NCBI GenBank assembly: GCA_009739215.1 | Contig: VSJF01000003.1 | Coordinates: 372,001 to 436,000, forward strand | Direction: 5' to 3' | DNA from: Floccularia luteovirens | Lineage: Eukaryota; Basidiomycota; Agaricomycetes; Agaricales; Squamanitaceae | Length of the DNA: 64,000 nt | Shown here: in pieces, positions 1 through 64,000 of the stretch | How the letters are laid out: each line of letters opens with the position of its first letter | Numbering within the stretch: the first letter of the stretch is position 1 | Made by a program: the position numbers and the translations under genes | The notes under the pieces: model-generated | The model's input: the letters and a program-made list of their open reading frames with translations, nothing else | The model's database searches: none | What the model was told of the DNA's origin: nothing

Positions 1-551
1 GAATCTCGCCAAATATGTTCGAGATGAAGTCTTCACCATCTTTGTCAATATATGAGCAATCATCTCGAGGGGTAGCTCTTGTGAATCTGTAGAAATGTAC
101 GCCTAAATCGGCGAGTGCTAAGGCGTTTCCTCCCATATTTTGAAATTGGTTCGCAATCGAGTCATATACTCCATCAGCAACACGGGCTGAATAGTAATCT
201 CCTACTGTATGTTTCAGTTCAACGTCATAAAACTTACCTTATTGGAAAACTTGCCTACGTTTGTAATCTTCAGAACAGTTCATGGCAAGTGTACGTCGGG
301 TATGACTGCGAAATGAAGTTAACTGTCACAAATAATATATCTCCTTTATGTCTTCGAAATTTGAAGCTTTGAACACGACTATCGTATATATCTATCTGGA
401 CAGAATTTGATATGTATTGCTTGCGCCTAAAAGTTCCATTCCAATCAATTCTATAATATTCGTCAAAGCCATTCTTCTTCAAAAACGACCAAACCTCGTG
501 CGTACATGATGTATAAAAAGGAACGAAATAGGAAAAGAAAAGCGGAATCAA
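1..551 (-). CDS. Unrecognised protein, 3' part outside window
   Basis: The minus strand shows two open stretches. The first, 551 to about 285, includes NGFDEYYRIDWNGTFRRKQ. The second, about 200 to 1, includes GGNALALADLGVHFYRFTR and stays open to the window edge. Both read like real protein and probably belong to one gene interrupted near 200-285, where donor- and acceptor-like sites occur but do not join cleanly. The first methionine at 551 is followed by a hydrophobic run that could be a signal peptide. I recognise no family, so no function is given. The gene runs off the start of the window. Confidence 0.35.
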
Positions 552-716
552 CTAGATTCCATTTTAGTGAGGAAACGTGTCAATGATGCAGATGCCAAGC
601 ATGGTACATGTGTATGCGAAGAGACCGTTAGTAACAAATATAATGGTGGCAGAAGAATAAAGAAAATAAAAGATAGGACCGAGGATCTGTTATACATAAA
701 GTACTAGATATTTTGG

Positions 717-3025
717 TTATGCTTTTGATTTTCCCTTCGCAGCTATTGGAGCCAGGGAAGGGTGTAGTAATTGCTCGTGAAGAGCTTTTCCAGCGGCCAC
801 CTGAGGCAGATGAGTTATAAATAATTGTTAGTATGTTAGAAAGACATACCATAGGGAACACATGCTCATTCGTCTCTACAATGCATTCCATCAAGATTGG
901 TTTTGATCCATCATACTCCAAAAATTCCTTCATTTTCTCGGGTAGTTCTTCTGAGTTGTGACAGCGGATGGCTTGTACTCCCATGGCTTTCGCGAGGAGA
1001 ACGAAATCAGGGTTAGTCATTCGCGTGTGCGAGTATCGCTTCTCATAGAATAGATCTAAGGGGGGGTTGATTTGAATTCATTTTTGCGCTAAATGTTTAT
1101 TGACATACCCTGCCATTGAAGGACCATTCCTTGGAACTCGTTGTTGAGAACGAGCACTTTTACACCAATTCCGTATTGTGAGGCGGTGGCTAGCTCCATT
1201 GCTGTCATGCTGAATGAAGCGTCCCCATCAATGTCAACAACGGTTTTGTTCGGAGCGGCTACTTTGGCACCTATTGCTGCAGGTAGACCGAAGCCCATGG
1301 TCTAGTTTTCTCATCAATTTTTGGCTATATGCAGTAAAATCGCTCAACTCACTCCGAGGCCGCCAGACGTGACCATAGATCTAGGATGTTTCCATCGGAA
1401 GTGCTGAGCCGCCCACATTTGATGCTGGCCAACACCAGTGGCGACAATAATATCTTCTTTCATTTGAGCAGTCTGTCTGTCCAATTCCTCAACGACCTCC
1501 TGCGGCTTCATTTTTTGACCCTTTTCGGCTTTTATGTAAGTGAATGGATACCTCGCTTTCCACTCCTTTATGTCGGCAAACCATTCTTCACGAGGCGACG
1601 ATTCGATCAGGGGTACGAGGGATCCTAAGTTTGTAGTGACGTCGCCAAGGATGGGAATTGAAGCATCGATGACTTTGTTGATATTTTTGGGCTGGATCTC
1701 AAAGTGGATAATTCCGCCACGGCCTTGCAAAGCAGCAGCACGAGCGGCGGGAGCAAATGTATCAACCTTTCCAGTTACACGATCATCAAATCGTGCACCC
1801 AGGGCAATGATGACGTCCGCTTCCTGCATAGCCAAGTTGGCGTAAGCGCTCCCATGCATGCCTAGCATATGTAGACTCTTTTCGTTAGTCTCGTCAAATG
1901 CACCCAATCCCTGTAGCGTGGTGCAAACAGGGATGTTGCCGTCTTCTACCAACTGGGCCAGAAGCTTAGGACCGGCAGGTGATGATAAAATACCATTTCC
2001 GGCATAGATCACTGGACGTTGTGCTTGGTTGATGAGGGCTGCAGCCTGCTTGATCAGTGCAATATCAGTGGGAGGTTCTAGCATCTGTAATGGATTTGTT
2101 GGTAGACCGAGGTTGGTTCCTGGGGTAGTAGCCTTGAAAGGCAAAGGAGTGCGAAGGATACCAGCTGTGACATCTTTAGGTAGATCAACGAGAACAGGGC
2201 CTGGACGGCCTGAAGTAGCGATCTTGAATGCCTCATTTATACGTCGCGGCAATTCAGCTATATCCTTTACCATGACATTCCATTTCGTACAACTTCTTGA
2301 TATTCCAACGATATCCGCCTCCTGAAAGGCATCAGATCCGATGGCCGATGTAGCGACCTGTCCAGTGAAAACGACTAATGGTATCCCGTCACTCAAAGCG
2401 TCTTGCATAGGTGTGACAACATTCGTAGCGCCAGGACCGGATGTTACAAGAACAACACCAGGTTTTCCTGATACTCGGGCATATCCCTCCGCCATATGGC
2501 CAGCACCTTGTTCATGCCGAGGAAGCACAAAATCAAAATGGGGAGAGTTGTAGATGGCATCAAATACCGGGAGGATAGCACCTCCAGGATAACCAAAAAT
2601 GTGCTTCACTCCATGACGCAGCATCATATCATGGAAGATCTGGCCTCCAGACATACCAACAAATGTATGATCCAATGGGTGATTTGGTACGGGACCATAG
2701 CCCGTCATAGGATGTGGGAGTTTTACGGTATTGGGGGTGGGTACCTGCTGAAAACCTGGAGCAGGGGATGGACGTCTGCAAAAATTAGGAGTTATATATA
2801 GATTTTGTGCGCTGGAGCAGCGAATAGAACATACACAGCTGGTGCAGGAACAGCTTTGGCAGAGGTAGTACGACTGATGTGTCGTGCATGTTCTCGCACC
2901 CTAGATTTTGCCTCAGCCATGGAGGTTGCAGATGGCGCCACCGACGAACGAGATCGCGAAAAAGTAGTTGTGGCTTTTGATGCGCTTTGGATGCGCAATT
3001 TTGGAGAAGGGATTACCATGGCCAT
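717..3025 (-). CDS. ILV2: Acetolactate synthase catalytic subunit, mitochondrial
   Basis: Catalyses the ThDP-dependent condensation of pyruvate (or pyruvate plus 2-oxobutyrate), the first common step of isoleucine-valine synthesis in mitochondria. Five exons: 2835-3025, 1353-2775, 1109-1301, 850-1055 and 717-800, all with GT-AG junctions that keep the family frame. The basic, Ser/Arg-rich N-terminus of about 60 residues is a mitochondrial presequence. Visible family blocks are [16 protein letters not shown], the ThDP-activating glutamate region [27 protein letters not shown], the [12 protein letters not shown] metal/ThDP-binding block, and [13 protein letters not shown] across the third intron. 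The protein ends in a short Lys/Ala-rich tail. Length is normal for fungal Ilv2. No damage was seen. It is transcribed away from the small membrane-protein gene upstream. Confidence 0.96.
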
Positions 3026-3753
3026 TTTTTAGGATTAGAGACGACCTTTGAGAGAGTGAGAGGTGGTCGGTGGCAGGAATAAGAAGACAGAAGAACAGGA
3101 ACAAATTTTATAATTGCGAATTGCTTGTTGGATAATTTTGTCAATCTGACTCGTTCAGAGGTCACGTTGTTCGGCCGATAAAGTATTTCTCTCGGCCGAT
3201 CTTCTCTATTTCATCCGAATACTCATATGCTTTAGCTTCACTTTAATATTCCATCCATTGAATGGCATCTTATACATATATATGCACTATTATACAACGC
3301 AGTATTTTTAATAACTAAGACAAATGTATAGCTGCGGTGTGACGGTAGTCAAGAACCATCAAACCGAATAGTAATAGCATCCTGGTCTTCACTCGGTCGC
3401 TTCACAATAACACGTGGAGCCAGGTCGGTAAATTAGCAGTAAGTTTCGTCCAAAAACGCCGAGTAGATAAGCCGAAATCGTAACGATCCCTGCGAGTTCA
3501 GCATATTACGAAGGAGAGTTGCCAAGGTCGATAACCGAGTAGACTGGAAGAGCTGAAGCCCACATGACTTTTCGCTGGTTCGTAGTATGATGGAAAGCCA
3601 TGATCAAATGGAATAAATTATGCAGCTGGTGTTACAATATTGGCACAGTAACAGCAGTATACAGGCTATAGAACAATAAAGGGTGAGTATTTCAGACAGT
3701 TCGGACACGAGGATAGAAGGCTCACGAGGTGCTGTGTCTCTAGGGGTGCTAAA
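3026..3753. other. Intergenic, ILV2 upstream region
   Basis: About 730 bp without a supportable gene. It contains the ILV2 promoter and the 3' end of the small membrane-protein gene. Short open frames here are not protein-like. I see no element that I can name with confidence. Confidence 0.6.
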
Positions 3754-4219
3754 TTATCGTTGTGTTGACTCCCAGTAGTACCTTGGAGGTTTTGTTGAAC
3801 CGTCGTGGGAAGAAGATTTACTTTTACGATATGGTGATGCTGTGGGTAAAGGCTGTCGAATGGAATGGATGACATAAATAAGATATAAGAGCCTCGACAG
3901 AAAAAAAGAGCGACTTACCCGTGTCAAAGACTTGTCCGAGCTATTGTCTGGTTGTTGATTTTCCAGATCCCCTCTTCCTCTAGTTAATGATTTTTGACCT
4001 GCAAGTTCCGCATCCTCCCTCTCCCTCTGTGCGCGCCGCCTTTTCCGCCTGATTTGAAAAATGATTGTAGCCACAATTGCAACAGCAACAAAAACTGTGC
4101 GGATTCGTATTTAAGATTGCATTGCGAGATTGAGTTGTATATATGTCCTTACCGAATATTGTAACGACAGCGATCTCCCATGCTGTACCGAGGTGACCTG
4201 AACTTGGGCTATCGAGCAT
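3754..4219 (-). CDS. Small single-pass membrane protein, unknown function
   Basis: Three exons (4153-4219, 3919-4094, 3754-3852) joined by GT-AG introns give a protein of about 113 residues. Splicing the first intron creates one continuous hydrophobic helix, roughly residues 14-37 (AVVTIF joined to VFVAVAIVATIIF), followed at once by a basic cluster QIRRKRRRAQRE. This suggests an N-out/C-in signal anchor with a cytoplasmic tail. The tail is polar, Ser/Lys-rich and ends in WESTQR. That the transmembrane segment becomes complete only after splicing supports the gene model. I recognise no family. Confidence 0.6.
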
Positions 4220-4792
4220 GATCAGAAAGTGGAGTAGCCAGACAACTGAGAAAATTTCCGCACCCTTGTGTATGAATATCAGAAGCTGGTTCAGACATTA
4301 TGGATGGGGATAAGTCGGTAAGGGCAGATGTAGGGGAAGCGTAATAACGGTGGGACGCAGTGGCAGCGTCAACCTGTGAGGAAGAGAAGACAGTCGAGGC
4401 TCATGCCCTTGCCTTCTTTACGCGTCTTTATAATAGCAAACCAAGCTCCTGGGCGTTAGTCCTTGTCTCTGCCAAGAGGACACACGCCAAAATAATACCT
4501 TGTGAATGCCAAGAGACTTGTGTCATCAAACCAAGCCGGATATCGTATCCATTTCTTCATCGTCCCCGAATAGATTATCCGACAGGGAGACTATCGAAGA
4601 AAGGCTTAGGAAGTCGAATAAAACCAGCATCGAAGATGTACTGTAACATCAGGACTGTTGTTGTTACTGAACATCCCGTCTCACTGATACATCATGTATG
4701 TTCAGGATCAACGGGTTGTTCCCCCTTGAATGCCATCGCCCTACAGATTACGCCAAGTCCTCATAATTGAGTGCCACAGTGGGATTAAAACA

Positions 4793-4966
4793 ATGAACAG
4801 CCTCGAACTAGCTGCTCTGAGGGAAGAAATCGAACAGAATGAAGCAACTGTTGTCCAATTTATTTTCGGCTTGGTGTGGCTTGGTGTACACGGCGATCAC
4901 TGGCATTGCAACGGCGTTCGTCTCTTGGCAAAACTATTGTTTACATTTGTCAGGACCTACCAGTTT
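4793..4966 (+). pseudogene. Gene fragment broken by 10 bp tandem duplication
   Basis: From the ATG at 4793 the frame reads NSLELAALREEIEQNE followed by a hydrophobic stretch, then breaks exactly at a 10 bp direct duplication (4868-4877 and 4878-4887). If one copy is ignored the frame runs on as a membrane-protein-like stretch (YTAITGIATAFVSWQNY) to a good splice donor, GTAAGAG, at 4967. This looks like the first exon of a small membrane protein inactivated by slippage. No plausible second exon was found before the FAHD1-like gene at 5196. The family is unknown. Confidence 0.4.
4868..4887 (+). repeat. 10 bp perfect tandem duplication (GGCTTGGTGT x2)
   Basis: GGCTTGGTGT occurs twice without spacer. 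It shifts the reading frame of the surrounding exon by one base, so it is probably a recent slippage product. Confidence 0.8.
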
Positions 4967-5195
4967 GTAAGAGTAGCCACCAAGCTACATGTCGTGTTCC
5001 GATGTCCTGCACCGAGTTTTTGCCCCAAATGCCAAGAGGGAACACTGAAAACAGAAAGAAAAGTTGCCCATAAGTACATGACCGGGCCGAAAGAATCTTG
5101 TCGAAAATAGTTTCTTCATCACAAACACCCAGTGTGAGCTTAACGCGGAACAGCACCTACACCCCGTACCAGAACATTGACTACTTCCGATCGGC

Positions 5196-6235
5196 ATGTC
5201 TTTTATCAAAGTAGGCAAGAAGGTATGCTAAGCTCAGAATCAAACGGATCAAAGGAGCTTACCGTAGGCACAGGTTGTCGCAATAGGAAGAAATTATGTT
5301 GCTCATGTCAAGGAATTAAACAACACCACACCCAAGGAACCATTCTTTTTCCTCAAGCCCACCTCAAGCTACGTGTCCTCGGGAGGTACCGTTGAAATAC
5401 CTCAAGGCATCATTGCACACCACGAGGGTGGATATATCTATATCTTTACTCTAACATCCTCATGTCTGATAACTTGTGATTCCATACCATTCTTCTAGTG
5501 GAGCTTGGCTTGGTCATAGGGAAATCTGGGCGAGATATCACACAAGAGAATGCCGAGGCTCATATCGCTGGATACAGTACGTGAACACAGCAATCTTTAC
5601 ATGATTGTTCTTTTTAATCAATGCCAATCCACTCAATTTGCCAAGCCTTGGCTGTTGATATGACGGCCAGAAATCTTCAAGACCATGTCCGTAAACAGGG
5701 CCTGCCATGGTCTTCTGCAAAGGGATTTGATACCTTCACTCCCGTCGGGTACGATTTTTTTTGGAGTTACTGATTATATCAAAACTCATTTTTTTGCGCC
5801 AGGTCCATGATACCTAAAAAGGACGTGGCGGACCCCCACAACTTACGCCTGTCGCTCAAAGTGCGTAAGCGCATTCTCCCTGATATTTGGTTTCTGAGTC
5901 CCTGCCGTCATTTTTTTTTCTAGATAAACGGGATTATTAAACAAGATGGCACCACGGCGGACATGATTTTTCGCATTCCCCGCCTTATTGAGCATATCTC
6001 TTCCTATAATGACACTGGAGGTGCTTCTTATTACCTCCATGGTCTGAGCGCCGCTGCTAACTAACTCCCGCAGGAGGGTGATCTAATTCTAACAGGGACT
6101 CCTTCAGGTGTCGGCCCTGTCATCCCCGGTGACAAAGTCGAATGTACCTTGCGTGACGCAGACGGAAGGGAAATAATGAACCTCGACTTTAACACCGTAC
6201 AGCGTGAGGGAGGGTATCATTTCAAACCTACGTAA
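5196..6235 (+). CDS. FAHD1-like fumarylacetoacetate hydrolase family protein (frame broken near 6005)
   Basis: Homologue of mitochondrial FAHD1 / yeast Fmp41, an acylpyruvase and oxaloacetate decarboxylase. Seven exons: 5196-5222, 5268-5427, 5499-5576, 5646-5748, 5803-5860, 5924-6020, 6074-6235. The start gives MSFIKVGKK and then IGRNYVAHVKELNN. Family blocks seen: PFFFLKPTSSYV, the metal-ligand region HHEVELGLVIGK, LAVDMTARNLQDHVR, and GDLILTGTPSGVGPV near the C-terminus. In exon 6 the frame matches the family through LIEHISS, but one extra T at about 6005 then throws it out; skipping that base restores IMTLEEGD. As written, the product would end within the following intron and lose the C-terminal third. 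This is either a sequence error or a disabled allele. Confidence 0.88.
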
Positions 6236-6338
6236 CTGGCAGAAAGGTACACTAATCGTAAAAAAAGATACATTCCCTCCTTTAAAAAAGAATTACAGGT
6301 TAGGTTGAACACATTAACACCATGTTGATAAATTAAAA

Positions 6339-9300
6339 TCACGAAAAAGGGCTCTTGTCCGCAGCTTCTTGATGTGTTTCCTCTGACGCTGACTCTGTCG
6401 TAGAACCACTAGCAAATGTCCAGCTTCCTGCAGTTGGAGTGAGTTCTCCATCTTCCGCATTTTGAAAATCGCCAAAATCGCCAAAACTCTCAAACGAGGA
6501 ATCCTCCATCTCATCAGAGAATGACGATGGGAACGTGAACGGGTCATTGCCACTCGCCACTGCCGGGTCGGAAAAAGGACCAAAACCATCCTTGGCTTAT
6601 GTATTGAAATACGATCATACCAAGAAATTTAAAAAGGGACGCACATCATCACGAGGGTTGAATGGGTCATCATGCATTGTTTCAGATGCTCCTTCAGCTC
6701 CTGCGCCGAATGAGTCCTATTTTCACAGAAACTGTCAAGACAAAAACTTCAAAAGAACTAATGGACTGACATCAAATGTATTGGCACTCAACGGCCGCCG
6801 TTCTCCGAATTGATGTCTTGTAGACACCGGGGGATTACTCAAACTAAACGTTGAATGTGAGAGCCATCCACCTTCATCCTCATCCTCATCATCAGACGAT
6901 TGACCCAAAGTGATCTGAAGAGTTCATTTCCTGAGCTAGATACCTTGCAAACTGAAACCAACTGTTAAACACGTAGGGTAACATAAGGAGTGGAACACTG
7001 CATACGTGAGGTGCACGATTGCTAGAGTCATCATCGTCTTCTTCATCAATTAGCGCTGGTCCGAAATCTGCACTGTTCTCTCTTGTAGGACCAACGCTCA
7101 TAGCACGACGGAATTCTCCCCTAACCGCACCACTACCTAGCTCCTTTCCAGTATCGGACGTGAGATCTTCACCATCAGTATTCCAGCTCTTCGCATTACG
7201 CGAAGACGCCACATCCAAAACTGGTTTCCCACCTCCTAGTAGTCTAGCATCCCGACTTTTTGTCTCGTTGTATCTTCCTGTAACATAGCGATTCCATTCC
7301 GGTTCTGGTGCATATTGTGAAATGATAACGCGAAGATCTGCTGGGTACCGTTCTATAGCAGTGACTACATCTTCTGATATGTTAGTGAGGTGACCCATAT
7401 AACCAAGTCTCGAGCCTTTTGGTCTTACACTATCAAAAGGAAATGAAATCAGATACAGGTTCTCTGGTTGTTTACACACCTCTCACTATCATTTCGTTGT
7501 TGACCTTCAACTATCCTATGCATAAGTAGTGCATCACGAAACAAGCTGATTACTAGCTCCCGATCAAGCGCGCCATCCATATTACCCGTTAGGACTTGAT
7601 GCAAGAAGTCATATACAGCTCCATGAAGAAAATTGTTCCATGGAAATTCAAAGAACAAATCCTAGTGGATTTGAGCTCGGATAAGCCTGCCCCAGTTGAT
7701 ATACGACCTACCAGCAATGTAGAGAGTATGTTTAGCTCGAGGTACTTCCGCTTCAGCTGTTTTCCTACAGGAAGAAGTGAATCAGTGGAGGTATCTAACC
7801 CCGTACGATGTGAGCTTCTTCGGGAACCGTGAAGACGATTTGATAGTTTGTCGCTATCGGGACTCTGAGCCACCGATGGAGATTTTGCACTTTCTTCAGT
7901 GGGAAGGTTTTCAGAAGTTGAAGGGGGACCAGTGACGTCCAGCTGGGATTGTGGTTCGTCATACATAGCAATGTCCTCCATCGCATCATCGTCAGAGCTG
8001 CCAGGTTCGTCATCATCATCTATCATATCATCATCGGAATCGATAGAGCTAGACCCATGAGCCACATTGGTAACAGGAAGCTCTAAGGCTGGCTCAACTT
8101 CATCTTGTGATTCGTCAATTGTTTGACTTCTATCCAGTCCCGCGTTCGATGCTACGACTTGAGCTAATTCTTCAAGTGCGGATAAACTCCCTTGTAATCT
8201 CCCTTCGGAATCATATAAGCGATTGTATGCGGCTGGTCTGTTGAGAAGCGACATATTAGAGCAATGTAGCAACTCTGCGAAGAGCTCGCAGATTCGGTAT
8301 CGTTCAAGCGTCAATGGTACGATAGAACCAACAGTCGTTTCGATTCTGCCATGCTGAAGAACATCAGGTGCATATAATGTAACAATAAGGAATGGATGTT
8401 ACCAGGGATCGTGGTGTCTTCAATAACTGTTGTAGTTCTTCTAGATGCTGGCACATCACTTCCAGTAGGGGACCAAGATGTACAACACCTATCCTGTCAA
8501 CTATTTCTTTCATTGCTTGCTCAAGAACTTCTCTGGAGTCCCCAGAATTGGCATGCATTTCTTGTTGCACTTGGATCAGTCGATTGCGTAAAGTGTGAAA
8601 GAGGTGGGGTTCGAAGAAATCGGAATTGTTTTTCCGTATTAGTTCAATAATGATAGAGATAGAATGTACAACAGAAGAAGTTGACGACTCCAAGGTCGGC
8701 ATGGGAGAATCGGTGGAGGAGGAGGATTTGACTCGCCCACAGAGGTTGATTCTTTCTCCAGAACTCTGTAGTCGTGCAATATGTATGATACTAATTTTTC
8801 GATACTTTCCTCTTCGAGCAAGTTCTCGGGCAAAGCGATTTGATGCTGTTCCATTTTGTAACCCGTCCGTTAGACTTGAGCCAGGAGATGGTGTCGCCAT
8901 TGAAACAATCCCCTTAATTAGGTCCGCCACATCGGTGTGTATGTCCCCACTATGTTGTGGAGATAAGAGCTCCAGTAAACGACCCATTAGATTTTCGGAG
9001 GATAGCCACTTATGAGTTGACATATATTCATAAATAGAAAACAGGAACAAGCCAAAGACGCACCTCAAGAACTCCCAGTCCACCAGGCTGTTCGTCTAGT
9101 TGAATAACGCGTACCAGGAGGTCTACAATAGATGGTGTCTCGACATGTCTTAGTAGTCTCTCTAATACTCCAGGTTGTGATTGAATGAATGCAAACATCT
9201 GAACTCGCGAAACTTGGCATTTGTAGAAGGACGTTTGTAAGAAATGGACATTACCTCTGCTGGTTTTTTATTCAAGAAAACTGCATTGACTTTTGCGAAA

Positions 9301-9779
9301 TGTGATGCCATAACCATCTGTGTCTTCATGTCGTCTGGCGATCTGTCCAGAACTACTTCCCAGAACGGTAGCAACAGCTGGTTTTGCTCGTTTATGCAGG
9401 TTTCCACAATCGACCATATCTCACTACAAAGAACTTCCGTGGCAACATAAGGGTATCTTAAAGGAGGTCGATTGAAAGGGGGAAGAACAATAGAAGGAGT
9501 TAGCGGCGTACTTGAAACGTCCCTTCTCATCGCCTTCTATTTGCCCAGTCACGTAACCCAACAACTTTTGCAAGACATCTATTCTTCCGAGATAATCCAG
9601 CAAACGGGTGTTTTGAGACTTGCATTCCTGTAGTAGATCATCCTCGTCGAGAATGGCCTCAAGTGATACGTCTTCCTTATCTAAAAGACCATCGATTGCT
9701 GATCCGTTATGAAACCCAAATCTATCACAGCTGAGTATCAAGTGAGATGTATACGTTATTTTAGGTACCTCCAGAACAT
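6339..9779 (-). CDS. SIT4/PP6 phosphatase-associated SAPS-domain protein
   Basis: Regulatory subunit family of the Sit4/PP6-type phosphatase (yeast Sap155/185/190, human PP6R, fission yeast Ekc1). The first exon codes only MFW plus part of R (9769-9779). Further exons follow, with introns at 9722-9768, 9457-9511, 9199-9254, 9009-9063, 8354-8402, 7672-7711 and 7430-7479, and several small ones near 6615-7003. SAPS blocks: FGFHNGSAIDGLL, LRYPYVATEVLCSEIW, LEWLSSENLMGRLL, DLFFEFPWNNFLHGAVYDF and GSRLGYMGHLTNISEDVV. An acidic linker (DSDDDMIDDDDEPGSSDDD) lies mid-protein. The C-terminus is acidic and FxDF-rich and ends SPFS. Length is about 850-900 residues, normal for the family. The splice pattern near 6911-7003 is uncertain because two alternatives keep the frame. 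Confidence 0.92.
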
Positions 9780-10109
9780 GTAAGTTATCCGGTCCTTCGC
9801 CAAGCGATTAGATTAGAAGAAGGAAAACGTTGATTGGAATAGTTGTATGATTCGTAGAAAAAGCGTGCTGTTCAAAGTCTCTGAGCCAGAGTAACACGAA
9901 AAATTTGGGGTCAAAACTGTACTGTTCACCGCGACAAACCCGGCTTACGACAGTTTGAAATAAGCTTACACAACCCAAAAAAGGAACGTTGGCAAGTGTA
10001 CAGAATGGATCCCACAGCTGTCTACCCTTCAAATCTATCCAAGTTCGTACATATTCTAAGTTACTTCCTTACTAAAAGGGTCCCAAATTAGACTACATTT
10101 ATTCATGTC
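9780..10109. other. Intergenic between SAPS gene and APM4
   Basis: 330 bp between the start of the SAPS gene and the stop of APM4, both on the minus strand. It should hold the SAPS promoter. No further feature is visible. Confidence 0.6.
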
Positions 10110-11910
10110 TTAGAACTAAACATATCGTCAGTATTTGATGACTTTCATTAAAGGTAGAACTCACTCGTATCTGGTAGGAGCCACTGGCCTTTGTAAGATA
10201 CCGCACCCATTTCACACTCTGATAGTTCCCTTTCTCGAACACTTTCAAAAATCTAACTATCAGGCCGGAAGCTGTGAACATAAGCACTTGGAAGTCGACA
10301 TCTATGGGAGGTCTGGCCCAGACTTGACGATTTGTCGTGCTCGTCAAAGTCGCAGCACCGGTCAGTGTGCACTCTTGCCCGCCTTGAATCCTCGGAATCC
10401 TGTATAAATTTCAGTCACTACACTTCACAACCGAGCTAGGGAGCCGTACTTCCAGATTATGACATTCTCAGCTGGAACATACTTCGCTTTGCCGTTAGCA
10501 ACTTTACAGTCGACGGTGGTTGTATTGAGAGGCGTTGGTATACGGAGTACTACGTTCGTAGCCGATAGCTTGTTGTTGAAGTTTGTTTTCACTGTAATAG
10601 CATATGATACTTGTGTGGTACCGATCTCGTTAACGGTTGCAATTACTCGCAATGGCAACTTCACATTTGACGTTGAGCGATATCTGCATTTAGGTTTTGT
10701 CACCTTAATGAGGTATTTTAGGATATATGGCAAGTAAACCAACCGCATCAACTCGAATTCACCATCAGGAGGGATAAAGCTAATGGTCCGGGTAGCATCA
10801 AAGTCAGTCAACCTTACACATTGATGAAATCTACAATCATCGAGTTCCACTGCATCGGAAACCCCCCTTTCACTTTTGTCGATCACCAACTTGTCGTTTA
10901 GACCAAATTTGCATTCCGGGGTGCCGGACAGATATGCACGCATCTGAATGTGGCCATCTACATCCGCACGAAGAACGTTGCCTTCACTACTTGTTCAGAT
11001 ATATAATGGCATGTGAGTGGATATAAATCTTGCCTTTGGCACTCATGCTCAAATTCACAACCTCCACAACATCGACGAATGCTTCGTTTTTCTTGTACTT
11101 CACATCACCACGACGCCAGCTTGTTGTTCCAGTGGCTTGACTTGTTATTTTTGCAGATTCCTCCTACAAATTACATCGAATTCAGTCGTTCGTTGTTTAT
11201 AGATGAGATCTCACTCACCGCAGCGATTGCTGTAGACACCACACTCTCTGTGGTGATATAAGTCTTCAATGTATCTATCTCACTATTCTGTGGATAGCCA
11301 AAATCGTTGATTTCTGTGGGGGGTCAATAATGAAGATCAAGAATGAAGAATATTTTTCATTACCATCAATCAGTTCATAAATCACCACGAAATTGTTCTT
11401 GATGGACTCCTCATCTACTTTTCCAAAATATGCTTTGGCAATGTTGATGAATCGATAACAGAATTCGAATACAAGTGCAGCATTTGCATTAGTCCTGTGG
11501 GGGTTTGGAAGGTGTGCGACAAATGACGGAATTAACACACTTTGTCACCGCAACAACGTAGAGGTTGTTTATCCTGACGTGAAAGAAACTCGTAGATCCA
11601 AGGGTGATGATTGGAGACCTCACGTCACTATTTGAGACTACTTGGATGCGGAATACATCTGCAATGGACCGCCTGATGACATTGAGTCGAAATTGAACAG
11701 ATGCTTAGGAGTGAATGAGAGTACTTGAAATCTGTTCTGTATAGCCTTGATATCAACACCTAACAAAAGTCGATCTAGTGCGTTAGAGAGAGCACAAAAA
11801 AGCCAGACCCCACCTCCCCCTTCTGATTAAATATGAAAAAAGCCTGGGTTCATCTGTGTTAAGCTTGCCAGAGATATGAGGTGATGAGATGGAAAGTATA
11901 CCGAGATCAT
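10110..11910 (-). CDS. APM4: AP-2 clathrin adaptor complex, mu subunit
   Basis: Medium chain of the plasma-membrane AP-2 adaptor, which selects cargo for clathrin-mediated endocytosis. The start codon at 11908-11910 gives MIS, then the next exon gives [10 protein letters not shown] and VLISRLYR. The N-terminal longin-like part contains [10 protein letters not shown] and [20 protein letters not shown]. The mu homology domain contains [43 protein letters not shown] and [20 protein letters not shown], and the C-terminus is SYQIRF, as in AP-2 mu. The intron at 10982-11033 has a GC donor (AAAG|GCAAGA) instead of GT. The final exon codes only F and the stop. A transposon lies 69 bp upstream of the ATG and probably displaces its promoter. 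Confidence 0.95.
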
Positions 11911-11978
11911 AACAGCGATGCCACGTCACGCCAGAAGTTTCGTGAAGACAATCTTAATCTTATATTGATAACAGGAAA

Positions 11979-11984
11979 GACGAT
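11979..11984 (+). repeat. Target site duplication, left copy (GACGAT)
   Basis: GACGAT directly abuts the left inverted repeat. The same hexamer directly abuts the right repeat at 16751-16756, as expected from a transposase making a 6 bp staggered cut. Confidence 0.9.
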
Positions 11985-12099
11985 TACGGCTGGCGAGAAG
12001 TCTCAGCTTCGTTTTGATGTTGTTACTCACACTTTCCCTTTTCGGGTCACCGTGACACTACCGTGTGACAACAACTCTGCGCTATCATCGTGGCATCTA
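11985..12099 (+). repeat. Left terminal inverted repeat, 115 bp
   Basis: Begins TACGGCTGGCGAGAAG at its outer end and ends GTGGCATCTA inside. Read base by base, it is the exact reverse complement of 16636-16750. Homology stops abruptly at both edges. Confidence 0.95.
12046..12066 (+). promoter_or_regulatory. Palindromic motifs inside the inverted repeat, possible transposase sites
   Basis: Within the left repeat, GTCAC-C-GTGAC (12046-12056) overlaps a second hairpin, ACAC-TACC-GTGT (12055-12066). The same pair occurs in the right repeat in inverse orientation. Subterminal palindromes are often transposase-binding sites, but that role is inferred here. Confidence 0.4.
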
Positions 12100-12371
12100 A
12101 TGCCCAATTCTTTGCGCGGTAGCGATGAAAACATTAGATTTCATGATATGTTAGGATAAAGTAATAGTAGGGGACATATCAAATGGGTAGTATAGAGAAT
12201 TCAGAATTTTTTGTCAAATCAAGGAACTAAATGATGTAAAAAGTAGAATACTGTACGGAATACTGTACGAAAAAACTAAACTATGAGCAGAAAATGAGCG
12301 TATAGCAATAGAAAACACACTGACATAGCAGTGCGAAAGTGCTGAGGATATGTGTGTGGAAAATGTGACAT

Positions 12372-14890
12372 CTAGGCAGTGTTGTTTATGTCGTTGTCAA
12401 GTTTTTCGAGTTGTTTATTGATTTCATTTAATGAGTAATGGCGGAGTTTACTGCAGACTGCTGAACATTTGTGTTGTTCAATGAAATCTCTGAATCCTGC
12501 TAGTCCATGGTCACCAAGACCAGATTTACTAGGTCATAACAAGTTTGATTAGCAAGTTAACTCAGTAGAAAGTATCAATCGCTTACCCAAGTGGTGTATG
12601 TGTCATTGGATCAAAAAGTGTCATGATAGTCTCATGACTACCATTAGGATTACGGTCCAATGAGCCTAATAAATCTTTTTAGTATGACCTAAATTGCACT
12701 ACTAGTACCGAAATTACCTTGAATATCTGCAAACATGTATTCACAAGCTGAACTTTCAATGACAAAATGGCTAAATGCCATTATAGTTGCGCCCAGTTTA
12801 TCTGAACAATTTCGCATTCCAAAAGTTCCAGAGTATTTGTTGACAGCAGATGAGAGACGACGAGGTTCAACAAGATAAACTGCAGTAACGTTATGTAATT
12901 CATCGTGTTTGCGTCGTGTTGCTATGCTGACTGGTGCCTCCAATTCATCTTCAGAATTGCAAGGATTGGCATCCCTCACTTCTTCATCATTAACAGCAGC
13001 AGCCTCGGGTTCATCAAGAACTTTTATGATGAATCCATCAGAGATTTGGAAGTCTAGAAGAAAATTATGGAGTTAATGATAACGATACAGGAAACATAAT
13101 GTAAAGCTTACCTGCTATCTCTACACCTTTAACCTCTGCTTTTTTAGTAAATAAAGTAGAGAAGTATTCCATTCGCTTCAGACGGATTAGGTCATTCTTG
13201 AGGCATTCAAAGGAGGCTTTAAGTGTAATCCCAATGCCTTGTCCCTTTCCAATGTTGACTAGTTTCTTCGCAACATAGGATTTGTCATCCATTACAAACT
13301 ATGTCTCTGGGTGAGTAACGTTGTGATTATATAACAGTAACACTGACTGCAAACACATCTTTTGTCTTTCCGCGATCCGAAGATGACAGAACTATGGGTA
13401 TCTGGTCAATATACCCATATTCTACTGTAGATGCATCCGAAAAGATAGGTGTGCCATTGGTATGGTTGATTTCACATGAGAGACGTGTGAATTTCACCAA
13501 TTTCAGATCTTGAGGCTGTGGTTGCGTCACAGCTATAGATTCCAATCCTCTATCTCGCTCAAAAGTACTTGTAAGTGGTGTGAAGTTCTCTCTATCTATT
13601 TAGAGATTAATGTCGGAATGAGTATATAGGCAATGCAGTCACAACTCATAAACTTACTGCTGCAAAATCGTTTGTTACTGCTTCGGCCACCTTTACCTGA
13701 CATTGATGTTCGGGTCCCACGTTTAGAAGAGGTTACTTGACGCTTGCGTTTTCCGTTACTATTACTGATACTCATAGTTGATTCTAGCATGGATGACTCA
13801 TCATCTTCCCCTTCGCCAGTTCTTTGCATAAACTTCGGTTCAATAATATTAAACTTATATTCCTGAAACTTAGAAGTGAAATATGCTTACCCGGTCCACA
13901 TGGATAAATAGCTCAACTGAAAATGATGATCCTCGGTTTCCCTTTGACATTCCTGAGGGAGGAACAAGGTACATGTCCCGTAATCCATGTTGATTATACT
14001 TATTGTAAAACTGACGCAATGTTAGAGTTTCATCCCCAAGTGGCAAGGCTAGATTTTTGCACATGCGCAGTTCAGTCTCACTTCTATTTTATGTGAAAAG
14101 TGAGATTTGAAATTATAAAATTGGATGGTTTTGACATACGGTTTCAAGTCTGCAGCATGAGTTTCAGTCCATCGTGGATTAATGCTTCGCACAATATATT
14201 CTTTCAGTTCTGCAGATAAGAAGTAAGTTGATCATTTATATACTAAATTGTAGAACTTGAACTTGCCTAAGAGTGTCATAGACTCAGCAAATGGCTGGCA
14301 GCATTTTCCTAGAATCCGATCAACTGAATTTGGTGCATTACTTCTTCGACATTCATAGCCAACTGCAAATGTAGGTGCTGATATATTTCGCCCTCGCAGG
14401 CTCTCAAGCTCTGTGGCTGGTGTTGCTGGGCCAACTTGCCGGTTCAAACGGCAGTCCAAAAGTTCTTTTCGGCGAGTTTGCCCTGCTAAAGTAGGTTCGT
14501 CTATTACGCCATTCTCTTGATGTGCTAATATTATAAATAGTTGATTACATCTGAGCCTGATGCAAATATCATAATTGAATAGTACGTACCAAGTCTTTTA
14601 CAGGTTCCACAAGGGTTGCTAACATTGGTTCCACTAAGCCCACATTCGAAACATTGTTTGAATTTTTCCTTTAGATTCCATTTGTGAGCTCAACATAGTA
14701 AATGGACAGGTGACAGAGTGCGAACCTTGATAAAAGCAATCTCAGCATCAGTAATGCTATTCTTATTCAGCTTTTTACAAAGCTGACAGAGGATTGCATC
14801 CATTTGCATACGTGGAAAGACTGTTCCACATCCATTTGCATCATTATCGGGTCCACCACAAGGTTGAATGTTTCTCTGAGACTGCGACAT
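12372..14890 (-). CDS. Alpha-type (MHCK/EF2K) protein kinase with Cys-rich N-terminus, transposon cargo
   Basis: Atypical Ser/Thr kinase of the alpha-kinase family (myosin heavy chain kinase / eEF2 kinase type). The start at 14890 gives MSQSQRNIQPCGG. The N-terminal part has paired cysteines (CGG..., CGTVF, CQLCKK, CFECG, NPCGTCK) that suggest a zinc-binding module. A basic Ser/Lys-rich linker follows near 13680-13830. The kinase domain shows a nucleotide-binding-type lysine in SYVAKKL, the core FSHFVIESSACEYMFADIQ, DPMTHTPLGKSGLGDHGLAGF, and the terminal His/Cys zinc cluster EQHKCSAVCSKL. There are many short introns and no internal stop once spliced. It lies 133 bp downstream of the transposase in the same direction, inside the inverted repeats. 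Substrate is unknown; fungi such as Coprinopsis have expanded alpha-kinases. Confidence 0.85.
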
Positions 14891-15023
14891 GATTGTTGAG
14901 GTGGCAAGAGTTCTGCTGAAGGTCTCAGCCGATGGAAAATTCAGATTTTATGTGTGTTTGAGTTTGATAGATTATGCAAGCACCAAAAAAACTTCATATT
15001 TCAATGTACTACTGACTACGTTA

Positions 15024-16626
15024 TTATAGTGATAGAATCTCTACTATAGCTTCGAAAATATCCCATGCATTTAAAAGTGTGATAATCGGAAATCCCAACT
15101 GTGCTAAGGCATTATCTGCTTGTGCCCGAAATTCATCATCAACAAAATTAAGTACTTCAGCACGACCTTCCATACCACCTAGTTCTTCACGAAGTTGTTT
15201 AACAAGATCAAGACTGACTGTTATTGAACAGTCTCGTGCATTAGCGCGTGCATTTTCTGGAACCATCCAGACATGGCGAGGTGGCATTCCACTTGGCAAC
15301 AATTTCTCTTTTTGCCGCTTCAGAGAATGATTATTCCAATATTCACGGAATTCATCCAAACGCTGCTGTACGAGAGGTGGCCACAGCCACTTAAAAACCT
15401 GACTAAAAAGATCTCAGTAAAGAACCGGAAGAAACTAGAATATAGTAACATACACATGCAACCAGTTATTTGGATTGAGTATACCCGCCTCTTTTCCAGT
15501 GAAGAGCACTTCCTTGATGCTATGACCTTCACCTTGACGTTTCCACCTCCAAAATGACTCAATTGGGGTGTTATGTTTGCTTTGAACTTGAATAGCAGTT
15601 GGCCATTTTTCAACCATGAAATCGGGGGCAGCATGAAGCCTAAATTCTCGATTAATAAAGTGAAAATACAAATAATGATTTAAGTTGGCTTACCGGAGTG
15701 TTTCATGACAGCGGATCATGTCTGAAATTTCAGAACCTTTATCTGTTGTAAGTTGAATTGGAATACCTGATTTGCACTATATTAACAAGTATCATAGAAG
15801 CTGGAGATAAAGTACTTACATTTATATAGTTCAACGAAGTCTAGAAAAGCATGTCCAATAGCTCTTGATGTGCGGACATTAGGAAGAACGCGCAAATAGG
15901 GTACAAAAGATGAGAATTCATCTTTAAATGCATAGAGTGGAAGTGAGAGACCATGACCCATTCGGAGTGCTTGTTCTGCAAGCTTCTCATGCCCATCAGA
16001 GTGCAACTGATGCCAGGGTCCCAGGCAATCGAGTGGGACACGCTTGATCATGTTACGGTTAGAAAAACAAAGGCGTAGATTGAATTCAGGTTCAAAATTG
16101 TCATGGAGAATCTGTCGCAAATCATCGCTAACACAATATAAGAAAGTTTAATGAAAACATCGTAGCAAACTAACATACCGCTTCAACAGGATGCCCGTAT
16201 TCGCAAGGCGTTGTCGAACCTGTGCAACACCCCATTTCCCAGCTGTATCATCAGCCTTGATGTCAACAACTAACTGGATGGTATCTTGCAAAGATGTTTC
16301 TTGATTTTTTCGAATGCTTTTTATCCCTAGTCTTTTGCGCAACCGATATAGCCCTGCTCGTCTGAGGGAGAAGTTAACATCAATAGCAACACCATGCACA
16401 GGAATACAAACTTAATGTATAGGCCGAATTCACGCTCCAATCTTGCAAGTTGTTGTTCTGCAGTGAGACCGGAGCCATTGTTTTCCTTTGCATATTGATT
16501 GAAGGCCACTTGAAGCTCCTCATCGGAAGGGTCTACATTGCATAATAAGTACAATAGCATGTATAAGGAAACTTTTCACGTACAGTTTTTCTCGCCCCAC
16601 TGGTTACTGCCTGAAGATTTGGGCAT
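15024..16626 (-). CDS. Integrase-core (DDE) transposase
   Basis: Member of a family of integrase-core proteins common in Agaricomycetes. The start codon at 16624-16626 lies 10 bp inside the right inverted repeat, so promoter and leader must lie within the repeat or outside the element. An N-terminal helix-turn-helix-like part (LYRLRKRLGIKSIRKNQ) is followed by the catalytic core. Likely metal-binding acids are the Asp in LHSDGHEKL, the Asp in LTTDKGSEI and the Glu in TPIESFWRWKR, forming a DDE triad. After it come VFKWLWPPLVQQRLDEF and EYWNNHSLKRQKEKLLPSG, also family-typical. At least five short introns splice in frame and no stop interrupts the domain. It is probably active in cut-and-paste transposition of this element; that activity is inferred. 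Confidence 0.85.
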
Positions 16627-16635
16627 TGTGTTGAA

Positions 16636-16750
16636 TAGATGCCACGATGATAGCGCAGAGTTGTTGTCACACGGTAGTGTCACGGTGACCCGAAAAGGGA
16701 AAGTGTGAGTAACAACATCAAAACGAAGCTGAGACTTCTCGCCAGCCGTA
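16636..16750 (-). repeat. Right terminal inverted repeat, 115 bp
   Basis: Exact reverse complement of 11985-12099. Its inner edge is 10 bp from the transposase start codon, so it probably carries the transposase promoter or leader. Confidence 0.95.
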
Positions 16751-16756
16751 GACGAT
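16751..16756 (+). repeat. Target site duplication, right copy (GACGAT)
   Basis: Matches 11979-11984 and directly follows the right inverted repeat. Confidence 0.9.
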
Positions 16757-17136
16757 ATGTAAGTATGTGGCGGGAGGTTAAGATGCTTAGTTGTTAATAT
16801 TATTATTGTCAATGTTACCCCAAGCTCGTGACTCCCTGGTCTGGACACATCTTCATAAATTCGCTTGAACCTCTAGAATTGAAACTCCCACTAAAACCAT
16901 CCCATTTCATAAATGAACTATGCACACCTTTCAACGTTCTCTCTCTTATGTAGTATTTCTGGACTTTCTATGTTCATATTCTGTTTAGTGTTTAGTTCAA
17001 AGTCAGTCGATTGACCAAAACGTCTATGGAATTTCTATAAGCATTACAATGCCAAGAATCACAGCTCTTGAGCCAACATCGTCACCAACGAGAATAATCG
17101 GAACCCTGAACGGCCTGATCACACAAATTCATGCGC

Positions 17137-17337
17137 CTAGATGACTTTGATATCTGGAGCGTTTTTAAACTTGACCTTCTCATGTTTTCTAAAGTCATCA
17201 TCCCCAGGATTCAGGTTGGTTACTAGCCAAACAGTATCCATGGATTTAGACAGACATGTTCGCACGAACCCGCGGTAGTCCCATAGGCTGTGTGAAAACT
17301 GGGTACCATAGCCACGGCAAATTCTTATCCACGCGTT
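17137..17337 (-). pseudogene. Orphan C-terminal exon of an unrecognised protein
   Basis: On the minus strand a 66-codon open frame runs from an acceptor-like site (TTAG at 17338) to a TAG stop. It is strongly protein-like, with RGYGTQFSHSLWDYRGF, DTVWLVTNLNPGDDDFRKH and a Lys-rich end. No convincing upstream exon exists, because the EXPERA-like gene starts on the other strand at 17435. It therefore looks like the surviving last exon of a truncated gene. I do not recognise the family. The rest of 16757-17434 shows nothing I can support. Confidence 0.35.
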
Positions 17338-17434
17338 CTAACGTTGAAAAACTCATAAGTCAGTTGGCATCAGACAATTCACTCCCTGCGTCACCCATCT
17401 CCAAAGATCACCTATTAGTTAGCCACTAGTTACC

Positions 17435-18311
17435 ATGGCTATCAAAACACATACCTGGATTTCTCTCTGGTTTCTGATTACAGCTCCAGTGATTATCTGG
17501 GATTTCTCATACTGTTTTATGAGGTGAGTACATCTATTTTTTTTCACAACAACAAAAGTGCTGATTCGGCGCATATCTTGGGTAGACCGCGTTCTATGAA
17601 GGTAAAATCTACACACATCGTACGATTCTAGTTTGCATAATCAAAAGTTCAGGGCGGGGACCTTCATTGGATATGGGAACCTTATGGACTCTATGAAGAA
17701 GTGAGCGCATCTGTACTCCGTCCTTATAGAACCACAAATTGACAATAATTCAGGTGGATTATGTACGTTATGAGTTAGTTGGTAAATCTGGTTCGAGATG
17801 AATCTCACTCCTGATTCAAAGATCTATGGTCCTCAAGCTTACGAAAGTGGAGATGGTTTTACAAATGCACAATGTAACCCTTCCCCCTCATTTCACCCTA
17901 CAGAGTCGATTGACAATTTACGATAGCCTTGCTCAATGTGATCGAAACTGGAATGAATATCCTGTATTTATATTTCGCACACGTCGCGAAGTGGTCCCCA
18001 GCCATTATCATAGGCTTCGCATCTGCTGTTATGACACTGTCGAAGACTGTTTTATACTGGGCTCAAGAATATTTCTGCGGTTTCTGCACCACCAAGCAAA
18101 ATAACGCCTTCAGATATATTTTCTTGTGGATTATCCCAAATGGGTGCGTCACTATCTTTATTTCAGTACTATAATATGAATATCAATGCATTGTAGTCTT
18201 TGGATTGTCGTCCCATCTTTCATTGTTGTGCAACTGGGAAAGGATTTGATATCCGCACTCAATACGACTCCACAGAAATCGTCCAGAGCAGCTCTGAGTA
18301 AGAGGGATTGA
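17435..18311 (+). CDS. Multi-pass membrane protein, EXPERA/emopamil-binding-like (tentative)
   Basis: Seven exons: 17435-17523, 17586-17601, 17653-17700, 17754-17762, 17822-17873, 17927-18143, 18197-18311. All joins keep one frame. The protein of about 180 residues begins MAIKTHTWISLWFLITAPVI and continues YCFMRPRSMKGGDLHWIW. It has about four hydrophobic segments: N-terminal, around NILYLYFAHVAKW, around IIIGFASAVMTLSKTVLYW, and LWIVVPSFIVVQLGKDL at the C-terminal end. The tail is short and basic. Size, four helices and the aromatic/acidic loop resemble EXPERA-fold proteins (sterol isomerase/TMEM97 relatives), but I could not confirm catalytic residues, so the family name is tentative. A 9 nt exon is unusual but needed to keep the frame. 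Confidence 0.7.
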
Positions 18312-18386
18312 TGATTGCGTAACAGTTCTGCAAGTATAAATGCTGTTTATATCTCAAGTATATATTAAATGTTTATCGTCCATGTC

Positions 18387-20783
18387 TCAATATATATATC
18401 CACGACACTCTTCTGACCCACACTCGCAAATGTGTGCTCCGGATGGAATTTTCACTTTTCCCTTGCCTTTGCTAGCTTCGACACTTGGAGCAGAGGGATG
18501 GTAGTCAGTAGTCAATTCAGTCTTCGCGTCGATATCCTTCAATGCAACAAAGGCAAGATAAGGAATGTTCATCTTGATGATTACTTGGTAAGTAATGGTA
18601 GCCAGAAAATACATAACTACAACAAACCTCTGGGATGGTATCAAAAATCACAGAGTATGTTATCATGTTGGGAGAGCACGAGTGACTGTGATTATTCTGA
18701 ATAAGCTAAAGCACCTAGAGTGTAGAACAACTCACTTTATAAACCGTGTCCAATTACCTGTTGTCAGATTAGTTCGTATAGTTTAACGGCATGATAGATT
18801 TCAGGTTATTTACCACAAGCTTTAGCATCTACACTAAACTTATTTTCATCGTTCTCTTGACTTGTCTCTCCTACTGTTTCGCTCCCATCGAGATCAAAAA
18901 CGTACTTGGAATCACCATTTCCCGCATATTTTCGATGGCTTGGGACATACATGATCCTACCGTTTAGCAGACATACGAGAAGGCTTACATGATTGTCCTT
19001 TAGAAACATACATAAGCATGATCGTAGATGTACAAAGTCAGAGACATACCCCGTATATAACCCAAGTACTTTGCCTTTTCGAATCTCCTTCAACGTGCGT
19101 ACACCCCATCCATACTGTCGGGTTTTGAAAATCTCAATAGGGATATCCCTTGGTCGTTGAGCGACACGATTAAGGACATTTCCAGAGGTTACAATGACAA
19201 TACTTCCCATCACAGGTAGCGAAGTGTCAGAGAGTAAGATTATGAAGTAGTGTGAGGAATGTACCCGATTACACTCAAGAACCTCTGTACCAGGAACGAC
19301 ATTGAAAGCAAACAGGCCCTTGGGGTAGAAAATGTCAAATCTAACATTAGATGTATACTCTATAAAATCTATTGACCTCTTTGGTATAGGCAAATGTACG
19401 CTTTCCATTTAGGCCTCGCAGTTCAGATGCACTCTGGCATTCACAGGAAGATGGTTTACACGATTCGCATGAACATCTGGTGTAGAAGCTCTCATCTTGT
19501 ACCGGTCTTGTACCCTTAGAGCTGATATAGATAATGAGGCTATATAGCAAAGTATCGAGGAGAGAGCTCACAATTTATACTCGGCCTCAAGATAACGAAA
19601 ACCCGAAGGTACCCATGGGATTTCTTCGTCGTCATATTCGTTTGTGATAATAATTTCTGCGGCCCCTGAATTTCTTGCAGCTGCGGACCATTCTTCTTGT
19701 GTTTTTCGGCGTCTGTGGCATTTAAAAGAGTTAAAATGTCCTGTACAGCAAATTTTGTAAACCTAACCTGGAACGAGTGATGTCCCTAGATGATTTTGCA
19801 TTTCGGGATGATGAGAGGTTTGATATTGTGGAGCCAGATCTGAATGATACCGGTTTAGTGGGTGGGGAATATAAGGAAGACATTTCCGTTGACAGTTCTT
19901 TGCTAGAATATGACCTCGGTTCCGAGTATAAGCTAGCAGCAGGTTGAGGATAGAATACTTGCGGCGCGAGGTATTGGTGATTCTGCGAATATCATCCTAC
20001 TCGACTGGGTCCGCACCACAGTTTGACGAAGACCAGAACGCGAAGGTAAAGGTAAAGGGGTTGGATCATAATCTGTCCTATCATCCAATGGCGGGTCTTT
20101 TTCATGCAGGAGCTTCGCCATTTTTTGGGGATTGGTTTCAGAGAATGATCGTGTACGCTTTTTAACAGTAAGTTTATTTTCGTATGCTTGTGCACGGAGT
20201 CTTGTATTCGTATTGTGGATATCTGTTGTTGTCCACACATCTATATCCATCGATTGTAAAGCTTGCTTTTTGTCTCTCTTCCTCTGTCTGCTTAGCCACC
20301 TAAATCTGAAAGGACATTCATTGTTGTTTAATACCCACGTATTATCAGTACCATCCTTCCGCTGCCAATTTCCCCATCGGGCCTGTCGCGACTCGAAACG
20401 TGAAAAATCATATACTAATCATGAAAGAATATATGTACCTCGAATCTGATGGTCGAAAGCAAGTTGAGAATGAAATTGAAACCAACAATGGAACGAAAAA
20501 CGCGTACTTAACGTTCCCGTAGTAATCAACCTCTTCACCATAGATCTCTACCGGCCACTCGCCATTCTCATCTGCACCATCTGCATCCTCGAAAGGTTCT
20601 TGCGGGGACATCGACGCACGCCAGTACTCGTCAATAGGTTCTAGTTCATCCACCTCCGACTTGTTTGAAGTATCCGAAACGGATTCGAAGTCATCCACGC
20701 CAGAATCGTCCTTCCTGCCAAAATAATGTTGAGATGGCGCGATCAGTAGTAAAAGAAAAATGCCCTCACATATATGGTCTCAT
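18387..20783 (-). CDS. Chromo/SET-domain histone H3K9 methyltransferase (SUV39/Clr4-like), frame broken near 19172
   Basis: Writes H3K9 methylation for heterochromatin. The start at 20783 gives MRPYMKDDSGVDDFESVSDT. An acidic N-terminus leads into a chromodomain-like region around 20300-20530 (EVDYYGNVK ... NWQRKDGTDNTW). A basic linker follows, then a Cys-rich pre-SET (RCSCESCKPSSCECQ, YCHCNLWKCP), SET motifs TRQYGWGVRTL, SKYVFDLDG, NWTRFINHSCSPN and ELTTDY, and the post-SET CECGSEECRG. In the pre-SET the frame is broken: an extra T (plus-strand A near 19172) makes a TAA right after KCP, and removing it restores NRVAQRPRDIPIEIF. The domain set is otherwise complete. It lies between a transposon and a kinase graveyard. 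Confidence 0.87.
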
Positions 20784-21082
20784 TCCGGACCTAAGATCAA
20801 GGTTAATGTGTTGTCGAAATTTCCGTTTATGAACGTTGAACTGACCGTTTGGCGCGATTGACACGATTGTTGGCTTTGCTTTAAACTCTTTAAACTCTGT
20901 TTGATGGCGGTCCGGCTGTTCCGGTGATCTCAAAGTTCAACGTTCAGACTCAAGTCACAGCGCGAGGATAGTTACTCAGGTACAAGGTCTGAGATCTGAC
21001 CATGTAAGTATGTGCAATGTTGGTTATTTTGAAGTAACTGATATATGTGTAGTAGCCAACCCCGTCGGGTATATCAAGCATC

Positions 21083-21745
21083 ATGCATCACCAGCTACTA
21101 ATTCACATCCACGACCACTACGGATCATCTACGGTCATAAAAAAGAGTGAGTCCCCCACAAGACTATGGCAACACCGCTCCTATTTCTGGAGCAGTTATT
21201 CCAGCTATAACTGGATTGAATGGCCAACCGGCACTATATGCCGCAACAACTCAGCTTCAACTGTTGGAATTGCTACTTCATACTCGGCACCCACCACATC
21301 GCCCGGAGATATTGCCTCACTGTTCCAATCCTCTCTCTCATTCGCCGCGCTATATGAATGGCTCAAGTTCTTCATTTTCGGGAGCACTCCCGAGTTTACC
21401 ACCGGTTGGCTTTTTATTTATGCTTTAAATTATATAACTCTTTTTACATCACTGCCGCTCGCGTCACGATGAAGATGCGAGTAGCTGCCATGCTCTTCGC
21501 TGAACCATTCGTTTATCTAGGTTAAAATACTATCCTCGCAGTCTGGATGATATTTTGGTTGAGAGAATAAATTTCATGGAGTTAGTATGCAGGTTGCTCC
21601 CGGAGAGCTAATTTGCTAATAGTTCTTTGCCTAGAAACTGCAAGGGATTTGGAAATCAGTACACTCCCCTATGCAGCTGATACATATGCCATCATTGTCC
21701 CTGGTGAAGAAGGGTCTGCGTTTCCGACGCAGCTAGTTGGGTAGA
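21083..21745 (+). pseudogene. BCS1-type AAA protein, N-terminal domain fragment
   Basis: Two pieces resemble the BCS1 N-terminal region of fungal BCS1-like AAA ATPases. The first is SFAALYEWLKFFIFG (about 21330-21385) with a following hydrophobic stretch. The second is TARDLEISTLPYAADTYAII followed by VPGEEGSA (about 21633-21718). They lie in different frames with stops between them, and there is no Walker A motif or AAA domain downstream, where FunK1 debris begins. This is a truncated, decayed copy. Confidence 0.55.
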
Positions 21746-21939
21746 GCGGGAACTTGGTCGTACCGCCGACGTGAAGCCGAAGTCATATCATAAAGGATAA
21801 CTTTCTAATGGGATAGTCTATTTTGCCATACTACTAATTTTATAAATGGGATAACCATGAACGGCCATATTCGTATACAATTCAATCTGTAGGTATGGCG
21901 AATCACCCGGATGTCCCTCTAGATTTTTCATGAGCTCAG

Positions 21940-22075
21940 TCAGATTCGAAAAGAGGTTCGATCCGATTCAGAAACTATCTACAGGCTAAGGGCCCTGCTC
22001 TTAAACAGCTACAAGACTCATTTGGCAGCGAACATCATCAATGAGAAAATATTCATATATAATCGAACCTCTCAT
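21940..22075 (+). pseudogene. FunK1 kinase C-lobe fragment, inverted
   Basis: The plus strand encodes IYRLRALLLNSYKTHLAANI and INEKIF, matching the C-terminal region of the complete FunK1 copy (GGLRMLLLDSYKAHLVGNTV) but on the opposite strand from it and from the adjacent fragment. Confidence 0.6.
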
Positions 22076-22084
22076 GTATTCACT

Positions 22085-22541
22085 GGTCTTAATCTCAATT
22101 GCCATGAAATCAGTTGCTCCCCTGTTCATGAATGATCAATAGGAGACCAGATATCCAGGTTGTGACGACAACTCACAGTTTGAACAACTTTTTTTCCTCC
22201 TGGTTTCGTAGGAATTGTGTATTCCGGCCCCCGGATTAGATTAAACAACTTTCCCTCACCACCTACAAGGATAATATTACTAGAGCCGACACCTCGATGA
22301 ACACGACCTATTCAATACATTGCTTCTAGTCCCGTTGAGTCATCACTGGGATCGATGGCAAGGTAGAGATGATACACCATGTTGCAAGGCAAGGAATAGT
22401 TGCTTGGCGGACCGGATATTGTATGAGGACTCACCTCTTATGGAAGTGCAACAACACCTTCGTAAAATCATCGTACTGTATTTTAAATTGGGACTGTACA
22501 ATATACATACAGTTATTCGTAATGACATCATTTCGAATCCA
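22085..22541 (-). pseudogene. FunK1 kinase fragment with dead catalytic loop
   Basis: The minus strand retains SAKQLFLALQHGV, RVHRGVGSSNIILVGGEGK and a MAIEIK-type motif, in the same order as the intact copy just upstream. The catalytic HRDISPGN has become HRGVGSSN and several stops interrupt the frame. Confidence 0.65.
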
Positions 22542-22542
22542 A

Positions 22543-25025
22543 CTAGCCTTGCTTCTGACGCTTCGACGATTGAGGGTCATGCTGTTTGTCGCCTGTTGTA
22601 GTCGGAGGCCCCGGACGCTTGATAGGAGGTAGAGGGCAAATTGTGACGTCCTCTAGCTCCTGGACAAGGTCCAATATAGCACCAAACTTGGAGTGAATCT
22701 CGGTAAACATTTCTTCATGGACGGTGTTCCCTACCAAATGGGCCTTGTAGCTGTCCAGGAGTAGCATCCTTAGTCCGCCAAGTATACGTAGATAACTTTG
22801 GAACTGTACTGGAAGAAAATCGCGGCTGTCTTTGAATATTAAATTGCTCATGAAAAAATCTGATCTTCTTTTGCCCGCGATATGCGAAAATAATCCCTGC
22901 GCAAAACTGTGCTGTTGGAGAATTGCCTCGGGAATATTATCGAAGTTTTGTTCGGGGCAGTACCATGCTAAAGACCACATGCCAACCCACCAAATTGACT
23001 CCAAGTCGTGAAGATAATTATGAACCAGTTCGGGTGTATCCACCGGGTTTCCAGATGATTTTAGATCTGACAAATCTTTAACGTTCCATTGGTCCAAATT
23101 CGGTCCATCAAACATATATCGGCCGGCTTCAATCTCGACTGCCATGAAATCAACAGTTCCCTATTCGTGGAAAATCAACAAGAGACTTGCTATCCAGGTT
23201 GCGACAACTACTCACAGTTCGAATCTTATGCTTTCCTCCCGATCCCTTAGGAATTGCATATTCCAAGTCAGATAACTTCCCCTGGTCACCTTGAAAGAGA
23301 ATATTGCCAGGGCTGATGTCTCGATGAACATATCTTTTTCTATACATTATTTCTAGCCCTATAACATGTGTTGAGTTATCACTGAAATGGGTGACAAGAT
23401 GGAAATGAACCTTCTACAGCATGCTTTAAGGATAGGAATAGTTGCTTGATGGATCGGATCTTGTATAGGGGTATGCACACCTCTTTGTAAACGATACGGG
23501 TGTGGACTTTCTCGCTAATCTTAGGATATTTAATTTCAACTGCCTCAACTGATGAGTTTATCTGGGATGAGCCAACACTATCCGAATGATGTTTGTTCGA
23601 ATCGAATTTTAGGACAGTTGGTTCAGCTTTTATTCTCAAATCAGGGTGTGTCGGAGATTCCGAGCCTAAATTAGTAGTGTGGTCATCCCTGCCGTCAATA
23701 GTGACACGCCCATACGCAAGGATGGTCAGAAAATACTTTCTCTCCTCATCTGAACATCCTTCGAGAATTTTTTTGAGAATGTCGGCTTCGTTAGGGCGAT
23801 CCGCATCCAACCATACATCCTTGAGAACAACTGGATCCCCAACAACCCCCCCGTTTTGGTCCAACAAACGAACTTTGAATACTCGAGTTGCACGACCGCG
23901 GATTGCGTCAGCGGAGAAATCAGACAGGACATCTTCTGTGCGATAAATTTGGGTTGTAGTGTTCCCATTATCGTCCCTTTTGTGAACCTCTATGTCATAT
24001 GCCCAGATATTTCTTGCAGATGTTCCAGGGCCGCGGATAAGTTTCATGGTAGGGTCCCATCCGAGTTGAGTGGTAGTAGCAAGGGACAACGAAGTGACCA
24101 GCCGAATGAACTTCCTGGGTTCCTATGATGAATTAATAAAAAGTACTTACTATATGTGGCCCAAAACCAACCTTCATAAAATCAAACGGAGTGGATACCA
24201 CAACGAGACTCCGACAACAAAACCACAATCTCGTGTTTGAATCTTCAATTGTAATACCAAAGGTGTATCTCCGGCGTGGATCATTCCGCATGATATGCTG
24301 CAAGCTCCATAGAATCTTTGCAGCATTCTTGGGGGGAAAAAATGAGTCAAGTCACGAACAAACATCATGTCTTCCCCACTCACATCGTAGAGATTGTCTA
24401 AAGTATCTGACTTTTTATACTCCTCGGCATAACCAATATCAAGCCAGTCAACCTTCGATGCACCGTCTACTCTGCAAAGAGATGTATTATAAGGATGGGC
24501 TTTGCTCAAGTGACCGTATCCATCAGGACGGGATGTGTTATAACGTGTTGATTTTGGGCTTTTATTAGGCTCGCTGCAATAGTTGAGCGTCGCTGTGTTG
24601 ACATTATGGGGATCGAAATAAACCGCATGTTGAAGTATTTGTTCACGTATGTCTTTCAAAGGAGCGAAAGTCTCTGTCTCGTTTTTAGGCGGTGAAGTGG
24701 TGAATTTGGACCACCCAGTTTCAGGCAAAAGACAACCAGAATCTAGCAAATTAGACTCTGTCTTGATGACATCGACACCGTTGTACCTGATGATATGGTC
24801 AAGTATGTACTCCAATTCAACTTGTGGCACCGATGAGCCTAAGTCTTCAATGACAGCTTCACGAGCTGAGTTCAGTTGATTTGATCGATAGGAAGAGTGA
24901 TGGACTTTTTTATGTTTTGAAGTGTTTCCTGTGAGCTGGCAGGTGCTCGGTCCGTATTGGCACTCATAGTGTGAAGTTGAAGGATAATTGCAACATGATA
25001 ATCTGAACAACGTTGTCGTTAACAT
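22543..25025 (-). CDS. FunK1 family fungal protein kinase
   Basis: Basidiomycete-expanded FunK1 kinase; physiological role unknown. Spliced exons give SAREAVIEDLGSSVPQVELE, a linker, NAAKILWSLQHIMRNDPRRR, FGITIEDSNTRLWFCCRS, a fungal-specific insert, then the kinase core: YKEVCIPLYKIRSIKQLF, the catalytic loop YVHRDISPGNILFQGDQGK, SDLEYAIPKG in the DFG position, and TVDFMAVEI. The C-lobe holds LVHNYLHDLESIWWVGMWSL and a QSSKRQKQG tail. Introns near 24360-24420, 24133-24160, 23343-23400 and 23160-23215 are GT-AG. The start is uncertain: 25025 keeps the frame, while 24967 (MSANTDRAPASSQET) looks more family-like but needs a one-base shift near 24870. It is the only complete copy in the cluster. 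Confidence 0.85.
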
Positions 25026-25119
25026 ATTGTTTGTCGGCCAAATAGTGACCTTATAGGTGATAGCATATATATCATGAACACAAATTTCTATACAAGTACA
25101 GTTATAGACACTACTTAAT

Positions 25120-25252
25120 GTCCAGAAAGCCTGCTTCTGGCGCTCCGAAGATATGCCATGTTGTGAAAGTAGTGGGCAGAGATTGACATCCTTTAGTTTC
25201 TGGGCATAGCTCAATATAGCACCAACCTGGAGTGAATACCTACGCCGATGGA
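25120..25252 (-). pseudogene. FunK1 C-terminal tail fragment
   Basis: The minus strand reads QVGAILSYAQKLKDVNLCPL and SSERQKQAF, matching the terminal part of the intact FunK1 protein (KFGAILDLVQELEDVTICPL, SSKRQKQG). It is upstream of the intact gene's start, so it belongs to another lost copy. Confidence 0.6.
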
Positions 25253-25282
25253 GATTCATCCAATCAAGAATCAACTGACATC

Positions 25283-25372
25283 CAGGTGGGCACGCCAGGT
25301 CTGATCCATAACTATCTTCATGACTTGGAGTCAGTTTGGTAAGTTGGCATGTGGTCATCAGCACGGAGCTGT
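25283..25372 (+). pseudogene. FunK1 C-lobe fragment, inverted
   Basis: The plus strand reads GLIHNYLHDLESVW, then a stop, then VGMWS, corresponding to LVHNYLHDLESIWWVGMWSL of the intact kinase but in opposite orientation to the neighbouring fragment. About 25373-25946 shows nothing else I can support. Confidence 0.6.
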
Positions 25373-25946
25373 CTGATTGCTTAAGCCTTTATCAGCCAAA
25401 GTCAATAGATAGAGAGTGCATAGGGCTAGCTTCCACGAATCAATTTCCTGACCCGATCTGAGGCGTATTTGGTTGAATAAAAATGATTTGGTGGTCTGCC
25501 CTATGGTTAGGAGCTTGAAAGACAGGCATGAATAATGGATTGGCAAGATGTAGTCCCTCGAAATTAGATTAGACGGCTACTCCTACAGTTCCCAGGTCAT
25601 TCACTGTATAACTAATACTTCTTGGATTTCTTCTTGTGTATCTATATGGCAGTGGGGTAGCATTAAAGTTGACTTAACCTGGGTGTGCAAGGGAGTATAC
25701 TGCTGCTTGTTCATTCGGTGACCTTGCCAGCTAGAGCAGCAGCTCGTGACATGCCTTTCAACCTGCTCCTGGAGCCGAAAATGAGAGAGTCAACGTGCTT
25801 TATATAAACGATGCACATGAATTCGAACATATTAATATTATGTCACTGTGTCCGCACATTGCAGAAATTGCATCGTCATGTGATCACTACTTATGAAATA
25901 GGATATCCAGAAATTCTGATAACTAACTACCTCGCAAGCTACAACC

Positions 25947-26418
25947 ATGAACTCCCCACCAGATCCTGGCTCACCTTCACTATCTACAACCTCAACTGAA
26001 TCTCCACCACCGGAGGAATCTGGCTTCCAGCCAACGCCAACGAATATCATGAACATTGCTAACCAGTTATCTCCATCCTTTTCTGGTGTGGGGGGTTCAT
26101 CGAAACGCCGTCTACCAACGGGGTCTTCATTCGCTGCATCGGTCTCAAATCGTGATGCTAAAACTAGGAGGCGTGGAGAGCCTGGAAGAAAATCTGATTT
26201 GCGTGGTTGGGAAGGAGGTAAGGAAGGGGGAAAGAAGGACGAGTTATTAGACCATGCCCTAGTTGAGTATCTTCGCAGTGGTGAGCATTTTTTGCTTTAT
26301 ATTTTTCTTACCCTTGAGTGCTCACAAAACGTTAACATTGACAGAAATTGGGGATCCGTTCCTATTTTGAGTTACGACTTTGTGTTCGCTTCCTTCCATT
26401 CATTCAATCCGACGGGGT
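25947..26418 (+). pseudogene. Ser/Pro-rich conserved-looking gene, 5' part only
   Basis: The ATG at 25947 opens a 111-residue exon starting MNSPPDPGSPSLSTTSTES, with FQPTPTNIMNIANQLSP and a basic SSKRRLPTGSSF stretch, ending at a GTGAGC donor (26281). The second exon from 26345 continues EIGDPFLF and stops at TGA. If one T of the TTTT run at 26365-26368 is ignored, it runs on as ELRLCVRFLPFIQSDG. Immediately afterwards a displaced AP-2 mu fragment begins, so the gene seems cut by a rearrangement. I do not recognise the family. Confidence 0.5.
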
Positions 26419-26448
26419 AAGCTACGAGATATACAGAATGGCTACTAC

Positions 26449-26635
26449 AGCTAGGGAGTCGCACTTCCAACAACTTAACAATCGACGATGGTTGTATTGA
26501 GAGATGTTGGTACACATGGAATAACATCTTTGTAGCCATAGCTGATTGTTGAACTTCGTTCGTCTTCATACAGCGATAGCATATGATACTTGTATGGTCC
26601 AACGGTTGCAATCACTTGCTATGACAACCTAGACG
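26449..26635 (-). pseudogene. Displaced fragment of the AP-2 mu gene
   Basis: Plus-strand sequence here (CTAGGGAGTCGCACTTCC, GGTTGTATTGAGAGATGTTG, AGCATATGATACTTGTATGG, AACGGTTGCAATCACT) aligns, with small deletions, to 10436-10655 inside APM4. The match starts within an APM4 intron, so the copy arose at DNA level and not by reverse transcription. It has no open frame. Confidence 0.7.
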
Positions 26636-26752
26636 TGAACAACTAGAAGACTGAGTCTTTCTTTCTCAGTGAAATGAGAGCTCCGTATAAGTTCAACATG
26701 TTTACCATACTGTAACGCGGAATTAATTGTGTATGAGTACTGTTATTTTCAG

Positions 26753-27720
26753 ACACTGTTCTAAGCCCAAAGAGCCTTGCTTCTGACGCTTCAAAACTTC
26801 AACATTGAGAACCATGCTTTTCGTCTGTCTTTGTGGGGAACGTCGGATGCTGAATAGAGGGCAGAGGGCAAATATTGACATCCTTTGCTTTCTTGGCAAG
26901 GTCCAGTATAACGCCAAACTTGGAATGAATGTCTATAAATAATTCCTCATTAACAGTGTTTTCTGCCAAGTGGGTCTTGTAACTCTCCACGAGTAGGGTC
27001 CTTAGCCTGGCAAGGATACATAAATAACCTATGAATTGTGGTGGAAGAAAATCGAGTTTCTCGTCGAATGAGACTGTGTTCGTGAAATCTTTTTCCATTG
27101 TGCACGAAAATAATTCCTGCGCAGAATAGTGGCTGTTGGAGATTTGACTCAGGAATATAGTTCTCTGCCGGGCAGCTCCATGCTAAAGACCACATTCCAA
27201 CCCACCAAACTGACTCGAAGTCATGAAGATAATTATGGATCAGATCTGGAGGACCCGCTGGGACGATAAATGATTCCGAATCTTCAATGTTGTATCGGGA
27301 CAGATCAGGTGCTCCGATCCTGTATCGATTGACTTCAATTCCGACCGCCATGAAGTCAATTGTTCCCTACTCGTAAATAAGAGACCAGATATTCAGGTTG
27401 CGACGACTACTCACAGTTTGCAAATCATATTTTCCTCCTAATCCCACAGGAATTGCGTATTTCAGGTCAGACAATTTTTCTGATCACCTATAGAGATAAT
27501 ATTGCTGAAGCTGACGTCTTGATGAACATAACCTATGCTATACATTATTTCTAGTCCTATTATATGTGATCAGACACCACTGGAGTCTATGACAAAATGG
27601 ATATAAATCTTGTACAGCATGTTGCAAGGCAAGGAATAGTTGTTTGGTGGACGGAACATTGCATAGAAAACTATACACATTTTGAAGGTGGTTATGGCCA
27701 TGTTGTGCTGTTGTAACCAA
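26753..27720 (-). pseudogene. FunK1 kinase pseudogene lacking most of the N-lobe
   Basis: The minus strand keeps MAVGIEVNRYRIGAPDLSRY, LIHNYLHDFESVWWVGMWSL, LRTLLVESYKTHLAENTV, FGVILDLAKKAKDVNICPLP and, upstream, STKQLFLALQHAV. A frameshift lies between NGKR and DFTN near 27100, the catalytic-loop region near 27480-27530 is degraded, and no N-terminal half is present. Confidence 0.75.
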
Positions 27721-28184
27721 TGAGATCGTTGAATATGATGCGAAGCAAATGCAGGCAGATTCTGAACAGCTGTTCCAGCTTCCAGCTCTGATTTAAGTAT
27801 CCTGAATAAAAACGAGTACATCGGAGTTTCCGAGTTGAAATCAGTACCATTTAACGTACCCGATGTGACTACATATACAGATATGCATACCTGGTCCGTA
27901 TTACGATGTAATGAAAGTGAGCAATCGACAACAAGAAAAACTTGGACCTATCTTGCGCGGAGACCAAATTTGATACAACATAATTCATGATGAGGTGCGC
28001 ACTGATCATCCCTGCCACCAATATATACTTGACACCTTTTCTCCAATATATAATTGCAATATTATCTATCATTCACATGTAAGAAGCATCACCACAACGA
28101 AAGGAACACACAAAACAACTACAGAGTAAGTCATACATACAAAATGTCCTAGTAGATACAAAACAACATCAACTCAAATAACCT
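27721..28184. other. Intergenic, no gene seen
   Basis: About 460 bp between FunK1 debris and the flippase stop codon. Open frames are short and not protein-like. Confidence 0.55.
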
Positions 28185-31100
28185 CTAAAGTGATGACTTT
28201 CGTTTTCTGACAGAGAATATATGACTCAACACTTCCTTTCCTTTCCGTTTCGGTGAAGATCGTAAAGTGTGAGTTGGCCGTCTTTCGGATATGTTGCTTT
28301 GAATCCTTCTCATCTCGACTCCACGTTCCTCTGTTATAAAATCAAACCCTCGCTCTCTAGAAACGATACCAGTTGACATATCCGTCCTACTCGCGGATCG
28401 CAGGTCAACAACAGACGGTATCCTGTTTCCAGGATCAATCGAGATAGAACTTCTGTTCATGGGAAGCCTTCTCTTAAGAGCGGTCAATCCAATCCCATCT
28501 CCTGACGAAGCGGAGTACTGCGATAGATCTTGATTAGGGTTTTGCTTCTTGATGTATCGCACAATGTCAAGATCGTCTGGCCTAAACCCAACCTTGTATG
28601 CTTTCGCGATAATCCTTGGTGCGAGCGATACGACAAATGTGATCACTAAACCGAACCAGAAGTATGCAGAGCCAAGGACCAATTCGTCGTTTCCGTAAAG
28701 ATTCGTGACAGCATATCCTGGTGCAATTAAGGCGTATATGATCTATTACAAACTGTGAGAATATGCTTTAGAAATGGGGTTTATACGTGCACGAACCGTG
28801 AAGATCCACACGACAACTGTTCCGATGAATACGAAGAAACACAACCAGTAGGTCCATGCAGTGGCAGAGAGCCCCGTGAATGTATTAGCCACCATCACCC
28901 CCGAAATGGCCATTGTCTGTGAAAGCCATTAGAGATCATGACGTTTGTTATTGGGAAAGAAAATACCGTAGAGAACTGCTGTAGACGTGTATCAAAACCA
29001 TCGCTACGTGCAGATGTCGAAGTGTATGTGTATAAGATAAGGAAGAAAATGATCACAGACTATGGAAATATGTATAAGCATCAACTCAGAAGCAGCAGTA
29101 AACAATACCCACCTGTACTATTCCATCTATAATGTATACGAAGAAGTGTTTCAATCCAAACCAATGACCCTCTCGTCCAAAGTGGTATAATTCGGGTAAT
29201 TGCATTAGAACTTCGGCATCTATAATAGAAATATCAAAAGGTGGCAATCTTGCATAGAATGAATATACAAACCAAGTATTCGGTCAAAAAGACCTATTCC
29301 AATAACGGCTGCAATAGTCCATAGCGAATTCCAAAAGAGGACGTAGATATAATCAAAAACGCTATCCCATCGTCAAAATGTAAATTTCAGACCGATTCAA
29401 AACAATCAAACGTACAAATTTGCACTCCAACCATCATAAATTTGGAACCACCATAGAATACCAGTGGGCACCATATTTTTATAGAAAAAGTTCAAAATCC
29501 TGCACGGATATATCAGATCCGAATTTCTGATCTAAGGAGGATGGACACTTACATGGTGCCATTACGAGCATATGACCAATGTCCATGAACGAGGAGTAAC
29601 TTCTTCAGGAAGCGGAACTAATTGATAGTCAGATTCTACCCCAGAATATATGAAAATAGAAGCCTACGTACCTGTGCAATGGCATAGTCTGATGAGTTCA
29701 CAGCTTGAAGTCCCTCTTCTCCAGAAATACCAATGCCAACGTCTGCAGCCTAGGTAGGATGAGTTGGTTGAAGTGAAACAGACACTCATAAATCAACTTG
29801 CCTGGATCATACTAACGTCATTAGCTCCGTCCCCGATTGCGAGTGTCATTGATCCTAGTCCGTCTTTGACGAGTTTGACGATCAAAGCTTTTTGCATTGG
29901 TGATACTCGACAACATATGACTCCCTCACACAAAGTAGCGAGATGTAAAAGCAAACTTTTATTTTCTTCGTCAGCGAAGGCCTGAGTGATGTCACAGTCA
30001 GTTTCACTACCGGCCAAATCTAGTCTCAATACATACCTCAAGTAGAGCTGCTCCATCAACCACAAGTACAAAGCCACCTGGTCTGTCTCCATTGTGCGAT
30101 CCGACAATCGAGGATACATCAGTACTCATACGATGTAAACGGTTTCTGTCACGAGATTCCATTGAGCTCCGTGCGGAACCGGCTCCTTTGTTTATTGCTG
30201 GGATATCCTCGACTTCCGGGAAGAATTTTTGGATAGCAGCTTTGATCTGTTCGTTCACAGGACGTGGTCCGCCGCGGACTATGATAATGTTCGAGTCAGT
30301 TTGGATCAGGTTAGTACTGCGACCAATGGCTGGTAGACATTTGTCAAGTCAGAGAGTTATGCATATAATTGTTCACAATCGTTGTAGCTCACCAACGGCA
30401 GTCTCCAATTTATCTCCTGTAGCCACCCAGATCTTAATGCCTGCTCGTTTCAGATCCGCGATGGTTTCTGGTACACCATCTTGTAGACGATCTTCGATTG
30501 CGGTCGCACCTAGCAAACGCAAATCTTGCTCTAGTTCATTTGAAACTCTTTCAATTGCTTCTTCACGATTTTCCATAGCTATGGTAGCTTGATGATAGCG
30601 TCTCGACCATTCCTGATAATCTTCCTCTGTAAACTCGTGAATACGAAGAAATAGGATAAAAGGATAGATTAAGTACCTTTTAAAACCTTGTATGCCAATG
30701 TCAATGTCCGCAAACCATTATTCGCAAATTCGTTGAGATGCTTCTCGGTCTCTGCTCTCAGTCCATTCGTATCTCCCTGAAGCCGTTCGAAAATGACATT
30801 ATCCGCTCCTTTTGTGAGCAGGAACAACCTGTTATCGCCTTCGTCGAGCTTGCGCAGTACCACACTCATTCGCTTTCGAGCACTGGTAAATTCGAGTATA
30901 TTCAACAACTGGTATCTTTCCACATCCATCGAGAAGGGTGTTTGTAGAGACAGGATATCTTTTTCGCGACCTAAGAACACATAACCAACGTCTGCGGCGG
31001 CCTGAACAAGAGCGGCTTCATCAGGCGATTGAGCCCTATATTCTATTTCTCCAGTTACTGGATTGTGTGCTACCAGGACAGTATGACAAAGACCAAGAAC

Positions 31101-33097
31101 AGTGAAAAATCCGTTCAGAAGTCTAGCATGTAGGGCTTGTGAGGAATTGGGGTCAACTATAGCAGCTTCTTCGAGGTCACGTTGAAGGTTAGAATCTTTG
31201 AAATGGACAATTTCGGAATTTTGCGATTTAGTGTCTGAATTGACATCGATACGTGAGCTAGTGCTGGGCGGCGATTGCGTCTTCGCTGGCCAGATATTAA
31301 TAGCTATAGGTTCTTGGTCAGGCTTAATAGGAACTTGTTTGATGTCGTCGGTTTCGCTGGGAAACTCCGGATCACCACAATATGCTTGGCCTCCGATGGA
31401 ACATTGACGGAAAACCATAAGATTCTAGAAAAGAAGGTTATGAGCACCCGCACCGGCAGGAGCGTAGAAACACAAACCTGAGTGAGAGTACCTGTTTTGT
31501 CCGAAAAAATGTATTCGATTTGGCCGAGGTCATCGGATAAGTTCCAACTTCGTGGTATAGTGGGCCTATTTGTTTTCTTGTAATAAATATCGCCGTCCAG
31601 ATAAATAAACGCCGCTTGACAGGTCCTAACAAATTCAATGGAAATATAGAGTGATATAGGAACGATATCTTGGAATCTGAGTGGGGGTGAGTGACAAGTC
31701 TCCAGAAAGATTAGAACAACACTAACGTTAGTAGAGCAAAGATGAAAGTGATTAATCCATTAATTTTGGGGTTATCATCACTGTGATTGTCACCAAATAG
31801 CCATGGCGCGCCGAGAGGGTAGTAGTGTTCCTCGAGAGCGGAATCAACGATAGCACACACAGTAGCTAGTACAGCCAGAATGACCAAGTTGGATATTCTG
31901 GAATAAATTCAGTTGGCGATAGAAAATAAATATAGGCTGACATACACTTGAGGGTTCATTTGCCTTTCGACCTTGCTCCGTTTACTAGGCGTACCACCAG
32001 AGTTCATGACAATTTTACTGTCGAGTCCAGTGAAAAGAACGATACCGATTGCCCAATCTGTATTTTTGAGGACCGTCCCCCGCAAAAATGTCATCGACAG
32101 ATCAACAGGCGATGTCTCGTTTTTAATAGTGACATTAGCGTTGAGCCTGTACATATCCGTGTCGGGTCTGTCACATTTGATTACAATTGAATCTTGTGAA
32201 TTTGCACATTCACGTGCATTCCGCAGATGTGTAAGGGCAGGGACTCCACTACGAGACTTGAGATTGGTCTCCCCATCGAGATTCATTGTCTCTACAAATG
32301 CAACATTGCCATCCTCAGACGTGGCACAAATGAGGATGTCGGCTGGGAATGATTCTTTGTCCATAATTTTGACGAAATCTCCGACTTTGACATCCTCCCA
32401 GAGGGTCGTTTTCCAGTAGGGCTTCTGTTGACCCTCGGTACCTTTCATATCGTAGTGGTCGTAATCAATATCAATGTCTGGTTCTGTCGGGTGGTTATGC
32501 TTTTCCCCATGGTGCGAGGGTTCCTTGGCTTTATTTTGGGGAAGTATGCCCCGTATAAAAGTTTTGCTTTTTGCCTCTGTTAAATTGGGATTTTTGAAGT
32601 TACCTCCTGTAAGAACCCGAACTTTGCCGTAATTAATCTGTTTATCGGACTGGTGTCGTTTGAAATCTTCGTAGCCATCTTTGAGAGCTGTTATTCCAAG
32701 AATGACCAACAGAGGTAGAATTGCAACTCCAGCTGCTATTGTCGAAAACTTAGGGAAAAACTGGGTGATTGCAATTCCTAGGAAAAACCTATGTTTCCAT
32801 TGTCAAGCATGGCATCGGAAAGAACTTCAGTTGGACGCACATATTGGCTACACGCCTGAACTGCTCCATCAAGTTCCTGGGCAAGAAGGTGATGATCGTA
32901 TATTTGGATGTTATGACTTGATTCGTTGCATATGTACATCCTGGCTTGACCTTGCCCTTGGAGTCAAGACAGTCGGCGGGAAGAGGGTTATTTACATAGA
33001 TGGTTCGTGGTGGACCAGGTTGGCGCTTTCTTGAGAACAAGCTTTCTACAGAAAATTCAGAAAGCCAGGAGAACCAAGGACCTGCTCGGGACTTCAT
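28185..33097 (-). CDS. P4-type ATPase, phospholipid flippase (Dnf1/Dnf2-like)
   Basis: ATP-driven translocase moving phospholipids to the cytosolic leaflet of plasma or endosomal membranes. The start at 33097 gives [15 protein letters not shown]. Family blocks: [18 protein letters not shown] and [20 protein letters not shown] (N-terminus), [42 protein letters not shown], the phosphorylation motif [19 protein letters not shown]...[37 protein letters not shown] and the hinge [13 protein letters not shown]. The C-terminal membrane region lies at 28700-29760. A basic Ser-rich cytosolic tail ends with RKRKSSL. Many introns; no broken frame seen. Its sequence class matches yeast Dnf1/2 better than Drs2 or Neo1. 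It would act with a Cdc50-type partner, not present in the window. Confidence 0.94.
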
Positions 33098-33832
33098 CGC
33101 GGCGAGAGGAGCTGGAGGGCCTATGATGAGCTACGTTGAGGGAAGGGATGCATAGATGCGAATCAGACGTACCGTGTCTATCTCATAACTCGTCTCGGCA
33201 AGGCTTTTTTTGGCGCCAGGTAAGCGATGAATCAGCGCAGCCCCCCACATACGTGACCGGAAGCATGATGGCCATGGAACCAATAGTGACATTTCAAATG
33301 ACATAAGGTTCATGAGATGATGATAACAATAGACAACTACACATCCTCGTCTCATAACCGGGTCTATGGTCGGAGATGTGCCCGTATGCCATCTAACTGT
33401 CATCCAGAATATGTTGAATATTATCAACTTTTCGTACGGAATTTTTAGGAAACTCGACCTGCAGGATTATGTGTGGCTGTCCTCATACTGAAAAGGCAAT
33501 TTCATATGAAACGTCGACAACTCAAAACAGGTTTACACGATAATTAAATAAGTCATAAATAATTACTAATAAAGTGAGCTAGATCATTTGCAACCATATG
33601 GACACACGTCCAGACATGCCCGCGTCCTGATGGGGTTCGGCCTAAGCTTTTCCTATTTCAGAACATCCTCGACTAATCGATAACCCGAAGGCGGTACCTT
33701 GCGTGATGGCCATTTATTCTCATCCAGTGACTCTTTCGTTTCGGTGGGCAGTTTGTTTCGGGCACAACACATCTTCATCATCATCTTTATCAACACAATC
33801 TTGATTGGGTTGCACTCAGCATTCATTCTTCA
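33098..33832. other. Intergenic, flippase promoter region
   Basis: 735 bp between the flippase start and the FAN1 stop, both on the minus strand. No supportable coding sequence or RNA gene. Confidence 0.6.
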
Positions 33833-36800
33833 TCTTCCATAGATGATCCGATTCCATTCATTGCACTAGCGCTCTTCCGCCGTTTCTTAGATGTAGCGGG
33901 TGATATTTTTCGTTTCCTTTTAGTAGGCAATTTCTTGGGGTTGTTGATGTCTACAACCTTACAGATCTCCACTGCAGCATTGGCATTCAGAAGAGAATCA
34001 AACCAAAGCTAAAATGTGCATTAATAGATTATTACCAGAACCAGAAATAGCTTAAAACACCTTCTGATTTTCCTGGGGTCTGTCACCAGGGCCTTTGACC
34101 TCGACAAACTTACAGATGCGTTTCTCGGCGTTCCAGATGATCAAGTCGGGTCCACCGCTGCTCCTGCCTCCGTAGTCCTCACAAAACAACTTACAAATAG
34201 TAGCCAGAGATTCACCGCCAAGACACTTTGCGTTGCACATGGTATCAGCATGTATCACACTGACAAGCGAAAAAATGTGCCAACCTCTACAATATCCACC
34301 AGATCTTCCCTTTCACAGATGTCCCACCGCAGCCCGATGCACCAAGTATCCTTTTCCCGATATTTTTCATCATGTCGGACTAAGATTTCTTTTGCATGGC
34401 CGGCTCTGATTGCCTCCAACCGCACATCAATGAGATTTTTTCTGGCGGGATAAAACGAGTCCTCGAACATATCCAGGGGTGCTGTTTGGTATGGAGTTTC
34501 AAATGCCCCACGGACTTCAGAGAAAATGATATCCCAGAAAAGAAGCGCATATATTGTAGTGAGGATTCGGGTTTCAGAATGAAACCTAAGGACAATTTAT
34601 TGAATATTGTTCCAAAGAATCATGAAAGGGCAGTTATTATTACCCTTTGAATCCCAAATCTTCATAGTTTTGCAACGCACGGGTTTCAACATTAACTTCT
34701 TCATTGTCTCTTCCACGCCAGATCGACTTGCCCTTTCTTGGTGGGATGCTTATCGGCTGTTCCTAAATGATTAGTTCGAGTCTACAGAAGAGAGAATGAT
34801 ATAACCTTGGCTTGTACGCCCCCGCCAACAGGAGAGTTCTCTTTACCCTGAGCGAAATAACCATGTAAAGTAGGTTTTGAACTCTCTGCACGAGGGAAGA
34901 CCCTCTCAGCAATGATAGTAACTTCTTCTGCTTTGCGCAGTTCTCCTATGCACAATGTGACCTCGTCAGGGGGTATACGGAGTGTTTTCTCCAGCCTGCG
35001 CAGGCGCCGAAGAAGGCTCGGACGCCAAACTAAATATATTCTATAAATGCGAAAAAATATCATAATCTAAATATGTACGCACATAGACCCGTATCCTCAT
35101 CCTCCAAAGCCTGCTTTACCCCTTCCATGGCCAAGAGGAGAATAGAGTAATCTTTGGCTCCTCGAGGACCAGAAAGATATTCCATCTGGATGAGAGCACA
35201 TCGCTGATACCAATGTGCTCTCTTCCCGCGTCTCCAGATTCTTTGTGCAAGCAAAGACTGCAACACGTCATATTCCTTTTGATATTCCTTCAGAGTCGCA
35301 AGAGCGTTGGCACCCTTGCAAACTAAACGAGTATAGACGTATCCTGTATAGTGATAATTAGTGGCTATTGTTCGATGGGCACCAATGAATTGAGGTCGTG
35401 CCTGGTTCAAATCTCTCTAAACCAGGAGTTCTCTGAGGAGAAGACACAGGCCGCGCTGCAACAAGTTCTTGCCACTTGGGGTATATCAATTCATAGAATA
35501 TATTTTGAATCTTTTTAGCTTTTTGCACGTTCTCACTCTCCGGAATTTCTTTCTTGTCGATAGTTTCTTCGACTTCTTCTTCTAATTCCTCGGCCTTTGT
35601 CTTTCCCTTGATATCTGGAGTTTTGGCCACTCTAGATGTTGCACTTCCCGGTGTCTTGAGTGGAGTTTCGGCAGTTCGGTTTGGTCCAGGTGTCGACGGA
35701 GTCAACAATTTCTCTTTCAGTATGGAACTTGCAGCTTGTGGCATTGAGTCTGCGATTTCGTCAATTTTTGCTTCCAACTCTAAGGCTTTCTCATAGTCAA
35801 GTAGCTCTTCTCGAGTTGACCAAATGGCCGAGTCACGAGTGTGTATATATTCTGGGTATGACCGTTTCTTGAAGGAAGTAAGAAGGGCAGGAAGGAGGAG
35901 TGACGATGGATGTTCCGTGCTACGATAGGCGATAATATGAAGACGTTGAACAAGTCGATGAAAGTCATAATTGACTCTGACGCATTTGCCTGCTTTACGA
36001 TTAGCACATGCACAGCTATATTAGAGGATGGATATTATGTACCGAGTTGTTTTAATGCCATCTCCCTTAGCCTTGCCTCCTGTGATTGCTTCATACTTTT
36101 GTTACTTAATTTTCGAGATATTCTTTGATTTATCGAGAACTGGAGTTGCCGATGTCTCACTCCATTCTCATTTCTCATAGACGAGAACTTGAACACACTC
36201 TGAGTGGATGCATTGCAAAGAAGAGCCGAGATCAAATCCGCTTTCTAAACGACATTCAGATTGGTGTTAGGTGGTGAGGCAGCGACAACTTACATTCTGC
36301 TTCAAAGTCTTGGTCTTCGTAATTTTCACAAGATCTCGTAGTTGATCCAGCCCAAGCCGACCGAGGATTTCAGATAGCGACATCTTGGTCTCGTCCTCAC
36401 AAAAATAGCTGAGATTAAGCTCTTCAGACAAATTAGCATCGAGTAGTGCTTCAACTGTTTCTTCTGGTGTCGGTGTGGACGTTGTTGGTCCAGAGCAGGA
36501 TGAAGAAATGGCTGGTAGTATATCTTCCTCATCTGAATCTGACGTAAGATCAATGATTTCAGGTCCACTCCCTTCTTTCTGTATGTCGAGATCAGCTTCT
36601 ACTGTGTCTGTATTGGGATGTATGTCGAAGGGCTGGCACAAATCCGCAATTGAATGAAAAAGCCCTTCTTCCCCAATCTCTTGCTTGTATTTTTCCAATG
36701 ATGAAAGTGGGTGCCATTGGTTCGGTTTACGGAGCAACAAACGCGACAAACAATAACGCGTATTGTCTGGACTGGATCGTTAGCCAATACGCGATGTTAT

Positions 36801-37130
36801 GCATGGAATTTGCTTACAAGAAAATTCTTGAAACCTATTAATGATCTCCAGTTCTTTTTCATGGAGAAGGTGGCTCTCATGAGTCAGCACGATACGTACC
36901 AACTCTGTTGAGTCGCTTAGCTTGTGACACACATTCTAGATAACCCAAAACCTACCCTCGAAAACAAGCACATATGAAGATGGTCTGGTTCTTATCCCAT
37001 CTTCCTCCTGTAACGTCCTTGACTCGGTATCTTGCACTTCGAGCTTTTGCTCTATTTGAGAGTCATCTACGGTTCCGCCATATATAAGCTGTTGTATCAA
37101 AAGTCCCGAGCTGGAGCCGATATTGGACAT
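33833..37130 (-). CDS. FAN1: FAN1-type structure-specific nuclease (VRR-NUC)
   Basis: Nuclease of interstrand crosslink repair. The start at 37130 gives MSNIGSSSGLLIQQLIYGG. Early exons carry YVLVFE and ELVRIVLTHESHLLHEKELE, then a LLLRKPNQWHPL block typical of FAN1. A SAP-like segment SLSEILGRLGLDQLRDLVKI lies at about 36290-36390. The middle part is helical (TPR-like region of FAN1), with YLSGPRGAKDYSILLLAMEG. The catalytic VRR-NUC domain near 34030-34260 contains the PD-(D/E)XK residues in GGPDLIIWN and FVEVKGPGDRPQENQK. A basic tail KRKRKISPATSKKRRK probably directs it to the nucleus. No frame damage seen. It has multiple introns and a length normal for fungal FAN1. Confidence 0.93.
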
Positions 37131-38161
37131 TATGTATATTTTAGTGTGGTTTAGTTATCCAAAAAGATCGTGTTAACGAGCGTTAGGTAGTAATGTCGTT
37201 GTTTCCTGCAACAGGAGTTACCCCGGGAGTGTGTCAAAATGCATGCATGTGGTGATAAGCCATGTGTGACGGTTCGTGTTTTGGAAGTGACAAGTCGTGT
37301 GTTTTCAGGTTCTAAATTTGACTCACACTTAGCATTGCCACCGTACATTGTGTATTGTGTCAACGTGCAGAGTGGTGGTTTCTGAATGACCTTCAAACTT
37401 GAACGCGTGTAGGTAGGTAAGTAAAGGCAATTTATCAATTTAAGCTTTGAGTTTAACTTTAACTTTAAGCAAAACTTCAGATCTACAATCAAAACGATTT
37501 CAAGTGTGTTGCTATGTTGCCTTCATGTATCCCCCGTTTCTAGCATTTAGAACGCGTTACTTTATCAGAAGTGTCTGCAGCAGTAGTGCTGTATTTTTGA
37601 ACTGATAGGAAGCCTATCATGACGCGGCGAGTCCTTTATTTCCCAGAATCTCAGCAACAGAATCTCAGCGATACGTGATTTTTTCGACCCCTCATGTATT
37701 CAATCATCTGCTTCTATCACCAACAAACGTTTTGGAGGCTGACAAGCTTGAAGAGCTCAATTTTGACTCATGTGTTGAATCGACCGATCACTCCAGTTTC
37801 AAATTTAGGTGCTCTTATCCATGTCATCCTCATGTGCTGCCAAACGATGTCAGCACTTTCCCGCCTCAATAAAATTTCCGCCCATGGAGGTCTTAATCTT
37901 CTCATTCGTATTTCCGTCTTCAGCTACATTTACACGCTAATTTCATTTGCCAACCAGACAACTCATCAATCAAACCCATCATCACGATGGGACTCAAAGC
38001 TCTCACCTCCCTTATACGAACGCTCGTGACAGCTTCCATTCAAAGCTGCCAAAGTTGTTGCATGTACTGCAGTTGCTTTAAGCGAGCATGTCGGCGATCC
38101 ACTTCCCCCTGAATGGAAAAGATACTTTGGTTGTGAGGTTGGACCTCTTCTCCCAACCACG
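37131..38161. other. Intergenic region with possible upstream exon
   Basis: About 1 kb between FAN1 and the orphan gene. From 38028 the frame of the downstream orphan gene is open (FKAAKVVACTAVALSEHVGD, PPEWKRYFGCEVGPLLP), so a 5' exon may end nearby. In another frame an ATG at 37987 opens MGLKALTSLIRTLVTAS, which could be the true start if an unseen splice or shift joins them. Confidence 0.4.
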
Positions 38162-38806
38162 ATGCCCAAGCCTGCCACACCTAGCGTGTTAGACACTGTC
38201 ATTGCTATCATTCCGAAGGTGTTGCTGCTCGCTGCATTTGGTGCAGCTGTAGTGATCATGGGTACCGAAACCCTCATGTTCGAAGTGAAGATCTATGTTC
38301 TGGAGGTCGTGGACAACGTCTCAATCCGCGGTTTATTATCAAATATTTTCAGAAGGATGGAACCCCAGAATTCCCCGAATGACAAAGCAATGCCTTTGTC
38401 CATCCCAGATGAATCTATCGGGATTTCATCAGCTGATTCCTTCCAGAACAATTCAGTTATGTTCAAATTTGCCTCCGTCCCTCCCATTATTACGCCTTAT
38501 CCCCTAATAAACTCCCTCCCACAATCCGATTCCTTCCAGAGCAATGCATTTATGATCAATACTGCCCCAGTTCATCCCGTTATTGCGCCTTTCCTTATGG
38601 CATGCGGCCCCCCATGGGCCCCTTTGCGTATTACTTCTAGCGATTCCTTCGGAGATCATCCAGATCTCCTACCTACAAACTCTAGAGGAATCGAATATGT
38701 TGGCTTCAGTCAATGCCAAACTATTCGACCTATTACACCCGCAGAATTCAAACGACTATCCATCAAACCCTTGACACCAGAGATGAGATTACAACTCAAG
38801 ATATAG
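38162..38806 (+). CDS. Orphan membrane-anchored protein with internal repeat
   Basis: A 214-residue open frame starting MPKPATPSVLDTVIAIIPK. Residues about 9-35 are hydrophobic (VLLLAAFGAAVVIMG) and probably span a membrane. The rest is polar and holds two repeat units of about 35 residues, the first starting ADSFQNNSVMFKF and the second SDSFQSNAFMINT, each followed by a Pro/Ile-rich stretch (PPIITPYPL, HPVIAPFLM). The protein ends in MRLQLKI. No family is recognised and the protein may be lineage-specific. The frame stays open upstream to 38028, so the start could be further 5'. Confidence 0.5.
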   Translation: MPKPATPSVLDTVIAIIPKVLLLAAFGAAVVIMGTETLMFEVKIYVLEVVDNVSIRGLLSNIFRRMEPQNSPNDKAMPLSIPDESIGISSADSFQNNSVMFKFASVPPIITPYPLINSLPQSDSFQSNAFMINTAPVHPVIAPFLMACGPPWAPLRITSSDSFGDHPDLLPTNSRGIEYVGFSQCQTIRPITPAEFKRLSIKPLTPEMRLQLKI

Positions 38807-39576
38807 AAGACCGCTCCAGATATAGAAGCTACTCCAGAACTCCGTCGACGATAGAAGTCACATTTCTCAAATTATAAACAAGATTTATCAGTCCATCAAG
38901 CACAGAAGCACAGAATCAGAAGCACAGAATCGTAATCAGTACCTTCGGACATATGCCCGCTTATTTTCTATTTGCAAGATTGAACGAACAAAAAAACGAA
39001 ACCCCCAAGGTCGACGATAGGTGCCAATTTGGAACAGTATAGATCTTAGCCTCATACTCCACTCTACCTGTATGTCTCTTGTTACTAAAACGACAACTAT
39101 AGCACTATATCCTACTACTTGCCTGCTTATATTTATGACATATGTACAACCACCACGTAACTGCAACCAGTATATTTTGGATAATGATAAAACCATCGTA
39201 CAGCCCAGAGTTACCTATATTAAAGGTGGGAGAACATCCTTGTAATGTAAGTTTATCACCACCCTTGAAGCTCCTCACAATCAAACTATACGATAGCATT
39301 AAAGAAGCTAAACGTAGCCAAGAAAAGAGCGTACACAATGATGTGGGTATTAAACAAAGGCTGACCAAGATATAAGAAGCGGACAAAATGTATGCTGGTT
39401 CAAGATAGGTCTTGGAAACATCAAAAACGCAAACGAGTGGTCCAGAACGTTCCGCGGAGATAAAGTAGATGGTGAGACGGGACTATTGGTAAAGGGTATA
39501 TGTAGCTAGATTGGTGGCATTTAGAAAAGTAAGAAATGTGAAATATCATTGCCACTAACATGTGTGATCAAACCAT
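38807..39576. other. Intergenic, no gene seen
   Basis: 770 bp between the orphan gene and the septin stop. It contains a 14 bp tandem duplication at 38903-38930. Open frames here are A/T-rich and not protein-like. Confidence 0.5.
38903..38930 (+). repeat. 14 bp tandem duplication (CAGAAGCACAGAAT x2)
   Basis: Two perfect adjacent copies downstream of the orphan gene. A simple slippage product with no further meaning seen. Confidence 0.8.
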
Positions 39577-40861
39577 CTACTGCTGCGTTGGAGCAGGCCG
39601 TTGGTTGACACCTTCTTTCAGCGCCAACAATTGCTTGCAGCGGAAGTTTTCGTAATGGATCATCGCGGTACATTCGATGATATCTTGCAAGTGTGTCCTG
39701 TCAAAGTTTCAAAATAAGACATGCTGTCAGGATACACCCAGATAACGTACCGGGTTAAGAAGTGTTGAAGTTGAGGGAATTCGCAGTGTGATGGGTCTTC
39801 CACATTGACAACTCCCCAACGGTTCTTGCGTCCTCGCACAGATTTACCATCAATGATCACATTACTTTCGGATCCAACAACAGCGAATGGGATCATGGCC
39901 TGTATCGCCTCATTTGTTAGTAACTCAGTTCTAAGCAATAAATGCCGCACTTACATGGATAGATTGATTTAACGCAATTTCATCTTCGTCATCTTCGTCC
40001 ATATCGTGAGGATATACACGGATCTCATTGTACTTCAACTCTTCACGAATCTAAAACCAGGTTCAGAACACTAGACAGAAAAATGACTAAAAGTTCACCA
40101 ACTTTAATTTTGAACCTTTCACGTTCCTCCAATGTTAAACTATCACTCTTCGCAATAACTGGAACAACGTTAACAACTTCGCTGAGCTTTTTCATCACAA
40201 TCACGTCAATGGGAGACAGCGAGTGACCAGTTGGTTTGATGAAATAGAGACAGCAATGAATACGTGTGTCTTGAATAAAACGGTCTCGCATTGCCGTCAG
40301 CTCTTTCCTCAGATACGCGCTGTGCTGGTCTTTGATGTATTTGATGATAGGGTCCCAGCTAACATAAACATGAACGGTCTAACGCTGAATGGATAACAAT
40401 ATAAATGAGCCTCACCATCCTTCATTATTGATCTGGTCGCCATATCCAGGAGTGTCAACAATATTGAGGCGCAGTTTCACACCATTTTCAACAATCACTA
40501 GGTAGTTCCATCAATGTAAGAAATTGTTGTAATGGAAGAGACGCGTGAGACTCGCCATGAGAGACAGCTTGTATCTCCGTAGTCTGTCTAACAGGTTCGG
40601 TTGCAGCGAGACGTCCTTTGGAATCGATTAGGTGAGAAGCAAAAATTGTGTTAATCATCGTCGATTTTCCCAGACCAGTTTGACCTTGGAACACCAATAT
40701 ATATCAAGATGATTGATGGACTAAGACAAAGAAGACGTACCAACAACAATAACATTGAATTGGAATCCTCGCTTCAAGAGCTTGTGCTCAATTTGCTGTG
40801 TAATCGTGTCAAAACCGACATAGGAATCAGCGCGGATTTCTTCGACAGTCTGTTCGGACAT
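39577..40861 (-). CDS. CDC10: Septin, CDC10 type
   Basis: GTP-binding filament-forming protein of septin rings and collars at septa and growth sites. The start at 40861 gives MSEQTVEEIRADSYVGFDTI. GTPase motifs: P-loop GQTGLGKSTMINTIF, switch II region LNIVDTPGYGDQINN, and AKSD (G4). Septin-specific blocks include FASHLIDSKGR, RIHCCLYFIKPTGHSL, RGRKNRWGVVNVEDP and CEFPQLQHFL. The C-terminus is short (ends RPAPTQQ) and has no coiled coil, which fits the Cdc10 class and excludes Cdc3, Cdc11 and Cdc12. There are about six short introns and no damage. Confidence 0.92.
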
Positions 40862-41414
40862 TTTTTGCTACTGAGTTGCAGCTTGATCCGGTTTGAGCCT
40901 TTTTTTCAGGAGCTATGGTCTCAGGAATACACTCACTGTAGGATATGTAACGAAAAAGACGAAGGAAAAGAACGAGCGGAAAGGCTAATAAATTTCGAAC
41001 GACTTGCATCAAGCGTAAATTTGGCTTAAGTCAACCAAACAAACATATACAAAACTGTGGCGTGACTTCCAAGCTATCAGTGGCGTTAGTGACTCGATGC
41101 TTGCTTGATACCACCTTTAAAATATTATGGAAATTTAGTAGTATCAATTGTGCTCATCTATTCGAAACATATATTCAAGCTTGTCAATTTTTCTATTATT
41201 TTCTCGTAACAACCGCAATATTGAATCAATCTGTTATCGTATAACCCTTCATTTCACTTCTTATTGTATATTTGCCTACCGCTGATTGCCATCCGACCAC
41301 GCTTCTAGTTTCTTTTGGGCGTCACACCCACAAACGAGGACATTGGTCTATAATTCAGTCCCCAGCCTGGAAAGAAATTGACAAAGATACTCAGCATAAT
41401 TTATTCGATTAAAT
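40862..41414. other. Intergenic, septin upstream region
   Basis: 553 bp between the septin start and the AHA1 stop. Nothing beyond an expected promoter and a 3' untranslated region. Confidence 0.55.
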
Positions 41415-42844
41415 TTACTGAAGGCGAGGAGATGAAGATAAAAAGGGTATCGAAAAGGCAGCAAGGAGAACAAGTGCTCCAATGATAATCGCAGGGATAT
41501 AAATGGAAGGCTCGTTTGGACGCGGTTCCGATTTGCGAACATTGCGCACAGGATAAACCGTATCATCTTGAACTAAAAGCACGTACCCAATGGATTTGAA
41601 GCCGTGTATACTGCATACAACTAATCAGCACTCGATTGGCCTATTAAAAAAATTAGAGATAGTTACTAGTATCCTTCAATATTTTTCTTAATCTCGTCTT
41701 CTATTCCTAGAGGAACTCCGGCCAGAGAGAAACTGACGCGAGTCGAATCCGAAGACTGAGAGAGTGTAGTTGTCAATTTTCCTTCATGACCTAAACATCG
41801 CGTGATTAGGACATTGACCATGCACTTCAATAAACTTATACTTTCCTGTAGGCCATGTCGGGCTTTGAAGAGACCAGGTCTGAACGATTTCGGTAGGTCG
41901 CGATAAAGACACGAATTTTCCTTTTACACCTCCGCCGAAAAGAGAATATTCAGATCCGACTTCACCGGTTGACTACGAGAACAAGAAAAGTTGCCGAGAG
42001 AGCGGTAGAATAATAACGAATGAACGTACCTGTGCGGGAGCCCTAGTCCACATTGAAATTTTCTGCTGTTCAGTCAACAGTCCATAAAGGTCGTCAGCCG
42101 ATGCTTGGAAGTTAGCATCAACTGTGACGGTAGTTGTGTTGACAGATTTTTTCTTTGAAGGTTTGATGCCTTGAGTTTGCGGAACCGATGTGGATGCGGC
42201 AGGGACACTTGGCGCTGGTATTGAAGGAGGTGCTGGTGTACCGGACCGACTTGGATCGGCGCTGACAGTAAGATCTTTTCCGTGCGTATCGATGATGGCA
42301 GCAGGGAATTTTGAGATTTTGGCTTCTATGGCAGAAGGCAGACGCGACTTGGCTACATCATACAGCTCCAAAACTTTTGGAGATGGATCTGTACGAAGAT
42401 CCCAGTTATACTGTAATCCCCGAAGCTTGCTTAGAACATTGACATTAGCTGAAGCAAGTGTAAGACTCACAACAAACTCTGACAGCCCATCACAGACAAT
42501 TTCATGAGAAACCTCTGGTATCGTAAGCTTCCCCTTGACCTGCAGCCCATCAGCACCTGCGCCAGTCCAAGTGATATTGACTTTGCAGTCAAAAATTGTA
42601 ATTAGCCTAGAGTTAAGATCCCATGAGTTTCTGTAGCACAGAAGCGTGGCATTGAATACTTTGATTTTCTCTGTCCAAGTTCAACATCTCCATCTGCCTC
42701 GACCTTTGTAATCGTTATTACATCCTCCTTTCCGTCGCCATTCACGGTTAAGTCCTTCAGTTCACGCTGAATCCAGTCAGTACCCCATTGAGTGACGTTC
42801 TTATTTTTCCAATGCCAGTTCGCAGTCGAAGGAGGAAGTGCCAT
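41415..42844 (-). CDS. AHA1: AHA1-like Hsp90 ATPase activator with C-terminal membrane helix
   Basis: Co-chaperone that stimulates Hsp90 ATPase. The start at 42844 gives MALPPSTANWHWKNKNVTQW, the N-terminal Aha1 signature (NWHW). WIQRELKDL, DGDVELGQRKSK and a beta-rich N-domain follow. A Pro/Ser/Thr linker (SRSGTPAPPSIPAPSVPA) precedes the AHSA1 domain (TVDANFQASADDLYGLLTEQ, KISMWTRAPAQ, GSEYSLFGGGVKGKFVSL), which ends around YIHGFKSIGY. Normally the protein stops near here. This one continues about 50 residues with a clear helix (PSIYIPAIIIGALVLLAAFS) and a short tail ending SSSPRLQ. That would anchor the co-chaperone by its tail to a membrane, which is unlike yeast or human AHA1. The final exon is open and continuous, so the extension is not a splicing artefact. 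Confidence 0.9.
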
Positions 42845-45048
42845 GATTCTGGATTCTAACAGGCAGTTAGGAACCGCTCAGAAAAAAATAATTGTAGAAT
42901 AGAAGAGCAATGAATGTGAGGGGAACTCAAATGATAGATCTGGAGAAATTTGAATTTCTATTTGTTTGCACTTTCTCATAGGCGACTCATCCACGAAGTT
43001 CTAGCACTTTCTTTCCTATAACCTTGACTTCTAAGACTAACCACTCCTGGTACCAATGCAAGTTTTATATACCAACAAGATGTCGTTATCTATCAAAATG
43101 GTAATTTCTTAGGAACTTTCTAAACATTACTCAACTAGCATTGTACCCCCTCACCACATCTAATCTAATGAAAAACAGCAACGTCTTGTGATATCTTGCA
43201 TAGCCTCAACCTGGACAATAGACATCTAGACATGAGAAGATTTGAAGTTGAAGCACTTGTGTCCGAGGAGGTAGGTGATAATTGTATCGTAAGGGTTGTG
43301 TTACTCGTCTAATCAAGCTGACAGGAGGCAAATCATCACAAACCAGATGTATTGTATCATTTTAACAGGGAATATGTTCGCTAGTTCCGAACTTGCTTCA
43401 TGCTCGAAGTCCACATGGAACTTTGTTGTTCTACGAAACTGTATGGGACATATTCAACTGAATACGAATCTCTGTATTCAGCTCGAACCAACTTAGGCTG
43501 CAAGGCCAAGGTCAAATTAAAATGACAAATGCCACCTGTTCCTCCATTCCCTCACATGCTGAACATTGTCACATTCTCTTCTTTACCCCTAGAAGACGCT
43601 AGCTTCGTCCTTCAACATGGCTCATCTTCCTCTCATCTGGAATTTCTCACCGATGCCTACTCTCACAGGAGCGCAACGCCAAAATAGCCCGGTTGCCTCG
43701 TCATATCCGACAGTATCCAAAGTTGTTACAGCATGTGGATACTTGGGTTCATTGCATACACCACACTCTACACACGCTCACCTTTGGACCACGCCCTGTT
43801 TCACTTTTTTTTTCATTCCATGAGCTTAAAATCTCTATCAAAATCACAAACCAAGATTTGATGCCCAGGATGATGCATTGGATAATAGACGCCCTCGTGG
43901 ATATCTCCATCAGGGCTGTCCATCCATTTAACCGATTCAGTTCCCCCCCAATTCTTTTTTGCAACCCCCCGGAAGAAATTATTGGGTGAAATAAGACCAA
44001 GATCTGCGATCCGCGAACATGTGTACTAGGAATTACGATGAACATAACGTTCCGAAGAGGAAAGCAAATTCTTTGATCAAGTGTCAGGAGTTTTTCTCTC
44101 GTTATGATGAGGCAATCCAACTTTTCCGCAACCGAACTAGCAAGAAGTTCGGCGGTAGCACAACACGTCAACCCATTTTCCGCTATGTATGTCAAGGTCA
44201 CAGCTAGTGGTCACACTGTGAGCTGTCTACAATATTCACACCGTAATAGTTCCGGACACATCCAACATGCTAACCGTGCCACCACCATGTTGCATAGAGC
44301 CTCGATGCAAAACTGACGTGCGCACTTGGATCTGGTGAGGTGAACGTTAAAGTTTCTCGTTGTATATTAATAATGACCTTGCAATCAAGTACCAGCTGTC
44401 CTCTGTAACAAATACTTGACATCCGTCTATGAGGTCATTGATCGGCTTGCATATGCATCTTCCGCTGAGTCACGGCCTCTCATCGCCCGGAGTATGTGTT
44501 TACAACGGACTTGCTCCGATGTATAAATTAATTATAGCCTCCATTCTAAAGAAGTGCCAACTTATGAATTGACATGATAGATGAGCCTCATTTTAAAGCG
44601 TTAAGTGATTTAGAAAGAGGTGACATATGAAGATCGGTGAGAACCTTGTGCCAAACCTTTTGTCCTCCTTTACGAATGACATGAATTTTTGTCCCCCATC
44701 CCCAATAGGAAAATATTGCTTCGAGCTGTCTTGTCGGTCAGATCATAGATTCCTGCGATAGCGTGTGCCTCTCTTTGCATAAACTATACATCATGGGTTT
44801 TTTTGATCCCGAGACGTGGTAACCAATATTAATTCTTTGCATACATGACAGGCAAGTCGATGCATCAAAAAAAGAACTCGAGGTCAATGAAATGTATAAG
44901 AGTGGATGTGATCGTTCAGAAATTTCACTACTTACATTTCCCATTCCAAGCTCGAGTCAACATGTTTCTCAGACAATTTCTGATGATGGTTCTCGATTTC
45001 GTTCTGACTACTTGTTACAGCTTGTCATGGTGGATATGGCATGGCAAC
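42845..45048. other. 2.2 kb intergenic region, no supportable gene
   Basis: A 150-codon open frame on the minus strand (43749-44201) and a 68-codon frame on the plus strand (43617-43823) occur, but neither resembles a known protein nor has convincing splice context. The sequence just 5' of the terpene synthase (44845-45048) stays open in frame with it but reads like untranslated leader. Confidence 0.5.
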
Positions 45049-46367
45049 ATGCCTCCAACCACACCAAAGATCGACACAGTTGATGAACCAGCTTTCTTCA
45101 TTCTCCCTGACCTCATCTCTCACTGTACTTTTCCGATCTCATATCACCCTGACGGGGATGAGGTTGCCGAACAGTCTCTGAGGTGGATAACGTCTGGTTG
45201 CCCTCAACTGAATACGAAGCAATGCCTAGCATTTCATGGTCTCCAAGCAGGCGAGCTAACAGCCTATTGCTATCCCACTGCACCAAAGGCCAGACTTCGC
45301 ATCATATCCGATTTTATGAATTACCTATTTCACTTGTTTGTCTATTTCGCTTGTCCTCTTATCACCAACTGATTGCAACTTTTTATAGAGATAACATCAG
45401 CGATGGTATGATGAGCAAAGAAACAGGAGCGTTGGCAGATACTGTTATGAATGCTCTTTGGGTCAACGATCGATATATACCAACAATGAATGGAGATAAG
45501 GAACAGTCAATCCAAGAACCTAATCCAGGCAAACTTGCCCGAGAGTGCGAAAGCTGTCATTAGCCCTTCTTACTTACCGGATTAATATGATTTCCAGTTT
45601 CTGGCAACGTTGCATCCCCGGAGCAAGTCCAGGAACGCAAGCCCGCTTCAAAGAGACGTTGGGTTTATTCTTCGAAGCCGTTAACATACAAGCGCACGCC
45701 CGCAGTGACGGTGTCGTTCCTGACCTCGAATCTTATATCGATATACGTAGGGACACTTCAGGGTGCAAACCATGTTGGGCACTTATTGAGTAAGAATGAA
45801 ACTCCGGATCGTACATTAAACTTATTTAACTTCGACAAACATCATAGATACGCTTGTGATATCGATTTCCCAGATTTTGTCATCGAGCATCCAGTGATCG
45901 CGTCACTCGGCCAAAAGACGAACGATTTAGTCACTTGGTCTAACGTAAGTCCCAACTACAGGTGATGGATTATTTAAATAATCTTGCTTCCAGGATATCT
46001 TTTCATACAAAGTCGAGCAAGCCCGTGGAGATACTCATAATATGGTGGTCATTTTAATGCTTCACTACGGTCATTCACTCCAAAGCGCGATTGATTACGT
46101 TGGAGATCTCTGTGCTCAGGCCATTGACGGTTTTCGTGAAGACAAGGCAAAGTTGCCTTCATGGGGACCAGAAATTGATGAAATGGTTGCTCAGTATGTA
46201 CAGGGTCTCGAGAATTGGATGGTTGGGTATAATCCCTTCTATTTTTTTCCCATTATGACAGTTCTCATATGATTCTCAGGTCGCTTCACTGGAGTTTTCA
46301 GACTCATCGTTATTTTGGTGCTGACGGCAAAGTCATCAAGGAAAACAGACTAGTCAAACTGTCCTAA
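45049..46367 (+). CDS. Sesquiterpene synthase (class I, delta-6-protoilludene clade-like)
   Basis: Cyclises farnesyl diphosphate. The start at 45049 gives MPPTTPKIDTVDE followed by FFILPDLISHCTFPISYHPD, the usual N-terminus in basidiomycete enzymes. Five exons: the first ends near 45332, the others start near 45390, 45596, 45849 and 45995, and a short last part follows an intron near 46228-46279. The aspartate-rich motif reads LDNISDGMM (DNISD instead of DDxxD). The second metal site is NDIFSYKVEQARGDTHN, a complete NSE motif. HRYFG and a polar C-terminus follow, ending RLVKLS. Length of about 350 residues is normal. The DNxSD form is, to my knowledge, typical of the protoilludene-type clade; the product is not provable from sequence. 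No P450 or other tailoring gene lies next to it. Confidence 0.92.
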
Positions 46368-46799
46368 CTTTGAACATTTGAAAAATACCATATTTGTCCA
46401 CCACAATGGATATGATTTTTATCTTTGCACATTTCAATGGATGCGTTGCATTTCTCTAACTTCCCTTCTTTACTTTTATTTGTTGACTTAAATTCAAGCG
46501 TAACAAATATGTACAAAGGTGTTTTTAGCAAATGAAAGATAGTATACACTTATATTTCTATTAATTATGAATTCAGTACTTTGACTGATTATCTATATGA
46601 TAACCTGTGTACATATATAATTCAATATATAAGTATATATTGCCTGGCCAGGTTAGCGGCTTCAAATGCTCCCTAAAGACAGTCACTGATGATGTAAAGC
46701 ATCATGACGTCATTACTAGTAAAGGCTGCACATATAACTGAGGGAGCAACCGCAAGGGCTCCGACAAGAACCTTCTGCCCCAACTGCATTAAGACCAAT
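46368..46799. other. Intergenic, no gene seen
   Basis: About 430 bp of A/T-rich sequence after the terpene synthase. Confidence 0.5.
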
Positions 46800-46899
46800 A
46801 TGAATGCTTTGTATCGCCCATTTTTGAGGACTGTGGCCTTTCGTCGCGCATCCCGTTTCACTTAGGTGTCCACCACCCTTGATTCGACCCACTATTTAT

Positions 46900-48068
46900 A
46901 TGCTGAACGCAATCGTCCCTCATACCCGGAATGTAGCTAGTACAGTCTCCGGAAAGCCGGGAAGTCAGACTCTGGAGCATGCAACAACCAATGTCAAAGA
47001 AGAACTAGGAAATTCAGCATCCGATCTCGCAAAGGTCATCGCCGGAGCAAATTTGACCCAAGATTCTATCTCGCCAACCGGCGCAGAATCGTTCGTAAGT
47101 GATTTGTCATGAGTAACCGATTGCAACTAGAGCATGCATTTACATGTTTAGTTTGGGATAACAAAAAATGTTGCATCCAGTGTTCCAAAGCCCGTTTTGG
47201 CTTTGGGACTTGCAGGTGAATATATGCGCACAACCAAATTTGGGGTCATCTGAAAAACACATAACAAGGTGGTTTACCATACTTGGGAGCATCTGCAACA
47301 ACCGTTTATCTCGCTTACGAAGCTGGGCTGGCTGCGAAAGGGATATCTATCAACATAGATCCAGGCGTTGCTCTTACTGTTCTTGACGAAGCGCTCAACC
47401 TACAGGTTACGTATGGGGCTGTAATGTTATCGTTCCTAGGTTAGCGACCGCCGATTGCAAAATTCTGTGTACTCATGTCGCTCGCATTGTAGGTGCTCTA
47501 CACTGGGGAATGGAAATCGCCGGTTATGGTGGACAGAAGGGGTATGCACGACTCGCTTTGGGAACCGCACCGATGTTGGTGGCCTGGCCTACCCTAGCAA
47601 TGCAACCGATGTTAGCCCTCGCTATTCAGTGGTTCGGTTACTCAGCATTGTGGTACGCTGATTCAAAAGCGACTATCGCTGGATGGAGTACGTGGTTTTC
47701 CAACATGCATCGAAACGATTGATTAAGAAATGGTCAGCTCCTAAATGGTATTCACAATACAGGTTCTATTTGTCAATCCTTGTTGGTACTTGGTAAGTGA
47801 ACTGAGTTTTCTGGAAGCAAGATCGAATTCCTTATCGTAACATAGCATTGTTGGATCTCTAGCAGGGACTTCTTACTGGGGACCTGTTGCTGGTCATGGA
47901 TTTATCACGCATGACCTTGAATATCTTCGGGAGGAAAGAAAAAAACATTTGCAGGCAAAGCAGGGTTTGGTTCCTGGGAACGTTGAAGCTTTCCCAGCAG
48001 ACGAGAAAGCTGACAGGTTTACCGTAATTCACAAAAAGGTTCCTCAGGAAGAGTCAAAGGAGTCATAA
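46900..48068 (+). CDS. DUF3429 (TMEM69-like) membrane protein, probably mitochondrial
   Basis: From MLNAIVPHTRNVASTVSG, exons join in frame to LGLAGGVPYLGASATTVYLA, VTYGAVMLSFLGALHWGMEI, GYGGQKGYARLALGTAPML, WYADSKATIAGW, YRFYLSILVGT and a C-terminal soluble tail. The GLPYLG and FLGALHWG blocks with about five membrane helices are the DUF3429 signature shared with human TMEM69. An ATG at 46800 opens MNALYRPFLRTVAFRRASRF, a textbook basic mitochondrial presequence, but it meets TAG one codon later. Ignoring one T (ACTTAGG read as ACTAGG) would fuse it in frame to the main protein. The true start is therefore 46800 with a one-base break, or 46900. Confidence 0.8.
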
Positions 48069-48830
48069 GTTGTAGTTGGCTTGCCAAACAGCGGCCAAAT
48101 GTGCATAAAATAAGGAAGAGCCGTGATTGCGACGATTTTGTATGAGCATTGTATAATATTAATTGTATGTCCTGCTTACTCTTAAGTTCATGGATATCGT
48201 TGTACATAAAATAGGCTTATCCATAAAAGTCAATTATATTGGCTGACAGGCGTTGTGTTGAAACATTGAAACAGCTGAACACAAATCAGCCACCATAAGT
48301 CAACCTTGCCCTGGGAGATAATAGAATTGCTGGTCGCTATGTACAGCGAATGGAGTCATCGACTGGCTTGGCCGTTGCTAATAACGCATCACCGGTTTTT
48401 TGGATATGCCAGTTAATAAGATAGTTTGTAGAACTTTGACCTTTCAGGTCGGATCATCTGAACGACACTATATGGTCATTTTAAGTGACACTAAGTAGGT
48501 GTCGCCGTCGCTTGGTGAGAGCGCCAGGTAATGCCGGCAACAACCGGACCTATCATTGTTCCAGATTCTATAGTGGGAGCGGTGCATTATAAAGTATGTC
48601 AAATCATACAATCAGCTAAAGTGCACATTGGTTCCTCTTCTTCGTACTGTTTTCTCTGTCTCGTTTTCTACCTACTTCACCATCGACATTCTTTTTTTTC
48701 TACACCGCTTTTTGGATTCAGGAATCCATATTCCCTATCAGGAGTTTTACAAGCCAGTTGACCTTGACAACCCCCCACTTTCTGCTGGTTACCTGTTGCA
48801 AAATCCGACCTTTCAAATTCATAATCAATT
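48069..48830. other. Intergenic, no gene seen
   Basis: About 760 bp between the DUF3429 gene and the SH3 protein gene. Probably the promoter of the latter. Confidence 0.5.
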
Positions 48831-50021
48831 ATGCCTGCAAGATTTCACCGTCGTCTATCTGGAGAGCTGGGATACTTGAGGAAGCGGGCCCCTTTACCTC
48901 AGAGGATCCCGAACGATCCGAAACATGAGGAGGAAGAGGACGATCCTGACAACGATAGTGAGGATGAAGACAGACAAGGTCATGACCGGGTTAATAACCC
49001 ACTGGCAGGTGGATTGAGTACCTCTGGAGGTCCAATTACCATCACCGTCACAACTATCACTCGACCTACTGTTACGCCATCGCCAGTCATTAGTGTCGTC
49101 CGTCAAACCTCTACACCTGTAACTAGCTCGTCGTCTACAAGAAACGTCATATCATCTACAACTACCACAAGTTCTGTATCAACGACTGCTGCAGCAGTCT
49201 CTTCTGTGCCTTCCGTTTCTCAAACATCTGTACACTCCTCTTCACTCACTCCTCTTACGCCCTCTCCATCCGTTATTGTCAATGGGGGAAGTTCTCAGAG
49301 GGATCAATCGGGGTCTTCCAAACGTTCTCTTTCGTCTGGCGCGATCGCAGGAATTGTTATTGTTTGCGTCATCATCCTTCTTGCTGCCTTAATTTTTGGG
49401 GTGAGAAAACGCTTTATGCGCGAACGCTTGCGAGCCAAAGGGTTATGGATCCGTTCTAAGGGGCTTGACCCCATACATGATTATACTGTAACCCCATGGG
49501 AACCAAAGACACCTTACGCTGGTTCTGGTTCAGAAAACATCTCACCACAACCCGATGTATACCCAGTGGACACTCGACCTGCACCTCCACGTCCTCAAAA
49601 TGATGCAATAGTAGCACGTGTTCCAGTGCCCCCTCTCCTGGAGACGCCACTAAGATCTCCTGCTGTTTCCTTTGGAAATGATATGTTCAGACAGTCTGGA
49701 GAACAACGCAGGGCGACGAGGGCACTTTCCCCCGTGGTTCTCAATTCAGCTCCCCCTTTACCCTCCCCTTTCATCTCGGTAATTAAATGCACATTCATCC
49801 CTTCTCTCCCTGATGAACTGTCCATCAATGTCGGCGAAACAGTTCGTGTTTTGGCGGAGTATGATGACAACTGGGCTCTTTGTGTAAATAGTAACGGGGA
49901 ACAGGGAATGGTGCCCATTGCCTGTTTAGATCGCGGATATTCATCCTCGGTCAGGGATCAAATTGATATTGGAGGATCAAGACGGGCTAGTAGCCTTCCT
50001 TCCAATGGCAAAATGTATTGA
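48831..50021 (+). CDS. Single-pass membrane protein with Ser/Thr-rich ectodomain and C-terminal SH3 domain (Fus1-like)
   Basis: A single exon of 396 residues. The N-terminal third is acidic (EEEEDDPDNDSEDEDRQ). Then about 100 residues are very rich in Ser/Thr/Val, as expected for an O-mannosylated ectodomain. A transmembrane helix lies at about 176-196 (IAGIVIVCVIILLAALIFGV), followed by basic RKRFMRERLRAKG. The cytoplasmic part contains Pro-rich stretches and a C-terminal SH3 domain at about 325-375 (CTFIPSLPDELSINVGETV, EYDDNWALC, GEQGMVPIACL, equivalent to ALYDY, ALxF, W and PSNYV). There is no classical signal peptide, so the helix may act as signal anchor. The arrangement resembles yeast Fus1, but sequence identity cannot be claimed. 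A second membrane protein of similar plan follows. Confidence 0.82.
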   Translation: MPARFHRRLSGELGYLRKRAPLPQRIPNDPKHEEEEDDPDNDSEDEDRQGHDRVNNPLAGGLSTSGGPITITVTTITRPTVTPSPVISVVRQTSTPVTSSSSTRNVISSTTTTSSVSTTAAAVSSVPSVSQTSVHSSSLTPLTPSPSVIVNGGSSQRDQSGSSKRSLSSGAIAGIVIVCVIILLAALIFGVRKRFMRERLRAKGLWIRSKGLDPIHDYTVTPWEPKTPYAGSGSENISPQPDVYPVDTRPAPPRPQNDAIVARVPVPPLLETPLRSPAVSFGNDMFRQSGEQRRATRALSPVVLNSAPPLPSPFISVIKCTFIPSLPDELSINVGETVRVLAEYDDNWALCVNSNGEQGMVPIACLDRGYSSSVRDQIDIGGSRRASSLPSNGKMY

Positions 50022-51141
50022 TTTCATTGTAAGTAACCTCCGTGCATTTCTTTCAAATTACTAAATTCTCTGTGACAGGCGTATTTGTAATTATTTCCTA
50101 TCCCTCCTTTTCCATCATAAGTTCCGGTAAAATAGGTACGAAGAGTCGGTGTACGTAAAAACGTTCAGCACTTATTCTATGCAACCATTGACTGGTCTCG
50201 CTTCTGATGGCTGCTACTTGGTCAACCTTTTTAGTACGTAGGTGTACGAATAGAGATTGTATTTAACAACTTCTAACGGACCCTTGAATATTTGAATGTC
50301 GGCATATTTTTCCGTTTCCAAAATTTTTTAGGACTAATGAAATCAATTGTGCCCTTGGCGAAACATGGGCATGTGAGTAATTTTAATGTATATGTCAGGA
50401 ATTTCTCATCAACCTAGTTGGTATTCTGAACTTCTTCAGCATATTATCACTTCAAAGTGTGTTTTCTCTCTCTCTAACATGGCTTCTACTGATGGTGTCA
50501 ATGTTTGTTTATTATAGCAAACTCGTGATATGCCATTCATGATTTGTGCTCAAAATAATTTAGGGCTCAGTCAGAAATCGGAGCGTTCCTGTCAAACAGA
50601 CACTGACAGATGTCGGAACGGATTTCGTAACGTATCCAAGGTACGTATATGTCAACATCACGAATGATACGATACTGACAAGCATTCCCTCAGATATCTA
50701 GTGTCTGTAAAGGTTGTAAATCGAATGAATTGTGAATATACTCCAAGATTCTGCTTACCTGTTGCCGCATGTCTCTCGTACCTTGGAATATGATTGCAAT
50801 ACAATCACCTATCCACATAGCTAGTCTTACGGCAACGTTGCGGTCGAGAGTAGGCAGAATGCTGGAACGCATCTCTATAGGAACGAGTTTTATTGTCGTG
50901 GAATATTCCGCTCGTCAAATGATAGCATGTCAATGGAAAGGGTTCTACTTGAATCTTCCGGAGCAACTGGCTTGGTCGACGGTGTTGTGATTGCCTGATT
51001 TTTCTGTCCGATTCAGCCCAAATTTCTATCATCGCTTAGTAGATTGCTGCTTCACGATCTATAATCTCGCAACACACAAGTCTTGTCGTCGGCGAGTCTA
51101 TTAAAAGCGCTGTCCTCGCTCTGATTGTCTTCACCCGCGGC
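50022..51141. other. 1.1 kb intergenic region
   Basis: No supportable gene. Short open frames near 50690-51030 on both strands lack protein character. Confidence 0.5.
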
Positions 51142-52414
51142 ATGGCTCCTGCATTCCAATGTTGTGAAGTTTTTCTCAGTGCAGATCACTCGCCTCCCAA
51201 ACGCAAATTCCACCATGCAAGGCGGCTGGGGACAATGCGCCAGAGATATCCAGTTATACAAGAAAGGGATGATGAAGACAGTGACGACGACGACGAAAGT
51301 AGTCCAACCTCCCAGCCAACGTCGAAACCGAACCCGACACCGAACCCGACACCAACACCAAACTCGACACCTGCACCAAACCCGACACCGACGCCCAACC
51401 AGACACCAAATCCAACATCAACGCCTATATCAACAGCAAGGCAACAATCGTCGTTACCCTTACCACCATCTTCTTCCACTCCAACACCAATACAATCATC
51501 TACATCTTTCTCGACATTTGTGGCTGTAAACTCTCCAGTGTTCCCCCCAATAGCTAACATCTTCCGTATTCAATGCCACAGTTACAGAGACCCAGAGAAC
51601 AGGTCCAACATTAACAGCGCCCCTGGACCCAGCAATATCAAATACGATTTCAGCGACGCCCCTGCCAACAGATAATTACTCGAATTCAAGCACGCCTGTA
51701 CCTGAACCTACCAGTCTTCATGGGAATGGACATTCTATAGGTGCAGGTACAATTGTTGGCACCATCGTTGCATGTTTTGTTGTGCTATTTGCTGCCCTAG
51801 CATGTTTCTTTTTCAAGAAACGACCTCGTGGTTTTTTGCTGAAAATCAAACGACCGTGGGCCCCGATACCGAGGACCAACCCATCAATTACTGGACCTAC
51901 TATCAGCTCCTTTGAACCACGAGAGTATACCGGGAGTACGTTCCATCTGTTCCCTTCCATGGTAAGGGATATGATGTCTGTCACCTCCCATGATCAAGGC
52001 CCCCTACCTCCTCATATCACATGTAATATCCCGGTTGCATCAGACGTGCATAATGTCACCAACAGTCCCCAAGCAAAGATTGTGCCACCCAAGCTGGGAT
52101 ATGTTTCCATGTACAATACTCGCTCGTCTTTGGATATAGATGTTATCCCCAGGAACATACCAGATACAGCAACCTTCTCAGATCGATATTCATTCGCAAC
52201 GATAGATTCTTGTATGTCGTTAATCAAAGATGACTTGCCTCGCACAGTCAGTAGTCAGCCTTTCTGCAGCCCCACGACACCCGAACAAGCCCACGTCCCA
52301 CACCATAACTACGATAGATCTCCGACATACCCTATCGCTTCTCCTTCGTTAACGTCATACAGGATGTTTATGCAATCCATACCGGAGAGTGTTCACACAA
52401 CTAGTACAGAATAG
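51142..52414 (+). CDS. Single-pass membrane protein with Thr/Pro repeat ectodomain
   Basis: The start at 51142 gives a basic N-terminus and acidic ERDDEDSDDDDESS, like its upstream neighbour. A Pro-Thr-Asn repeat (PNPTPTPN units, about 51320-51425) and a Ser/Thr-rich part follow. To continue, the frame must change near 51530-51557: a very short intron (GTAAACTC...AATAG, 28 nt) joins FVA to LTSSVFNATVTETQ, an N-glycosylation-like segment. Next comes GAGTIVGTIVACFVVLFAAL, a clear membrane helix, then FFKKRPRG and a polar cytoplasmic tail ending TTSTE. There is no SH3 domain. The acidic start, Ser/Thr ectodomain, one helix and basic stop suggest a diverged paralogue of the 48831 gene or a functional partner. 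Confidence 0.65.
51322..51425 (+). repeat. Minisatellite coding Pro/Thr/Asn repeats
   Basis: Imperfect tandem units of about 12-18 bp such as CCGAACCCGACA and CCAACACCAAACTCGACA. Copy number in such coding repeats often varies between strains. Confidence 0.75.
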
Positions 52415-52816
52415 TAACTTTTAATTGTGTGCAGGTACAATTTGTTTCTAGTAGCTATCATGCCCTAGCGAACGAAAAGTACGCTGACTTTTTAATATAA
52501 AGAACATTCACAATGTGCTCGGACTTATGCACTTGTATATATAAATATGTACTAAGGAAACTGTCATGGATGTCCAGTAAAAACCAAGTTTGTAGACAGT
52601 CGGTTCAACGCTGCTGTCTAACACGAACCTCTATCTGAGAATACAATATAAACCTCGTCGATTCAATACTCAAAACTGCCGCCTCAGGTTCAACCGTTGG
52701 TGGGGAAGATGGTGGGGCCACAGAATACTTTTGTCACGTGACTGTTAGTCTAATTCTGGATCTTTGATTTTCAAAGCAGTATTTCGATTTCAGCCTTAAA
52801 ACTCAGTCTGGCTACA
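52415..52816. other. Intergenic, no gene seen
   Basis: About 400 bp between the second membrane protein and the F-box gene. Confidence 0.5.
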
Positions 52817-55037
52817 ATGGATTCATCCAGCCACGACGATAAAACCCCTTCACATCTTGCTATGAATGACTTACTCAATGGCCAAGATGATTCACAACTT
52901 CAGGCCTATCTAAAGCTTTCGGAATCCACGAGGGCCGTCGGTTCTATCCAAATTTGTGAAGGTGAGCACAACTTGAATGCGGGAGGCGAGTTATCGATGT
53001 TAAATACAATTCTACAGAATTGGCATTCAAACTTCTCTCATCTCTGCCAAGATCCCGCTTAGCCGCTTTTCAGAGAAGGTTGGCACCTTTGTTGCAGTTT
53101 GACGTGGTTGGAGTGAGTCAGATATGTATTCAATTACATGCTCTTACTAACAAATAGCGAAGTCTTTACCAACAGAGATTTCTCTTCAGATACTTTCATA
53201 TCTGTCATACGAGACACTGCTGATATGTGCTTTGGTCAGCAGACGGTGGAAGACTTTAGTCAATGACCAAACCCTCTGGAAAGCGTTGTGCGCATTGCAT
53301 GGGTGGCAATGGCGCTCGCCATTACGAACTGACTTTCGTCCTCCCGCACTGACTCAAGCACATGTTACGCGTTGGGATGATTCTGACGACGAAGGAATGG
53401 GTAGATCAGACGAGGAGGATGTAGTAACGCAAAATCCAATTAGTATTATTGGAACAATTGGGACACCACCTGGTGTACCGTATAACGACTCCGGGATTGC
53501 ATCGACTTTTGACGCGTCATCTGTGTTCTCTGACGTTGTAGAAGGCACCACTGACGACCCGTCGGTCCCGCCAGCTTCTGGACCGAGCCTAAAATTTTCA
53601 TCCCAAATGCTGAAAGCCGATCACCAATCCTCCTCAATCTTCACTCCGAGCCCAGATTACAAACTATTACACCAGACGCATATCCGTTTGCGAAACCGAT
53701 TTCTTTCTTCCTCATTCCGTCTTTTCGCGCTTCAAACTCGTGGATTACCAGCGAACTGTCACACAAATACCATTTATTGTCTTCAACTATATACATATCC
53801 TTCAACAGGTCGTCAAGTGCTATTTACTGGATCGCGAGATAAAACAATTAGAGAATGGAACTTGAGCACTGGTTTGGTGGAAAGGATAATAAGTGGTGTA
53901 CATACCAGCTCGGTACTGAGTATATGCGTATATAAAGGTAATGTTGCCAGTGCCGGGAGCGACCATCGCGTCGTATTATGGAACCTAGAGAAGAACGAGC
54001 CTGTCAAAGTTTTATCCGATCATGAAGATAGTGTGCTATGCGTTAGATTTGATGATGAGCGATTGGTGTCATGTTCAAAAGGTAATGTGATATAATTTTT
54101 GCCATTTATCTGTATTCATTTTGCATAGATCACACTATCCGCATATATTCATATCCTGATCTCAAGCTTCAGTTTACCCTAGCAGCGCATACATCAGCAG
54201 TAAATGCTGTATCTATCCATAAATCATTAATCGTGTCAGGGTCAGGCGACCGTTCAATACGTTTGTGGGATGCTACGACAGGAAAACTAGTTACGTACTT
54301 TCGAGAATCATCATAATCGAGGGTGAGTCGTTATTCTTCAACCCCTCTAAACATGAAAATAATTGTTAGTAGTATTGCATCGATAGACTTCAAACCTCCT
54401 TTCATTCTTTCCGGATCGTCGGACAGACATGTCCGCCTGTTCAATATGATCACAAACCAAGGCTGGTCCACCTGTCCAGAATATGATTCTGTGTCTTCTT
54501 CTGAAGTTGCAAATTTGCCATTTCCGTTACCAATCGCTCAAAACTCCGGAGCTGTATGTCAGTCATGTGGGACTTCAAGAGGCCCCTCTTCCCAGGGAGA
54601 GGTGCCGAAAATTAGACATATGCACAGCAATCTTGTTAGAACTGTGGCTCTTGGAGAAGATTTCGTTTTTAGTGGAAGCTATGACTTAAGCATCAAGGTA
54701 TTTCAGAATCTACTTATTAATTGTACGGTTACCCTGACCTAGCGATCCACTTCATAGGTTTGGGATAGGAAGACTGGTGATCTGGTCGCTGACCTGAAAG
54801 GGGGACATACTGGAAGAATATTTTGTGTGGGCTTTGACCGCGCAAAGGTAAGTATTTACGGGATTTTTGTGGTATGGGGTTATATTCATAAATCTATTTA
54901 GGTCGTTTCATGTGGCGAAGATCAGGTTGGTGACCAACATCTCTGGAAAGATTTTTTCTTTTCGCTAACGCCTTTAACAGAGAATCTGTTTATGGGACTT
55001 TGCACATGGCATCGATACCAACCATATGCATTTATAA
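52817..55037 (+). CDS. F-box/WD40 protein (Cdc4/Pop1/FBXW7-like), frame broken near 54291
   Basis: Likely substrate receptor of an SCF ubiquitin ligase. The start at 52817 gives MDSSSHDDKTPSHLAMNDLL. The F-box is SLPTEISLQILSYLSYETLL followed by VSRRWKTLVNDQTLWKALC. An acidic/Ser-rich insert (residues about 140-220) precedes WD40 repeats: LFTGSRDKTIREWNLSTG, VASAGSDHRVVLWNLE, VSCSKDHTIRIYSYPDL, VSGSGDRSIRLWDATTGK, ILSGSSDRHVRLFNM, VFSGSYDLSIKVWDRKTG and a last CGEDQRICLWDF. After DATTGKLV the frame breaks: one extra T (GTTACG at 54290-54292) leads to an early TAA. Without it the frame gives RTFENHHNRG and continues through the next intron into IASIDFK. As written, the last three repeats would be lost. 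Confidence 0.86.
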
Positions 55038-55420
55038 TGCACTAATCCTATGTATATCAAAATGTATAAACTTAATCGATAGTATGTGTTGATGTATTGC
55101 TTGTTCTGATTGACGTTAGCGACCTGTCCCGATGCTTTATGGAGTTCAACCTTTGCATTAATACCCACTTTACCGAGTAGTTTTGCAAAATGCCTCAAAT
55201 GGAGCAATTATCTTTCAAAGAACCGTAGAATTGAATCGATATAGAAAAACTCTCAACCCTCAACATCAGCAATTATTTTGTCTCCGTTGACTTAATAGAC
55301 TCCGGAACCGAAGCAAAGGTATGCGCTAACCTTTACTTTTCAATTTCTTACTCACAAATATTAGGAGGAAGAGTCTTGCTTCGAGTTCAATAGTGAAGCA
55401 GCGTCAAACTAGAATTAATA
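55038..55420. other. Intergenic, convergent 3' ends
   Basis: About 380 bp between the F-box gene (+) and the KNH-like gene (-). Nothing coding seen. Confidence 0.5.
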
Positions 55421-56007
55421 CTACAACTCATAAAAATAAATAAAGACTAATTTACGATGCTCTCTCAGTTTGCTGCGGCGGTTATAGTGAATGGAGGGCT
55501 GATAGTTTCCGGAATCACCAAACACTAGAGCCCCAGTTAGAGAGCTGAAGCAAAAAGTGGGAAATAACGTACGAGTGATGGTGTATGTGCCAGGAGTGAC
55601 GTCCGGGATGTTCACGTCAATGTGTCCGTTGGCAGCACTAAGGTCGAAAGGGCCACGGATTGTTCCAACTATGGAAGGGTCAGTGCTAGGGAATAGTAGA
55701 TGGCCAATTCACCGCTTACAGCCCGAAAGTGTTACTCGGCCGCCGTTCGAAACGTTTATGGGTTTATCAGAAGTATCCCTATAGTAAGTGATTTTATGAG
55801 ATGATGTTACTAATTGGGAAAACGTATATTTGTATACCATACAACGGTTTGGACTGTACCAGCTTGCCAAACGGTGTTTGCGTTGGGTACTAGGATTTTG
55901 GGATCCCAGACATCTTGTGCAGATTTTGCAACAAGATTGGCTGGTGCGGCGCTGACCATGACAGCGAAAGACAAAACAGCTGAAGCGAAAGATGTCGAGA
56001 AGCGCAT
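55421..56007 (-). CDS. Secreted KNH/Kre9-like (Ser-Thr-rich GPI-anchored membrane family) protein
   Basis: The start at 56007 gives a cleavable signal peptide, MRFSTSFASAVLSFAVMVSA, cut near SAAPA. The domain then reads QDVWDPKILVPNANTVWQAG, TVQTVVW, DTSDKPINVSNGGRVTLSG, FDLSAANGHIDVNIPDVTPG and LFGDSGNYQPSI, matching the KNH/Kre9 N-terminal fold linked to cell-wall glucan. Introns near 55797-55850, 55693-55715 and 55523-55570 splice in frame. There is no Ser-rich region or GPI signal, so it is a small secreted form of about 130 residues. The last residues after PSI are basic and not family-like. A damaged paralogue lies at 57415. Confidence 0.78.
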
Positions 56008-56301
56008 ATTGACTTGATTAATATAAGTTGAGTTGGATTGCTTCTGAATGTAGGAGGACTTGGATGCTGTCCATTGAACTTTGTAGGTCGTACTTATACT
56101 TTCTGAGAACCGCAAAGTACATGTATCAAAGATTACGCTTTGTAAACCATACTTATTATTCCCAAGAATTCAGAAGACCGACGCTCGGAGGCAAGAGTAA
56201 TAGTAAGGACCGAAGCAAGCAAACAATTGTAATGTTATACTTCCTCAGGCGCATTTACCGCGGGTTTATTGCTTCCTCCCGGGTATAGAATGAATGATCA
56301 A

Positions 56302-57110
56302 CTAACAACAATGCCCTTGGAAGTGATTTCCTGATGATTTTCTGACGCCCACATGTGTGTCAACGATATATCTAGCTATCTTGTGCGGGATAGATCGGAT
56401 ATGTTTGATGCCCTGATAGGATGGAGAAGCCGTAAAAGTCGGTCCGATGGCATCACCAGCTATTTTTGTACCATCCTTCTCCACCGTAGTCAGACTCATA
56501 TAGCAACTTAACATCATTTCGTCATGAACGGCAAGTAAGCGTAATAAGGCGATGTGTGCGTTGAGATCCTTCTGGCCACTGTAAATGCGAAGAATGTCCT
56601 ATTCAGGATAATCAATACGCACCACTGAACTAACCGGCCAAGACAGTCCGTCTGTGGTAATTTATAATGATAGAAATCTAGAGTTGTAATGAGAAAAGTC
56701 TGTAGGCGTAGTATGTCATCGAATAATTTATAACCTGATGTTTGAAGAAAGAAATCGTTCTCCTTAGAAAACGAGAGGCAAAGCTCTCACGCGAGACCCA
56801 CGGACTTCTGGCACTGGTTCTGGAAAGAAGCCTCCCTGCAATTGAACACGTACGCGTTTCACAATACTTCACGTGTGATTGAAGATCCATTGAATTTCTG
56901 TATCTGATATGGAAACTAGCCCTTGTATAATAAATCTACATTGCATAAACGAGCCTTCGAGCAGCTTGGCCCGGATCTCCAGAGGTTTCGGAGCAAAAAC
57001 TTCAGTAGGGCTCGGCGAGGGTTGAAGAAAGACTGGGCCGGTATACGCTCTTGTACTACTGGAGCAGGGGATAATCACGGTTCCTTAAATGCGAATCATT
57101 CTTCCCCAGT
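56302..57110 (-). pseudogene. Unrecognised coding fragments
   Basis: Several minus-strand stretches look like real protein: TGPVFLQPSPSPTEVFAPKP with LEIRAKLLEGSFMQ (about 56930-57070), GGFFPEPVPEVRGSRVRALP (about 56775-56840), and DILRIYSGQKDLNAHIALLR continuing through MSLTTVEKDGTKIAGDAIG (about 56302-56600). They are in different frames and could be exons of one gene, but I could not find a consistent splicing pattern. Family unknown. Confidence 0.35.
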
Positions 57111-57414
57111 CACTTAGTCAGACTCCAAGCTGTGGGAAAATAACAAATATCAGTACCAATATGGTAATAAGATCTCCATATTTGAGCAATGTCATTTGAT
57201 TAGGCTGCAGTTCTCTAATCGCGAGGCTTACCAGATTTTTTAGAACCAACGGAATGAGCAGTTGAGCTCGGCAGACTAATAACAAAATGTTTACAGTATG
57301 AGAGACTTTGGGTAAAAATAACGAGCAAGGTAATATAGTCCGACAAGATCAATTGAACTAGAGTACGAATATGAGCGGTTCTTCACAAATATCTCCAAAA
57401 TTCCCATGTACATT

Positions 57415-57911
57415 CTAAGCAACAATCTGGAAGGGAGGACTTTGGTTCCCGGAGTCACCGAATACTAAGACAATGAGCAAGTAGGTCAATACGTGCAAAT
57501 AAATCGCATTGAAGCTTGCTTACAAGTAATTCGGTATGTCCCAGGGGAGACGTCCGGGACGCTAACGGTTACATTTCCATTAGCTGCAGCAAGATCAAAC
57601 TCGGGGCATATGTCTCCAACTGAAAAAAGTTGTCAGTAATAAGTGTATGACCAGCAAGCTGACGAACGTACAGATTGATAACACAACACGACCCCTGTTA
57701 GAGACATGTTTAGGCGCATCTGAAGTATCCCTAAAGCAAAATATCAGCGCTCAGTCGGCCTCCTGGCTAGCGAAAACACGTCCTTGTTTGGCGAAAGGAT
57801 TTTTGGTACCCAAACTTCTTGAGCACCCCTAGTAACGAGATTTGCTGGCATAGCACTAGCCACAACAGCGAACGACGCGACAGCTGAAACGAGAGAAGTT
57901 GAGAAACGCAT
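57415..57911 (-). pseudogene. KNH/Kre9-like paralogue, probably damaged
   Basis: The start at 57911 gives the signal peptide MRFSTSLVSAVASFAVVASA, nearly the same as in the 55421 gene, then QEVWVPKILSPNKDV. The central part that should follow (TVWTVG...TW) is missing, and a TGA stops the frame unless an out-of-phase intron is assumed. Downstream blocks DTSDAPKHVSNRGRVVLS, FDLAAANGNVTVSVPDVSPG and LFGDSGNQSPPFQIVA are intact. A truncated tandem copy. Confidence 0.65.
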
Positions 57912-59333
57912 AGTTAATTTGTTGGTTTGGGACTGAAAGATGACTGCAGTGAATGTAAGTTGAGACGTTGGGTGTTATTGGTATTGGTTGGGCGAAAAGA
58001 GCTGCATTTATACCAATTTTCCAAACTAAGCATCATAGCACAGTTTGGTGACTTGAGGCCTAGCTTCAAACCATCCTAGTGGCAAGTGATTCTGGGAAAG
58101 CTGTGATATTGCACTCAACAATGTCCCAGTCTCTAGCCGGACTTGTGCTGGGCAGAAAGTAATCTCAGTTGAGAAGTTAGTTTGATATTAGCTGATATTG
58201 CTATTTATGTTAGTCACTTTTTTCGGGAGGTGAACTACATAACAGTTTGTTGATGTACTAAGATGTTACTATCATTCAATTTAAATGGCCTCGCCGAAGC
58301 GAAAATGTATCGGCTCGCATTGAAATCAATCACCCGCAGTACACAATGTAGCATTAACTTAATGAAATGCTAGGTGCTACAGATATGCAGAACCGTGATC
58401 CTGGCCACGCAGAAATACCAGTGATTATTATTTCATGTAAACGAGTCTTTCAGCTTCGGTAACAACTATTATATTTTTGGTAAACAGAAGAGTGTCTGAG
58501 TAAATGACTGCAATGAAGGAATTTAGTCCAACGGGTTGTCATCATCGCAATTCTAGCAATAGAGGAGTCCAAGGAGTCCACGAAATATGTTCATAGAAGT
58601 CCTTAAATCAAATCAGTGTTCATAGCGTACATAGCATGTTAAGCAAGTATGCTGAAAGGAGGGCTGCGATTTGCTCCATCACCGAACATTAAGCAAACCA
58701 GTTAATTAAGTCAAGTTGGTATGTAGAAGATCAATTTGTCACGGATAATGTCAACTGAAATGAGAAATATCTTGGGAATACATTATATAAATTCGGCTGG
58801 TTATGGGCGTATCGATTAAACTGAGGCATGTCATATCATTTATATGCAAGCACTTCAGTCAATGTTCACGGATATGCAACGCCTGTAGCTCCGCATACCT
58901 CATGAGCATTTGTGCAGAGTGCTTCACCCTCCTCGAAAGTCAACGGGCAAAAATACCCAGTAGAATATACCAAATTGGGATGATTGGCGTAAACTTGTGG
59001 AATGAATATACCGATCCCTCGCCCGTGGAACTTAGAATATATCTGGTCGTCTATAAAAGTTCAAACGACAGCCGAGAAGCTGAATAGGCTGATAGCAGTA
59101 ACTCATATAATATTGATAACCAGAGTGATGTAAGTTGTATTTATTCTCGATGTTTGGTAGACAATCACAAGAATTTGTGTCTTCACTTCATAATAAATAT
59201 GAGAGCAACTCCACATACACAAAACCGGAGTTACAACTATATAGCCAGGGTATCCGATGGTATACATAATAGTTTAGTATTTTCTCTCGCTCGGACAGAT
59301 ATTGTATTGAATAATGACCTACAAACACTCTCG
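57912..59333. other. Intergenic with a KNH scrap
   Basis: About 1.4 kb without a complete gene. At 58639-58695 a scrap of a third KNH-like copy remains. The rest shows nothing I can support. Confidence 0.5.
58639..58695 (-). pseudogene. Last-exon fragment of a third KNH-like copy
   Basis: The minus strand reads LMFGDGANRSPPFSILA followed by TAA, matching the C-terminal LFGDSGNQSPPFQIVA of the 57415 copy. No other part is recognisable upstream. Confidence 0.55.
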
Positions 59334-63938
<4,605 letters not shown>

Positions 63939-64000
63939 CAAGCCACGTGACACACCAGACACGCTCAAGTCCTGCCAATTTTATTTCCCCAAACCCTCTC

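What the first reader, a model, noticed from the sequence alone, without database searches (positions are those of the whole stretch)
11985..16750. A complete DNA transposon carrying an alpha-type protein kinase as cargo
Seen directly: perfect 115 bp inverted repeats (11985-12099 and 16636-16750), a 6 bp target duplication GACGAT on both outer edges, an integrase-core gene with candidate DDE residues (LHSDGHEKL, LTTDKGSEI, TPIESFWRW) and, within the same repeats, a full alpha-kinase with FSHFV, DIQ, GLGDHGLAGF and the terminal HxC/C cluster. Known: alpha-kinases are strongly expanded in some mushrooms. As I recall the repeat classification, IS3EU elements have 6 bp duplications and TAY ends. 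Inference: the element mobilises the kinase, which could explain lineage-specific alpha-kinase expansions. The kinase might serve the element by acting on host or transposase proteins, or be passive cargo. I know of no description of such a kinase-carrying element, but cannot search.
Basis: partly seen in the sequence, partly recalled or inferred. Interest (0 to 1): 0.93.

Follow-up and report, generated by a model that had tools for sequence, protein, structure and literature searches.

The report
Jumping gene carrying its own kinase
A recently active fungal DNA transposon carries, besides its transposase, an intact alpha-type protein kinase that selection has kept; such pairs are already mentioned in print for rust fungi but hardly studied, and they could help explain why some fungi have many copies of this otherwise rare kinase.

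Summary
Window 11985-16750 is a complete 4,766-bp DNA transposon: perfect 115-bp inverted repeats, 6-bp duplication GACGAT, a 7-exon DDE transposase (428 aa) and an 11-exon alpha-kinase (648 aa), both on the minus strand. The assembly holds six full-length copies, each with its own perfect 6-bp duplication; one has empty sites in related repeats. A diverged second family (C19, TSD TCTGGA) has the same two open genes. Against it both genes show purifying selection (dN/dS 0.07 transposase, 0.18 kinase; dS 0.9-1.0), so passive cargo is unlikely. In five other Agaricomycetes a related kinase lies on the same contig as a related transposase, and the two trees show no supported conflict. Ends (TACGG..CCGTA), TSD and fold fit the IS3EU superfamily. 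The pairing is not new: Kojima 2025 (PMC12730594) says in passing that TET-positive IS3EU elements, mostly of rusts, hold an alpha-kinase in opposite orientation to the transposase. Here no TET gene lies between the genes, and they are in tandem. New here, as far as I searched: evidence that the kinase is a stable, selected component in Agaricomycetes, its Cys-rich / ubiquitin-like / alpha-kinase layout, and CpG-biased decay of copies. What the kinase does is inferred.

The parts
11979..11984 (.). left target-site duplication GACGAT
11985..12099 (+). left terminal inverted repeat, 115 bp, begins TACGG
   Evidence: 14 matches in the own genome, 12 of them ends of six full copies
12372..14890 (-). 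alpha-kinase gene, 648 aa, 11 exons: 14890-14726, 14668-14590, 14524-14267, 14209-14140, 14083-13891, 13832-13658, 13595-13348, 13298-13112, 13053-12718, 12665-12587, 12528-12372
   Evidence: hand-made model, intron positions shared with the C19 relative, Pfam PF02816 E 4.7e-22
14891..15023 (-). 133-bp gap between transposase stop and kinase start; no room for a TET gene
15024..16626 (-). DDE transposase gene, 428 aa, 7 exons: 16626-16584, 16532-16412, 16361-16179, 16127-15820, 15766-15694, 15639-15456, 15398-15024; candidate triad D160, D227, E270
   Evidence: fold of the homologue P0012
16636..16750 (-). right terminal inverted repeat, 115 bp, ends CCGTA
16751..16756 (.). right target-site duplication GACGAT

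Best explanation
An autonomous, recently active DNA transposon of the IS3EU type with two genes of its own. Shown: insertion at 6-bp duplicated sites by elements ending in 115-bp inverted repeats; an integrase-fold transposase with a conserved D, D, E; a second gene, an alpha-kinase with conserved expected active-site residues, that has stayed with the transposase through long divergence under purifying selection. Inferred: the kinase serves the element. It acts in trans by phosphorylating host proteins that control the element (silencing, repair or cell-cycle proteins), or the transposase itself, so that elements encoding a working kinase spread better. I put 'kept because it helps the element' at about 0.75, a host target at about 0.5 and the transposase as target at about 0.3.
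For: Six copies with six different perfect TSDs and empty sites for one. Four of six copies have both genes open. dN/dS window against C19: transposase 0.074 (bootstrap 0.048-0.110), kinase 0.175 (0.135-0.225), dS 0.97 and 0.91. Residues K407, K408, E521, H554, D568, Q570, D589, C622 conserved in 10 of 10 aligned kinases, H616 and C618 in 9 of 10 (their roles are recalled). Partner transposase on a contig of the same length in the same organism for 5 of 14 kinase relatives. Distances of 7 pairs correlate, r 0.847, 19 of 5040 permutations as high. Copies decay mostly by C>T/G>A at CpG (18 of 24), which fits host CpG methylation and so a host response worth evading.
Against: No expression, kinase activity or target was tested. 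9 of 14 kinase relatives had no partner among the 120 of 170 transposases listed. A distant transposase on C2 has no detectable kinase within its 10 kb, and one kinase place (C2:820184) has no transposase in its 10 kb, so the pairing is not universal here. dN/dS rests on one pair with dS near 1. The CpG decay shows that copies are not protected for good. Correlated trees may partly reflect host history.
Confidence: 0.75

Rival explanations
1. The kinase is a host gene caught by chance and carried as passive cargo.
For: Accessory genes in transposons are often passengers (general knowledge). Two of six copies have a broken kinase.
Against: dN/dS 0.175 over dS 0.91; same two genes in the second family; linked relatives in five other species.
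Confidence: 0.07
2. The kinase regulates its own transposase, for instance its timing, dose or stability, and has no host target of note.
For: Constant pairing and tandem order in the two own families; trees of the two proteins do not conflict.
Against: Nothing direct. No phosphorylation site was examined, and the kinase changes faster than the transposase (dN 0.160 against 0.072).
Confidence: 0.3
3. The kinase gives the host a benefit, or acts as a selfish drive or toxin-like gene, and the transposon spreads as its vehicle.
For: Alpha-kinases can regulate translation (eEF2 kinase is a family member; recalled).
Against: Few, very young copies, two with broken kinase; no sign of a domesticated host copy was found, though this was not searched beyond the 9 places.
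Confidence: 0.1
4. The kinase sits in a separate element nested inside a transposase-only transposon.
For: None found.
Against: No inner inverted pair at the thresholds used; the window family and the C19 family share the layout.
Confidence: 0.01

Closest known systems
TET-positive IS3EU transposons (seven rust species and Tuber indicum), Kojima 2025, PMC12730594 (abstract, passages, section 4.1 and figure legends read)
   Same: 6-bp TSD and TAYGG..CCRTA ends (stated for the rust families); transposase plus alpha-kinase in one element
   Different: There a TET/JBP gene lies between the two and they are in opposite orientation; here they are in tandem with 133 bp between. Kojima gives no analysis of the kinase in the parts I read
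IS3EU / GingerRoot superfamily, PMC10045372 (passages read)
   Same: TA..TA ends, usually 6-bp TSD, integrase-type DDE transposase without an HHCC motif upstream
   Different: No second gene is mentioned in the passages read; placement in the Repbase tree was not tested here
Alpha-kinases (Dictyostelium MHCK-A, TRPM7, eEF2 kinase)
   Same: Pfam family, fold of a homologue model, conserved HxCxxxC end
   Different: Encoded by a transposon; Cys-rich N-terminus and a ubiquitin-like region in front of the kinase domain
Alpha-kinase expansion of rusts, PMC4469406 (passages read)
   Same: Many PF02816 genes: 79 and 39 in two of ten table columns, 5 in one, 0 in seven; the text says highly expanded in the rusts
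   Different: Treated as a gene-family expansion; no transposon link in the passages read

Membership tests
IS3EU | TAYGG..CCRTA (TA..TA) termini | tested here: met
   TACGG..CCGTA; copy L013 reads GCCATA at its right end, one change
IS3EU | 6-bp target-site duplication | tested here: met
   6 of 6 full copies; C19 element TCTGGA; C14 deletion derivative GACGTC (read)
IS3EU | integrase-type DDE transposase | tested here: met
IS3EU | no HHCC motif upstream of the core | tested here: met
   only H124, H155, H158 and C136, C150 before D160; pattern judged by eye
IS3EU | transposase groups with Repbase IS3EU in a tree | not testable with these tools
   Repbase sequences not held
TET-positive IS3EU (Kojima) | TET/JBP gene between transposase and alpha-kinase | tested here: not met
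   133 bp between the two genes; Tet_JBP search of the genome was silent but so was its control
TET-positive IS3EU (Kojima) | transposase and alpha-kinase in opposite orientation | tested here: not met
   both on the minus strand
Ginger1 | 4-bp TSD (per PMC10045372) | tested here: not met
   6-bp TSDs
Alpha-kinase | Pfam PF02816 above cut-off | tested here: met
   79.4 and 85.3 bits against 21.3 for window and C19 proteins
Alpha-kinase | alpha-kinase fold | tested here: met
Alpha-kinase | conserved catalytic and zinc residues | tested here: met
   10 of 10 or 9 of 10 rows; alignment to MHCK-A covers FSHF to the HxCxxxC end; residue roles recalled
Alpha-kinase | protein kinase activity | not testable with these tools
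   needs an enzyme assay

The most novel reading that the evidence does not exclude
The alpha-kinase is a core gene of a large IS3EU branch across Basidiomycota, a trans-acting enzyme that works against host control of the element, as is proposed for transposon-borne TET genes; the alpha-kinase expansions of rusts and some mushrooms are then mostly transposon copy number and not host signalling genes.
Probability: 0.35. Interest if true: 0.85.

Novelty: new variant of a known kind. Interest (0 to 1): 0.6.

Why it matters
A protein kinase is an unusual second gene for a DNA transposon (my general knowledge). If it serves the element, it opens a direct way to ask how a mobile element manipulates its host by phosphorylation, next to the TET genes already proposed to counter silencing. 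It would also give a simple account of alpha-kinase expansions in rust genomes; one such gene appears among 46 rapidly evolving pathogen-associated genes in PMC4150398 (passages read), while a 2010 survey of fungal kinases found one alpha-kinase domain in all (PMC2838846, passages read).

Tried and rejected
Passive cargo: unlikely on dN/dS. Nested insertion: no support. The first kinase model (658 aa) had two wrong introns, corrected with homologues and C19 to 648 aa; searches used the 658-aa version. rva_4 over the genome and Tet_JBP found nothing, but no control rang either, so they show no absence. A viral-contig scan with the transposase alignment found no relative. The profile search with kinases scored a capped candidate list and returned 5 proteins, 3 of them new. 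C22 (distant transposase and a kinase fragment with a stop, same strand, about 2.9 kb apart) and the C2:820184 kinase are degraded; no ends were recognised. Rust kinases and rust genomes could not be reached with these tools. One search checked two alignment columns (60, 63) that are next to, not at, cysteines 61 and 64, so the conservation of those two was not tested.

Full report
OBSERVATION. The element at 11985-16750 is real. Its repeats are 115 nt and perfectly complementary, flanked by GACGAT on both sides. The own assembly (27.0 Mb, 22 contigs; organism not named, a fungus and by its relatives probably an agaricomycete) gives 14 matches to the repeat: 12 are the ends of six full-length copies, one belongs to a short deletion derivative on C14 (162 bp, TSD GACGTC, read) and one to a diverged element on C19. 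The six copies have six different perfect 6-bp duplications: GACGAT, ATAACA, AGTTTC, ACCAGC, AACATA, GTCCTG. The GTCCTG copy lies in a repeated sequence that looks to me like a copia-type retrotransposon (recalled motifs, not tested). 45 places match its joined flanks in whole or part, several over all 300 bases; the three examined align without a gap and with one GTCCTG. That is an empty-site test, and it is passed. The window's own insertion has no empty site in this assembly.

ACTIVITY AND DECAY. Four of six copies have both genes open (window, L009, L011, L012). L010 has a stop in the transposase and a frameshift in the kinase. L013 has its kinase interrupted by a solo-LTR-like insert of 376 bp. 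Among the six copies 25 changes occur in one copy each, 17 of them in L013; 24 of 25 are C>T or G>A, and 18 of these 24 are at CpG, against 13.9% of C+G sites (binomial 2e-11). One further site splits two copies from four. This fits deamination of methylated CpG by the host (inference). The genome has DNA-methylase family matches (6 places).

SELECTION. The C19 element is complete: C19:654268-658936, 4,669 bp, TSD TCTGGA on both sides, inverted repeats of about 58 bp. Its left end reads TACGATACGG, five bases more than expected. Both reading frames are open. Against it: transposase dN 0.072, dS 0.973, ratio 0.074 (bootstrap 0.048-0.110); kinase dN 0.160, dS 0.913, ratio 0.175 (0.135-0.225). 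Within the kinase, residues 96-250, which hold most of the ubiquitin-like region, are the most constrained (0.088) and residues 251-380 the least (0.233); the kinase domain is at 0.196. One pairwise comparison averages over both lineages, and dS near 1 is imprecise.

OTHER SPECIES. Kinase searches gave 14 distinct relatives (11, 3 more; both scored capped candidate lists). For 5 of 14 a transposase relative (120 of 170 listed) comes from the same organism and a contig of the same length: Hygrophoropsis aurantiaca (8,052-bp contig), Hohenbuehelia grisea (HGRIS_006717 / 006718), Pleurotus pulmonarius (EYR36_010649 / 010648), Jaapia argillacea (193673 / 193672), Amanita muscaria (JOM56_004467 / 004470). 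For 9 of 14 no partner was listed. This is linkage by contig and tag, not by reading the DNA, and orientation there is unknown. Over 7 pairs (2 own, 5 others) the distances correlate (r 0.847; 19 of 5040 permutations as high) and the trees show no supported conflict. Shared host history could give part of this.

GENOME-WIDE. Alpha_kinase gave 9 places: six copies, C19, C22 (a fragment beside a distant transposase on the same strand) and C2:820184 (no transposase found in its 10 kb). A distant transposase on C2:16465 has no kinase detected in its 10 kb, so the pairing is not universal.

KNOWN AND NEW. Kojima 2025 (PMC12730594; abstract, passages, section 4.1 and figure legends read) says that all TET-positive IS3EU families have a TET gene between transposase and alpha-kinase, the latter two in opposite orientation; the rust families have 6-bp TSDs and TAYGG..CCRTA ends. 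So kinase-bearing IS3EU elements are in print. Searches for alpha-kinase with transposon and Agaricomycetes (2 papers), expansion and Basidiomycota, transposase, MHCK and fungi (20 of 149 listed), Melampsora, transposon-encoded (15 of 429 listed) and mushroom terms (10 of 1,154 listed) showed no other paper that, by title and start of abstract, describes such an element. Repbase reports and most subscription papers are not held. New here, as far as these searches reach: a tandem version without TET in an agaricomycete, selection on the kinase, the linked pairs, the domain layout and the CpG-biased decay. PMC4469406 (passages read) calls alpha-kinases highly expanded in rusts, with 79 and 39 in two of ten table columns and 0 in seven. 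That these are transposon copies is a hypothesis I could not test.

VERDICT. A real, recently active two-gene transposon and a new variant of a known kind. The function of the kinase is the open and interesting part.

Noticed in passing
L014:4286-4447 (C14): A 162-bp deletion derivative (MITE-like) with matching ends and TSD GACGTC, which is itself a palindrome.
   Followed up: partly
L013 (C1:21614-26760): The most mutated copy: 17 of the 25 single-copy changes, a solo-LTR-like insert of 376 bp with an apparent 5-bp duplication in the kinase, and a changed base at its right end.
   Followed up: yes
L038:807-5128 (C22): A distant transposase (23% identity) and an alpha-kinase fragment on the same strand about 2.9 kb apart, amid repeats; a degraded older element of the same design.
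   Followed up: partly
L037:5128-5418 (C2:820184 region): An alpha-kinase fragment without a transposase in its 10 kb, near retrotransposon-like repeats.
   Followed up: partly
L039:6460-6819 (C2:16465 region): A transposase fragment of another branch (55% to a Gymnopilus protein) without a kinase detected in its 10 kb.
   Followed up: partly
window 14210-14266: A kinase intron with a GC donor in the window family where the C19 family has GT.
   Followed up: no
window 22373-27666: Diverged direct repeats about 4.2 kb apart (75-79%), perhaps a tandem pair of paralogous genes.
   Followed up: no
window 30669-32709, minus strand: Open frames that look like a P-type ATPase, perhaps a flippase (motifs recalled).
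   Followed up: no
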